Origin: Tubiluchus corallicola
Taxonomy: Eukaryota > Priapulida > Priapulimorpha > Priapulimorphida > Tubiluchidae
Reading direction: 5' to 3'
DNA length: 64,000 nucleotides
Assembly: GCA_030141605.1 (NCBI GenBank)
Contig: JAQGDQ010000006.1
Span: forward strand, 124,001-188,000
The notes below the pieces were generated by a model. That model was not told the origin of the DNA. It saw nothing but the letters and a program-made list of their open reading frames with translations, and did not search any database. Below are positions 1 to 64,000 of this stretch, piece by piece. Position numbers and translations under genes: made by a program. Numbering within the stretch: the first letter of the stretch is position 1; every line of letters starts with the position of its first letter.

Positions 1-73
1 TGGAAAGTTTAAATCAAACCTCAAATTGCTCGAGTTTAGCTTAACTTAAGAAAAAAATCATATGAGCACATAC

Positions 74-451
74 TGTCTTGTTTTTGAATAGTAAATCGTG
101 AGTTGCCACTGGAACTCGACACTACCGAGCTCTGACGGGTCGAATGTTTGGAGTTGGAAACTCGAAACGGAGGCGACGTGGGTGACAGCATAGGAGATGT
201 CCAAGATGACAGTCCCGTATCCGTAGAGCTCTGACTATTTAACACACCTCTCTGCTTCTGTAGCATGGCTTCTCTGCTTGCAGATGATCTTAGTGTGATC
301 TCTTCATCAATGTTTCGCTCGGAAAACGTAAATTCACTGATGTCGCTTTCGTCAGAAACGTACGTCGGCCTTTCCTTTTTCTTGCCCATCTTTTTGCTGG
401 CTGCCGAAATTATAGAGGAAACTATGTCTTTGGTTATTCTACTATCTTGGT
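74..451 (-). CDS. ARHGAP21/23: ARHGAP21/23-like exon 22 (last exon seen)
   Basis: Phase 1 in. Encodes [19 protein letters not shown], like the SSIxAAASRK motif after the vertebrate RhoGAP domain, then [15 protein letters not shown] and a Ser-rich tail. A good donor (GACA|GTATGT) ends the exon at 74 and would send the gene beyond the window. If that donor is not used, the frame runs eight to twelve more codons to a TAA at about 36-38, giving a short C-terminus ending YDFFLKLS. Confidence 0.85.
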
Positions 452-3400
452 CTGAAAATAAACAAAACAACATAAATTCAATGTTTACTGCTGGTACAAT
501 GTTATAAAAACACAACAGGCTCAAACAACACTACTCAGTTTCAAAAATTGTCAGAGTCAAATGTACACTTTCTGCCAAAAAATTTTTGCTACTTCTTTTT
601 ACAAAATTGCTAATTTTAACATAAACTATATTATTGTATGTAAAATTTAAGGATGGACACTTGTTACTTAGATTCTTTGAAATATAATTTACCAAACAGG
701 ACATCACAGAAACAAAGATAATAATTGATTTATTTCACAAGTTCACGGTTGATTAAAATCCACAAAGCCTTACAACCATTGTAGTTCTCAGGATCAATAA
801 ATGCATTGGCTATGATCACATGGTTTCGAGCATCAAAACTGGTATCACCAAAATGCAAGCTAAATAATAACATTCAACAACATCTGAAGGAAAACGTCAG
901 ATTTAGCATATGTCATCCCAGCGTAATCAACTACATCCAGCTCCATAAATGACTATCATTTTTGAGAGCCCATGGTCAATTATTAAAACCGGGATGACAT
1001 TATGATGCACAAACTGTGCAACCATAGTTTCCACACAGTAAACAAAGCTGCACTCCTGTAGGAAAACTTGCAACTTGCCAGTAATGCTGCCTAACTTAAA
1101 AATTTAATCTATAAATTTGGCTCGTATAAAGAGTTAAGAGAGAAAATGCATTCAAGACCACAATACTTTAGTTTATACAACACTCATAATAATGGAGCTT
1201 TTCATCTTGAGAAGTTAATTCTACTTTTTCACGTATGGTGTTCCTGCATACCACGACTAAATCAGCACAATGCACGACGTCATGGCAATACTTAAAGCAG
1301 GTACAAATGTTAGCAAATTCCGCTGACCTAAATTATAATTTGTTTCACCAGGTGCTATGTGTCCAGAAAACAACTAATTTGCACATAACATAAGTAACTG
1401 AAAAGTTCACTTGCAAAAGTAACACAAAAATTCTTAATTTAGGTAAAAAGACAAAACTATATATTTCAAAATAAAGCAGTTCTTAGCAGTTTCTGTTCAA
1501 GTTTGTTTTGCCTATACATGCATTAAATTAAATCACAAAAAATTTATATTTTAAAGAAAAATATTATTGCTCACTGCTATACAAATAAAACTGTTAGTAT
1601 GATGGATCAACAAACAAAGAACTCAGTCAAACTAATAATAAACTTCACAATCAAAAATGCACGAAACACGATGGTCTAAACCTCACACTGCTTGAAGAAA
1701 AATATGCTATATTCACCATGGCATTTGGACTGAGACCATTTTTACTGTAACTGTCACTCCAAAACCAAACAGAAGCAGTAAATATAATCAGAGTTTGTCT
1801 GGAATAAGGAGCACTTAAATATAGATTATGAAATTATTTTATGTAGGTGAAAAAGTTTCGGATATCATTAGAAACACATTAACTGCAAAAAGTAAACTCA
1901 AACCGTGTAAAGCTCTTGTTAAACCTATATGCTACACTATCGATGCTAAATAAAAACAATATAAATTAGCTATTATTAATTCATGATTATTTTTAGAACA
2001 CAACAGGTGTCAGGTTAGAATATAATTTTTAGAAATAATTTTTGAGTGGCAAGGCACTGACCCTCTCACCTCATTTGTTTTTACTAAAAATAAGCAGCAT
2101 CATATGTAGCTGCCTGCTGGTAATCTATACGAAAATCTGCAAAAAAGGACGACACAAACAATTTAAACCAGTAATACATTTAATCCATTTCCCAAACATG
2201 AGCATGTTTGTGTAATACAAGAAATACATGCAGATTAAGCACTGTTCAGTGACTGCTGATGAGACACAGATAATCTCAACAGCAAAAGCAGCCAATCTAT
2301 GTTTAAAGTACATTCAGATTATTAAGCAGACACCTTATGCTCTTGTTCTTCGCATATATTAATTCACAAGGGGTCAGCAATATTTCAATTGGTGTAAATA
2401 TAGCTCCGCAAATTCACTGAGAAATTAGTATAATACTAATGCAGTAGAAGCTTTGTGGAACGACACGAAACGAATTAGTTAATACGAAAACGGCAAACTT
2501 GCACTGATATTTAGTTGCGAGAAACAAAGTTAACTTCACTCAAAAACCGACACGCCAACTATTTATATCTAGACTCTGCTATGTGACAAGGTAAAGCTAA
2601 CGCTGCATGATTAATGTAAGTGGACAAGACACAATGATAATGCATTTTTGTTGCAAAAATATCTCTTGCTACCTTTGTCACAAAGCTGTGTCTGCAAAAT
2701 AGCATGTGCTGCCACCTAGAAAGAAAATTAAAAAATAGACAAAATAAATGAAGAACTAGAAGGAATTTTAAATTCTCAGAGCATATGACATGTCTATTCT
2801 ATCAATGCTCTATTGTGCTGGTAAAATAAAAAGTTGAGAGCTTGCAAGAAATATTTAGGAATTTCAAATAAATATAAAAATTTCAAAAAAGCTAGGCCTA
2901 CAGCATCAAGATGCCAAACACAATTTTGAGCTGGTCAATCAACTGTGCGGTTACTGTATTTGTGCACAGTGTATACAGTAAAAGCAAATAAATACTTGGA
3001 TAAGAAAACCGCTTAAATCACAACTTGAGAGAAAGCACAGATAACATCAATACGATGTGACTAGATTGCGTGTCTAGAAGCTTAACTCCTTTACATCACA
3101 ACAAATAACATGGCAAACACATTTGATGACGACAATGTAGCTGCATTACAAAAACCATTACAAATTACAAATATCCACAAACAGTTGTCAGAAATTGCAG
3201 TAAGCTCACCTGTTGATTGCATTGCTTGTTCAGTCTTCGACACATTCTTTAGTAACAAATTGATGTTTGACTCCTGACTATATGGTTGGGTAGGGGATAA
3301 ATCCTCTTCTGGTGAGGCAGCAGCTGGAGGAACATTTTCGTTGGCGATATCCTCATCATCATCACAGAAAAGCCATTCACCCTACATAATTATAGAGTAA

Positions 3401-5747
3401 ATATTATAAATACCAAATATGAAAAAAACATGTCCAAAAATTCTGTTTACAACAGATATAAAACCAAAATCATGCAGATTTCTAAACAATTTTAAAAGCA
3501 TCAGATATTATATTTCTTTTATCATTTATGAGAAAAACAGAAGTTGAAAAGCTGCCTGTGAAAATTAAAAACTCCTCAGTACTTACTATGGTATTTAGAT
3601 TTTTTAAATGAACAAACATACTTGATTTATCATAGTTTCCACAATTCGGCATTGGTCACCCATCTCTGAAACAAGTGCAGTTAAGTTCTCTGCTGGCTGC
3701 CGAAGCAAGGTTGGGCCGAAAACTATAGCGATGTTACGCACATCCATCTGGAATAGTAGAGCAAGTTAAGTCAAAAATAAGTAAATCACAGACTGATGAT
3801 AATGTTTTAACAAATAAAATAATTACAAGCCATAACGGGTTAGCTTACCTTATTTTTAACTTGGTTCTCAGAAACTAATTTGAGATGATTGATCATATGT
3901 TTGAGGGTGTAATAGTTATGATCTGGTAATGCCTGAATCTGCAAAATAAAAACTACAATACTCAGTCTGCACTGTGAGGCAGACAATTCAATCTACAAAA
4001 TTATTTTGAATGTTGATGTAGAATAGTATGAAGCATAAAAAGTTAAAAACGATCAAAAGTATCAAAATACTTTACGTTTAAAAATATAGCACCACAGTTA
4101 CTGTAAAACTTAAATGACCTAAGTTTTTAGCATTGCACTACACTAGAACTGCTTTCTATATTCTATAATATACATTCTAGATTTATACGTTTATGTGACA
4201 CGTTACACATTACTGGCACTGAAACCAAAAAAATGAATTTTTTATAGTAGGTTATAGTAGTCTACATGACAGCACTTATTAAACCATCTGTGTAAGTATC
4301 ATATAGCTAATAATTGCTTTAACTCACAAAATCAAAGTTTTAAGGGCTTGCATTTTCTGAATCCATTTAAAGATAATACCAGCACATATTCCAGTACACA
4401 TGCTATGGCATTTTTAAGTTAAGACAGATGCAGGCTGTTCAAGATCATTACTGATATTCACACTAAGCTCATCTCTAAAGATACTAAATCATTTCTGTTT
4501 AGATAATGATGACATGATAATACTGTGAAAATGAATGTTGACGATCGAAGAAATACATGAATTTAAAGAGCAAATGTCTGAAAGTCCAGCATTGCAAACA
4601 AAAAGCACAACGGAAATGTCATAAATCTTGCAACATACACTAAAACAGTAAGGTGTAATTACAACAGTAACAAGTTTCTTTACTTTAGCAAAATGTAAGT
4701 GTCATTATGGACAAACAATATAACACACACACACGCACACAACAAAGAACTAATCTTTGCCACTGGTAACAAACTGCACTAAAATGGATGCATTTCATAA
4801 AATGCCTTACTTTTCATAATGTCCCCTACTGTAACAACCATGCAAAAACTTACCAGTTTTTTCAACTGCACTAGTCGATTTGACGGGTCGTGAACTGTTT
4901 TGTTTACTTGTATGAAAGAACCATACAATTCATTAGTAACCAAAGACTCGGGCAATTTCCTAGGTAAAATAAAATATTATAAAGGCAAAAAAATCTTTTT
5001 TGACAAAGTATTTTTTAGTAAAATTATTACAACTAGACCAACCAATGATGCTGTAGGTACCCTGACTTTCATGTCTGACATCTTTAGGATCTTGAAATAT
5101 GCTACTAGGTATTTCTTTTTGGTCAAATTTGTTTCACAAATCTCATAGGCAATAAAGGTCTACAAGGAGCACTAAATTCCCAGTAGTGCCGCCTGGTCAA
5201 ACAAGATCAAACAGTTTTCATGACCAAATTTCATACAGCAAGTTCTGTCCAGCTGGCATTTTTGGTCACAGCCGACATATATTACCTTTGTCCCAAAGTC
5301 ACTAAACATCTTCGCCCGAAAGTTCTCAACTATTATCTTGCTCCTACAATCGAAGTTTTGCAAGACAAAACCTGCCTTTACAACTCTATAGTTGCTACTG
5401 GTAGAATCTTTGATTTGCTTTTCCCCCCAACAAGCGAAGAGGTCAAAATCTTTTTGTCAATGCTAGATTGTCAGTAGCTGATAGACCATTCTAATTCCAC
5501 ACATTGAGCTGACTCAAACTTTCCCACCATACCCACCATCCTGGATCTAAGGGCGAGGAAGAGTCATTGTAAGCTATTACCTAAAAATTGTCATTTATCA
5601 TCTAACACTAGACTTTATCATCTAACACTAAGACTTTATCATCTAACATCTACACTAGACCTTTTTACAGGACAAAACCTGCCTTCATACACTACACAGT
5701 TACAATTGCTAAAATAATCTATCTGCACATTCTTGGGAAAGGATGGT

Positions 5748-5789
<42 letters not shown>

Positions 5790-8700
5790 CACAGGTCGTA
5801 TATCGGTCGTTTAAAATCCGTCATTCATTCATATTATATATATATATATATATGAATGACGGATTTTAAACTCAAATTGCGAATGGATGATGGATGGCGA
5901 ACAATAGATAAGGGATGCTGCACGACTCTATAAGATCCCCAGACTTAGAAAGTCAGGGGTCCTAAAAATGAGAAAAAACTTAAGAAATGTGCTTAATGAT
6001 TTTCCAAAATCACATGAAAAATAGATAATGCTAACGAAAAATTTCGACATTTTCCCTACCTAAAGAAAGACTTTAATAAACTGGTAATGACATTAATTTC
6101 CTTCCATCGCTGGTCACTGAGGTTGATACATTCGATATCTCTGTTCACTTCTTCTGTTAAGTACGTGACAGCAGCGGTATTGCCCGGAATTCGATAAACA
6201 CCAACTACATCCATACCGAGAGTGTTTACAATTGATGTGCAAACATCGACCAACAGAGGCAAAAACTGCAGAAAAATTAAAGTACGTGAAATTTCCAACT
6301 CATATTTATGAAACTGAATCAAAATATTTCAGAAAATTTTTGAAGAAACTCAAAGAATATTAGCCACAAGATGCTGAATTCAGAAACCTGTATGTTCTCT
6401 TGAAAAATCAGTCCTTATTGCCAGGGTTTAATTAATTTTAAGCCATATTACCTCATTGTGAGCTGATGGAGGGCAGCATTCAAGTGGCACACCGATAGTG
6501 CCACCTGTTATCTCAGTCTGTGTTGGTGAGCGTGGAGGTCCGTGGTGGCCCCACTTTTTTAAACCCTTCACCATTTTTCTGCTCCAGCTTTTTGCTGGTT
6601 TAGGAAGTTTTGGTGAAATATCTGAAAAATTGCAATATACCACCTCTAATTACAAATTTGGAATAGAGCTAAGAATAACAGGAGTAAAACATTACTTTTT
6701 TATTTTTAGGTATATTGTCTAGTTGATTAATCTTAGTTAAAGTACTTATTTATTAAAAAAAACGAAACATTTCAAAAGTACAGTAACAACCACTTAATTT
6801 GTAGCGCAAAAGACTCACTTTAGGATGAGTGTTTTGACCAAAATTGATGGGTGTATTATTACTAGTAGAGAAGTATGACTCATAATATTCAAGTTAGTAT
6901 GCAAAGGCTTTAAATGAATTTTAGAAACTAGTTCGTGCCTAAATTCCTACGTGGAATTATTTAAGAATGTTAATTTAGATAAGTAAATTAATAAAAAAGA
7001 ATACAGTATTGAATTGAACAAAACGGTACTTAATATGATTATTCCTATATGCATTACAGGGCAAAAAAGTGAAGCAAAGATGACATAAAAAGGTAAAAGC
7101 TCTTCTGTCACGCAAAAGCATTTTATCTTAAGCAAGTGAAGCAAAAATATTAAATCAACTAAGTGGAGTCGAGTCAACACCTGTTTTATATACATATGAA
7201 TGGGAGCAGAGCATACCAGATCTATGTTTCTGAGTTAAGTGACTGACCCCGTTAACCATGAGTCTAATAAAGGGAACTTACTGTATCTCTTTGTATCATA
7301 AGCCTAAACTCAGATTACAACTGAGAGAGTGAAATCAGAATAAATTTTACTATTGCTGGGTAAAACATAATTTGTATACAGCATAATTTGGATAAATGGT
7401 ATGCACTTGTGAAATTTAAAATAATAAGTAAATATGTCAAAACGTAATAAATATATAAACGATAATGAATAAATCAAACCAAACTAGAACTAGTTAGTAC
7501 TCTTCTAAAATACACATTTAAAACTCCAAAATTTCAAAAAAGCTAAGTTGACATTACTTAACTAAAATATCAACTTTAAACTCATTACTCACCCCGTTCC
7601 GTTGAACTAGATCCTTTCCTAGGTTTGTCTTTGACACTTACTATATGGCCTCCAATATTTATTTGTCGCCACGGCGTGCGCCGAGTCTTCTGGCCCGGTT
7701 GAGGCGATCGACTCATGAAATCATACAAACTACTTTTTCTTATAATTAACTGGGCTGTATCGACTCCCTTTTCCTACAAAGAAGGTAAATGCAACTGTGT
7801 AATAATTAAGCAAGACACTTAGGATGGCAACTTAAATGTAAACAAAAAGTTGTAAAAAGACCTCATATTACTGGAAAAACCTTGTGGTTATGATGTGTGA
7901 CTAGTGACTTGATGAAAATGTAATGCAGGCTAATGAATAAGCAAAGCACATTTTTTAACGTAAGTTTCCCTTGCCGACAGTATTGCCGTCACTTGAAATT
8001 TGCTATAGTAGCAACATGCCAAAGTACACTCACGTCTTTATCAGGGTTGTTATTGGACTGGATGGCGTTTATCCAAATCATCATTGATGGTACATCCCGT
8101 GCTTGGAAAAGGTACTCCGACCCGTTATATGTACACAACCGAAAGACATTTTTCCTCTTTGTGTAGTCATGGGCGATATCGACAATAGAAGACTTGATGC
8201 TGATAGGCGGCTCATCATAAGACAAAGGGGGAAGGGCAGATTCGCGCTTATCTTTGTACATGTATATCACGTGTCCACGAAGAACCACATAGTACGGTTT
8301 CCATGATCGATCACTTGCCCTCTAGACATTTAAAAAAACACTTTATCAGAATTTTATATTTTTACATTATAATTATTGTCCTATTGACGTCATTATCACC
8401 GCTCCATCGTTATCAGCCTCGTTCATCATCATTTGACTACCAATTCTACTAAGCTAAGCATCGTAACATGTTATATCATATCTTATTATACCGTAATCAA
8501 AGCTAGTACTTCAAATTATAGGAAAAACCTCAACTTCACACCAAAAAAATGCTTAAGTTGTCTGAAAGATCTTCATACACCGCTAGAATACAATGTTGCG
8601 CCACTAGTTTAGCAACATCCGTTTAAAACCTATGAGCTATAAAATAACATAGTAATTTCAAAAATATTACTGTACGTAGATCTTTAAAGGTTTACAAAGT

Positions 8701-11700
8701 AATGTATAGATAATATCTAGAAAATGCAAATGTAAGAAAAGATAATATCTTATTTGTAACACAGCAGGAATTCTTAATTACGAGAACTAGAACAATTAAT
8801 AAAATTCACAAACAAATAGATGCTCAAATAAAAGTTCTACCATTGTCAACTGTTGGGCAAAAGGAAGAAAGAGAAAAACTATCTTATCCATTTCTTTGTT
8901 TGGACATTCACAAACCGATGACCATTTTAGTACATATTTTTGAAACAAGTGTCTATTTCTTGCTGATTGCTCAAGTTATAACACAACACTATTTCCTGAA
9001 TGGCATATAGATGTCACAATTAGGTTATGCATTAATTAAGTACCTTTCCATCGGCAGCAATATGCTTTTTCAAATGTAAATAGCCTTCTTTAATAACATC
9101 AAACATCGGACTTGGTAAGTCCTCACTGTCGCGCAACACTGGTCGACCTGTAGCATCATGAGGTGGTGACCCTTTGTCACCAAAAAAAGCTTTCAGCTTA
9201 CGTATGCTAGCATTTTTTGGTGATGGCACCTTTGCCCGGAGATCTTCAGCGCTGTGGGTTGCCATGATGTAGGAGCTACGCCGCATAGCTTTTGCATCTT
9301 CATCTGAAATCAGAAATTAATTGCAGGGAATCCCATTATAAAACTTTGAACAGAAAAATTGCTGCTAGAAATGCTAAGTCACAAATTACATAGAAATTAG
9401 TCCAATGAACTTAGTGTTGGCTAATGCCAAAATTAATTATCAACATTTTGCTAGCAATTTTTGTTGAAACCAAGAATAGCTTGCTTTAAAATGGGTGAAT
9501 AACCTAGAAAATATTTAATGAGTCTAGTACAATTTTCAGCATTAGAAAAACATTTGTCCATCAAAAAATGAAAAAGAAACTCAAAGAAATTTCTACACGG
9601 TACTGTACTTGTATAATATCTTACTAAATATAATAATAATACTAAATATTATAATATTACTAAAGGCAATTTGTTTTACTATTACTTGATTAACTTAAGG
9701 TACCTAAAGATAGGCTTACTTTTGTATTTTATAAGTCATTAGTTCTTAATGTGTACAACAGGACCAAAGCATTTCTAGTAAAAATTCTGAGCTCAAATTT
9801 ACAGTCATGAACCCATTTCTTGTTAGTGCCCTAAGCTAACCAGGATCTCTAAAACACAAAAGTTTGCTCATTTGACAACTATGCTTTCTTCTGCACTTTC
9901 TAATTTTGAGTGCTAGATGACTTTGCGTAATTTCACAAACCTTCCTGGGGTATCTTTTGTCTTAGTGTTACACCACCAAGAGTACTTGTGGTTGTTTCTG
10001 TCGTCGAAATCGAGCTGGTAGAATCAGCAGAAGCCGAAACTAAAATAAAAAAAAAGTCACTAATGAAGAAACGAGTAATGGCAGCTTCCACTAAGAATTA
10101 GTATTTGCAGAGTTAAATAATATGGCAATGGCATACCAGGGGTTAGTGAACAAAGCAGGCTGACTTTACCAAAAATGAAGAAAGTTAATGTGATGTTCAA
10201 ATAAATGATGAATTACAGTCTAGCATGATGATGAATTAAACAAACAATGAAGTATTAATAAAAACACCTCATAAATTACTAATGCATTTACATACATGTA
10301 AACATCATAAAACTGCAAATCAGTGTTAACATCATAAAACTGCAACTCGGTGTTAGACAAAAATTGTTTGTCTATAACTGTTAAACATGCAAACCTGCTA
10401 ATCCAAGTAAATCGTCAAACTGCCGAATGAGGGCTCCCAATGAGCTCACGTTGAGCTCCCATGCACGGAGACCCATATCCTCACAACTTGAGCAGCTATG
10501 ATCACTGCCCTCACTCATTGCACACTCATACAACAATCCATGCCCATCGTAGTCATCATCAACATCATTTTCAGAACCACTGGTATATTCATCAATGATA
10601 TTGGTGTTGGGCAATTTTAGTGCAAGCTTGTCTGTGAATAAATCATGCATAACGATGGTTTTAGTTGTTAGTGCTTACATGCCAACAAATTGGAATTAAA
10701 ATGTGGAATCAAAACACAAACACAATTGAATTTTTAACACATGCAACAAAAGAACATGTATTGCTAATAAACCTCAAATTATTCAACATTCAAAGATATT
10801 ATATAATAATAAAATAAATACAAATATTTATCATTATTTATTATCAAAGAAAAGGCCAGGCCTTCTAGGAGGTTAGGCTTATTTCCATGTTCCCAAAAAA
10901 AGTTAGAATGATTTAGTAATAAAACTGCAATAAGCGCCTCGTGTAACTAGTAAAATGATTTTAAAATCGCGATCAGTTCATGCTTGGGTACTCGCATTTT
11001 CAATGCCCATTCTTCTTCCAATGACGTCATTCGTCTTGAAGAGAAGTAGCGCACTGTCAATCTTCACCAAAAGTACAAGTTTTTACCAAAAAATAAGATA
11101 GCTAATTTTGCAAAAATAAACCCAACATGCTGAGTGACTTGTCCTTTCCTTTAAATACATGTAAGAATTAATAAGAATTTTTATAAACTAGTGAAAAAAG
11201 ACAATCAAACGCTGATTCACAGGTATTGGTTTGAAGTGGTTTCATGCTACAACTAACGAGTATAATTCATTAGGTACATCAGTCATCACAGTTAGTTGCC
11301 CTCGTTTTAGAATTTCATCCTCTGCACCTGGCTGTCAATCGCTGCAGTTTGGGTGCTCGGGATAATGCAAATTAATATAGCTGCAGCATACAGTTAGTTA
11401 AAATGTTTATTAAATAAATAAAAACATGAAAAAAATGAGCCAGCCAATTATCACATGCGATAAATTATAAATATGAAGTTAATCTTTTCAGTGAAATTTT
11501 TGTTGGTGTACAAGGTTGTTATGTTCGACTTAATTAGCCCCAGAAAAATCTAAAACTGAATATCCAAAAATGTGAGAAAGGCTTATGTTTTAGTTAGGCA
11601 CCTGTGCTGCAAAGTTTGCATCTTTTTTCTTGATTCGATTGATCAGTCAACTTACTACAATACGGGGATGTATCAACTGCGGACAAATAAGAATTCTGTC

Positions 11701-14700
11701 GTACAGCAGCACGAGTACGTTTTTCCTCCCTCCCAGCTTCCAAATGATCTACAAGTTCTTGTGGTAACGTTATCATGGATGGTTGATCAGAAGGTCGCTT
11801 ACCGTGGGGGAGAACGGTGGTGCGATGGGGCACCTCAAGCGACGATCGGCGGTTCTTTGCAGCCTGTATTTGCTGAAGCTTTCTCAACTCTTTTGTTTGT
11901 TCTAATTTTGCTAGATCTGAAGTTGAAACAAAGCCATGAAAATAACTGCCTCTTTGTAAATAGTTACTTACATCCTTTAATCAAAATAGAATGGCCAAGT
12001 ATTCTTTATTTCAACAATGGTGTGTGTCACACAGGAACACTGATATTATATTTTAAACACTAACGTCCAAGTTGATCCCATGGTTTAAAAGCAATTTTAA
12101 CTTTATCCAACCATAACACTTAACAATGGCTACGGATTAAAAACTCTGGATTGTGATTTGTTGATCAATGTTTTCTCTTAGTCCATAACCATGCCTTAAC
12201 TTGAATTAGCGACGTGGAAGTTATTTTAAAAAAATTCGGTTGATTCCAACAAACAACACAACATGAAATCAGTAATTTTATATGCTAGTACAAGTGGAAA
12301 TGTCTACGGAGTTATTTTCAGAACGCTTTCTTGCGCTTACTACACACATAACTCTGTATGCCACCTGTAAAGCTAACAATCAACTAACAGAATGTCTTTC
12401 CACCACTTAAAACACAATTCTTCTCATGCAATAAATGCAAAGCCACGCGAAGCATTAAGTTAAACTATTATGCTCATCATATTTACATGTAAATGGCATA
12501 AACAAACAGTCATATACGTACCATCTAATTGCAAACCAAACTTGGCAGCTCTGTATGCCACATTGTGCATACTCAGGGCTGCTGCTTTCTCTGCATCTTC
12601 TTTATGCTTGGCAACTTTCTCTGGGCTGCCAACATCAAGATCTCCATGCTAAATTAAAGCATTTATAAAGGCAATGGAACATGAATGGTGGTACTGCTAT
12701 CAAAAGAGTTGTTAACAAAGAGAAGTTTTCAAGATCACTACTGTAGAATATAGTAGATAAGCAAACAAAATATTAGCCACATCATATCACCACCATTGCA
12801 TCCACCTAGGTGTGAACTGCCTACATCACTTTTGTGTAACTTCTCAAAAAACTCAATGCTTCAAACACTTGCCAAGAGTAAATAAACATAGTACTTGAAA
12901 ATACATTTACTTGATGCCAAAAGCACAGCTTGACATCAAAAAAAGCACTATCAACTAAACTTTCCCCAAGGTTTCCGCGTAAAAGATTGCAGTCTACCTA
13001 AACCCCTTAAAGCAGCTACACCAGTCACACAGTTTTATGCTTCAATATTCTGGGGCATTTCAAATGTCAATGTTTGAAAACAACCCTACTATAATTAAAC
13101 ATATTGTTACAGAAGGGTGGCTTTTTTGTCATGGATACCCTAACTATTACGACAAAATGCCTAAGGATAGAAAAATGGACACACAACTGTCATCGAACTA
13201 ATAAAGTGAATTCATACACGAAACTTCTTATAAGGGCAGAATACTAATTAGGAACATTTCATAAAACAGATTTTGTAGAAAATCCAGCTTATAAATTGTC
13301 TGCATATTGCTTAATAACCTCACTGATCAAACAGGGTAATTTATTATCTAATAAGTACTGAAGATAGCCTTTGAAAAAGAAAACCCTGCAAGACGCAGAC
13401 GGAAACTTTACAAATTAGCTTTAGTTTGTGGTTTTTGTCTGTACAAATTACTTACTAAACGGTCGATATTTATAAAACATCACAGTGACATCAAAGACAT
13501 CATAACTCTGCCGGATAAACATTTTCTGAATGATTGTCTTTCTGAGTCACTTTAAATATAACAAGCGATTTTCCAAGGTTTGAACTTAGTTTTCCAAAAT
13601 TACATCTCAGGTGAATGCCCACACTTCTGCCCATCACATCAAATCACACATACTGTATGAGCCTGATTCCTAGATGGGACCCAATCTAATCCCAACCGCT
13701 CCAGTACAACCAATCGTACAAGGCTGATCTCCTAAGTTTATGTAATCGACGGTTATTCAAACCCACTACTTAATGGGAAAACACTCTGGGCATAGAACCA
13801 TCACTCAAGGTCATCTAACAGCACAACACCACTTTTGCACAGTGTCGTCTCTTTAAATATTTAGGTTACCTACGTAAATTGATTATCTGATGCTGATGAT
13901 GGGATGTCAGTTGTGTGTAACAACAAATCTTGACAAGGTCAGACACTAGGTAAGTAGTCACAAATAACAAGATAATTACTAATAATAGCAAAAGGATTGT
14001 GAAGCTCTAGTTAAGGTAAATATAATAAAAACCTTCATAGATACAAACAAATCGAAATACAATAGACGCCGCTTAATAGACTCGCATTGGGACCCAAGTT
14101 TTTTGACCCAATTAACCGAATGAACCTATTAACCGATGGGTGTAGTATTATTGGTATAGAAACCTGAGTCATCAGCTTAGTATGCACTGCACAGGTTTTT
14201 AATGAATTTTAGAAACGAAGTAATGCTAAAATTCCTTTGTGCAGTAAAACATTTAAAAAAATATATTAAAACATTAATTTATATAAGTGAATTAGCAAAA
14301 AATTAAAAAGTATACTTTTCTAAATTACACAAGTCTGTTTATTTGCAAGAGTTACAAAATTCCTTCAACGTTAGCTGCTTCATTTTCTCGCGAAGAAGTT
14401 GGCTCACAAAGTTCTCATAATTATAAAAACATTGAAAATTTGTTGCTATGTGATGCACGTATTCACATAAAACATCTAGCGCTTGTCGTGCTTGCAGTTG
14501 GTGGTGCCCTTCACAGGTTTCCTGTGCGCTACCTCTTAGATGCTACTTTCTCACTTTGATTTGCTGATTGCTCGATTTCAGATCGTTTTTTCAACATTCC
14601 GCTGGGAGTACCTTGGGAAATTTTCAACTGCGCTGCTGCATACCTCTATCCCATCTTTGGAAGTTAATCGTACTGCTCTAAAATTTTCAGTTTACCCTTA

Positions 14701-17700
14701 ACTGTTAGATCTTTACGTTTATGCTCCACTTTTCAAACTTCTTAATTCTATTCTCTTAATTGCTTTGATGCTTATTGCTTTACTCTTGTAAGTCACAAGG
14801 ACTATCGGCTGATTACTGTACCTGCATCTTTCACTGTTAACTGATTTAAGCATGAAAGCTTGAAACAAGAGCTTCAAAAGGAAACCTTCAGACAAGTGAT
14901 TAAATGTTTAGCTTTCAGAAATTCTTGGGTAACTTTCAATGCAAAACCGCTATGCTAGTGTATTAGAGCTTGATAAACGTACCTGCTTACAAACAAAACG
15001 GTACTTAACACGATTGTTTCTACATATATTATAGTGCACAAAAGGGAAATAAAGATGGCATAAAAGTAGAAAAGGCTGTTTGGGCACATACAAATGTCTT
15101 ATTTTAAGTATGTGAAGGAAAAATATTGAGTCACTTATGTTGAGTTATTTGAGTCAATTACCGACAGTTTCCTGTACATTTGAATAGAAGCGACCCGTAC
15201 CATGCGTTTTTGAGTCAATTAAGCAATTGCATCTATTAAATGTGAGTCTATTAAGCGGCGCCTACTGTAAAATGCAAGAGAGGCAATGTACGGAGCCTCA
15301 AAAACTTTTTTAAGATTTGTACGTCATTCAAATAACAGAATAACATTTCTAGGTGCATTTGTAGGCTTTTTAGTATGAAAACAGAAATATACAAAACTTT
15401 GTCAAATAAGAAAAAACTTTGAGATGGAAACAAAGTTACCAACAGTCAAAGTCACAAACACACCACCGCAAAAATGACCTAATAAAAGTTCAAAGGCCAA
15501 CCATGAAAATCTTTACATGTGAAAGAACTTAAACAAAAGAATTATGGCCCTATGAATTAACAAATAATATATGGGCAAATAACCACAAAACAGACAAAGT
15601 AAATATAATACATACCTCAAACAAATGATGTCTCTGCTGTACAAGTTTCAATGCTGCAATTCTTTCTTCATCAGTAGGCAAGGGTGCAACATCTAATTGA
15701 AAGGCAGATCTGCTAATTGGTGCACGAAACTCTGGAGTTGTTAACTGTTTTTTAAGTGGTGGTTTTACTCTGTCTTTAGATTTATACTCGGACGTTGTCA
15801 TTAATGCACTTGGCGCTTCCACAGATTTTCTTTTATCAAATGGCTGAGTTGAATGTTTTGTTACATTCACAGAGGACGGAATGCGACCACTATTTTTTAA
15901 ATCTTCATCTGTTACTGGCAAACCAAGAAACTGTCGTCGAGCAATTGACGGAGAACGGGATAATTGTAAAACACCCGTTCCACTTTTTGGAACCATTCCT
16001 GCCTGCAAAGTTACATCTTTTTCTTGTAAGTTCTCAGCATTTAACAATCCGGCATTAAGCAAAAAAGCCCGTTTTGCCGCTTGTATAGCAGACCGCCCAC
16101 TCTGCACACCATTCTGCACCCAAGGTGCACAAATAGTTCGAGACGACTTCGTTTCTTGACTTTGAGCAACTATGTTTTCATGTATTTTACTCAAACTTGC
16201 TGTATAACTTGACCGTTTATTGTCTGTTGGCACAGATAAATAGGTATCAGATTTATACTTTGTATCATCGAAATTACTCATGCATAGTTGATTACGACTT
16301 AACTGTTCAGTATTTATAAGTTCTTCATAAGATGGTAAGGGTTTCAATCCGGATGAAGAATGAATACTGTCTAAACTTGCACTGTTTGTGGCCAGCTTTT
16401 TGGTACCAAGTCCAGTAGTCCGAGAAATTGAAGGGTCTGACACTATGGATGTAACACTAGGTGAGTCGTGCAGTGGCTCCCCTGATGTCATGAACTCTTT
16501 CGACAGGAATGGAGCAGGGTAATTAGATAGAGAAACTGGTAGAGTTGTTTGCACATTCTCTGACTGATATAGCTCCTGAGGTTTCCGAGCAGTGGTCATG
16601 GGCGCAACGGGTACACTAACAGTTCTGGGCTTAGGTTTCTCCGCTACCTTTGAGCTACCAAATAAAGGGGCAGTGGCTGATCGACCATACCTCTGCTGAT
16701 GCCGCCTTTGCAACTCTGGATCATTACTCGTTGCTAAATGAAGAGCATCCTGAGCTCTATGAGCTTCAGCAGAGTTTCTACCATAAATGTTTTCCACTGC
16801 TTGTTTTAAGTAAGCTCCAGCAACATCTCTTGCAGAGGGGACTTTAATTTTCACATTATCTATCCCTTCTGTCGATTCACTCAGTTGTTTTAAGCGCTCT
16901 TGTGAACGACGTATACCTTCATTACCCATTGCCGCTCTCTTAGGAGGAGTTCCAACATGACTAGGTTGCTTATCGGCAATTAGTACATTGCCGGATACTG
17001 GTTTACTAACAGTGTCTTTTTTCGCCGTCGAAATGGCAATATCAGACTGATCCTTAACAGGACAGAATGATGACTGTTTGGGAGGATCCACAGGTTTGAA
17101 CATATTCATAGGTGGTACAGGATAATATTCACTTTCCGGTCTCGCTGGAGATGGCACAAGGTTAGAAGTGGACAAAGCAAGTCTATCTAATGGCTGTGTT
17201 GTAGATGTAGAAAATCCCAGGGTTGGTGGAGCATGGCTTGACTGGCTCCTTAATAAGGGGTTATCAGAATATCCTATAACAACAAAAAGTTGATATGCAA
17301 AGTTGATCACACATGATTATAACGCATACATAGCAACAATGCAGTATTAAGCATCAAGGAAACTTTAAAAACATATGATCTATAGACTGTCACATTAATT
17401 TTTAAAGAACCTGCAGCTTGGGCATTAGAATTGAGCTACTGTCACTTACACATATCATATGAGGTGAAAAGATGACTAAAAAATTATGGGGATAGCCTTT
17501 TAGCCAAACATTCAAGAATTACTGGCAGAAGAACTCACTATTGGCATTACGAAGAGTAATTCCCTGTCAAACACACCTCTTTTATGTTTATTTAATCATG
17601 ATAAGATGGGAGGGTCCTAAGTAACAATATGTGGACCACCTGTTTACATTGAATCAATCAAATCAATCAATTAATAGAGAGTAGACCTATTAGACATCAT

Positions 17701-20700
17701 AACTTCGTTTTGTAAGATGTGGCATTAAAAGTAAAGTACAATATTGGAGCAGATTAGTGTAAGAATAACAAATGTGGAATATGGGAACTATGTCACAAAG
17801 TTTCTAAAACACTTAAAAGTCAAACTGAGCGTAGCACAAGAATGCAAACCACTAAAGGAAGACCGGATGATTGTTTAGACTCAGTCTCATTTTAATTTAC
17901 TGTCCAAAATATACATTTTCTTGTATGTGAAAGTTAGCAATTGCTTATAATATTTGAATAATTAGCTATGGCAGGCATCTCCCTGCGCGTCAAGCACGTT
18001 TGCGTAAGTGTTACTGGTTCTACATCATATGACATCAGAAACTAACACTGCAGTTCATGATCATGGTTATCACGGTACCGCCTTCTATTTATCGGCCACG
18101 CGAACGTAACAAAAAGGCGTCATTACCAATCTTACTAGATTCACTGAGGCACGCATAGCTTTGAAAGTTTAACGAAATTTGAGCATCCGAGGTAATTATT
18201 ATTTAACCTAAGCTTTGATTTAAAAAAGCTATTGTAGCTTTCAATATTTTGGAGCATTCTTTATTCTGAACTAATGCTTACACAATCATCCGGTTTTCCT
18301 TTAAGTGAACTGACTACTTGCAATATGTATGTCTAAGCTTAACTCACAACGTTAAATTAGTCAGCAGTAATTAACAATAGTAAGGTATATGTGTAGTTCC
18401 ACATATATAAAGTGCACATAATGAGCTAGTAAAATATAGCAAAATTTTTGCTCAGCTCGAATCTGTTTGGTGGGAAGTTCTATGAGCAAAGAAAATTTTG
18501 GTTCAAGAAGTGAAAAATTTTAATGAAAAATACTGTTTAAAAATATGAGCCTAAAATATTTATTAATTATAAAATATATTTGATTAAAAATCGAGATGCC
18601 TTTAATTATGAACACCAGATCGCAGTTGTTTGCTGTAGTCATCCCAAATATTTATTTTGATATATCATATCATGATTTCCAGGTATTTACCAGACATTCC
18701 GGAACTACTTCCTCGATCATCATCGTCATCTGTTGGCGGATAACGTCGTCCATCTTTTGTATAAAAAAAACTGCTTTGACGAATTTTGCTGGCTTGATGT
18801 GCGTAAGGAGCTGGGCTAATTGAATAGAGGGCGGGGCGTACTTTATGCCGCGTTTTTGGTGGTGACAATGAAACGGACTCCTTGTGGTTTGCTGAAGGAG
18901 TAGGCACTGGTAAGCTGACTTCTGTCCTATACCTAGAACATATCAATATCTACAATATCAGACATCTGATATAAAAAATTCTAACAAAGCTAACAATGGG
19001 TATAACAACAGGTGTAGCTAAGTTTCTAAAAACGAAGAAAAACATAGAAAACTAAAAGTAAGCAAAAACTGTAAATAAATTTTCTACTTACGAAGTAGTG
19101 GCCCATAATTCAATATAAGTTTACGACAAGTCACATAGAACAGGCTTAGTTTTGCAATGCTGTGACAAACCATATATTATTTACGATATTTTTTGGTTAC
19201 TTGTTTGTCATCTTTTTATTTCACAATCAAGTTGTTTGCAGTATTAGCTGTAGTACTTGCTATTGCAATCTATTTGCATTTCAATAGTCACATTATTGTA
19301 TTATTAGCCTAAATAGTATAGTAGTGCCTTATGACCACCCCTGGTCTTGTGGTTGTGTTCTTGAATACCTGATATACAAGTGGCTTCGTTCAAATGTGTG
19401 AAATCCGTACAGGTATGTAGTACATGACGCATACTTTGCAGCTATAGCCAGAGACGTGCAACTTGAAAGTCAGTCGGACGTTATTGAAAGACTTAGGTCA
19501 CGTAAAATGACCATCGTCATGACCATTGGATTGCTGCCATCAAGAGTGCATCAGCATTTGCACCTGCTATGCCCACCTCCCCTCTCTATTACTGAACTAG
19601 GAAATATGTTTGCTCATTTGTGGTACGGTGATTGATTGTTATTATTGACCTATGTGTGCTCTACTGGTTAGCGTTTGTTAAAGTCGGTTTAATAAATTTT
19701 GTTATACAGCTTACTAATTAGTTTTTGCATTCTACCTCTCACTAAACAGCTCATTGAGACTCCTAGGCTCGGGTTGCCCATAACCGACTCCAGCATTCTA
19801 ATGGTAAATTATCGGACACTATAAAACCTCTGAACCACGTGTTACACCTCATTTATAGGGCAATCGTACCGGTCATTCATGACTTTGAGAATCAGAGTAC
19901 GTTGCCTATAAACATGACATCACGCATGCACTTAGCAAGCTATGTCCTACATTTTAAGAAGTAGAGAGTTGTTAAGACTGCTCTGATAAACAGATTAACA
20001 TAGGACTTCTTTAAGAAAAATAAACTGTGATTATTTCAAGCTGTGCTTAATGCACATACAATTTTATTTTTAGTCAAACATTTTGATTTTAAAATAAGCA
20101 CGTCTTAAATCATTGCAAGGACAACACACACTTATTTTGTGTTTGCATGAAAACCAATTTTACAATGAATTTAGTATAAAAAAACTTGATACTTATATTT
20201 TCTGAACACATAACTTAATCTCTTTTAAGTTAGACAGAAATAGAAAACAGATATAAAAACTTCATTTACGTATAATTAGGCAGGTGATATGAGATGACTA
20301 CTGCACAGACGGTACTCTTCAAAGTGTGTTCAATTAGCTGATAATTATAACTAAAAGTAGACTGGAATAAGGCAAATTTCGTGAAAACTGATATAAAATA
20401 CATCCACAGTAAGAAAGTAACCGCAGATCTTCAGTAAAAAATGCAGTTAAAATCATCTTGAAAGACGTATTAGTAACTAACTCACCTTGCTGGTTGGGGC
20501 GCAGCTGGCTCGTCACTTGCTCTTGGTACAGCCGCTTCTGGTGGAAACAATGATGGCCGTGGTACAGAAGGAGGAAACAGTGAACCACTGCTCAGACGAG
20601 GAGTGCACAGACTTGGAGGGCTAGGAATGTCTGTTGAAGTACCAGCGTATGCATCTTGAGCTTGATTGTAGGCTGACTTTGGATATGCCTAAAATAACAA

Positions 20701-23700
20701 AACAATAAGAAAATAAAAATAATCTAATAAAAACACCAACAAAGTAAACACATTGCCACAATATATCCAAATAAAACAGCCATATTAATCAATATTAAAT
20801 TGGGAGTTACAGTTTGCAAAAAGATTAAAACCCCAAAAAATCGCATCTCCTGCAATTTGCAACATATAAATTCTCTAGTAGCAGATGTAGCATTGTGTAT
20901 CTATTGCAATCATTTTCAGTTCGTCACATAAATTTTACTGACGGATTGAACATTTTATTTGTTTACAGCACATTTAGGCAACTGACTGATTGCATTGTTC
21001 GACCTGCATGAATGCGTGAAATACAAAAACAAACGTGGTTCAATGTCCAAGACCAAAAAATATACATTATATGCTGCTCAGTACAGTTGCATTACATCCC
21101 ATTATAATCATAAGGAAACTTTTTCACGGAACTCAACTTTTTTGTCACATCAAAAATGCTCACAAACTCAAGTTATTTAACATGCAGAACTAACTCATAA
21201 TTCAGCATAGGCGATCTAGCAGATTCACAGAAAGCGTTTGTACATAAGAGCAAGTAAGGCACAACTGAGTATCTGCTCTATCTCAGCCAAGTTTTGAAAG
21301 CTTGGACATTTTTACCATCCAGCCGCCTGCCATAATGGAGCTGCATAGTTTGGAAAGCAGTTCAACTTCACTACTTCAACACGAAACAGGTGCGCCTAAT
21401 TATGTGGCCCAGTCATTCCAGCTATTCCATGTGCGCTGCCACTATTTCTGGCTGGTGTTGTTGTTATTCAATCATTTGCTCCTTTATTGCTACGGACGCT
21501 ACAGGAAAATCCGGAATAATCCAGTAGTTTAAAATAATTTTCAACACTGACAAATTGCAAAACTAAAAGCTCTGAGACATAAAGCTCGTATCATTTCCAG
21601 TGAGTTTTAACATACACTGGGAGCACACATTTGTATAGCCATGCTCGCTATGAATCAAACCCGAAGGACCCTCAGCAATCAATTACTGACAAAAAGTAAT
21701 CGGTAATCACAATTACTTGAAATCGGGGATATGTTCAGCACTATAATCCTACTACAGGTAGTTGTCGACTTACGACCACAATCGGTTCAGGCGAGTTTGT
21801 CGTAAGACAACTTGGGTGCAAGCAGGACCCTTACATGTTTAAGTGGTGCGCCTCTACACGTAAGACGTTGTGTATGAAAGTGCACTAGGTATGGTGTTGC
21901 ATATGGATGAATTTAAAATTAATTTGCTTAAAAAACAGAAAGAAATATGAGTTACTTTTGCAGTTGTGGTCTCGTTGTAAAGTCAAACAGACGTAAGTCG
22001 TATTGGTCAAAAGTCGATGACTACCTGTATCTGGACAGATTTTCAGTATCTGAGAAACTTTTAACAACTAAAAATCAATCTTTCAATGATTTTGCCAAAA
22101 AGTTTCTAATTATAATCCTGTAGTATAAAAAACAAGCTTCTGAAATCGCATGTGAACTTGCTTCTGCAAAAATGCGGGTTTTAAATAAATACAAGTTTTA
22201 AAAAAGTACTCTTTTAGACTCGTCATGATCATAAACGGTAAGTCAAAATTCTCTTTGGGTCTCAAAAAGTCGTTATTTTTTTCTTTCAGAAGCTTCCACT
22301 CCTCACGGACTTAATCAATATAAAATTTAGTTAAAAAGAGAACGGAGTTATATTTGTTGTGCAAGCATAGTTGCTAACCTTGCTCGAATGTTTAGTGCAT
22401 ACTTGTTTACAGCTTAAGTCACGTAAAGAGTTTTCAGGCACACCAGATATTAAACTTTAAAACTGTACCTTCTAATTCACGGCAAACCAGCACCTAAATT
22501 ATGCACCATACACACAACTGCTAGCCACCAACCTATGCACTAAAGCAGTGCATTCGCAAATAATGAAGCCCCGGTTCACTGACAGCATTACAAAAATTTA
22601 CCAAAAAATGTCGAGATATGATATGAGCATGGCAGACTTCCTTGATGGCGAAAAAAGCATAGCCAGTAGCAGTAAGATGTAACACGAGCAGATGTTTAGG
22701 TGAAGAAGATGGGACAAGTGTTGAAGTCCATGTACGAGTTAAGACATAAAAAAACCAACTCCATCATCTTTAGAAATTCATGGTATCACTTCTAGATATC
22801 ATAAAGGCACATAGAGTTTTGCGCCCACATATCATGTTCGGCTGTGCTCCAAAAATAAACTACATACACCAAAATTACCAAGACTAGAAAGACATCGTAG
22901 GGGAGGGTGAAACAATGCTGTTAGTGGCTTCAAATGGAATTCACTGGTCAGAAAGTGGAATGCTAGGCATGTGACAACACATGTGTGTAGCTTTCCGGTG
23001 GAAAGAAACATAGAGTAGAGTAAAATATGAGCATCACGGACAAAATATGTGTACAGTATGATTGGCAAATATGAAAGATGAAGTAAGAGTATTGAAAAAC
23101 TTGAAAACCAATTGAAGATTTCAGACAACCTATTAACAAAAAAAGTCTGCTACAGGCTACTGTTGACATAAATTGCCCAGAACACAGTAGGTGGCTGAAA
23201 CATTGCAAACAGTTTATGTAAGAAAGCACGATGCATGCAGAGCTATTGCCGTTGGTACATGGAGCTCAGCTTAGCAATGAACAGCTGTTAACTTGAGTTC
23301 GTATCCGATACTGTGCCAGAAACCACATTCTATTTGGAAACGCTAAGCTATGTTTGTCAAGCTAAAATTTCAGCCTATACATTTCACAAACAACTCGTTA
23401 AAATTGCAGCCAGATTTTTTTTCACATTTACCCCAGTGTGATTACTGGCTGAAGCACAATTCATGACCAACATGTAAATGATATTGCTGCTTATTAACAT
23501 ACACAGGTTTAGTAGTAATAACAATGCTCATCATATAAGACTGAGGAAAAACAGATAAATATTTTCTTTAAAGACATCGTTTGGCTTAAGCTAATCAGCT
23601 GGAATATGCTAAGTTAAGGTAGGAATGTTTTCATGTTAATTACTATTAGCAGTCCAGTTACAAGTACACAATAGTTCTTTCACTACGTTAAAATATTTAA

Positions 23701-26700
23701 TGTTTAAACACCATGCATGCTATCAATTGCTTCAAGAGCCTCACAGCTTGATTATTTATGTTCAAACGAGTATCAAAGTAGCACCGATGTCTCTAAACTT
23801 ACCATCTGTAGAATGTCTACGTCCTTGGGAACAACAAGTAAGGTTAAATCTGATTGGCTGTAAAAACAAAAACATAGCACTATTTCCAGCAGTAAAACTA
23901 TAAATTCTGAATAAGATCATTGTTTGACAAAACTAACCATGTTTGTTTACAATAGGCTAAATAACTTTTATCTGTACTTTTCAGTACTTTTCTTTTATTG
24001 TTCTTCAGAATTAGGCAGCTACTGACGAAAATAAATAATCATTAAAACTTAAGTGAGCATCACAACTACAAAATAAGCCAACTTTCACTTACAAGTACAT
24101 CTATATCCACAAACATGTTGCGAGTTTTTTTTTTTCACAAAAAATGCAATATTCGTTTAATGTAAAAATGCATGAATAATATTTTATAAAAGCATTTAAA
24201 ATACAAGGTAAATACATTAGCTACAGTTGCCTTACAAATTTCTAAACACGTGCTAAATTTCAGAAATTTTAAGAAAAAAGGAAATTATGTAAAAAATACT
24301 GGAATTCCAGAAACATGCAGCCATTTAACACTGCTAAGTAAAAGAGGTGGTCTCTTTACACAGCATCTTACAAGAGAGAGCGGTAAATGGACAATCTGTT
24401 ATGAAAGATTTTTTGTAACACTTTTTATGTTTTTCTATATACACTGCATGCATGTCTTAAAAACAATTTTTATTACTTTACTTGGTATCTCAGAGATCGA
24501 AGTATTATAATCAAGGCTTTACAAAAGTCTCTCACAAAAATTACTACGTGTTAAGACGATTAACAGTAAAATTACTAAATAGACCCTGAATAGTACAGGA
24601 ACGGGAACAAGACAGTTTAGTCATTATACTTTATTTATTGCATATCAGTCTTTTACCCATATTTTTCTGTTATTGTAAACTATGCAGACATTAGTAAAAG
24701 AATTTACTACAATTACTCACCAAGATTGTATTAAATCAATGACTTGTGAATAAGTCTTGCCTGTCACCGTTTCATTATTCACAGACAGAATGCGATCTCC
24801 AGTTTTTAGGCCAGCAATATCAGCTGGACCGCCATCCTTTACTTGCTTCACAAATATGGTATCAACTGGCTCCAAGTCGCTTAACCTGTCATGCCTTTTC
24901 CGCCGTGCAGCACCTAGAAATAAAGCAATTTTATATATATTTCAGTTCCCAAAACATGAACAATCAATGATTTGCATGTAAATATTTTAAATTACATAAA
25001 CATTTTCACTTTTTAGGCGAAATAAAAAACAAACAGCTCTACAACAGTTACTGTTCTCACTTTTATATTGTTAATTATCTGCTTACTTTCCCAAACTATG
25101 GTTGTTTCTGACAAAAAATAGGTTAGACAGTAGCAACCAGATTAACAATTTCGTAAAAAAAAGTACGCAACCTTCGCACCTTAAAGGCTGGTTAAGTTTT
25201 AAGCACAATCGTCTGTCAAAAACTAAATTACTGAAAGCACAAAATAAAGGAAAAAAACACTTACCATCTGGAGCATCATCATCCAAATTATATCCTTTTC
25301 TCTTTCCCTGTAAAATATTTGTTACAATAAAACAAATGTTTAAAAAAGGGGGCAGCTAGCTGACCAATTGAGCCTTTTCCCTTAAAAACATGAAACCTGG
25401 CACTCGATTAACATTTGACAATACAAAGATTTTTAGTCCGATGGCCACCTAAAATCGTTTCACGTGAGGTGGCTACCTTGGATTTAAAAAGTGCCACAAT
25501 GACAGGCAGGTTATTATGAATATCCAAGCATCAATATCTACATTTTTAAAGCCAAGGAATCTGACGGTATTATAAATTTTTGTGCATATGTAGCAACTAC
25601 CTTTCAACCCAATATGGCCATCATCAAGAGCTTATTTTTGAAATATATTTGCAATATAGACCAGAAGACAATCCTGAAGGGCGTTCTTTTCCAGAAGTGG
25701 GCAATATAGCCAGTCTTATCAGTTTGACTAATGTGAATCCAACAAACTGTTGCCAGCTTGAAAAAATTAGTGGAAAAAGGGCCAAAAAAGCAAAAAACGG
25801 CCTCCAAGTTTTTACCACACACTGTTGCCACACAAAATGAAATTACGCCGATATTGCTAATCTGCTTACGCGTTTCAGAAGTTCACAATACACAGTTTTT
25901 GACCCTCTTCTGGTAATTTTTTCATACTGGAAACATTTTTTCCAGAATATGCACAATCAAACTGATTGGCTGCTCACTTGTAGAAAAAAATGCCTCAAGA
26001 TAAGTTCCATTTTTCTGAAAATGTGTCTAGTAGTATATTATAGAGCAGAAAATATATCAAACTTATTCCTGTATTTCCATAACGATTCAAAGAAACACAT
26101 ACTAATATTTGTTACAGTCACCATCACATGTGCAAAGTGCAGTAAAAGAGGAAGTGCAGAGTTCTTGCACTGGCAATATCCAGTACATCCCATATGCACT
26201 TCACCAGTGCAGTAAAAGAGGAAGTGCAGAGTTCTTGCACTGGCAATATCCAGTACATCCCATATGCACTTCACCAGAATTTCCAGTGAATTTCCCTCCT
26301 CCTTTCAACACGAGACTGAGATTAATCCACAAACTTCATGTACTTTGCCATCTTTAGTTTAAAAAACATGAACAAAACCGAATAACCCTTTCTTGGCAAC
26401 AACTAAAGAACAATTAAGACTGTTTTACAACATCTACTCCAGTTTCTAACAAGCTCCAATGTTTTTTTATTCTTGGGTTCCTTTGGCAACCCCATAACAA
26501 ATTCTGGCTGCACCCCTGGGAGCTGGAACACGTGGTTTAGCTTAGCTCCAAAATTCCTGTCACTTAAGTCATTCTCTTCATTAGCATGAATAATAGCACA
26601 GTTTTCTCTCAATACACTTGATATCTCTACTACTCCAACAAATGTTGTAAAAATTATGCTCTAGATCAGGGGCGTGCAAATTATCTGACTAGCGGGGTCA

Positions 26701-29700
26701 CATTAAACTTTCCCACAATTCCTGCGGGTCGCATACAGTTTGGTCAAGGAGCCAAGAATAGTAGGACCTAATAACGATTTTTTGCATCTGATCTGCACAC
26801 ATCATTACTACTGCAAGCAAGGAAAACTATTCTACAAAGTATTAAAATTTATATTAAAAACCATAGATTTCATCTTTCATGTCGGATAGTGGTAATTTTA
26901 TTACAATGCATATTAGTACAGTGTATCACACAGTCTGTGTAGTACAGTGCATATTAATCTGTCTTGAAACACCCGATGTTCTTCTTCAATCTTCTTTTTT
27001 AACTTATTCATGATTCTGATCTATAAGAACACTACACCTGATGAAACAGCCACTGGCCGAGGCATGTACTACTGAGAATAAGCAGAAACTAAAATATGGG
27101 AATTTGCATCAAAAATATGATTACAATTATAGAGTAACTTCTACAATTCTATATTATTTTCAGTTGGTAGAAAGTTGAATTGACTGATTAGGCAGAGAGT
27201 GATTGAGCACACCTACAAACTACCTGATCAATAATTCAGAAATTCATTGAACAGGTAAATTATTTACCAAGGACTGGTAAGCTGACTCTGGAGGATAGAT
27301 GATGAAGTGGCGCAGTGTGAACCCAAATCCACCAGCAGTCCTTCTGACGTTTACATTTCGCGGCCGTGGCCACTTGCTAGCCATCATCGTTTCCTCATCT
27401 TCACCAGCCTGAAAAGGTTTAACCATTTAGCCAGAGATATTGCAAAACAAAATGGACAAATTGTAAATTAAGACGACTAGATGTCTACAAATGAATAAAC
27501 TTGTAAACCTAAAATATATTTATAATTTAAAGAATGCTAAGTACTATGCATTTCGGTGGTGTTCACTTGAAAAAAAGTCCATTACCTCTAGTAATAATGA
27601 TCTAAACGTGTTACAGTGTTACAACAAACAAATGTTAGGGGCTTTGTACATCATCTGAGCTGAAATGTGGCAAGCATTATTCATGGCGTTTACTGCATTG
27701 CAATTACATCTACAATTGAAATTTCTCATAACCCAGAATTTTACCTCTTTTAAGACATATTAAAATGACACATTACCTCTGTTAAAACATGTAATTAACT
27801 TGCCCTTAGTTTGTTGTTCGAACATATTTTAAAATGATTATTATTACATTATCCTCGAAATTTATATATGCAACCGTACCGCTAAATGTTACACACATAA
27901 TGTAGTTTAAGGTATAGTACTTGTTGATTTGAAGTGATTTCAGTGACACACATACGGCCAGTGGTAAAATTTGTATTATTACATAGTAAACCAGTCGGCA
28001 TTCCTTCAACATAACCACAACCCCTCACAAAGCATAGTTTTAAAAAAGTAGGTTTAGGTTTATAATTAACAATTCATTTGTAAATGTTGTTAATGGCACA
28101 CGAAAAATGGAAGCACTTTCATTCAATAGCCAGCATTACAATGCTGGCATTACAAAGTTGTTCATTACTATGATTGTAATTTTTTTGATCGCAAACGGTT
28201 TGTGTCGGTCGGGATGTACATTGTTTAGTTACAATAGAAATGGAGCAAAATGTTGATTCTTATCAACAACGATAGTCTACATAATACGTACAATTTTGCC
28301 CAATTTCAGATAATATTAAAGGTACACACAAATGCAAGAGTTGAAACTGTCAACTTGTATTAAAATGACATTAATCATAAGGAAAAACAGTTGCTATTTG
28401 CAGACCTCTCACCGCTATAACCATTCTGACCAGCCTCTAATTTTTATTGTTTGTATAATAACTGCTTTTATAAGGAAACATAGTTCACTTATTTTTGAGT
28501 TCCCTAAGAGGAAATGCCACTAAAGTTGGATCAGCCATGACAGGGTAAATTACAACGATTTTTGTTTCCTGTCTGTAATAATGCAGTTAATGGCCCCCTA
28601 AAATTATACACTAATACGTCTAAATATAAACCGTTCCAGCCATACATGGATAACATAAAAGCACAGTAGTCTACACAGTTACCTGAGAACCGTGCAACTT
28701 ATTAAACAAACTTTCAATAAGTTACAAAAAATTTAATAAATCAATACAAGGTGTGAAAGCGGGCAAATGATGCGTATGCGCAACTATAACTTTTTTTATT
28801 TGTTGCAAGTACATGTACTGGTTTCTTTAAGTAACAATCTAGTGCCTCAACTTTGAAACCTAACTGCAAAAGGTTTTTCTTTTATGCTACATATTAGAAG
28901 AAATATCAACAAGATGCGTTTAGCACTAAAAATATAAATAGATTTTGCGGTTAAAATAAGGCCGTTCAGTCAAATACTAAGTGATTATAAGAAGTGTGTC
29001 GCATTCTGTTTACGAAATCTTCGGTGTTTTGACATGAATCTGTAAGAGATAACATCGACCTTGTAACCAGGAAAGCGAACATGCAACAGCTCCCATCACT
29101 CAAATACCACGTCAATGTTCACAGTTCGTGCTGGTCTGAGTTAGGCAAGTCCCATGATGAACGACTGAACGCACTTCCCCTGCATGAGAAGCTCTCGACA
29201 TTAAAAGCAGATCAAAGAACTAAATAAGAAGAAAATGGCCCATTAGATGAGCTAGCCAACCAATTTCAAACAACAGCAGTTTTCCAAAAATGCGTGACGA
29301 CAATTGAAAAATGTTGAAAAGTATGATGATACATGCCCTGCAAGTGCATCAGATATGCAGCACTCCAAGTAAGATAGGAACATTTGGATTACGTTACTAT
29401 CGCTCTCGTACGACATTCAGTCAATTATACATTTCAACATTTGCTATAGCCCTAAGAAAAATAGATAAAGTCAGCCTTGTCAACTCAACCTATGAAACTA
29501 TGGAACTCCGTAAAATATTAATAAAAATGAAGAAATTATTACTCGGTGCTTTGGGCAGTTTATTACCGCTCTTATGCCGTTATGCGTACTAAGATTACAA
29601 AAACGAATTCAATTTGTACATGTAATATTAAGCATGGAGATGAACGGAGAATTTCAAAAAAGTGCTAAACAAACATGTACAGCTTTGTTAAAATGTTTGA

Positions 29701-32700
29701 TTTAAATTTAGCTGCACAAAAAATTATATCTGCATGAGGCTTTCTGTAGAAACTTTCCAGTACGACATACTCTCTTGAATATTTACAAATTTTGCTGGGC
29801 CTTTTGCTTCGTATTACAGTACTACACATGACTGTGTGATTCATCTGTGCGATAAATGTAATTTACGTTCACCGCCGTCCACATTTTACGGAAGGTACAG
29901 TATTCATAATCAATTTGGGCATATACCAAGGCTTTGTAAATCCATACAAAGAATAGGATAGGCTGTAAGTGCACGTATATTTAAAACCCGCATTTGAGTA
30001 AATAGACTTTTTGCATAAACCTGTAGCATTATTTTGTTACAGTACACGGCACACTAATACAGTCTGTGAAAACAGAACTTTACCCCGCTTGTCCAATTTT
30101 TCAACAGGATCTTGTGGGCAAACTGTACACAAAGAGCAAAAACTTGAGGAATTTGCTGGAAGGATTAGTGGAAACCATCAGAAGTCTCGCGCAGCAGTTA
30201 ACTCGCCTGCGTCGTACGATAAGTAAGAAAGAAGAAATTAAAGGTGCCTCCATAACAGCAGATTAGTACAGATTAGCAGGTTTTTGCTAAGCGTGTGTTT
30301 GTCAATATTGTTAGTGAAAATAATAAAGTTTAAGCTCTGAATCATGAGCCGTGTTTTCAACACACAGAGCCAATATTACTTGCCAAAGGTTAACGATCCC
30401 AAAATAGCAAGAAGGAAACAAACACCATTTTTCTATTTTCAGATAAACGGACACGGTATAGCGGTCAGATAAAATTTTGTTAATACTCAAAAGAGTAATT
30501 GTTTTTACGGATGTGCGTGCGTGCGTGTGTGTGAATGTGTACTTAGAAATTAAGAAAACAATGAAAACAAATGATAAAAACATTTTAGTGCAATTAGAAA
30601 AATCAAACTGGCTTTAGGATTAAATCTATACTATACAAGCCAAAAGATGCAAGTAATTAATTTTATGTTACAATCATATTTTTGATACAGATTGTCTCTC
30701 ATGTACGTCAGTGATCACGGTATTACGATTCTGCGTCCAAAAATTCACAAATCGGTTGCGACTTTTTCAATAAACCATCGAAGCCACTACGACACATCTA
30801 AGCAACCTATTTAATATCTATGATCACATTGTAAACTTTCGTTGGCGTCAATTAGCTCTATCGACTAGCCTTCCAACATCAATTCTACTCTTTTAACCAA
30901 CCTAAGAATTTTATTACAAAAAGTAGGTTAAAGGAAGTGTCCTGTCACAAACGCGTAACAATTTGCTCCCAAACGGAAATCAGCGGTATTGCTGTTTATC
31001 AAGAAAATTCTGATATATCTTCCTCGGAAACTCCCTCTGTTCTGCCTGACATTTGCAAACTAAGCAAAGAAGTAGTTATTGTTTTTAAGAATCAATTTAA
31101 TCCATACTAATATCATTCAAGACCCACACAGCATACACTTACTCTTTTACAAGCATAATGTACAAAACACCCCATTTACAACCATCTTGTCAAGAACGTT
31201 TCTCTTGATATTTATCTCAAGTTTGTCGTAATGAGAGAAGTAATAACCTCACCAACATTCGAGTTTTAATACATAAAGTCACGAACAGCAGTAATAACAC
31301 AAATATAGCGTGCGGAAAGTGTTGCTAAGATTTTCTGCTTTATTTGAAATACGTATTCTATAATAACGCATCATTCTGTATGGAACCACGGCGGTCTCTA
31401 CTTGTTTGTTTTTTGAAAATTACCGTATATAAGTTCAATGATCCAATAACTAAACCAGTTATGTAATAGTTGAAATTAGCAAAATTATTACAGAATTACC
31501 GGCGAAATTAGACATTGCTTTCCAGTCTTCCTGACTTTATTACTGACGTACAATACGAATTTCTACATAGAATGACAGAGCACACAGTTGCAATCAGAAT
31601 ACTTAACGTTGTAAATAAATGAAGCACAACTGAAAAAAACTTTCTCAAAAATTTCGTTAAAGCCACAAAATGCGTAAAACAAAAACCGTAACTTGTATAA
31701 ACCAAACTCTAATTATAGGCAAGGTTAACTGATTAAAAGTTAATGAAACATGTTATCGTGTTAAGCATTTTTCCAGTTCTGTTAATCCCTCATTACAAAT
31801 GTATGAGAATCTTAGCTTATTTTTATCCGCGAGCACCGCGAGCTACATGTTAATACACATTCAGCACTAACTCCAGCGCTCAGTACAGGGGGCTCATTTA
31901 ATGCAAATGTTTGTGGCGAGACAAGAACCTCGCCTGATCCTCTAAGATTCATTGAGATTGAAAATTATATCTTCCAACAATGCGGAAAACAGCCAGAGTG
32001 CGTATTGAACACGGCGGTCACAGGTGTTTACTGACCAAACTCAGCAATACTTAACTTTGGTTGAGGATCACACACTCAGACCACTTAGCTATTCTCTTCC
32101 AAAAAATACTGACTCCTGATGCACAAACAATTCTATGGGGCTTTTTTGATAGTTTGTCGTTATTTATAAATTTTTATTACTAGTTGTGGTGTATTTGAAT
32201 TCCATTTTGAAGCCTGTAAACTAAAGCGTCTTCATTAAGTTCAAAGCTTCTTCTTCAAGTTCAAAGTTCTAATTTATTTCTTCTCATAATAACCTCCGAT
32301 AGGGGGCGGGATGTCGAAATACAGTATTAACATTAAACGTTTGCTTATGTTATACAACTTCGTTTTCCGTATTTTTTTCAGTGACTTTAACTAAAACCTT
32401 GTCCACTCATGCTGATGAACACAGGACAGACACTCTTAGGTAGATATTTTAAGATTTTTGCTAACACGACAAAAGTGTAAAATTGCTTTAAAAAGAATTA
32501 CACTGATAGAAGGGCTAACAGCAGTGGCAAAAAACTTTAATACAGCGTTTGTGAAACAATGAATTCTTCAGCTTCGTAAAACTCTCAAGGTGCTAAGTGA
32601 CATCGCTGTACATGTAGTCATACTAGTGATTCCGGTAAAAGTGAGCTAAGGTGAATTAATGTATTGCAGAATTACTGACTTTGACTAAAAAAAAATAAAT

Positions 32701-34854
32701 AAATCGAATATAAAATTGTCATCTAAGATTCTAAATCACTGTCCATAAAAACAAAAATTTAAAAATATCTATAGAAAATATCTTCATTTTATAAACGAAA
32801 ATGATAAATCATGCCTAAACAGGACAAAGTTATCGTAAATGAGGCTTGCTCATTTTAAGCAAATTATGAATGAAAAGTAAACAATCGCGTCAGGTTTGAT
32901 GGTAGGTGTATTATTAACGTCATCAACCATTTCAACATAACTGCGTCCTTGATCTCTGACTTTTATTTCCCCTATTCAAAAGTGCTCGATAAAGGACTAG
33001 GAGGGAGAAAGATAATTAATTCACCAGGTTTAGTGGTGAACCCAAAGACGAGCGCTCATGCAAGTCATGATCTTTGACATTTCATCCCTTACTTTCACGC
33101 AAGATAGAAACAATTTTACTGACAATGGAAAATCAACAACACAATTTTTTAACTTTTTTACAAGTGAGAGTGACCTCTGACTTTGCAACTTCATAGAAAA
33201 CTTTAACTCAGATATAACCTCACCAGATATTTACGTATACCATTTTGCATATAATACTGCGGCACCATGTAACTGGACAGAAAAACAAAGTTTGCAGTGC
33301 AAAAATTGCAACTTTGCTATACTGTATGTTCATTTAAACTGCAGTTTAGAGCTACAATGCCAATAATTGAGTAGAGCTCCTCTGATCGAAGACTGCTCTG
33401 ATTATGGCTTAATGAGATTGAAAGCCAACGAAAAGTCTAAACTAAATCTAGAACCCAATGGCAATCACACAAGGACGCTTTTCTCTAACCTTTTTGCAAA
33501 GCTTACAAGCAGTTTTAGGCGTCTTATGTCACTACATGTAAAACACTTTTTTTCAAGGGTTTAACATTAGCACGACTGACCTGGTTAGCACGTATGAGCA
33601 GTTCAACAAAATCCTTTTTCAACAAATCGTTAAGCTCTCTTATGCGTCAACTGACCTACCTATCCCTATATTTAAGCTTGGTTACTCAGCTTTAAGAAGT
33701 GCAGCAAACAAACTTCGCTATTATTTTATTACAACGGCATATAATTTAACAACATGCCGGAATTAAAAGAAAGATATTGATCTGCCCGTGTCAGTTAAGA
33801 GAAGCTAACGTGCCCGATAATTCGACCTGCAAAATAAATTTATTTGTAAAAGACATTAAATGCACGCGACAAGAAACAAAGATTGGGGAAAAATGCCAAA
33901 ATTATGCTGAAAGGCTAGACGTTAACTAAAATATGATAATATTTCTTCAGACATTTATGGAAGCTTTCTTCCCTCCTTACCATGAACCTTGACTCTTCAC
34001 AGAAATCTAGACTTGCCCAAAGCAACGCTAAACGCATTTATTATTTTAAACTGTGATGTGACATAAATAATTAGACAGCTCACATTCCTAAACAAGAATT
34101 CTATTACAAGCAGGCCAACATGTACTGCCAAACCACTTCACGGAATTGGTAAGTCAGATGATTCAAGTAATAGTCACTGAACATAACAAAGTAATTATCA
34201 TTCTTATATCTTATGTGTCAGATTGAATATTTAGTCACTGAACATAACAAAGTAATTATCATTCTTATATCTTGTGTCAGATTCAATTAGAGATAGTAAT
34301 ATCGTTTATGATAAAAAAGAGGGTTAACGGCTTCAAGTAGTAAAATATCAACTAGACTGTTACGACACAAACTTAAGAGATTACCATTACATCCTAACAG
34401 TCACAAGGTAATACAGATGACAGTTACGTGAAAATATGCAACACCGTGAAAACAAAACTCACTGATATGTCTATAGGAAATAAAACATACAGCATAGAAT
34501 GGTATACTGTGTAAGATATACAGAATACCGGAATGTGCCCGTGTTAGGTTTCCCACTAACAACGCAACTTTTATGAACTACTATTATCATGTATGCTAAT
34601 GATAATGCCTTGAATTGTATTTTGTGTATTAACTGACTTCTCGTTGGCACTACATAAAATTACGGGTAGTCCTGCATTTCATTTTGCTACTTGTCTGTTG
34701 TTACTGTCTGACGATAATTTGACAAATAAGTATGTCAGCAACTTACCAAGCTTAGCCTGTAGCTAGTTTTGAAAAATTCTGGATCGGGTTCTTCGCTGAG
34801 AATAAGCAGATTTGGCATTCTACCTTCAAGCACAACGCTTTGCAAATTTCTCAT
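74..34854 (-). CDS. ARHGAP21/23: ARHGAP21/23-like Rho GTPase-activating protein (whole gene, 22 coding exons seen)
   Basis: Predicted Rho GTPase-activating protein with domain order PDZ (about residues 52-175), long disordered middle, PH (about 1193-1295), RhoGAP (about 1400-1600), then a Ser-rich tail. That order and the motifs match vertebrate ARHGAP21/ARHGAP23, which switch off Cdc42/RhoA at Golgi and cell junctions. Key residues are present: GFGF carboxylate-binding loop at 63-66, arginine finger R1447 in GVYRIPGN, K1487 in LLKSFFR, N1561 in [11 protein letters not shown], so the GAP should be catalytically competent. All 22 exons (34747-34854 down to 74-451) join in phase with GT-AG introns, 5344 coding bases in total. 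The family identity is from remembered similarity; exon borders are read from the sequence. Introns range from about 90 bases to 7.3 kb. The C-terminus is at or beyond the window edge. Confidence 0.93.
452..3209. other. Intron, no recognisable content
   Basis: Intron between exons 21 and 22, 2.8 kb, AT-rich. I saw no exon, repeat pair or RNA gene in it on either strand. Confidence 0.6.
3210..3381 (-). CDS. ARHGAP21/23: ARHGAP21/23-like exon 21
   Basis: 172 bases, phase 0 in, 1 out. Encodes [18 protein letters not shown], continuing from the HHxWFF-type end of the RhoGAP domain, then a linker with [18 protein letters not shown]. Acceptor TTATGTAG, donor ACAG|GTGAGC. Confidence 0.88.
3622..3747 (-). 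CDS. ARHGAP21/23: ARHGAP21/23-like exon 20 (RhoGAP)
   Basis: 126 bases, phase 0 to 0. Encodes [20 protein letters not shown] with the GTPase-contacting Asn, then the last helix [12 protein letters not shown]. Acceptor ATTCCAG, donor TCAA|GTATGT. Confidence 0.96.
3849..3938 (-). CDS. ARHGAP21/23: ARHGAP21/23-like exon 19 (RhoGAP)
   Basis: 90 bases, phase 0 to 0. Encodes [20 protein letters not shown], the LPxHNxxTLxxLxxHL helix of RhoGAP domains. Acceptor TTTGCAG, donor TAAG|GTAAGC. Confidence 0.96.
3939..4853. other. Intron, no recognisable content
   Basis: AT-rich intron between exons 18 and 19. Apart from a short CA run near 4726-4740 nothing stands out. Confidence 0.6.
4854..4959 (-). 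CDS. ARHGAP21/23: ARHGAP21/23-like exon 18 (RhoGAP)
   Basis: 106 bases, phase 2 in, 0 out. Encodes [20 protein letters not shown] followed by RLVQLKKL; continues KSFFR-KLPEPL of RhoGAP domains (here Ser replaces the usual second Pro). Acceptor TTACCTAG, donor ACTG|GTAAGT. Confidence 0.93.
5594..5662. repeat. Short tandem repeat, about 20-bp unit
   Basis: Three imperfect copies of a 20-21-base unit containing TTTATCATCTAACACTA follow each other in the intron between exons 17 and 18. Confidence 0.8.
5749..5871. repeat. (TA)n microsatellites with a perfect 20-bp inverted repeat
   Basis: A (TA)n run at about 5751-5785 is followed by GTTTAAAATCCGTCATTCAT at 5809-5828 and its exact reverse complement at 5852-5871, separated by a second TA-rich stretch. 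The arms can form a hairpin or cruciform with a TA loop. It may be a collapsed MITE. It lies in an intron. Confidence 0.9.
6060..6265 (-). CDS. ARHGAP21/23: ARHGAP21/23-like exon 17 (RhoGAP arginine finger)
   Basis: 206 bases, phase 0 in, 2 out. Contains the catalytic arginine finger in [20 protein letters not shown] and the conserved Lys in [11 protein letters not shown]. Acceptor TTCTGCAG, donor TTTAG|GTAGGG. Confidence 0.97.
6452..6621 (-). CDS. ARHGAP21/23: ARHGAP21/23-like exon 16 (RhoGAP entry)
   Basis: 170 bases, phase 1 in, 0 out. Encodes [17 protein letters not shown] and then [13 protein letters not shown], the conserved F/IGVxLxxCPP entry to the family's RhoGAP domain. Acceptor TTTTTCAG, donor TGAG|GTAATA. 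Confidence 0.94.
6781..7283. mobile_element. Pogo/Tigger-like element, short copy
   Basis: About 503 bases, bounded by TA on both sides (6779-6780 and 7284-7285). Ends are CAGTAACAACCACTTAAT at left and the complement of CAGTAAGTTCCC...TTATTAGACTCA at right. The inside aligns by eye with both ends of the larger element at 14060-15267 (for example the shared ACAAAACGGTACTTAA and TTTTAGAAAC segments) but lacks its central transposase part. So it is an internally deleted relative of the same family, in the intron between exons 15 and 16. Confidence 0.75.
7593..7773 (-). CDS. ARHGAP21/23: ARHGAP21/23-like exon 15
   Basis: 181 bases, phase 0 in, 1 out. Basic linker between PH and RhoGAP ([30 protein letters not shown]). 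Acceptor TTTGTAG, donor CGGG|GTGAGT. Confidence 0.88.
8034..8321 (-). CDS. ARHGAP21/23: ARHGAP21/23-like exon 14 (PH domain)
   Basis: 288 bases, phase 0 to 0, 96 codons covering most of the PH domain: [29 protein letters not shown] and the C-terminal helix with its invariant Trp ([11 protein letters not shown]). In the vertebrate proteins this domain binds ARF1-GTP and lipids. Acceptor TGTCTAG, donor AGAC|GTGAGT. Confidence 0.97.
8322..9043. other. Intron, no recognisable content
   Basis: AT-rich intron splitting the PH domain. No exon or repeat recognised. The introns 9304-9940, 10632-11655 and 11917-12521 are likewise plain AT-rich sequence. Confidence 0.6.
9044..9303 (-). CDS. ARHGAP21/23: ARHGAP21/23-like exon 13 (PH start)
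   Basis: 260 bases, phase 1 in, 0 out. Encodes a basic segment ([16 protein letters not shown]) and the first PH strand [18 protein letters not shown]. Acceptor GATTTCAG, donor GAAAG|GTACTT. Confidence 0.94.
9941..10039 (-). CDS. ARHGAP21/23: ARHGAP21/23-like exon 12
   Basis: 99 bases, phase 1 in, 1 out. Ser/Thr-rich linker ([17 protein letters not shown]) ending [10 protein letters not shown]. Skipping it would keep the frame, so it could be alternatively spliced (inference). Acceptor TATTTTAG, donor GAAG|GTTTGT. Confidence 0.8.
10395..10631 (-). CDS. ARHGAP21/23: ARHGAP21/23-like exon 11 (acidic, Cys-containing)
   Basis: 237 bases, phase 1 in, 1 out. Strongly acidic middle ([12 protein letters not shown]) followed by a cluster of Cys/Ser ([12 protein letters not shown]) and a hydrophobic helix ending [14 protein letters not shown] do not recall a counterpart in vertebrate proteins. 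Acceptor TTCACAG, donor GCAG|GTTTGT (a weaker donor). Confidence 0.85.
11656..11916 (-). CDS. ARHGAP21/23: ARHGAP21/23-like exon 10
   Basis: 261 bases, phase 1 in, 1 out. Begins with a predicted coiled coil ([18 protein letters not shown]) and ends with [19 protein letters not shown]. Acceptor AACTTCAG, donor TTGTA|GTAAGT; the open frame continues past the donor, which explains the apparent longer ORF. Confidence 0.88.
12522..12648 (-). CDS. ARHGAP21/23: ARHGAP21/23-like exon 9
   Basis: 127 bases, phase 0 in, 1 out. Encodes a helical Lys/Glu/Ala-rich stretch ([20 protein letters not shown]). Acceptor AATTTAG, donor GATG|GTACGT. Confidence 0.88.
14060..15267 (-). mobile_element. Pogo/Tigger-like DNA transposon, decayed
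   Basis: 1208-base element with terminal inverted repeats (TIRs) of about 25-30 bases: left CAATAGACGCCGCTTAATAG, right end reading CAGTAGGCGCCGCTTAATAG on the minus strand, both continuing GACTC. It is flanked by a TA duplication (14058-14059, 15268-15269). TA target duplication and CAGT-type ends fit the Tc1/mariner superfamily, pogo branch. It holds a broken transposase N-terminus on the minus strand. It is far too short to encode a full transposase, so it is non-autonomous, and it sits in the intron between exons 8 and 9. Confidence 0.85.
14552..14723 (-). pseudogene. Remnant of pogo-family transposase (CENP-B-type N-terminal HTH)
   Basis: Minus-strand frame reads [18 protein letters not shown], stop, LPKMG, stop, [20 protein letters not shown] then RSEIEQSAN. 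This is the typical N-terminal helix-turn-helix of pogo/Tigger/CENP-B-type transposases (KRKxLTxxEKLxIL...AAxxLxIS...ILKxRxEIE). Two in-frame stops here and more downstream show it is dead. The catalytic DDE region is absent. Confidence 0.75.
15616..17273 (-). CDS. ARHGAP21/23: ARHGAP21/23-like exon 8 (large linker exon)
   Basis: 1658-base exon, phase 1 in, 0 out, about 553 codons (residues 329-881). Ser/Thr/Pro-rich and likely disordered, with islands that look constrained, such as [19 protein letters not shown] and [19 protein letters not shown]. It ends [18 protein letters not shown]. Vertebrate ARHGAP21/23 also carry a very large exon here. Many basic-Ser motifs suggest phosphorylation and 14-3-3 sites (inference). 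Confidence 0.95.
17853..18303. mobile_element. TIR element family A, copy 1
   Basis: About 450 bases with matching inverted ends AAAGGAAGACCGGATGATTGT and (reverse complement of right end) AAAGGAAAACCGGATGATTGT. A second, longer copy lies at 61355-61893; shared inner blocks include GCAGTTCATGATCATG and AAGCTTTGATTTAAAAAA. No coding frame. It is a non-autonomous DNA element in the intron between exons 7 and 8. TA or TTAA-like bases flank the ends, but the target duplication is not certain. Confidence 0.85.
18691..18932 (-). CDS. ARHGAP21/23: ARHGAP21/23-like exon 7
   Basis: 242 bases, phase 2 in, 1 out. Encodes [16 protein letters not shown], a basic Pro-rich stretch, then a run of five Asp (TDDDDDRG). 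Low-complexity linker. Acceptor TGTTCTAG, donor TCTG|GTAAAT. Confidence 0.9.
19402..19635 (+). other. Unrecognised 77-codon open frame
   Basis: Plus-strand frame open from just after a TGA (19399-19401) to a TGA at 19633-19635, reading [20 protein letters not shown] then [18 protein letters not shown] and [17 protein letters not shown]. Composition is protein-like and the region is less AT-rich than its surroundings. There is no ATG at its start; it could be a remnant of a retroelement coding region or an exon with an acceptor near 19411. It lies in an intron of the ARHGAP21/23-like gene, opposite strand. I cannot name it. Confidence 0.3.
20486..20688 (-). CDS. ARHGAP21/23: ARHGAP21/23-like exon 6
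   Basis: 203 bases, phase 0 in, 2 out. Starts [16 protein letters not shown], which resembles the AYSQDAYLKG stretch just after the PDZ domain in vertebrate ARHGAP21, then a Pro/Ser-rich disordered segment. Acceptor TATTTTAG, donor CAAG|GTGAGT. Confidence 0.92.
21756..22027. mobile_element. 272-bp MITE with TA duplication
   Basis: Inverted ends: left CAGGTAGTTGTCGACTTACG, right end reading CAGGTAGTCATCGACTTTTG on the minus strand. TA flanks both sides (21754-21755, 22028-22029). The body contains a second inverted pair built on GTCGTAAG/CTTACGAC. Non-coding, Tc1/mariner-type MITE in the intron between exons 5 and 6. Confidence 0.85.
22028..23802. other. Intron remainder, no recognisable content
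   Basis: Long AT-rich part of the intron between exons 5 and 6. Two overlapping open frames near 22832-23229 have low-complexity hydrophobic translations and no splice or start context, so I see no gene here. Confidence 0.55.
23803..23857 (-). CDS. ARHGAP21/23: ARHGAP21/23-like exon 5 (PDZ end)
   Basis: 55 bases, phase 2 in, 0 out. Encodes [17 protein letters not shown], the last PDZ strand and the PKDxDILQ signature of the family. Acceptor TTTTTACAG, donor GATG|GTAAGT. Confidence 0.93.
24721..24913 (-). CDS. ARHGAP21/23: ARHGAP21/23-like exon 4 (PDZ core)
   Basis: 193 bases, phase 1 in, 2 out. Encodes the PDZ core, including [37 protein letters not shown] and [10 protein letters not shown], nearly the same as the vertebrate family. 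Acceptor TTTCTAG, donor CTTG|GTGAGT. Confidence 0.96.
25265..25307 (-). CDS. ARHGAP21/23: ARHGAP21/23-like exon 3 (PDZ loop)
   Basis: 43 bases, phase 0 in and 1 out, between TTTACAG and GATG|GTAAGT. Encodes [15 protein letters not shown], the charged insertion between the first two PDZ strands that is also long in vertebrate ARHGAP21. Confidence 0.85.
26136..26275. repeat. Perfect 70-bp tandem duplication
   Basis: Two exact 70-base copies (26136-26205, 26206-26275), each starting AGTGCAGTAAAAGAGGAAGT. Each copy contains a small stem (GTGCAGAG/TTCTTGCAC). The lack of differences suggests a recent event. Intronic. Confidence 0.95.
26669..26770. mobile_element. Possible end of a hAT-type transposon
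   Basis: The stretch CAGGGGCGTGCAAATTATCT followed by AGCGGGGTCACATTAA and GCGGGTCGCATACAG looks like the CAGGGGTGTxCAAA...GGGCCGC end common to hAT DNA transposons. I did not find the matching opposite end, so this is a fragment at best. Confidence 0.35.
27268..27408 (-). CDS. ARHGAP21/23: ARHGAP21/23-like exon 2 (PDZ first half)
   Basis: 47 codons, phase 0 to 0, acceptor TTTTCAG, donor CTTG|GTAAAT. Contains [19 protein letters not shown], the hallmark start of the ARHGAP21/23 PDZ domain with the GFGF ligand-binding loop. The frame stays open through the acceptor to an ATG at 27426, giving a possible alternative start (MVKPFQ). Confidence 0.95.
29081..30327 (+). pseudogene. Possible nested gene or decayed retrocopy in intron 1, unrecognised
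   Basis: Plus-strand segment 29081-29368 starts ATG and reads [18 protein letters not shown], then [20 protein letters not shown], a stop, [19 protein letters not shown], and after a frame shift [17 protein letters not shown], ending at a donor-like AA|GTAAGA. A second segment starts after a good acceptor (TTTTGTTACAG, exon from 30043). One frame of it is a Leu-rich helix ([20 protein letters not shown] then [11 protein letters not shown]) that ends at TAG 30264-30266. AATAAA follows at 30322-30327. The frames of the two segments do not join cleanly, and the first has a stop and a shift, so it is either a pseudogene or two unrelated pieces. Confidence 0.35.
30322..30327 (+). promoter_or_regulatory. 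Possible poly(A) signal AATAAA
   Basis: AATAAA 56 bases after the stop of the Leu-rich frame at 30043-30266. It supports that segment being a terminal exon, but the hexamer is frequent in AT-rich DNA. Confidence 0.3.
34171..34286. repeat. 61-bp tandem duplication
   Basis: Two copies, starting at 34171 and 34232, of a unit beginning TAGTCACTGAACATAACAAA. The second copy has lost two bases and differs by one or two substitutions near its end. Confidence 0.9.
34747..34854 (-). CDS. ARHGAP21/23: ARHGAP21/23-like exon 1 (start Met)
   Basis: 36 codons beginning [17 protein letters not shown] and ending YRLSL at a CTTG|GTAAGT donor, phase 0. A stop codon (TAA) lies two codons upstream in frame, so the ATG at 34854 is the only start for this exon. 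The sequence has no strong family match, as expected for the variable N-terminus. It is 7.3 kb from exon 2, so use as the first coding exon rests on the donor and the matching phase. Confidence 0.65.
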
Positions 34855-37800
34855 TCCTTAAGAACGAAATAAATCACTACCACACCTCACAAAACATAAC
34901 TGGTAAATTTATCCTTTTCGAAAACGGTTTTCTAGTTGATTAAAAGGCAGTGTAACATACATAAAGTCGACACTCAAACACCTGCACTATTACAGCCATG
35001 CCGGACTTTTCTGCGATAATTCCCCAAGTCTTTCCTAACACAACCGCGCATACAAACTACTTAAAAATTCACACACGTTTTAGACTACAATATCGCGGTA
35101 AATTAGATGCGTATTTCGTTTAAATACACCAATAAATCACACAACTCAAGAGGAACTGTATCACCTAGTTACAACCACAGTATAACTGGCGGAGAATCAG
35201 CATTTCCTCTTGCACACAAAACAGGCAACTACTCTGAATGCAACCAAGCAAAACTCCTATATTAGTAGAATAACCCGAATCATTGCGCTACGGGTAAAAC
35301 AAGCTGCTGCTTATTATTACAAAGGTGATGACTAGTCGAAATAAAGCAACTATTGTCCACGTGACATGACTCGAATGATCGTGTTGACAAGTTTGGCAAA
35401 ATCAATCACATACTGTAGGACCGGCGCTCATAATAAAATGAAATCAGTGTATAATAGGAATAAAACGGAACGCAAGACTACTGCCCTCGCATGTCTGTAA
35501 TACTGGTGCATAGTTTAACCTGTTTGTCATTAATTACCAATAATCATAAATAATTAACAAGTAATAATAAAATGTATAAGCCTGGTCAATGTCTAAAATA
35601 AAAAAAGAAGATATTCTAGATATGGGTACTAATAAAATGCCAGTTGTTAAAAATTAAGTGTAACAATGTGAACGCTCTCAATATCTATTTATGGAAGTTT
35701 AACGACATTAATAAATTGTGACTTCATTAATAGTAGTTGCTTAATTATTGTTTTAAATGAGCAAATAAAAGCTTTCCGCTACACAGAAGAACAGCTTTCC
35801 AATTTACATTAGTTTTTTTACCTAATATATTATTCAGCTAATAGCTGATTCACAAATGACCGCTCTGTCAACCAAGGTAGAGCTATATAACTAATATAAA
35901 ACCCACGTGAACTTGCAATTTTATTGCATTTGGTACAGAAAATGTGTTATTAAGAAATCGATTATCTTTACAACTGCAAATTTCACATGAAATCGTAAAG
36001 TTTCAACAACTTATGTATCACGAAGTGGGTGCCCCTTGTAATATAATGTTCAAAACTACTCAAGAAGAGGACTGTGAAACATGTAGACACACTTTTAACT
36101 TTAATGCTAAGAATTTTACAGAAGAAATGCAAAGAAGATTATACCTTTTCTTGGCACTCTTTCTATATGCAAGACGTTTAGAAACAAATAGCCAAATGTT
36201 CAAGTTTTGCTTTTGAGTTTTTGGAAAACTACTTGACGGACATTGCTCAAAATTACTAGGCCGTAATGCCTGTAAAACAATTGAAATCCAGCACATGTAG
36301 AAATAACCTTGTGCCTTTAAAAATTTTGGCTGCTGTTTGCTTGAAACATTGGACATGAAAACATGCAGCGCACATTTTTTCTTTTTATTTTGAAATTTTC
36401 ACTCAATGCCGAATCAATGCGATCGCGTTATTCCTCTAATTGCACATTCTCACCGTTGTGATTTCGTGGCTGTACCTTTTAACTAACTCAAATTATACGT
36501 TGTGATTATGATAGTTTGCGGGTGAACATGTAGATAATTCCAAAGATAAACTGATCCATCATTATATAATTTAAGCTAGCTGTCCAATCAGAATTCTGTA
36601 ATCTCCAGAAAAGGTAACTTCGCACAGGGCTACTTTGAGAAAAGATTATTGGACCAAAGTTTACCTGCAGCAGCTTATTAGAGAAGATTGACCTTCAAAG
36701 TGGTTGTAAGTCCGTATAATTACAAATGAGTCAATTGCGCGCCATGAATCATAATAAGCTGCAGACGCTAATGTCAAATGAGAAAATGTGTAAATTTGAA
36801 TTTCTAAAATAATTAGCGTATGTTTGAAATTGTGTGCAATTTTAATCAACTTCAAAATGTCAAAATTACTATAGTTCCCATAATTCTAAAAAAATCTTTC
36901 GAGTGTTTAAATATATAATGTGCCTGTCAAACCGAGACTTCGATTAGCATTTGCATTAGCAACTAGTAATGTGCATCATAAAACAATACTACAGATAATA
37001 AAAAAATACAAAATGTGACATAGGGCCTTGCACCTTAGGTCAATGTTTTCGGCGTCCGAGATTAGTCAAAATGTATTTATATATGAATTTATCCACAGAC
37101 AACAAAAACTCCATTGCTTTTCGTTTGAATTTAAAAATGTCAAGCTGCTAAATGCTAACGTGACTACAGCGAGCTGATAACCAATTATTTCAAATGCATG
37201 TGTGGAATTAAACATTTATAACAATTAACTAAATTACTTGAAAATTTAAAAATATAAATTCTTATTTAGTCTAATGATCTAAACTCAACGCGTCCAGCCA
37301 TTTTAACTTTAAGGTTAAATGAAGACAATCCAACCAACCCAGAAGAAATGACGCTAATCTTGGTTAAGTAAATCAACAAACCAAAAAGACAAACACAATC
37401 AACAGCCGCTGTCTTCACTTGTTTCACTTGTTAACACTTGACCTACATAAAACGATCAGTAGCAAAAGCGCAGTAAAGAAACATGCTTACAATTGTTAAT
37501 GCGTGTCTTTAGGTCACTAACTACAAGACTGCTGATAGATATTGTGGTCAAGAATGTAAAGTTCTGATATATACATATATACTGGGCAAAACAGAATGCA
37601 CTAACTAGCAAAAGAGAAAAAAAACAACAAAGCGCCAGAAATAAACATATTACTGATTATTAGCCACACTAGTAAGTAGCGACTGCATAGACATGTAGTA
37701 CTAATGTAGTAATTGAATTCCATTCAACACAGTCCATTCACATCCATTCCATTAACAGTATCGTTGTTGATTCTAAATGACCTCAATTTAAATTGTAGAG

Positions 37801-40800
37801 AACATGCATTATAGTTTTCACATTCAAGCTGTGTTACGGGAGCGGCAATATCCTTGTTATATTGAAAACGAGACTTCAGAACCGTTTTTTAGCTGATATC
37901 ACGTTGCTGATCGGTAAAAGCATGCAAGTAGTATTGCTGAAACTATCGCTTCAAAATTTCAAATATCACAGCCCGGCAAATTTGATTTTTAAAAAGGGGA
38001 GATAAGAAGAACGAGACATACATACTATATCTGCCACGGGCATGTGTTAACGTGTTTACCTGCATAATGCATATCTGGTGATCCACGATTTATTTTTATC
38101 AACCCTAACTGCAGTTATCACAAATCGGACAGTCACATCTATTTCTATATAAGGAAAGGACTATTTTTTCCGTCTCATTAAGGTAATCGCTGATAATAGA
38201 AACAATTGTGAAATGATACAGACTGCATACAGAGAACAAAAAATGAATACAGTATAGAACATGGTTTCCATAAAAACATAAATACATCCTAGAATATGTA
38301 ACTAGAGATCCCTCAGTAGATGGCATAGTTATCCCAATGAGAACACAGACGTGGAGACTACTGCAAAAATGTATTTTCTGAATTTTCACTTAAAATGATA
38401 TTAAATTTCTGATAAAAACACAATCACAATCACACAATATTCATGCCACTCACGCTCGAATGTTATTTTAACTAAAATGTATTTTTCCCTTTGACATGGA
38501 TTGAAATATTAACCTAAAAGAATACTAGATGTCTGTGAAGAAACAGGGCCATCTCGTACCGTACGTATTTAACCACATACGGGCATAGTAGTTGTTATCA
38601 TCTGACACCCTGCTAATGAATCATATCGCTTAGCTGCCACTGGCGTTAATCGATCGCACAAACCTGGAGTCGTTGGTATACACGTATTACGGAATTTTGC
38701 TATACGCGAATCTTGAAAAAGTTGTAAAAATTAAAATCTGCCCCAATTGACCCTAAATTTTACAGGCTCCGAACTTGAACCATGCCCAACCACTGTGCGC
38801 GGTATCAACTTCCTACATTATTCAAGAAACGAGAATAAGAGGCGGCAGACGAACAAACGGAAAGACAACGAATCTATAATTCTATATATCTATAGGTACC
38901 CACTTTATTGGGCTAACTATAATGAAGACAAGTTTGCAGCGCCACTCCCTTTAATCTAAACTTGAGTTCGCGTCAACTACATAATTACGAATTTTTGCTA
39001 CAACTTATTAAACAAGATCGCATAAACAGTTACGAAAACAAAGAGCAGGCGATCGAAAATTTCCGCACGGATTACACTAACTAACGCTTGTTGTCAGCAA
39101 CTGTCTAGTGGTTTTAAAACCAATTCCAAACCCAAAAGATGAACACATGAAAACTCGACAGCCACGAAACGTCAGCGAATTCATGACCATAATAAAAATA
39201 CCCTTACAGAAAAACTGAACTTGACATAAAATCGAAATTTACAATTTACATGAGGCGGGCGTGCATTACAAAACAATAAAGCATTGCGTTCCAGTTTAGT
39301 TTAGTTTACTATAAGCATGTCACTTCAGCTTTGCTACAGTAAATCACAGATTTTGCTCGGCACATACAATAAGATTGACAGGGATCATATGTTTTTTTAT
39401 CGCTTGCGGTCAGGTGACTGAAGAATCCAATTCGCAAAAGTCCGGCAACTCACTCCAGTTCAATGTATACATTGCAAAAATGGAACCGAGTCTGGACAGT
39501 GTAAAGGCCGGCTAGTCTTGGGCTAGGACAGTTGCCAATGCGCATTAGCCACAAGATTTGTTAAAATGTACAAATCGTGAAGTATGTTAGAACTTCATAG
39601 GAGCAAAAAAATAGCTGAGAGGTCAAGGTGTGTGTTTAGCGAACAATAGAAGATCTACGTTTGTAGCTAACCATAGGTCAGTATTCCTTCTAAGATTTAA
39701 TCTGTCATACTGTCCCTTTCCAAGTTATACGTATACGCATCAGATGTATACGACCACTGAGCTCCACCTACTATTTTAGTATCTCTCGTCTCAGAGGATC
39801 TAATATATAAATTTACATAATTTAGATAACTTATATATATACAAAATAGAATGTAAGAAATTTAAACCGTGACAGTATAGAAATGGTTATGCATTTGATA
39901 CACGTGCGACTGGTTATAAATATGTAACATTTGCATGATCGAACTACGCTAATAATTACACAGAGAATAAGTGAATAAGTTCAGTCATTGCACATGATAC
40001 TTATCTCTTTGAGTCTAGAAGACAATGAGTGGAAAGCCAATAGATGGCACTCATTTTACCTGCAAGGCCACCTCTAAGACGTTGTCACACTGCGCCTACA
40101 TTAGTCTACTACAAAATTGTACTCCGCTATAATTCACATACCTTCTCCGTGCATCTTTTTCTCCTGAAAATTCTTCTAAGGTTAAAGCAACAGCATTTGC
40201 ACGTTGCTTCTTCGTCAGGTTGTGAATGACGGTCATTCATTTTCTTGCTTAATTATTATAATCATGGCCAAATAAATTTATTGGACGTGATTTCATAGCA
40301 TAGGATACCATGTAACTAATGTAACTAACTAACGCGTTGCAACGGTAACGATTATTTACGTGTTTATATACAGTAATTTGCATTTGAATGACGCAACGCA
40401 TTGTGTAAGCTGTCGTGACAACACTTGAAATTTGCACCCAAAGGGGCGCGCTCTGCAAAACAACAAAATGTTTTAATTTTGATAAGCAACATAACCTATA
40501 AGACTAGCTGCCTAAAATTGTTTTCCCCACCCATTTAACAGCAATGCTCTGCTATGAAAGTCCGCGTCTCAGTACTCTGGCTGGCAAAAGACCAGATAAC
40601 CAGTCTTTAATATCAACAACATCGCAGCAAGAGATTCACATATTTTTGATTACGCTTACCAATAAAACTGCAATAATTTATTGCAGACGCATGCTGGTAT
40701 ATTTACCGTTATCCTTCACCCAGAAAGGTCATCAGCTAGCATTTAAGAGTTCACGGGAAGCCAGCCAGTGCTCGATGATTGCATATAGGGTCTATTTCTG

Positions 40801-41050
40801 TCTTGTCACTGCGCTATTTCCAGATGGTGCGAACAAAACTCTGCATTCAAATAGTCAGTTAGGTTAGCGACAAATAATTCATTATAATGCCTACGTGTCG
40901 AGAGTACGTGATACTAAACAAATCTGTTTTGGTTTTAACTATAAAAAAATATGTAATTGCGAAATTTCGCTTTAAAGACTAAAAATCAACTTACACTTGA
41001 AAGTCAATCCTATGGCAGTATCTGACGAAAAGGCATCTGATATGAGCAAA
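34855..41050. other. Intergenic, no supported gene
   Basis: Region upstream of the ARHGAP21/23-like start codon. The promoter and any 5' untranslated exons must lie here, but I cannot locate them. Open frames at 35944-36216 and 40544-40867 (plus) are 90-107 codons with no recognisable motif and no exon context. Confidence 0.55.
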
Positions 41051-41052
41051 AT

Positions 41053-41092
41053 ATAATAATAATAATAATAATAACAATCTAATAATAATAAT
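41053..41092. repeat. (AAT)n microsatellite
   Basis: Trinucleotide run of AAT/ATA units with a single interruption (AATAACAATCT). Confidence 0.9.
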
Positions 41093-42058
41093 TTTCTACG
41101 GTTAATGACCAAAATCAATGCAAATGCTATAAAATCATCAGGAAAGTGTCTTCATTTAGCTGCAAGTTTTTTAATATAGCGACAGAGATACAAGATTTTT
41201 GTAGAAACAACAGAATCCATTATTCGACAGCCCAGGTCAAACATTCAAGTTCAACATTTTAATGACGTTACAAGATGCAAGCAAGTCTGCTGATAAAAGC
41301 TGAAGACTGTGACTGTGAAGGCTAACAAAATGTGACAGACTAAAGGTAAAACTTATAGAAAAAGGCTGTGATATTTAAAAGGACAGCATAATATTATTTT
41401 TTCTGTTCAATAATTTAAGCTAAAAGTGGTGGCATTTTTTGTTTGAAATATGGTAAGTGAAACTGAAATGTATAAATGTATTCCTGTTAACCTTGCAGGA
41501 ACCGGGAAAGCAACTTGCAAATTTCACATAAGCATCAAGAGTGATGGCAGAAAAGCAGCCATGCTATAGTGTTGCTGCTGCTGCTTTTCCGGGTGCATAA
41601 TCACATGCTTTCAATAGAAATCACCATAAACACATAACAGCTGGAAGGCGGATTGCTTTACTCCGACGCAGATCAGTGAAGCCATAAAGAGGAATTCCCT
41701 CCCATGCGATCAAAGTATCTCCACCTGTTGACAGCAACACGTATTTAATCCACTGATGTTGGCGTAAAAATCGCAAAGTAGAAAATTTTAACGCCTGCAA
41801 AGTCTAGTCATTACTCGTAGTTATTGACAACAAAATTAGCTAACAGGATTTGTTAGTTCACTTGTAAAATCATGTATTTTCCAAGGTTTACTTTATTTAC
41901 ACAAGAATGTATGTAAAGCAGTTTAATGGCAATTACGTCAAAGAGCACTTGTTTACATTAAGTTCAAATTCAAAGCACTTTTGGAAGGTTATTTCTTGCC
42001 AACCGGTGTTTAGTAATGATACAGTAATTATTTGTTAATACTAACTGTATCTGCGGGT

Positions 42059-42110
42059 CAGGGGCGGATTCACTAAACTTCTTACGAACAGGTTTGAAAA
42101 CATTTCGTAA
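42059..42110. mobile_element. Terminus of a CAGGGGC-type element with hairpin
   Basis: CAGGGGCGGATTCACTAAAC followed by CTTCTTACGAA and, 20 bases on, TTCGTAAG, which can pair with it. An inverted, matching terminus occurs at 48337-48370. Short elements with such GGGGCCGGATTCACTAA-type ends are common MITEs in invertebrates (general recollection). Confidence 0.55.
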
Positions 42111-42414
42111 GGGCGCATAAAAATCCATGGTACACTGAACTGAAGTTTTACACAAACTGCGGTATGTATTCACACTACATTATAGACATAATTATGACTC
42201 GTGTTTTGCTGTTTAAATCCCGTCTTAAAATAAACTATTACTCACTTACTTCGCGGTACACTTATTACGTAATAATTAAATCTCATGTCTGTGACTCCTC
42301 TAATTTTGATGCAAGATCGTCACTCATGCATTAATTTTTTCTTCTGTGCTAGCAAACTTTGCCGTTGCGCACACTAAACTTGTCTAGTTTCGCGATGGCG
42401 AAAAGCCAACAATC

Positions 42415-42548
42415 GCATTGTTTTTCAAGACACGGTTATGCTGTACATATATTGTATAGTACAAGAATTACTGTATGTACGGCATTGTTTTTCAAGACAC
42501 GGTTATGCTGTACATATATTGTATAGTACAAGAATTACTGTATGTACG
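42415..42548. repeat. Perfect 67-bp tandem duplication
   Basis: Two identical 67-base copies (42415-42481, 42482-42548), starting GCATTGTTTTTCAAGACACG. Each has an AT-rich centre with a near-palindrome around GTACATATATTGTATAGTAC. Confidence 0.95.
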
Positions 42549-42754
42549 CATTCACAATCAAACTTGAAGTTATGGAGCACGTGTGTATTGCGCTTGCTGT
42601 ATAATTGTTGATTTCAGCTACTGAAGTAATAATGGTGCATCCATCGTTTTTGTCGTTATTTTCATAACAACAAATTACCATCATAAAAATATTTCTTTGT
42701 TTATTCTGTATATTGCTACGAAATGAAATGTCAAAAAATTATAATAAAATGTAG

Positions 42755-43183
42755 TATAATTGTTCCAATTGCATTTAATAGTAATTACCTAGTGAATCCT
42801 TGGTTTCTGTAGCTTATGTATTTTTTTCACTCATTTTCACTTAGCTTTAGTTTTAAGTGTTTTGTTTTTATCAGTCTAATTAAATTGTTTTGTTATCACC
42901 ATCCTGGCTCAGCAATAATGCAATAATTGTTATATTTATACATTGAGTTTTATCATTGTCATTCTTACAATGAAAAGCATTATAATTGTTCCAATTGCAT
43001 TTAGTAGTAATTACTCAGTGAATCCTTGGTTCATGTGGTTTACGTAATTTTTTCCACTCATTTTCTTTAGCTTTAGTTTTAAGTGTTTTGTTTTTATCAG
43101 TCTAAATAAACTGTTTTGTTATCACCATCCTGGCTCTGCAATAATTGTTATAATTATGCACTGAGTCTTATCATTGTCATTCT
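42755..43183. repeat. Diverged tandem duplication, about 226-bp unit
   Basis: Two copies (42755-42980 and 42981-43183) sharing TATAATTGTTCCAATTGCAT, TTTAGTTTTAAGTGTTTTG and ATCACCATCCTGGCTC in order, with scattered substitutions and small deletions, so older than the perfect duplication nearby. Confidence 0.85.
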
Positions 43184-43185
43184 GT

Positions 43186-43287
43186 CATCATTATCACGTC
43201 ATCATCAGCATCATTAGATCATCATCATTGTTATTACAACATTATTATCACCATAACCATCATGTTAACGTCGTCATCACCGTCGCT
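43186..43287. repeat. Imperfect (ATC)n tract
   Basis: About 100 bases of interrupted CAT/ATC trinucleotides (TCATCATCAGCATCATTAG, TCGTCATCACCGTCG). It directly follows the 226-bp tandem duplication. Confidence 0.75.
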
Positions 43288-44502
43288 ACAAAAATTAATT
43301 ACAAGTTAAATTTTTTTGGTATTTGAATTCTTCATTATCTTTTTATGTCGTGTACACTTGAATGCTGATGCTTGTAACTTCACATTGTTAGTCTTAAAAA
43401 AAATTTTGGAGCTCCAGCATGCCACCCAGCATCAAATGTCAATTCTGCTTGTAAATAAATAAAACTGCAAATTAGGAATTGTCAAGTTGGAATCCATTCA
43501 GGCCTGTGTAAAATTGACAGTACACGCATTCAAGTATTATAATAAAGATACCACTGCTGCTGTACTTCTATTTGAGGTTGTCAACTGTTGGTTTTGTATC
43601 CCTTTGAGTACCTTATTATATGAGACTGAAAACTGCAATCCTGTTACGTCAAGTTCATTATAAAAAATACAAAATTTTGTTTGTTATCTTGTCATCAGTT
43701 GTATTGTGTTTCAATTAACATTAACCGTAAAATATTAAAAAGGCAAAAAATTCTGTTAATGCGCTTTTGGCTCAATTTTTAAAAAAATATTTTTAAAATT
43801 TAAAGCAGTTTATTTATCCAACCACTGTAATTTTTTGTACACTAAATCAATTTTTATATAATATAGTTTTTTCAAGCTATGCTATTTGTTCAATGTAGAC
43901 ACTGATAGTGACAATAAAATTCAAGTACCCATATAAGCTTTATTGTGCAATCATCGAGTGCCACCCGCTGATAAGAAAAAGCAGTACCCTTTGAAAGATT
44001 TATCAGTTACTCAGATATGCAGCGAGTGTTGTTTTAGAAATAGTTTTGTGGTTGAATTCTGTAAAAACTGCAGTTTACTTAACTGATGGACACAAGTTTT
44101 TTGCATAAAAACATATAGTATCATCACTGGAAAAACCTTTAGAAAATAAAAGTGAACCAAGTAGAAGTCTAAATAGAACGAACAGATGATCTTTGTACTG
44201 TAGCACGGTAGATGCTCACTCTGTGAAAATGTTTGATTATAAACTTAAAAAAAAATTAATTTATTAAACTTTCGTAAATTTAGTCACGACTAATAACTTT
44301 GAGAGCTTCTAGTCTCAGTGGCCTTTTCCATTCAATAAACTGTCTTTATATATATAATTAATTATGATTTTGTATTTATACAGTTTTTCTGTAATGGTAT
44401 GTCTTTTTGTTGAAGGAATAAATACAAATACAATTGTGTTTTAAACTGAAAAACATAAGAAATCCAGAACATTGAAAATGAAAAGTTATCCGATGATGCG
44501 TT

Positions 44503-46729
44503 GTTACAACTGATAATGTAATAAACGCCCGATAATGTAATAACGGAAAAATTAATGCATAATGTAAGAAAAATCAACGCATAATGTAAGACACCCAAAA
44601 CGCGTAATGTAATAACACGAAGTTTAACGCATATTGTAACACAACAAAAATGCATTTATAATGTAATAAGAAATTCTAACTGATTTATGTAATAACTAGC
44701 TGAAGTAATGTTGCTTCGTACCATAGGTGTAGGGCTGTGGGAATGGTATCCTCCCTTTCGCTATTACTACGGTTCGTCTCTATTATGTTTCCCACTAGTA
44801 TGATTCGCTAGTGGTATGTTTCGCCACTACTACCTTTTCCCAGTAAAATTTTTCTACTATGTTAAAACCTGATCCATAATCAAATTGTTTTTTGTTCATC
44901 AGTGGTATAGTTCGCCAGAATTAACGTTTTTTTTGTTTTTTTGCGGCTCAACTCATAGATATGACGACAATTTTTGTGGATAACTTTTAAATCTTCACCC
45001 ACATGGAGAGCACCAAAACTTGAATGAAAATAGTAAATGTCCTACACTGTACGACACTATAATGAAAGGGTCACAGTAGTAGACCACAACTTTCAGATGT
45101 CAGCTTCATGCCATTTTGTATATGTTAATAAATGCCAGCGGTTGTAGGAGTAATCGGCCGCAGCGATGCAACCTTTTATAGGTGGCATCTTGCATGGACA
45201 GACAATCAACAGGACTGGCCATCTTGATACGTGGTGCTTCTGCCTTGAGTAATATAAAGGTAAATTAAACAACGGTACCATTAAATTTTGGCTTTCGTAG
45301 GCCCAATGGCAAGACAGGGTCGGGACAAGTGATTATGAGGTGCTAGTCACGTGACTCCGAACGGCTTCCTTCAAGAGTTATGGCTTCCCAAGTTTAGTGA
45401 CGTCGATAATCTTGTCCACATATTTTTCATAGTACCAACATGGTTGTGGAGAGTTAGTTTGGCAACTCTTGTGAGTCACCTCGTTGGATAGACAACTGAT
45501 GGGATAATGACCACTGGCAACCATCTTGGTAGGTGATTGTTAAACAATGGTGTCTTAAAATTTTGGTCCTCGACCGCTTAAAGGCCCACAGGCCTGATAA
45601 GCATAGTGTAGGTCTTTACTGAGTGGCCTTGTTCGCACCTGCTTATTGCTCCAACAGCTTATTTAGGCAGCTACCTATATTCATTCCTTTACACAATATA
45701 CAATATTATAACAGCAGGAAGATAACAAGCTGAAAACACATGCTGACCCTTTAACTGTTGATTGAATTTAATTGTAATCACAGTTTTTGTACTTTGCAAT
45801 AACCCTATCGCCGAATTCAAGGTGATTTTCACCCGCAAATTCGCAACAGCCCATTCAGTGGGTTACTTTATGGGCTGTTATAATTGTTGAAGCCTGTGAA
45901 CGAAAAAGCGCGGGAAGCTGATGGGCTTCACGACTTCGGCGACTATCTGAAAATGTCTAAAAGTCCAACAGTCGCCAAACATGTACCAAACGTTCGCCAA
46001 ACAATTGCAAAAACATTCACAGGTGTTCGCCATTGTCGTCAAAAGGTTGGCGGATTTAGAAAAAATTGAAAATTTAAAGGTTGTCGCCGGAGTCGCAAAC
46101 CACTTCGCCAAACTGTCGTAAAGTGTTGTAACGTGCACGAAATGTGCGCAAATTTCACGTACATTATTCGCGATGTTTATCAACAATTTGAAAATTCTCA
46201 AAAACTTGGTGAACAAATTGCGACGCTTCTGAGAATTTTGCGACGACTTTGCGCCTATTTTTCAGCGTTTCTAAAAACCTCGTTTGTCCCGCACTTCTGC
46301 GAAAATTCCCTGAAATTGTCGTGAAATGATCGCAATATACTCGACAAGGCGAATGTCACGTGTCGCAGAAGTCACAAACATGCAGTACGAATTTCGTGCA
46401 ACATCCTCGTGATTTTCGCTGGAGAAAAAAGCCCGAAACTCGCAGAAATGTGGAGAACTTTGCACGAATGAACTGCGGCAAAACACAGTCGAGGGAACGT
46501 TTTGACAACTGCTGGACTTAGAGAAATTTCAATCGACGCAAAAAAGTCTGGTCGTGAAACCCTTTCTTAATATGTTCATATTCCAAAAAACAAAAATTAC
46601 TTTACTATATATAAGAAAATTGTACCAAGTAACATTAATCTCTTCTAGTTATTACATCTGTGGTGTTACAATATGTGTTAATTTTTTGTTATTACATTAC
46701 CGGGCGTTTATTACATTACCAGTTGTAAC
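44503..46729. mobile_element. 2.2-kb structure with 42-bp terminal inverted repeats
   Basis: Left arm 44503-44544 and right arm 46688-46729 are reverse complements with 40 of 42 bases matching (arm starts GTTACAACTGATAATGTAAT, and includes AAACGCCCG). Weaker matching continues inwards, and the left end has at least six spaced copies of an AATGTAATAA-like motif, as in subterminal transposase-binding arrays. The core (45780-46560) is richer in CG than its surroundings and full of TTCGCCA, GCGAAA and TCGCAA words in both orientations. No transposase frame was found; open frames across the core are repeat-derived. Likely a non-autonomous DNA element of a family I cannot name. Confidence 0.7.
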
Positions 46730-47147
46730 ATGCAGCGTGTCCTTGCACATGCGTACATTACAAATATCATGTAGCTTTATGAAATCCACACGCGAATAAA
46801 AATTAACGGCTAATAAAATCAGCAAGTGAAAAGAATTAAAAGTTCTAAGTACAGTAAATGCTAGTTAACAAAATATATTTACTCATATGTAGCATTATTT
46901 TGAAAATTTAAATGTAGGACTATAGTCACAGCTTATTTAAACAAATTACGCAGTTTATTTTAATCACATACTAAAATTGCAACATTACCAAAGCTCCAAT
47001 GTAAGTTCTCTTATGTAGCTTATCGCTGCTTACGTAACTTACGTAGGTAAATTTTATAGTTTATGCACGAAATGCACAAACACGCATCAATCTGCTCATG
47101 TTTTGCAGCCTTTTAAATTTTACTCCGCATATTGTTTAGTAAAAATG

Positions 47148-48121
47148 TAGGTAAAAATTGCACAGGAAAAATGGCACAAATAGAAAAGTAGGCAAAAATG
47201 ACACAAGAAAACTGGTAGGAAAAACGGTACGGTAAAAATGACACAGAAAAAAAAGACACAGGGAAAAATGGCACACTTAGTAATATATATGCTTAGGGTT
47301 AGGGTTAAAGTGACATATAATTATTTTAGCTCTGCTGAGGAAGCTCAGCGCAGTTTGTTTGCTTGTCTGTTGTGACAGTAAGCCTATTACTCAAAAATTA
47401 TCTAACAGACTTCGAAGAAACTTTGTGAAGAAAAGTGAGTATAGTGTGCCAAAATGGGAATCTTTTCGCTGGTTCTTTTTTCTCAAAACTTGACAGAACA
47501 CCACATACAAGAAAACATTCGTGAAGCACTTTGTGGCGATCTTAGAGAGAGTGTTTAGTACTACGTTTGGTTCCAGATGCATTTCCAGAAATTCTCTATA
47601 ACCTTTGCTTATTAATGCATACAGCCTTATAAGTTGATAAACACCATGTAGAACATTCGTGCATTATTAATTATAAATCCATTTAATGAACCAATATTTT
47701 GCATTTGCTAGATACCAATACTTGTACATTTTTGTATATTTGCTTGTTTATCTTTGAGTTAGATTTTTTGAATCAAAAGAATCGGACGAATAAGATTGGG
47801 ATTGTTCAGCTTTGGCAGAAATCTGCTTCCTACTGAGCGCATTATAGTTTTATTATAGAAATCAACTGCATCAAAATAAGGTGGTATATGCCATTTTTTC
47901 TTATTTTTCCATTTGTGCCATTTTTACCATGTCATTTTTTTCTGACTTTTCCTTTTGCGCTATTTTTTTCCTGTGGCATTTTTATTATGCCATTTTTTCC
48001 TACTTCTCCATTACTGACCATTAGTGCCATTTTTCCTGTGCCATTTTTACCCGTGTCATTTTACCATGCCATTTTTTTCCTGTGCCGTTGTTATCTGTGT
48101 CATTTTTACCCCGTACCATTT
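47148..48121. mobile_element. Element with inverted arrays of an AAAAATGGCACA motif
   Basis: The left array (47148-47279) repeats GGAAAAATGGCACA-like units on the plus strand. The right array (47884-48121) has the reverse complement (TGTGCCATTTTTCC) many times. Between them, about 600 bases of unique sequence include a GCTCTGCTGAGGAAGCTCAGC stem and TTAGGGTTAGGGTTA. Inverted subterminal arrays suggest a non-autonomous transposon that binds its transposase through clustered sites, or a large foldback element. Confidence 0.65.
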
Positions 48122-48269
48122 AGTACGCGACTACGCGCCGTACGCGGCCTGCTATACATGATTGTCACGTGATCTCCCGAGCAATTTTGACTCGCGGGCC
48201 AATCACAGCGTGTTTTACAAAATTTTATTCAAATGCATTTTAATGCTGCGCTCGTGCAACTAGTTCTTA

Positions 48270-48370
48270 GCTAAGAAGTTCGTAAGAAGCGCTTTTAAGA
48301 AACTTAAATTAGAAACTTTAGAAACGTGTTAAGAAACTTCTTACGAACGTGTTAGTGTATCCGGCCCCTG
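48270..48370. mobile_element. Terminus of a CAGGGGCC-type element (inverted relative to 42059)
   Basis: Reading on the minus strand from 48370: CAGGGGCCGGATACACTAAC then GTTCGTAAGAAG. Further inward is an inverted copy (GTTCGTAAGAAG at about 48279) able to pair with CTTCTTACGAAC at 48337-48348. So it is a self-complementary foldback end related to the terminus at 42059. Confidence 0.55.
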
Positions 48371-49709
48371 ATTCATGTACGCGACGCGCAAATTTATGTC
48401 TGCATTCTTGCCAGACTTACTTCATAAACATAAACAACAGACGGGATTTAGAAGCACTTTTCCTCCCGACTTACTCTTATTTATAAAAGCCTGACACGAT
48501 ATATGGGTACTAGCGCCGCAAACGAAGCAAGCTTAACAACAGCCATCGCTTACAGAACTGTTAGGCCATCGAAAATGTCACTAGGTCATCTAGCGCAATA
48601 GTGTTGTTTTTCAGGGGTAAGCGCATTAGTGTTTTAGACCTTCAAAAAATTAGAGATATCTTGGCCTTCCCCAACAGCAAATTTTAGCCCTAGTTTGTCA
48701 GTAAAATAGTAAGGCGTAAGCTATACACACCAAACTGAATCCAATTATCTAGTCTCTACAAAAAAATTCTATAAAAATTTGTACTGTCTGAGATGCACAC
48801 TCCTCAAGAAGCAACTTATAGACACACTTTGTTTATCTTATCAGTAAAATACTAAAATTGAACGACCAAAACAACTCTATTTCTCTGAGTTTTCTGCTCA
48901 TCGATTATACTGACTGAAATGTAATTTCAGGACGGAAACACCTTAGGCATCTAGTCACTGGATTAACAGGTTTAATGCAAAAATAAACACATCTTGTGCG
49001 ATATTTTCGATCAACATCAATCAAACTCGAAATTGCTCAAATAAAAAACGGGTAGTATACTTAACTGTACCATAATCCACCAGTTATTATTTATTGACTA
49101 CAAAAACTGAACTCTGCAAAACATTATTTCTCTTGGAGCATAAATGCCAAAACAGATTGCTCTTAATAACGAGGACTGATTCAATACTCAAATACTTTGA
49201 AAGCGCAATACGTTTAACATGCTAACTTGTAAGAAAATTCATATAAGACAGCAATCCGATTACTTGTAACCTCAAAATAATGACAGAATTTAGACAGGTA
49301 AATCAGGCATGAAAATAAGACATACAACTGAAATTACATACTTCTACTGACGACATGGGCCAACAATTACAAAATTTTTAAAAACAAACTTGACAGAAAG
49401 GAAGTTAAGGTGAAAAAGTCGAGACAGCCTAGATTTGAAGTAGAAACTTTTGGATTGATACAAACTTAAAACCATGACAAGCCAGACTACACAGTCCCTT
49501 GTAGGAGGCCTCCTTTTTCACCAAAACTTCCAATGACAGGGATTGCAATCCCACAAATTATCCCAACAAAACCTTAATGTAAAATTTAAAAAATTCTTAT
49601 TTAATTTATGATTTCACAACATTATTATTAGCTTAATAGAATTAGGTACACTGTATGCACACTAAGATACCTGAAATATTCACTATGGGTAGACCATTTT
49701 CACTGCAAA
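48371..49709. other. Intergenic or 3' region, no recognisable content
   Basis: AT-rich sequence downstream of the short gene ending at 49710. Its 3' untranslated region should be here; no clear AATAAA on the minus strand close to the stop was seen. Confidence 0.5.
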
Positions 49710-49849
49710 CTACGCGAAGGCATTTTGCTCCAACAGTTTCTGCTTGACACTGTTTCTTATTTCTTTACGGAGCGTTTGGACCCAGCACTCAACAATCTTT
49801 GCCATTTCCTCTACATCAAACGGCTCTGTATGGCAGTCGTGTATACGTT
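49710..49849 (-). CDS. Unrecognised short gene, putative last exon
   Basis: 46 codons including the TAG stop at 49710-49712. Encodes RIHDCHTEPFDVEEMAKIVE and CWVQTLRKEIRNSVKQKLLE, a helical, well-balanced sequence unlike the chance frames around it. Acceptor is either CTCAG (49851) or CAGAG (49849); the second fits the phase of the preceding exon. Confidence 0.5.
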
Positions 49850-51144
49850 CTCTGAGCATTCAACATACCATAGTTCTTAGACATAGGATAAGTTTCGTTT
49901 TTTCTTGACAACAAATCTTTATCATTACTTTATTTTTTTATTTCATTTTATACTTTATTTTCAAAGACCATGATGTAAAGAGGTCGAATTTCTTTATTAT
50001 TTTGCTCCCATATAATGAGTGTTTTAAAACGTGGCTATTTTAGTTCAGTTTCAATTGATGGTGATTACCTGACATTGCTCTGGCATTTAAATTTTTAACA
50101 TGCTATAGTTTTCTGGCCATAACTTGAAAATCTACTAAATTTATAATCTTGTAACTTCACAGAGAAAAGCTAATATTTGGTAGTATCATGCCCTAAAATT
50201 TCAATTTCGAAGAGCACTTGCTTCTAATGTTACTGGAGTCTAAATTTCGGCTTTTTTTCTGCGCCACCCGATACACATATAATATAAATATTAGAAATAT
50301 TATATAACTGCAGCACACGGCAGTAACAACATGGACTCGGTTTAGGCAAGGACTCAGACTTCAGGACTCGACTACATCACGAAGCTGCTGCCCATAACTA
50401 GAGACACTGATAATTAGGCTGGCATAATATGCATGCAATCCAATCAAATGCACATTATAAACTAATATCTAAAGGTAAATAACTAACAAAAATCGTGCAA
50501 GGATGTTCAGAAATGCTATATGAAACCCTTTGATACAACTTCCGGATATTAAACCAATATACAAACCGTTTGAAGTCTCAATTCACGTCGAACATGGTAA
50601 CGGTCCCACTTATCACTGCTGTCGTCATTGTCATCAAAACTGTACGCCCCACCCCCTTTGTACATATCCTAGCTTTGTAGAGATATCTTCTATCTACACT
50701 CGTGTGTGTACGTAGATGCAATGACAAAAGCTAGCGGCTTCCATGGCACAACAGAGAGACACACTGCTGCTGGCAGAATTCGGCAGCGGGACTGCACCAA
50801 GCAACTCTGATTTGAGACGTCATCAGCACGCAATGTATTTACAAGAAGATTGAGGACACGTACCTCGAAAACATGGTGCGCACCTGGAAGAATGGCTGCT
50901 GCAAACTAATGTACAAAACCAGAACCAGAAAGTACATTACTTTATATGTGAAGGCCTCTGTTTACAAGTATAAAATAAGGAGTGTAGGACCTATGCGTTA
51001 AAATTACAAGTACTACATCTAAAACAGATAGATTTTCTTAACATAAGCAATATGCCCTAAGTTATACTTACGATTATACGTTAGCAAGACACTACTCGCA
51101 TCTCTCAGAGTCTTCACTCTTAACGCAATAATCATTTCCGGGAT
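49710..51144 (-). CDS. Unrecognised short gene, four putative exons
   Basis: Four small minus-strand segments chain into one frame: 51072-51144 (IPEMIIALRVKTLRDASSVL then LTYN), 50864-50898 (AILPGAHHVFE), 50587 or 50567 to 50668 (DMYKGGGAYSFDDNDDSSDK then WDRYHVR), and 49710-49849 (RIHDCHTEPFDVEEMAKIVE, CWVQTLRKEIRNSVKQ, ending NAFA and a stop). If the ATG at 51135 is the start the product has about 105-115 residues, with a short N-terminal segment rich in Arg and Leu that could be a mitochondrial presequence (inference), an acidic middle and a basic C-terminal helix. The last junction is uncertain: donor GAC|GTGAAT with acceptor CAGAG gives a clean frame. I do not recognise the family. Confidence 0.45.
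50587..50668 (-). CDS. Unrecognised short gene, putative exon 3
   Basis: Phase 0 in, acceptor AAAGCTAG. Encodes DMYKGGGAYSFDDNDDSSDK and WDRYHVR. Two donors are possible: GAC|GTGAAT at 50587 (phase fits exon 4) or ACG|GTTTGT at 50567 (adds RELRLQT, needs another small exon). Confidence 0.4.
50864..50898 (-). CDS. Unrecognised short gene, putative exon 2
   Basis: 35 bases, joins in phase to give PAILPGAHHVFE. Acceptor is a tandem GCAGCAG, so either 50898 or 50895 could be the first base, adding or dropping one Ala. Donor GAG|GTACGT. Confidence 0.45.
51072..51144 (-). CDS. Unrecognised short gene, putative exon 1
   Basis: 73 bases, 24 codons plus one base, strong donor AATC|GTAAGT. Either an internal exon after the weak acceptor TGTAAG or, using the ATG at 51133-51135, the first coding exon (MIIALRVKTLRDASSVLL). 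Confidence 0.45.
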
Positions 51145-54100
51145 CTTACAGTCATATCAGAAAAACGGTAGTGAAGTATTTCACTTTTAGCAAAAAAGAA
51201 GTTATTTCTTCAGTTGCTGGCTGCCAAAATTCAGGAAAAAGGAAATGTAAAAGACAAATCGTTGTTTTTAAAACATTGGAAAATAATGTGAACTATAAAC
51301 AGGCAAGATTATCTAAGATTAACCAGATTTTTTGCAAACTCTTTTTTCTGATATGAGAAAAATTATTCTGATATGATATGTAGAAAAATTGAGAAAAATT
51401 AAGGTTTTTGCACGTTTTTGCGTGGACTTGCCATCTATAATTATAAATAACTTTTCAAAAGACTTGACGTTATAATTTTTAGGGGAAAAATTTACGAATG
51501 CACAACGGTCCAAACATCATCTTCGCTTTAACCAATACCTAACCAGTTATGCCATAATTTTTAAACGAATGGCAGCTACAACCTACACCGCGCCTGAAAA
51601 TTTCTATACAGTGGTAGTATAAATTAATTTTATGTTTTACAGACAGTTTTTGCACATTTCTTTGCTATATTTTTCTAAGTTTAAATAATAATAATAGTAA
51701 AACAGCCCTACCATTCTAATGAACTTTCCTTTAATGCGGGTTTAATAGCAAGTACACATTAACGCGGTTATGGTGACAACGCATCATAGATCATCCACGC
51801 AGCGGATACAAAATGATAATCCGTGTCACTTTTACAAAACAGGCACGCAAATTTCAAAGCTTGTTTTGCGGCCCACCATTTGGTTTGTGCATTTTCATAC
51901 AGTGACTGATTTAACTTACTTGTAAAATTATGTTTTTGGTAGTACATAATGCACCACCTCAATGTTTTTATGAGAACATTTCACCATATCACTAAAGCTA
52001 ACTTGGTTATTTGCTATCAAGACATACGTATAATGTCCTACACACTTCTCCCTAGTGTGTTTTAGCTAAGGCAACAACAAAATTGGCCTAGCACATTGGG
52101 AAACTGGCATAGTGCTTACATGAAGTTAGTAGAATGGATCAGAAGTTTCTTCGAATGTTACTTGAGTTCTTTACCTAACTGGCCAGCAACAATGTCAAGA
52201 TATCACTGTAACAGGTTATGTAACTCACATGTAGTATCATTAAGCAGACTACTAACTGTCAAGACTTATTACAGTTGAACAGAACTATTAAGAAACAACT
52301 GTCCTGTGCATATTATAAATAAAAACTTGTGGCTGGATAAATAAGCCAATCATGCCTCACGGTTGGTTGACAACGCAGTGACGAAAGCACTGGCAGCCAG
52401 ACTAGTTAGCAATGAAGCCATACACCAGGTCAGGAAGTAAGAGTTAGCAGCTTACTTCAGCACTGGCTTCCAATCCTGGCAAAACAAACTACCTACGCTT
52501 TTCGCCGCAGCTTAGTAAACGCTGTCCTAGCGGCATATGATACAGCGCTCAACATTCTATATATGGCTGCCGGCTGCAACCCAATACACTGTGCTGGTGC
52601 ATACTGGGGGTACCAGCGCAATTTGGCTTCTCTCGCGGGCCAAAACTTGAAGAACAAAACTAACACAATAATGATGTCTTAACAACTGAACTTGCACTCA
52701 TGAGGAAACGTTAATAAGTGACCATTTAGCATAACATCACTGACAATGAGCCTGAGTTCTGGCTTCTTGACCCCTTTTATTTCTGACTTTTATAAATGAT
52801 TAAACAGTTGGACTCAAATCACACGTAGGCTCATTTGTAGATAGATGACACTGGCACTAGATACGTTATTAAGAACTTATATGATCCTATTTTTATTCTA
52901 TAGCAATACTGAAATGTGGGTTAGTACTATTTAATCCAACGGAACTAAGTTTGTAAATTTTAATTTTCAGTAATTTAGCAAGGTGTTAGTGAAAAGTGAA
53001 CACAGTGTAAAACTTTTAGTCCACCAAAAAATGTCATTACAAGCCAAGTTCTTCAATCTACGTCAGCCTCCTCATAAACATCATCATTAGTAGCAGCAAA
53101 GGCAGCAACAAAAACTAAACCAGCATTAAAACTGCAACAGAAGCATCAGCCAGTTAACAGTGAGTGAACAAGAATATACCCTACCAACAGCCTACCCTAC
53201 AGGTTGAAAACTGTGAAAGACTATTTACTGGTCTGCATAGATCTCATGGCTTTCCTATTCAAAAATATGCAAAGTCAAAACATAGACAACAGTAAATAAT
53301 TTTTTGTAGTTTGAAACATCTCCAATAAGAATCAGGCTAACCAGTCGACACTTGGCTGAATCCAAGGCATAACAGTAAGGATTGTGTGGCCAGTGTAAAT
53401 ACACAAGAAAAGCTAACAAGGCCAGTAAAGAATGTTTGAACTATTATGGGAATATGGGTGTCACAAGCTAGTGCACAAGAAAAAGAAGTTTGAAGGCTTT
53501 GTGCCTTATCATATGTAACAAAATACAAAATAATATCATTATGCATTTTCTTCCGAATTTCTCCATAATCAATTGCAGATTGATTTACTTGTGAGCTGGT
53601 GCATGGTAAGCTAACAGTTTAGTGGTAAAAGATTTTTCCTAGTACCTTCAGAGGAAATTTATATGTTGATCGTAGGCAATCAAGTGCCTGAGAAAACTGG
53701 CCAGCCTAGATGTAATACCATTAGTACTAGAAACTTTGTCTAGAGACTTAACGTGCTCATGTAAAATGCTCATAATTAATTATGTATTTAATAGTGGTAT
53801 TTCAGAATATCACTAACTAAATTGCAAAAAAGTAGGCCTAAAATTAGAGAGAGATTTATTTGGATTTTATGATCCATCCTAAGTACACAAAGTGGATTAG
53901 GTCTAACAAATAAATCATAACATGAATCCAGCCACGTTGACCCTTGATGTTGCATTTCCAGCTTATTATTTGTTTCTGTATATAACTCCTCATTCTTAGA
54001 TGAACAAAAACAGTCTATAATTTCAAAAATAATAATTATACCATATTGTTTTGTTTAAAATTGCTCATCAAAGTAATGAAATGCTGCTTTGGTTTGGAAA

Positions 54101-56478
54101 ATTGAATGTCATACAAGATGTTGTATATTCGAGTTTGGGAATAGAAAATACAGCAAACAAGTAGCTTATCTCTGACAAAGACCTTGTTTTGAACAATTTA
54201 GCGTAATCTATCGAGCACAGTGAGCAGCAACACTGAAAAACACGAATTTCTAAGAAATTCCAGCTGTGATGGTTTTTGCAGTGTTGTACAGTGCTAACGA
54301 GCGCAGACAAAACTTCAGACTTGCTTGTTTAAATAGCAGAAGAAGCGGTTGCCAAATACTCTGAGGAAAAATTGGGTAGCAAGGCTTGTCATTAATTTAT
54401 GGATTGAACTAAGTGAATTACATTAAAACACAGCAATTAATAATGTTAAACATAATACTGTAATAAAAAGCCCAGCAAAAAAGCAAGTAAAACTTGAAGT
54501 ACCAAAGTGCAATCTAAAGTCTTTAGATTCAAAGGCTGAAACAGACCAACATTCAATATCTTGATACATTTGCACAAGTCGCTTTTAAAGCCACGCATTA
54601 CTTAAACACTACAGGCTTGCCAAACGTTTTCTTTTGAAAATGTTCGTTTTTTCAACAAAAGTGTGAATACCAACACTTACAAAAACATAGTTTTTGCAAA
54701 AAATTTGTAAACATAAAATGTTTGAAAATTAGTTAATTTAAAGATATTCTGTACTCAAGAAAGGTTTTAAAAATGCCACTGTTGTACACTTCGACAGACG
54801 CTGCATAAACTAATTTACAAAAGTGGAAAGTGATTTTCAATGGAGTGCTATGATTGCATAACATTACTCTCCACTTCTTAAAGAAGAGCCCAATATCTGT
54901 AGACTCTGATAATATACCTCTAATAATATCATAACAGCAGGATTATTCAAGAAAACCTTTCATGATAACTTGGGAAATTTACTAGTTTTTTTAAATTTTA
55001 AAACCTTGTTTAGCATATAACTTGGATTAGCATATTACTGTGCACAGAATAATGTCATACATGCTGCCAAATGAACATGAAATGTCTTTACATGCATTTC
55101 CGTCTCAAGTAAAGGGTATTTTAGGGTGCTAGAAAACACGTGGACAACTATGACAAGCTATGGCTTCGTCTCGATTTTGTAACAGCCAATGTACAAAATT
55201 AAAGACCTGAGTTAACACTATAAATATAAAGTCTGTTCAGGTCACCAGCCAGCTTTGCTGAATCTGCACACTATGTACATAGTTTATTTTCAAATTAAAT
55301 TAAGAACTGAAAACTAATTAAGAAATGAACAGAAGTGATCATTGTTTGAGACAGGCGAGAAAACCCTGTAGTGAATGGAAATCCAGTGTTCTGGTTCACC
55401 TAGGCACAACAGTAATTTTTCATTCACATACTACAGTGTAAATATTTACCGTTTGCTAGTTAAATAATTCCAAATGCCTGCAGTAGTGACATCTGTTATC
55501 AGTTTTTCCACTGTTTTACAAATGAGAGGTTTTGCTGAAATTCCACAGCTGCAACGCAATCATGGTGAGATGACCAGCTTGTTTCGGAATGTCAATAAAA
55601 TAATTGCCAGCAATGGCATTCACTAAACCACTTTGCCTAGTATATTCATAGTGTATTCCTTTATAATTATCACTGAAACTGATTCTATTTTGCTACTATA
55701 TTTGAAAACTTGATAACTGAACTTAATATTGATTGTCACTTTTTAAAATGTGAAATATGTTAAGAAGGGCTTTTTTCGCATAATATGGAGTTATTTGGCA
55801 GTCATGCCTTATCACTTAGGCATGTGCTTAAAAATCTACATAAACAGATGTGCAGATTATATCTCTTTTTAGAAAAGTTGATACTTAGATAGTTAGTTGA
55901 TACTTACTGACTAATATTCATATATTATTAGATAGTTAGTTGATAGTTATTGGCCAATACTCATAAAAGTATTACATGCCTTAGGTTTGTTTGCATTAGT
56001 TTACTAACATAAAATAAAAATACACAGACCCTGCTGAAACAACCTATTGAACTTTTCACCAATATTACATTAAATTCATATTAATAACCAAAGTCAACAA
56101 CAATTAAGAAAAACCTAAGATGGAGAAAATGTGACTTACCTATTTAGCATTCTGTATTTATTGAGTTAACCATGCGACTGCACCACACTCCTTTCAACAG
56201 CACACTAAACAGCTAAATTACAAACAGGTTGCAGGAAATTGCCTATCATGAAGCCTTGAGGATGATGATGATGGTTCCAGGGCTTGTGGGCTGCAGCAGC
56301 TTGCTAATGTAACTAAGCAAAAACAAGGTTAAATTTATGTACAGGATAACAAACTGGACCATGACATGATTGTTTATCTGCATCCGTGAATGCTCTATAC
56401 AGAAGCGAAACATCAGATATACAAATATTGTGGTATTCCACCAACAAATTGGATTGCAAACATATCAGTGTCTGAAGG
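51145..56478. other. Intergenic or intronic, no supported gene
   Basis: AT-rich stretch between the two right-hand genes. A minus-strand frame at 51768-51962 (KWWAAKQALKFACLF) ends in a stop followed by ATTAAA motifs. It could be another terminal exon, but no splice partner was found. Near 55880-55970 there is a short imperfect repeat of TAGATAGTTAGTTGATA. Confidence 0.45.
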
Positions 56479-56573
56479 TCATTTCTGAGCTGGTCTCCAC
56501 GGCAAACCAGCTGGAGGATCAACCAGGATAAATTTCAAAAATTCTTGCACAAAAGTCTCTTGGTTCAAAGGCT
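56479..56573 (-). CDS. Unrecognised gene, putative last exon
   Basis: 95 bases, phase 1 in. Reads PLNQETFVQEFLKFILVDPP, AGLPWRPAQK, stop TGA. An in-frame TAA lies just before the acceptor (TCTAAG), so the exon must begin there. Overlapping frames in the same place give less protein-like reads. Confidence 0.55.
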
Positions 56574-59500
56574 CTTAGAGCTAAAGCTTTACAAATTAAT
56601 TTTCCAAAATAAAACACATACATTTTACAACACATATCTTACCGTTTACTAATTTTGTAAGGAAGCTGCGTACATCCGGCTTCCGCATAAAGTAGCTATT
56701 TCACATTATGTCTTACACTTATTCCTAAACAAAACATATAAACATAAAAAGTGTACCTTTTGTGTTCAATCTCTTTGAGCATTGAAATGTTAATCGGTAG
56801 TTTGTTATTTTGAAATTTTGAAGACTACTCTAAAAGAATTTAGACTTATTCTGACTTTTTGGCCAATAAAATAGCATAACATTACAAAGACTTTGTCAAT
56901 ACAAATATCAGTACATTGCTATGCAAATTGTTCAATGGAATCAATATTTTTTGAAGTTGACAATTTTTTGAAGTCCACCCAAAGCTTAAATAAGAGCAGC
57001 TAACACTAGAATTGAAAAATTCTTTTTTGCTTTTAATTGGATACAATTTCTGAATTCCATATGAGTACTGCAGTTACATATATATATATGAGCACTTATA
57101 TAAATCACTAATCTAACAGTGTGATTAGGTTTTAATCGGCTTAGACATTCCTCTCACTTTATGCACTATATTTCATCTCAAGATTATTTCAAGAGCCTAT
57201 GTCTGTGCTAGTCATGAAATAATTGTGAAAAGGACTGCAAATAAAACAGACATTACGCCAACAAATGTTAAAGCAAAATTGTCCTTAATAAGTTAATATT
57301 TCAATTAATGGCTGATCAATGCAGCCAGAGCCAGCAGGTTTTGATATATTCAGCTGCACAAAGTTTTTCATTTATTTTCATTAACTGAACCACTCTACAT
57401 TAATTAAGAGGAATTAGGAGGCAAAAAAGTAGTACAATTAGTTTATTTTATCATTTGGCGCACTGCTCACAACATAGATGATCAAAATTATTCTTAGGAA
57501 GCTAAGACACATACATGTATTAATTTTTCAAGTAGGCATATTTGAATTTTGAGGAGCCAAGACATTATCATCAAAATTGAACATGTGGTTTTTTCCCATA
57601 AATCCATGCCACAGCTGTTCCAGTATAATGTAAACACGACGTACAATTTTCATTTGGGCTGCAGTAATATTTCTAGATTTTTAGGCCAAGTTGAAGAAAT
57701 AAGACTAATGGAATTACGAACTTGCAAGCTCTGACGTCATAGCCTGGTATCAGGTAGTTTATCACTGGCAGTGTGATGTACAAGTTGTTACATCTGCAAA
57801 CTTCAACCACACAATGTTTACTTAAATTTAGACAGATCATGATGTAAACAAATCACATATCAGTCTTTTACTGTGGAAAAGTTTTGGGCGGAAAGTTTGT
57901 AAATACAGATTTTACCCAGAGTGCAGAAAACCTAGCAAGTCTAGAGAGGCAGAAGACTAAGCCATGTCCACATTTTTGTAATGCAAGTAATGACTGATGT
58001 TTCTTGACACAAAACACAGAATCAATTGTAATCACTGTAAGATAATAGCTACAGTTTTAAATTGTGCTCAGACAGGCATGTTTTTGTAACTTTTAAGAAA
58101 CAGTACATTTTTTGAGGGGAATTTAAGTTAGTTTTGCAAATGTGAAAAATTGTGCATTTTTGAGTTTATAGCAAAATATTTAATATGTCTGTAGACAAAG
58201 AAGAATTATGAATTCAACTGGCTTTCTTAAAATAATTATGTTTTTGGTCAATCCAAACCACTCAAAGTACTGTTCAAAGCACTAACAGTTTGAGAAATTT
58301 TTTGGTAGAAAATTTCAACCTAGCAACACTGATTTTTTTCTATTTTAGCAATTTTGTTATAAATTCTTGTCACTTGTGAAAATTGTAGTTACTTGATTTG
58401 TGAGAAGTAAAAGCTAAATGAAAGGAATTTACGAAATTAATCCTTAGAAATTTACAACACAAATTAAGTCAAAATTTCGAGTCTACATCTTTGAAACCTA
58501 TAAAATGGAGTCTATGTCACAAGAAAAATCAATTTCATCGAAATAATATTACATAAGATATTGCGTGAAAGGAAGAATGGCCCAAAGAACTTACATTAAT
58601 ATTTCATATTATAGTTTATAATAAGTTCTGTCTGCATCAAGATTATTAATACTTCCATATCCTTCCCCTTTCCCTAATTTTATCAGTAATCAATGCACTA
58701 AAAAGTTTTACAATTATAAATAATTTAAATGACCTGAAAGCAGCTAAACTATAAGTTTGGCCCTTATCCCAATTAAATGAGGAAGCCAACCTATTTCCAA
58801 TGCCCAGCTTAAAGGTCATATTATATAGGAAGAGAGCTGCTGGTCAAATAAATTTACACAGTAATAAAAACGGCACATTAGTCCTACATATTGGTCCCAT
58901 TAGCAGGTTAGTTTATAGAGCCATGCAGATGCCAACATGGCAAACAGATGTGACTTCATAAATTGTCTATCAACCTAAAATTATTTTGGAGACCTATTTT
59001 AGACACACCCTGCATAAAATCTGTAATTTTATAAGTGTTTTTTTTCAGAAAGTGCTTGGTTATTTTTCAAAAGCAAATCAATTCATGAGACTTCAAGTAA
59101 AACTGATAGTATTTATAGGAATCGTTCCTCTTTACATTGCTGAAAAGTACGATAAAATTCCATATTGCTTAAGTGGAAGGGTGAAAAAGTTGTTCCTGTG
59201 TTTTAATTACTTCAGAAAATAACCAACAGAAGCAGTATGATGGCAAAAATTGAATGTGAGCAGAAGTTTACATAAATTTGCCATATTTTTCTACATGTGC
59301 AAGATGCCAGCAAATACTTTTTAGTCAAAATCAATGAGATGCGCATGCAAGAAATTAACTGTAACAGCTAGTAGGCATCGCAACATGCTGAAGGGTAAAT
59401 AAGAAACATGTGCTAAGAGTTGCCAGTCTTGCTAGATAACCTAACAAGAAAACCAGGCCATTTAGCCTAGTTTATATTGCAAGTAGCAAAGTGATTATAT

Positions 59501-62500
59501 TAAATACAACGAGTCACTATTAATGGATTGATGGTGAGGTAATGCAGATGAGAGTAGAATGGTATATGTTTGAGCCAAACATTGAGCTCTCACCAGACAC
59601 AACATTACCTATTGCCATTAAAAGCATGACAGTGTTTAAATTCAAAATTTGCTTAGGAATAAAATTCCTCTAAAGCAAAACACGGATTTGGTAAGACCAG
59701 AATTGACATGACTGCATCAGTTAAGGAATCAGATAAATGGAAACTGATAAATGTACAACTTTTCCAGTGATTTTCTTGTTTTTTAAGAAAGTTTATGCAA
59801 AAACCTGTTTATCAGTATAAAAAGCTGTTCAGAATCAATTTAATTAAGCTGGCTGCAATGCCATATGATATTAAAATAGCCAACGACTTTATTTGGCACA
59901 CTTAGCATTTTAAACCTTCTTCAGAATACAGCAGGTGGCAGCACTAAGCAATAATTACAAACTGACACAATTTGCAATAAATTCTAACTTCCAAAAGTTA
60001 AATTCCTAAGATCCTTCAATGAGATCTAGGGCAAATCGCCAGCAATTACCGTCCATTCATCCATGCATTTACCACATCTGGTGGTACAAGTAATTTTCAA
60101 AATAAAGTTTTGCTAGTTTTAGAAGTTAATTTATCTGATTTTTTCATTAGAATTTTATCTTATCTTAATGGTGAAACTTTTTCAGCTCTAATGAAATGAT
60201 TAAGCTTCCTTTGAGTTGTACTTTGCTTCTGAAAACACCTGTACAACAGCATGAACTTAACTGCTATCATATAACTTTATTGTTGAAATAAAGGTTTTCA
60301 TTAAATATTATTGCAGTCTAATATATATAATATTTGAGCTAAAAGAAATAATTGCAAGTACTATTCCACTCAACTACTTAAAGGCAAAACTTCTTTTAAT
60401 CCAATAACAATATTTGTACATGCTTTTTTATAAACAACATTAGCAAAAAGTCTACTCAACTAACCACTGTTAAATTTACAATCTAAGTTTCAGAGTAAAA
60501 TTAAATTATAATTTATTTATTGCTGTTTCTTTTTGTGCACTGGATGTAACATAATATTATTTGTTGACAGTGAATAACACAAAAACGTACGTCTTCACAT
60601 ACGTTTCATTAAAAATTGCTAATATGCTCAAGGAGTAAAGCCATGGCATTTGCCAAATTGAAGTGTCAAGAAATGTTCAGTGACTAAAATGTTGTGATCT
60701 ATGTGACTTTAAATTTCAAGTATATCTTTAATTACATAAAAATATGTTTGACTGGCGTCAATACAATTTTTTTTCAAAATAAAAGTTATTTTGGAATTCA
60801 AATATTTGTGTTGCAAACAAGCAAACAAGATTCTTTAACACTTCACTAAGCAAATATCAAAAATTTTATTCATTGGAGAATTATTATGCGTGGTACAACA
60901 CAGTTGGATATTAACCACAGCACAACAGCTATTAAGATTAATTTTTTAAAACATTGTCACATTAAATTTATGAAACTAATTTTTCCAGCTTACATACACG
61001 AAACTGGATTATTCGATTAAATTCTTGCTGAACTTTAGCACAACAAAAGTATATTTTTTATACTTTTCGATTGTAAGTCTTATGATATACGTATCAAAAC
61101 TTGTTTTTGAATGGAATTTAATTTCATCTGTATGATTTAGAGATAGATTAAGAAATTTTATCTATTATTGAACATCACACTTACACTTTTCTCCAAAACT
61201 CAGCCATGTGGACTGGAAACAATTTTCCAGCTGTGACAATGAATCAGTAAGAGATGAACATAAAATGTTCAATTTATTTGCATCCAGCACATTAGCATCT
61301 AACCTCGAATAGCCATGAAAAACTGAAATAAAATAACGAAAAAATTAACTATGTTAAAGGAAGACCGGACGATTGTTTAGACTCATTTTAATTTACTGTC
61401 CAAAATAACCATTTTCTTGCCTATAAAAGTTAGCATTTGTTTCTAATATTTAAATACCTTGGAAAGTTAATTAACGACAACCGAACACAGTTATCGCTTA
61501 CATCACAAACTAAAGATAGTTTGTGCAATGGTAGGCATCTTCCCTGCGCATCAAGCACATTTGCTTAAGTGAAGATTGCTATAAGGTGCTGATGTCACAA
61601 AAATAAGCTCTATGTCACACCGACATTCACAGACGAACACAGCAGTTCATGATCATGCTTATCACGGTAACATGCCTATTTGTCGGCTATGTGAATGTGA
61701 CAAAAATGCGCCATTGCTAGTTTTAGTGGATTCGCTGACCCATTAGCTTTAAAAGTTTAATAAAATTTAACAATCCAAGGTAATTATTATTGAATCTAAG
61801 CTTTGATTTAAAAAAAGCTGTTGTAGTTTTCAATATTTTAGAGCATGCTTTATTTTCAACTAATGTCTGCACAATCGTCCGGTTTTTCTTTTAAACATTT
61901 TGTAATAAACAATATTATGGATTTGTTGTTCAGACATAGAGGCAAAAAAGTTTATTAAATCTTATGTATGAAATAATAATTTCATATTATTGTAATTTCA
62001 GTTTAGCCAAGATCCTTAAGGTACCATATGTCTGATTTAAAATTCCTTCCATTTTTTACAGACCTCCGCGTAAGTGACAGTAAGTTTTGGATAACTTTGC
62101 CTAATTTCTTATTAGCTAGTCTAAGTTTTGTCAACATTTGTTTTAGAGGTGGTTATGAAGCCAGACAAAATTTACTGTAGCAGCTTTATTTTTTTCATCG
62201 ATGACCTATTTAAAAGAAACGACATAATGATAATACTAAAAACTTACAAACTTGGATCATTACATCAGCCTTTGCTATAACAGTATTGCTAACTTGAAGC
62301 TAAAGTTCTAACTTCAAATTTGAAACTAAAAAGTCATTACTTATTACAGTTAGAAAACCAATGCTTCTCTGTGATTTGGGAGTTTATATCTCACTCACTC
62401 ATGTCTGATGAACATAATTCACTTGCAATTACGAACATTAACATTGATTTCATCAGAAAGTCAAATGTTGTGAAGCCTGCGTTAATGCGCCTCGGTACAA

Positions 62501-63072
62501 AGCTTGTTTTCCACCCGTTAATAAAATATACTGTGCAGAGACGATACTGATGTCAACTGTGATGACAGGTCTAGCTTATAACAATACCGTAACACCAGAG
62601 ATTTGACTAACATCTTCCAGGTTATGAATGGCAGCACTAGTTTGTATAATGTATTTTACTGGATCATGGGAGAAAGTTGTGTGTGCAGTGTTCTGGTACG
62701 AATATAAGAAAGGATTTCTTCACTTCTTTACCAAGTGTGTTATTCATAAATGAGCTGCTTAGGCAATGATATTGTTAGCATCTAAACTATGCATGCGCAC
62801 ACGCGAAAAAGAAGACCAAATTAAAGACAAGACTTAGTGTACACACCATTCAAATTTTGCTGTTCTTATACTTAAGGAATTAACGATTAAATATCCGAGA
62901 TTCAGTTTTAGGGGAACACAGAGAATGGCTGCTAACCGCATTTTTCCATACTGGTAGAAGTACCCTTACAAATTTTGAAACAAGAATTTTTCAAACTTAC
63001 TTCCAATCACACCAGCACAGGACAGGAGCGCATCATAACGAAGGCAAGTTATACTTATACGTCTGTCCTCAT
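56479..63072 (-). CDS. Unrecognised multi-exon gene, C-terminal part (seven exons)
   Basis: Seven minus-strand exons chain in phase: 63001-63072, 62588-62658, 62248-62299, 61185-61322, 60050-60077, 56643-56695 and 56479-56573, ending at TGA 56479-56481. Together they give about 170 residues, mostly predicted helix, including LRYDALLSCAGVIG, HNLEDVSQISGVT, TDSLSQLENCFQSTWLSFGE and PDVRSFLTKLVNEPLNQETF then VQEFLKFILVDPPAGLPWRP. The helix-rich character and short exons would suit a HEAT/ARM-like or other all-helical protein (inference); I do not recognise it. The N-terminal part lies beyond 63072, probably outside the window. A TIR element (61355-61893) sits in one intron. The 28-base exon is the weakest link. 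Confidence 0.55.
56643..56695 (-). CDS. Unrecognised gene, putative exon
   Basis: 53 bases, phase 2 in, 1 out. Reads YFMRKPDVRSFLTKLVN. Acceptor GAAATAG, donor AACG|GTAAGA. It sits 69 bases upstream of the last exon, a very short intron. Confidence 0.55.
57000..60049. other. Intron, no recognisable content
   Basis: Main part of the 3.3-kb intron of the unrecognised gene (56696-60049). AT-rich with a short (TA)n run near 57078-57089. No exon or repeat pair recognised. Confidence 0.5.
60050..60077 (-). CDS. Unrecognised gene, putative 28-base microexon
   Basis: Acceptor TACCACCAG, donor GACG|GTAATT. Reads VVNAWMNG and supplies exactly the phase (1 in, 2 out) needed to join the exons on each side. 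Found by looking for that phase, so support is weaker; a different small exon or donor could do the same. Confidence 0.3.
61185..61322 (-). CDS. Unrecognised gene, putative exon
   Basis: 138 bases, phase 1 in, 1 out, the best supported exon of this gene. Good acceptor (TTATTTTATTTCAG) and donor (AAGT|GTAAGT). Reads FHGYSRLDANVLDANKLNIL, CSSLTDSLSQLENCFQSTWL, SFGEK; a helical segment. Confidence 0.6.
61355..61893. mobile_element. TIR element family A, copy 2
   Basis: About 540 bases, same family as 17853-18303. Ends AAAGGAAGACCGGACGATTG and the complement of CAATCGTCCGGTTTTTCTTTT. Compared with copy 1 it has about 80-90 extra bases after the first 90 bases (including CGACAACCGAACACAG), so one copy has an insertion or the other a deletion. 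The base change in the TIR (CGGATGATT to CGGACGATT) occurs at both ends of this copy, as if the ends had been homogenised. Intronic. Confidence 0.85.
62248..62299 (-). CDS. Unrecognised gene, putative exon
   Basis: 52 bases, phase 0 in, 1 out. Reads LQVSNTVIAKADVMIQV; the only one of three frames without a stop. Donor GTTT|GTAAGT is strong, acceptor AACTTTAG. Confidence 0.5.
62588..62658 (-). CDS. Unrecognised gene, putative exon
   Basis: 71 bases, phase 1 in, 0 out. Good acceptor (CTTTCTCCCATGATCCAG), donor ACG|GTATTG. Reads KYIIQTSAAIHNLEDVSQIS then GVT. Confidence 0.45.
63001..63072 (-). CDS. Unrecognised gene, putative exon (first seen)
   Basis: 72 bases, phase 1 in, 1 out. Reads EDRRISITCLRYDALLSCAG then VIG, with strong donor GGAA|GTAAGT. 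Its acceptor (GGTTAAG) has a poor pyrimidine tract, so the left limit is uncertain. Confidence 0.4.
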
Positions 63073-64000
63073 CTTAACCAACCCCTCAGTATTTCGGCTG
63101 ACTTGGCTAATCGCTATTAAATATTTCTAGTTAATGAATTCAATGAAATTAAATTTTAAAAATTGATGAATCGCAAACGCCAATCAACGTTTAAAGACGT
63201 GATGATCTACATGTAGCAGCGGTGCTGTCATCTATAGTGAAGGCGTTAAAAATATGATTTCCCTGCGGGCGAACGTCTAACATCAAAGCCAAGTGTCAAT
63301 TGATGTCAACCGATAAAGTACTATAAATTAAACACTAAATGATATTATAATAGTTATTGCATGATGATTATAATAGTGTATACATATTCCATTGATGGTA
63401 GTGAATATAAAAGGTGACTTTTCTAGTTTACAAAACACCCTCAATAACTGGCCAATACACTGTGGCGTAGCCATGTAATCTTATGTTAGTAGTAGAGTAG
63501 TAGTAGTGCTAAAATCCTTTATTTGACATATAAAATACGAATGCTAATAACAATAAACATTGTGGAAACATCTACCAATGTCAATAAAATATTCTCTGTT
63601 AAAGGCATTGCATTGAATTATATTACTTTAGTTGCATTACTACACTACAGTTTAAACGGGAAAATAAAACAAAACGGCGAATTTAAATCGACCACATGTA
63701 CACAATCACAATTATGACATTAGAAAAAAATGTAAAGTAGATGCAAAAAATACAAATATAAAATTTGGAAAAAATGCAACTTAAGTTGATAAATATTTTT
63801 AGAGTTACTTCAATCCATTTGAGATAACAAGCTGAAAAAAGGTGTGACGGAGAGTGTGAATGACTGACTAATTTAATTTTTTCTAAGACCCCAGATGACG
63901 CGAAGAAATTAAATAATCATGAATATTATGAGCTCTAGCTTTAATATGGCACGGACTTTGTGTGAAAAATGTCGCTATCTTGCGTAATGCAATATTGCAA
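63073..64000. other. Window end, no recognisable content
   Basis: Presumably intron of the unrecognised gene. AT-rich; the open frame at 63523-63717 (plus) looks like chance. Confidence 0.45.

Follow-up and report, generated by a model that had tools for sequence, protein, structure and literature searches.

The odd CG-rich patch in the 64-kb window (the whole stretch of DNA analysed here) very probably derives from two old, defective cut-and-paste DNA transposons, one lying inside the other, with the composite having multiplied afterwards. Two nested, candidate-new families of known kinds account for the structure without calling for a novel type of element. The original prediction had hesitated between an undescribed element family and a nested pair of elements. 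The second proposal was right: the core is an insertion that duplicated a TWA target, and the genome contains the site in both its occupied and its empty state. All genome-wide searches were run on the 343.5-Mb eukaryotic assembly that holds the window. The features of the locus are:

44502..46730, + strand: outer non-autonomous DNA transposon with ends TGTTAC...GTAACA; 2229 bp in total and 1570 bp once the nested core is subtracted
44502..44550, + strand: left terminal inverted repeat (TIR), 49 nt, 92% complementary to the right TIR
46682..46730, - strand: right TIR, pairing with the left TIR
44497..44501, unstranded: left copy (TGCGT) of the 5-bp target-site duplication (TSD); degraded, with 3 of 5 bases matching the right copy
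46731..46735, unstranded: right copy (TGCAG) of the 5-bp TSD of the outer element
44515..44695, + strand: subterminal array of seven AATGTAATAA-type motifs, counted at <=2 mismatches
46649..46717, - strand: three AATGTAATAA-type motifs of the outer element in reverse complement, counted at <=2 mismatches
45912..46567, + strand: nested second element (CG-rich core; palindromic TWA-TSD family with a 735-bp consensus), ~77-78% identical to the consensus, left end eroded
46568..46570, unstranded: right TAA of the nested element's TWA TSD; the left copy is lost here and intact in L016, L018 and L029

The outer element belongs to an old, dispersed family

The predicted inverted ends are real, and the arms are one base wider at each end than originally described. 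The subterminal AATGTAATAA array was likewise confirmed, with seven copies on the left and three reverse-complement copies on the right; across the whole 64-kb window the motif has 37 matches on both strands at <=1 mismatch. A full-element query against the whole genome returned at least 112 matching pieces at many loci, typically at 66-82% identity, which extends over much of the element. Searching with the 23-base outer end TGTTACAACTGATAATGTAATAA gave 62 matches at <=1 mismatch, compared with 0 for a reversed-pattern control, and 150 matches at <=3 mismatches, compared with 14 for the control. Among 15 two-ended copies, flank identity points to a TSD of 5 bp only (0.55 vs 0.25 for the control), and lengths of 2-4 or 6-11 bp were rejected (0.17-0.28). 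Perfect 5-bp duplications flank the copies at L025 (TGCAC) and L027 (GTGTG), and the window copy has TGCGT/TGCAG. Most outer copies have TGTTAC termini, and the interiors of elements having the same ends differ greatly, as is usual for non-autonomous families. In kind, the outer element is an ordinary non-autonomous DNA transposon, non-coding and old.

The CG-rich core is a separate family

A query consisting of the core alone matches loci that lack the outer arms. In 17 aligned core copies, similarity is 0.66-0.89 inside the element and drops sharply to ~0.5, as expected by chance, directly beyond its ends. The consensus, the only one built in this analysis, has a length of ~735 bp and terminal inverted repeats AAGCCAGGCTTTCAC...GTGAAACCCTGGCTT, and the ends read AGCCAGG[G/C]TTTCAC. 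The end pattern has 90 matches in the genome and 0 for the control, confirming the core as a dispersed family; 14 of the 90 lie in one satellite array on contig C2088. This tandem array (G000:C2088:71868-72644, 14 matches listed) has a 54-bp period and a unit that starts with the core-family end (TAAATCCAGAGTTTCACGGGG), and the satellite was apparently born from a MITE end. An exact TWA TSD (TTA/TTA or TAA/TAA) is present in 9 of 13 two-ended core copies, with the middle base agreeing in all nine; lengths of 2 or 4-9 bp were rejected in the same copies, and no length besides 3 bp stands out. Individual copies are only ~73-74% identical to the consensus, and the family is therefore old. The CG-rich core is a separate, older family and, in kind, again an ordinary non-autonomous DNA transposon.

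The 3-bp TWA duplication, which is the stated signature of PIF/Harbinger elements (PMC4482050), together with the terminal inverted repeats, suggests that the core is a hairpin MITE of PIF/Harbinger (Tourist-like) type, for which the mobilising transposase would be of that class. As in Tourist-like MITEs, the inverted ends are short, the target is AT-rich, and the element is non-coding and hairpin-forming. It differs from typical MITEs, which are shorter than its ~735 bp, and in being made of CpG words phased at 11 bp; in addition, no autonomous partner with the core's ends was found in the genome, and the core end AGCCAGGnTTTCAC was unmatched to named families here. That the core might instead be a satellite or functional non-coding DNA, spread passively, is a very improbable reading. 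Its internal 11-bp periodicity and the C2088 array that opens with the core end would fit such an origin, but core copies lie scattered as single units bounded by defined inverted ends, and their matching TWA duplications already contradict it.

The core inserted once, at a TAA site

Within outer elements, the core is found at one shared site, between two copies of TAA. The left junction reads GAGGCGC|TAA|AACCAGG in L016, L018 and L029, and the right junction, CCTGGCT|TAA|TGATGAGCACC, is exact in L018 and L047 and carries 1-3 mismatches in other outer elements. When both flanks were joined with one TAA and searched against the genome, matches ran across the junction in other outer elements. 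The empty site with its single TAA reads GTCGAGG-GCTAATGC---GCACCACCTTCTTATTCC in L046. Clean empty sites occur in few of the fetched loci (L046, L072 and L038), with L049 and L105 being indel-rich at the junction. A shared occupied site together with a single-TAA empty site indicates that the core inserted once and was then co-amplified. The window copy has kept its right TAA (46568-46570) and its left junction is eroded; because the left TAA is lost, the nesting of this copy is deduced from its siblings.

It could be argued that there is a single family, to which the CG-rich core belongs as an integral component and from which deletion has sometimes removed it. Nine fetched outer elements do share the core at the same place, and L025 and L026 retain only its right end, so that deletions did occur; in some related elements most of the core apparently disappeared after its insertion. 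However, the core is also found outside outer elements, in copies that have sharp ends and TWA duplications of their own, and core-less outer copies read cleanly through a single TAA, which random deletion would not restore exactly. The empty site thus already largely refutes a single family, which we consider extremely improbable. The original prediction had proposed separate genome-wide searches with arm and core, and held that independent occurrence of the two at many loci would reveal chance nesting. Each is indeed found independently at many loci and the families are independent, but together they form a composite that is passed on as a unit, not an isolated case of nesting.

The core is a palindrome of phased CpG words

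The sharply different composition that had singled out the core was borne out, with a G+C content of 0.43 (0.35 for the window) and a CpG observed/expected ratio of 1.53-1.60, compared with 0.68 across the window and 0.75 in the element's left part. So was the weave of TCGC and GCGA words, which together occur 17 times in the window's core and 42 times in the family consensus, versus 3.8 and 4.8 in mononucleotide shuffles. No consistent long reading frame exists in the consensus, and a coding core was rejected, the single frame that was scanned giving only a sub-threshold Pfam match. At the gathering score, Rfam detected no RNA family anywhere in the 64-kb window. Along its full length, the consensus forms an imperfect hairpin (-294 kcal/mol vs -206 +/- 8 for dinucleotide shuffles, z -10.6), with helices pairing 1-29 with 708-735 and 32-70 with 665-703 and a second palindrome at ~200-396. 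Eight individual copies fold likewise but more weakly (z -1.2 to -5.5; window copy -2.5).

Spacing within the consensus is strongly periodic, with TCG recurring at lags of 11 (z 16) and 22 (z 9.8), CGA at lag 11 (z 10) and AAA at lag 10 (z 5), and the A-tracts are in the same phase as the 11-bp CpG words. Summed over 36 individual copies, CG pairs at lag 11 number 192, compared with roughly 60 at most lags. From the hairpin fold and the 11-bp spacing it follows that the weave of TCGC and GCGA arises from a palindrome, imperfect but spanning the whole element, of degenerate words 11 bp apart. The earlier description of the core as neither coding nor a simple repeat holds, but the core does consist of degenerate repeats phased at ~11 bp that fold into a palindrome.

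Whether the phased words do anything is a different matter. They may be working parts, such as candidate sites for a transposase or host factor on one face of the helix, or bent DNA; the strength of the TCG, CGA and AAA periodicities in the consensus and the lag-11 excess across the individual copies are consistent with this. The words could also be by-products of palindrome growth by small duplications, since growth by 11-bp repeat units gives an identical pattern, and conservation in the consensus is not focused on them. We consider a working role possible but doubtful. An improbable extension of it is that the core stands for a separate class of long hairpin MITEs, in which the array of helically phased CpG words and A-tracts was selected, for example as a putative multi-site platform for transposase or host chromatin factors, and that carriage inside a second transposon would have given the core a second route of spreading. 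Searches of the literature on nested or palindromic MITEs and on phased arrays yielded nothing specific.

Two further observations concern the core and its surroundings. At consensus CpG sites, CG is kept in 61% of cases in the embedded copies (L013-L019, L021, L029 and the window) and in 43% in free copies, whereas overall identity to the consensus is similar (72.6 and 73.7%) and GpC sites show no gap (54 and 58%). The difference suggests that CpG sites decayed less in the composite lineage, in a comparison where copies are non-independent and the consensus derives mostly from free copies. Just downstream of the element, at 47120-47290 of the window, a short degenerate repeat with a AAAATGGCACA-like word is visible by eye.

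Transposase search and superfamily of the outer element

Longer relatives with a transposase, which the original prediction had suggested looking for, were found for neither family. No outer copy examined contains a transposase, the ORFs of the fetched copies offering nothing convincing. None of the best 150 integrase (rve) matches in the genome lies between listed facing outer termini, and none of the eight genome matches to DDE_Tnp_4 (PF13359) is near a listed core TIR. Extending 15 one-ended outer loci by 4-5 kb revealed no autonomous partner. These genome checks of termini against rve and DDE_Tnp_4 matches yielded an autonomous copy of neither family; such a relative would share the ends TGTTACAACTGATAATGTAATAA or TWAAGCCAGGSTTTCACRGGG, and an autonomous PIF/Harbinger partner of the core would encode a DDE_Tnp_4 transposase and a Myb-like ORF. 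At L090 (G000:C1024:672300-676000), two outer-type ends, separated by 3.4 kb, face each other across a long interior that is rich in simple repeats and has no transposase. An rve match and an old core-less outer element lie ~22 kb apart in six near-identical segments (G000:C1752:505290-527613, with the same spacing on C1831, C2072, C2107, C1974 and C2074), implying a recently multiplied segment of >22 kb. Having been tried as an autonomous lead because of their identical 22-kb distance, the six loci turned out to be copies of a larger duplicated segment in which the outer copy is simply included.

Several superfamilies were considered for the outer element. hAT and Mutator elements generate TSDs of 8 bp and 9-11 bp, respectively, and were rejected because flank identity at 8-11 bp is at control level. 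Transib elements have a 5-bp TSD and TIRs starting with CACWATG; the TSD length fits, but the outer element has TGTTACAACTG as its ends.

A tentative possibility is that the outer element is a non-autonomous Ginger2/TDD element, mobilised by a Gypsy-integrase-like transposase. Its termini conform to TGTNR and its TSD falls within the 4-5 bp of that group. According to PMC2836005, TDD-4 and TDD-5 have 5-bp TSDs, like the outer element, other Ginger2 elements have 4-bp TSDs, and Ginger2 TIRs span ~50-180 bp, the outer element having TIRs of tens of bp. Against this, there is no integrase-like transposase between matching ends, either among the best 150 rve matches or in the ORFs of the fetched copies; the animal Ginger2 families in that paper have 4-bp rather than 5-bp TSDs, and the AATGTAATAA subterminal array is not among the features described in the part of it consulted. 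Moreover, assignment to a superfamily takes more than matching ends and a matching TSD length. Since no transposase was found for the outer family, the resemblance to Ginger2/TDD, drawn from termini and target sites, is a lead and not a classification.

Discussion

Taking two nested transposons as the preferred explanation, their history can be outlined. The outer element (44502-46730) would have depended on a transposase acting in trans that recognised its TGTTAC ends and its AATGTAATAA array, an array that may bind protein as the phased CpG words of the core might, with each transposition making a 5-bp target duplication. The inner hairpin MITE (45912-46567), putatively of the PIF/Harbinger TWA-TSD type, jumped into a TAA site of an outer element, and the composite then spread to many loci through transposition of the outer element, leaving one decayed copy in the window. 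As in other nested or composite non-autonomous DNA transposons, one element sits inside the other and both are carried by later transposition; there is no difference in principle, and only the particular pair is new here.

Much of this finding is ordinary repeat biology. What it adds is that an odd CG-rich patch becomes a documented nesting event, in which occupied and empty sites date two transposon families relative to each other, and that the spacing of CpG words by one helical turn is a testable curiosity bearing on how long hairpin MITEs grow or are recognised.
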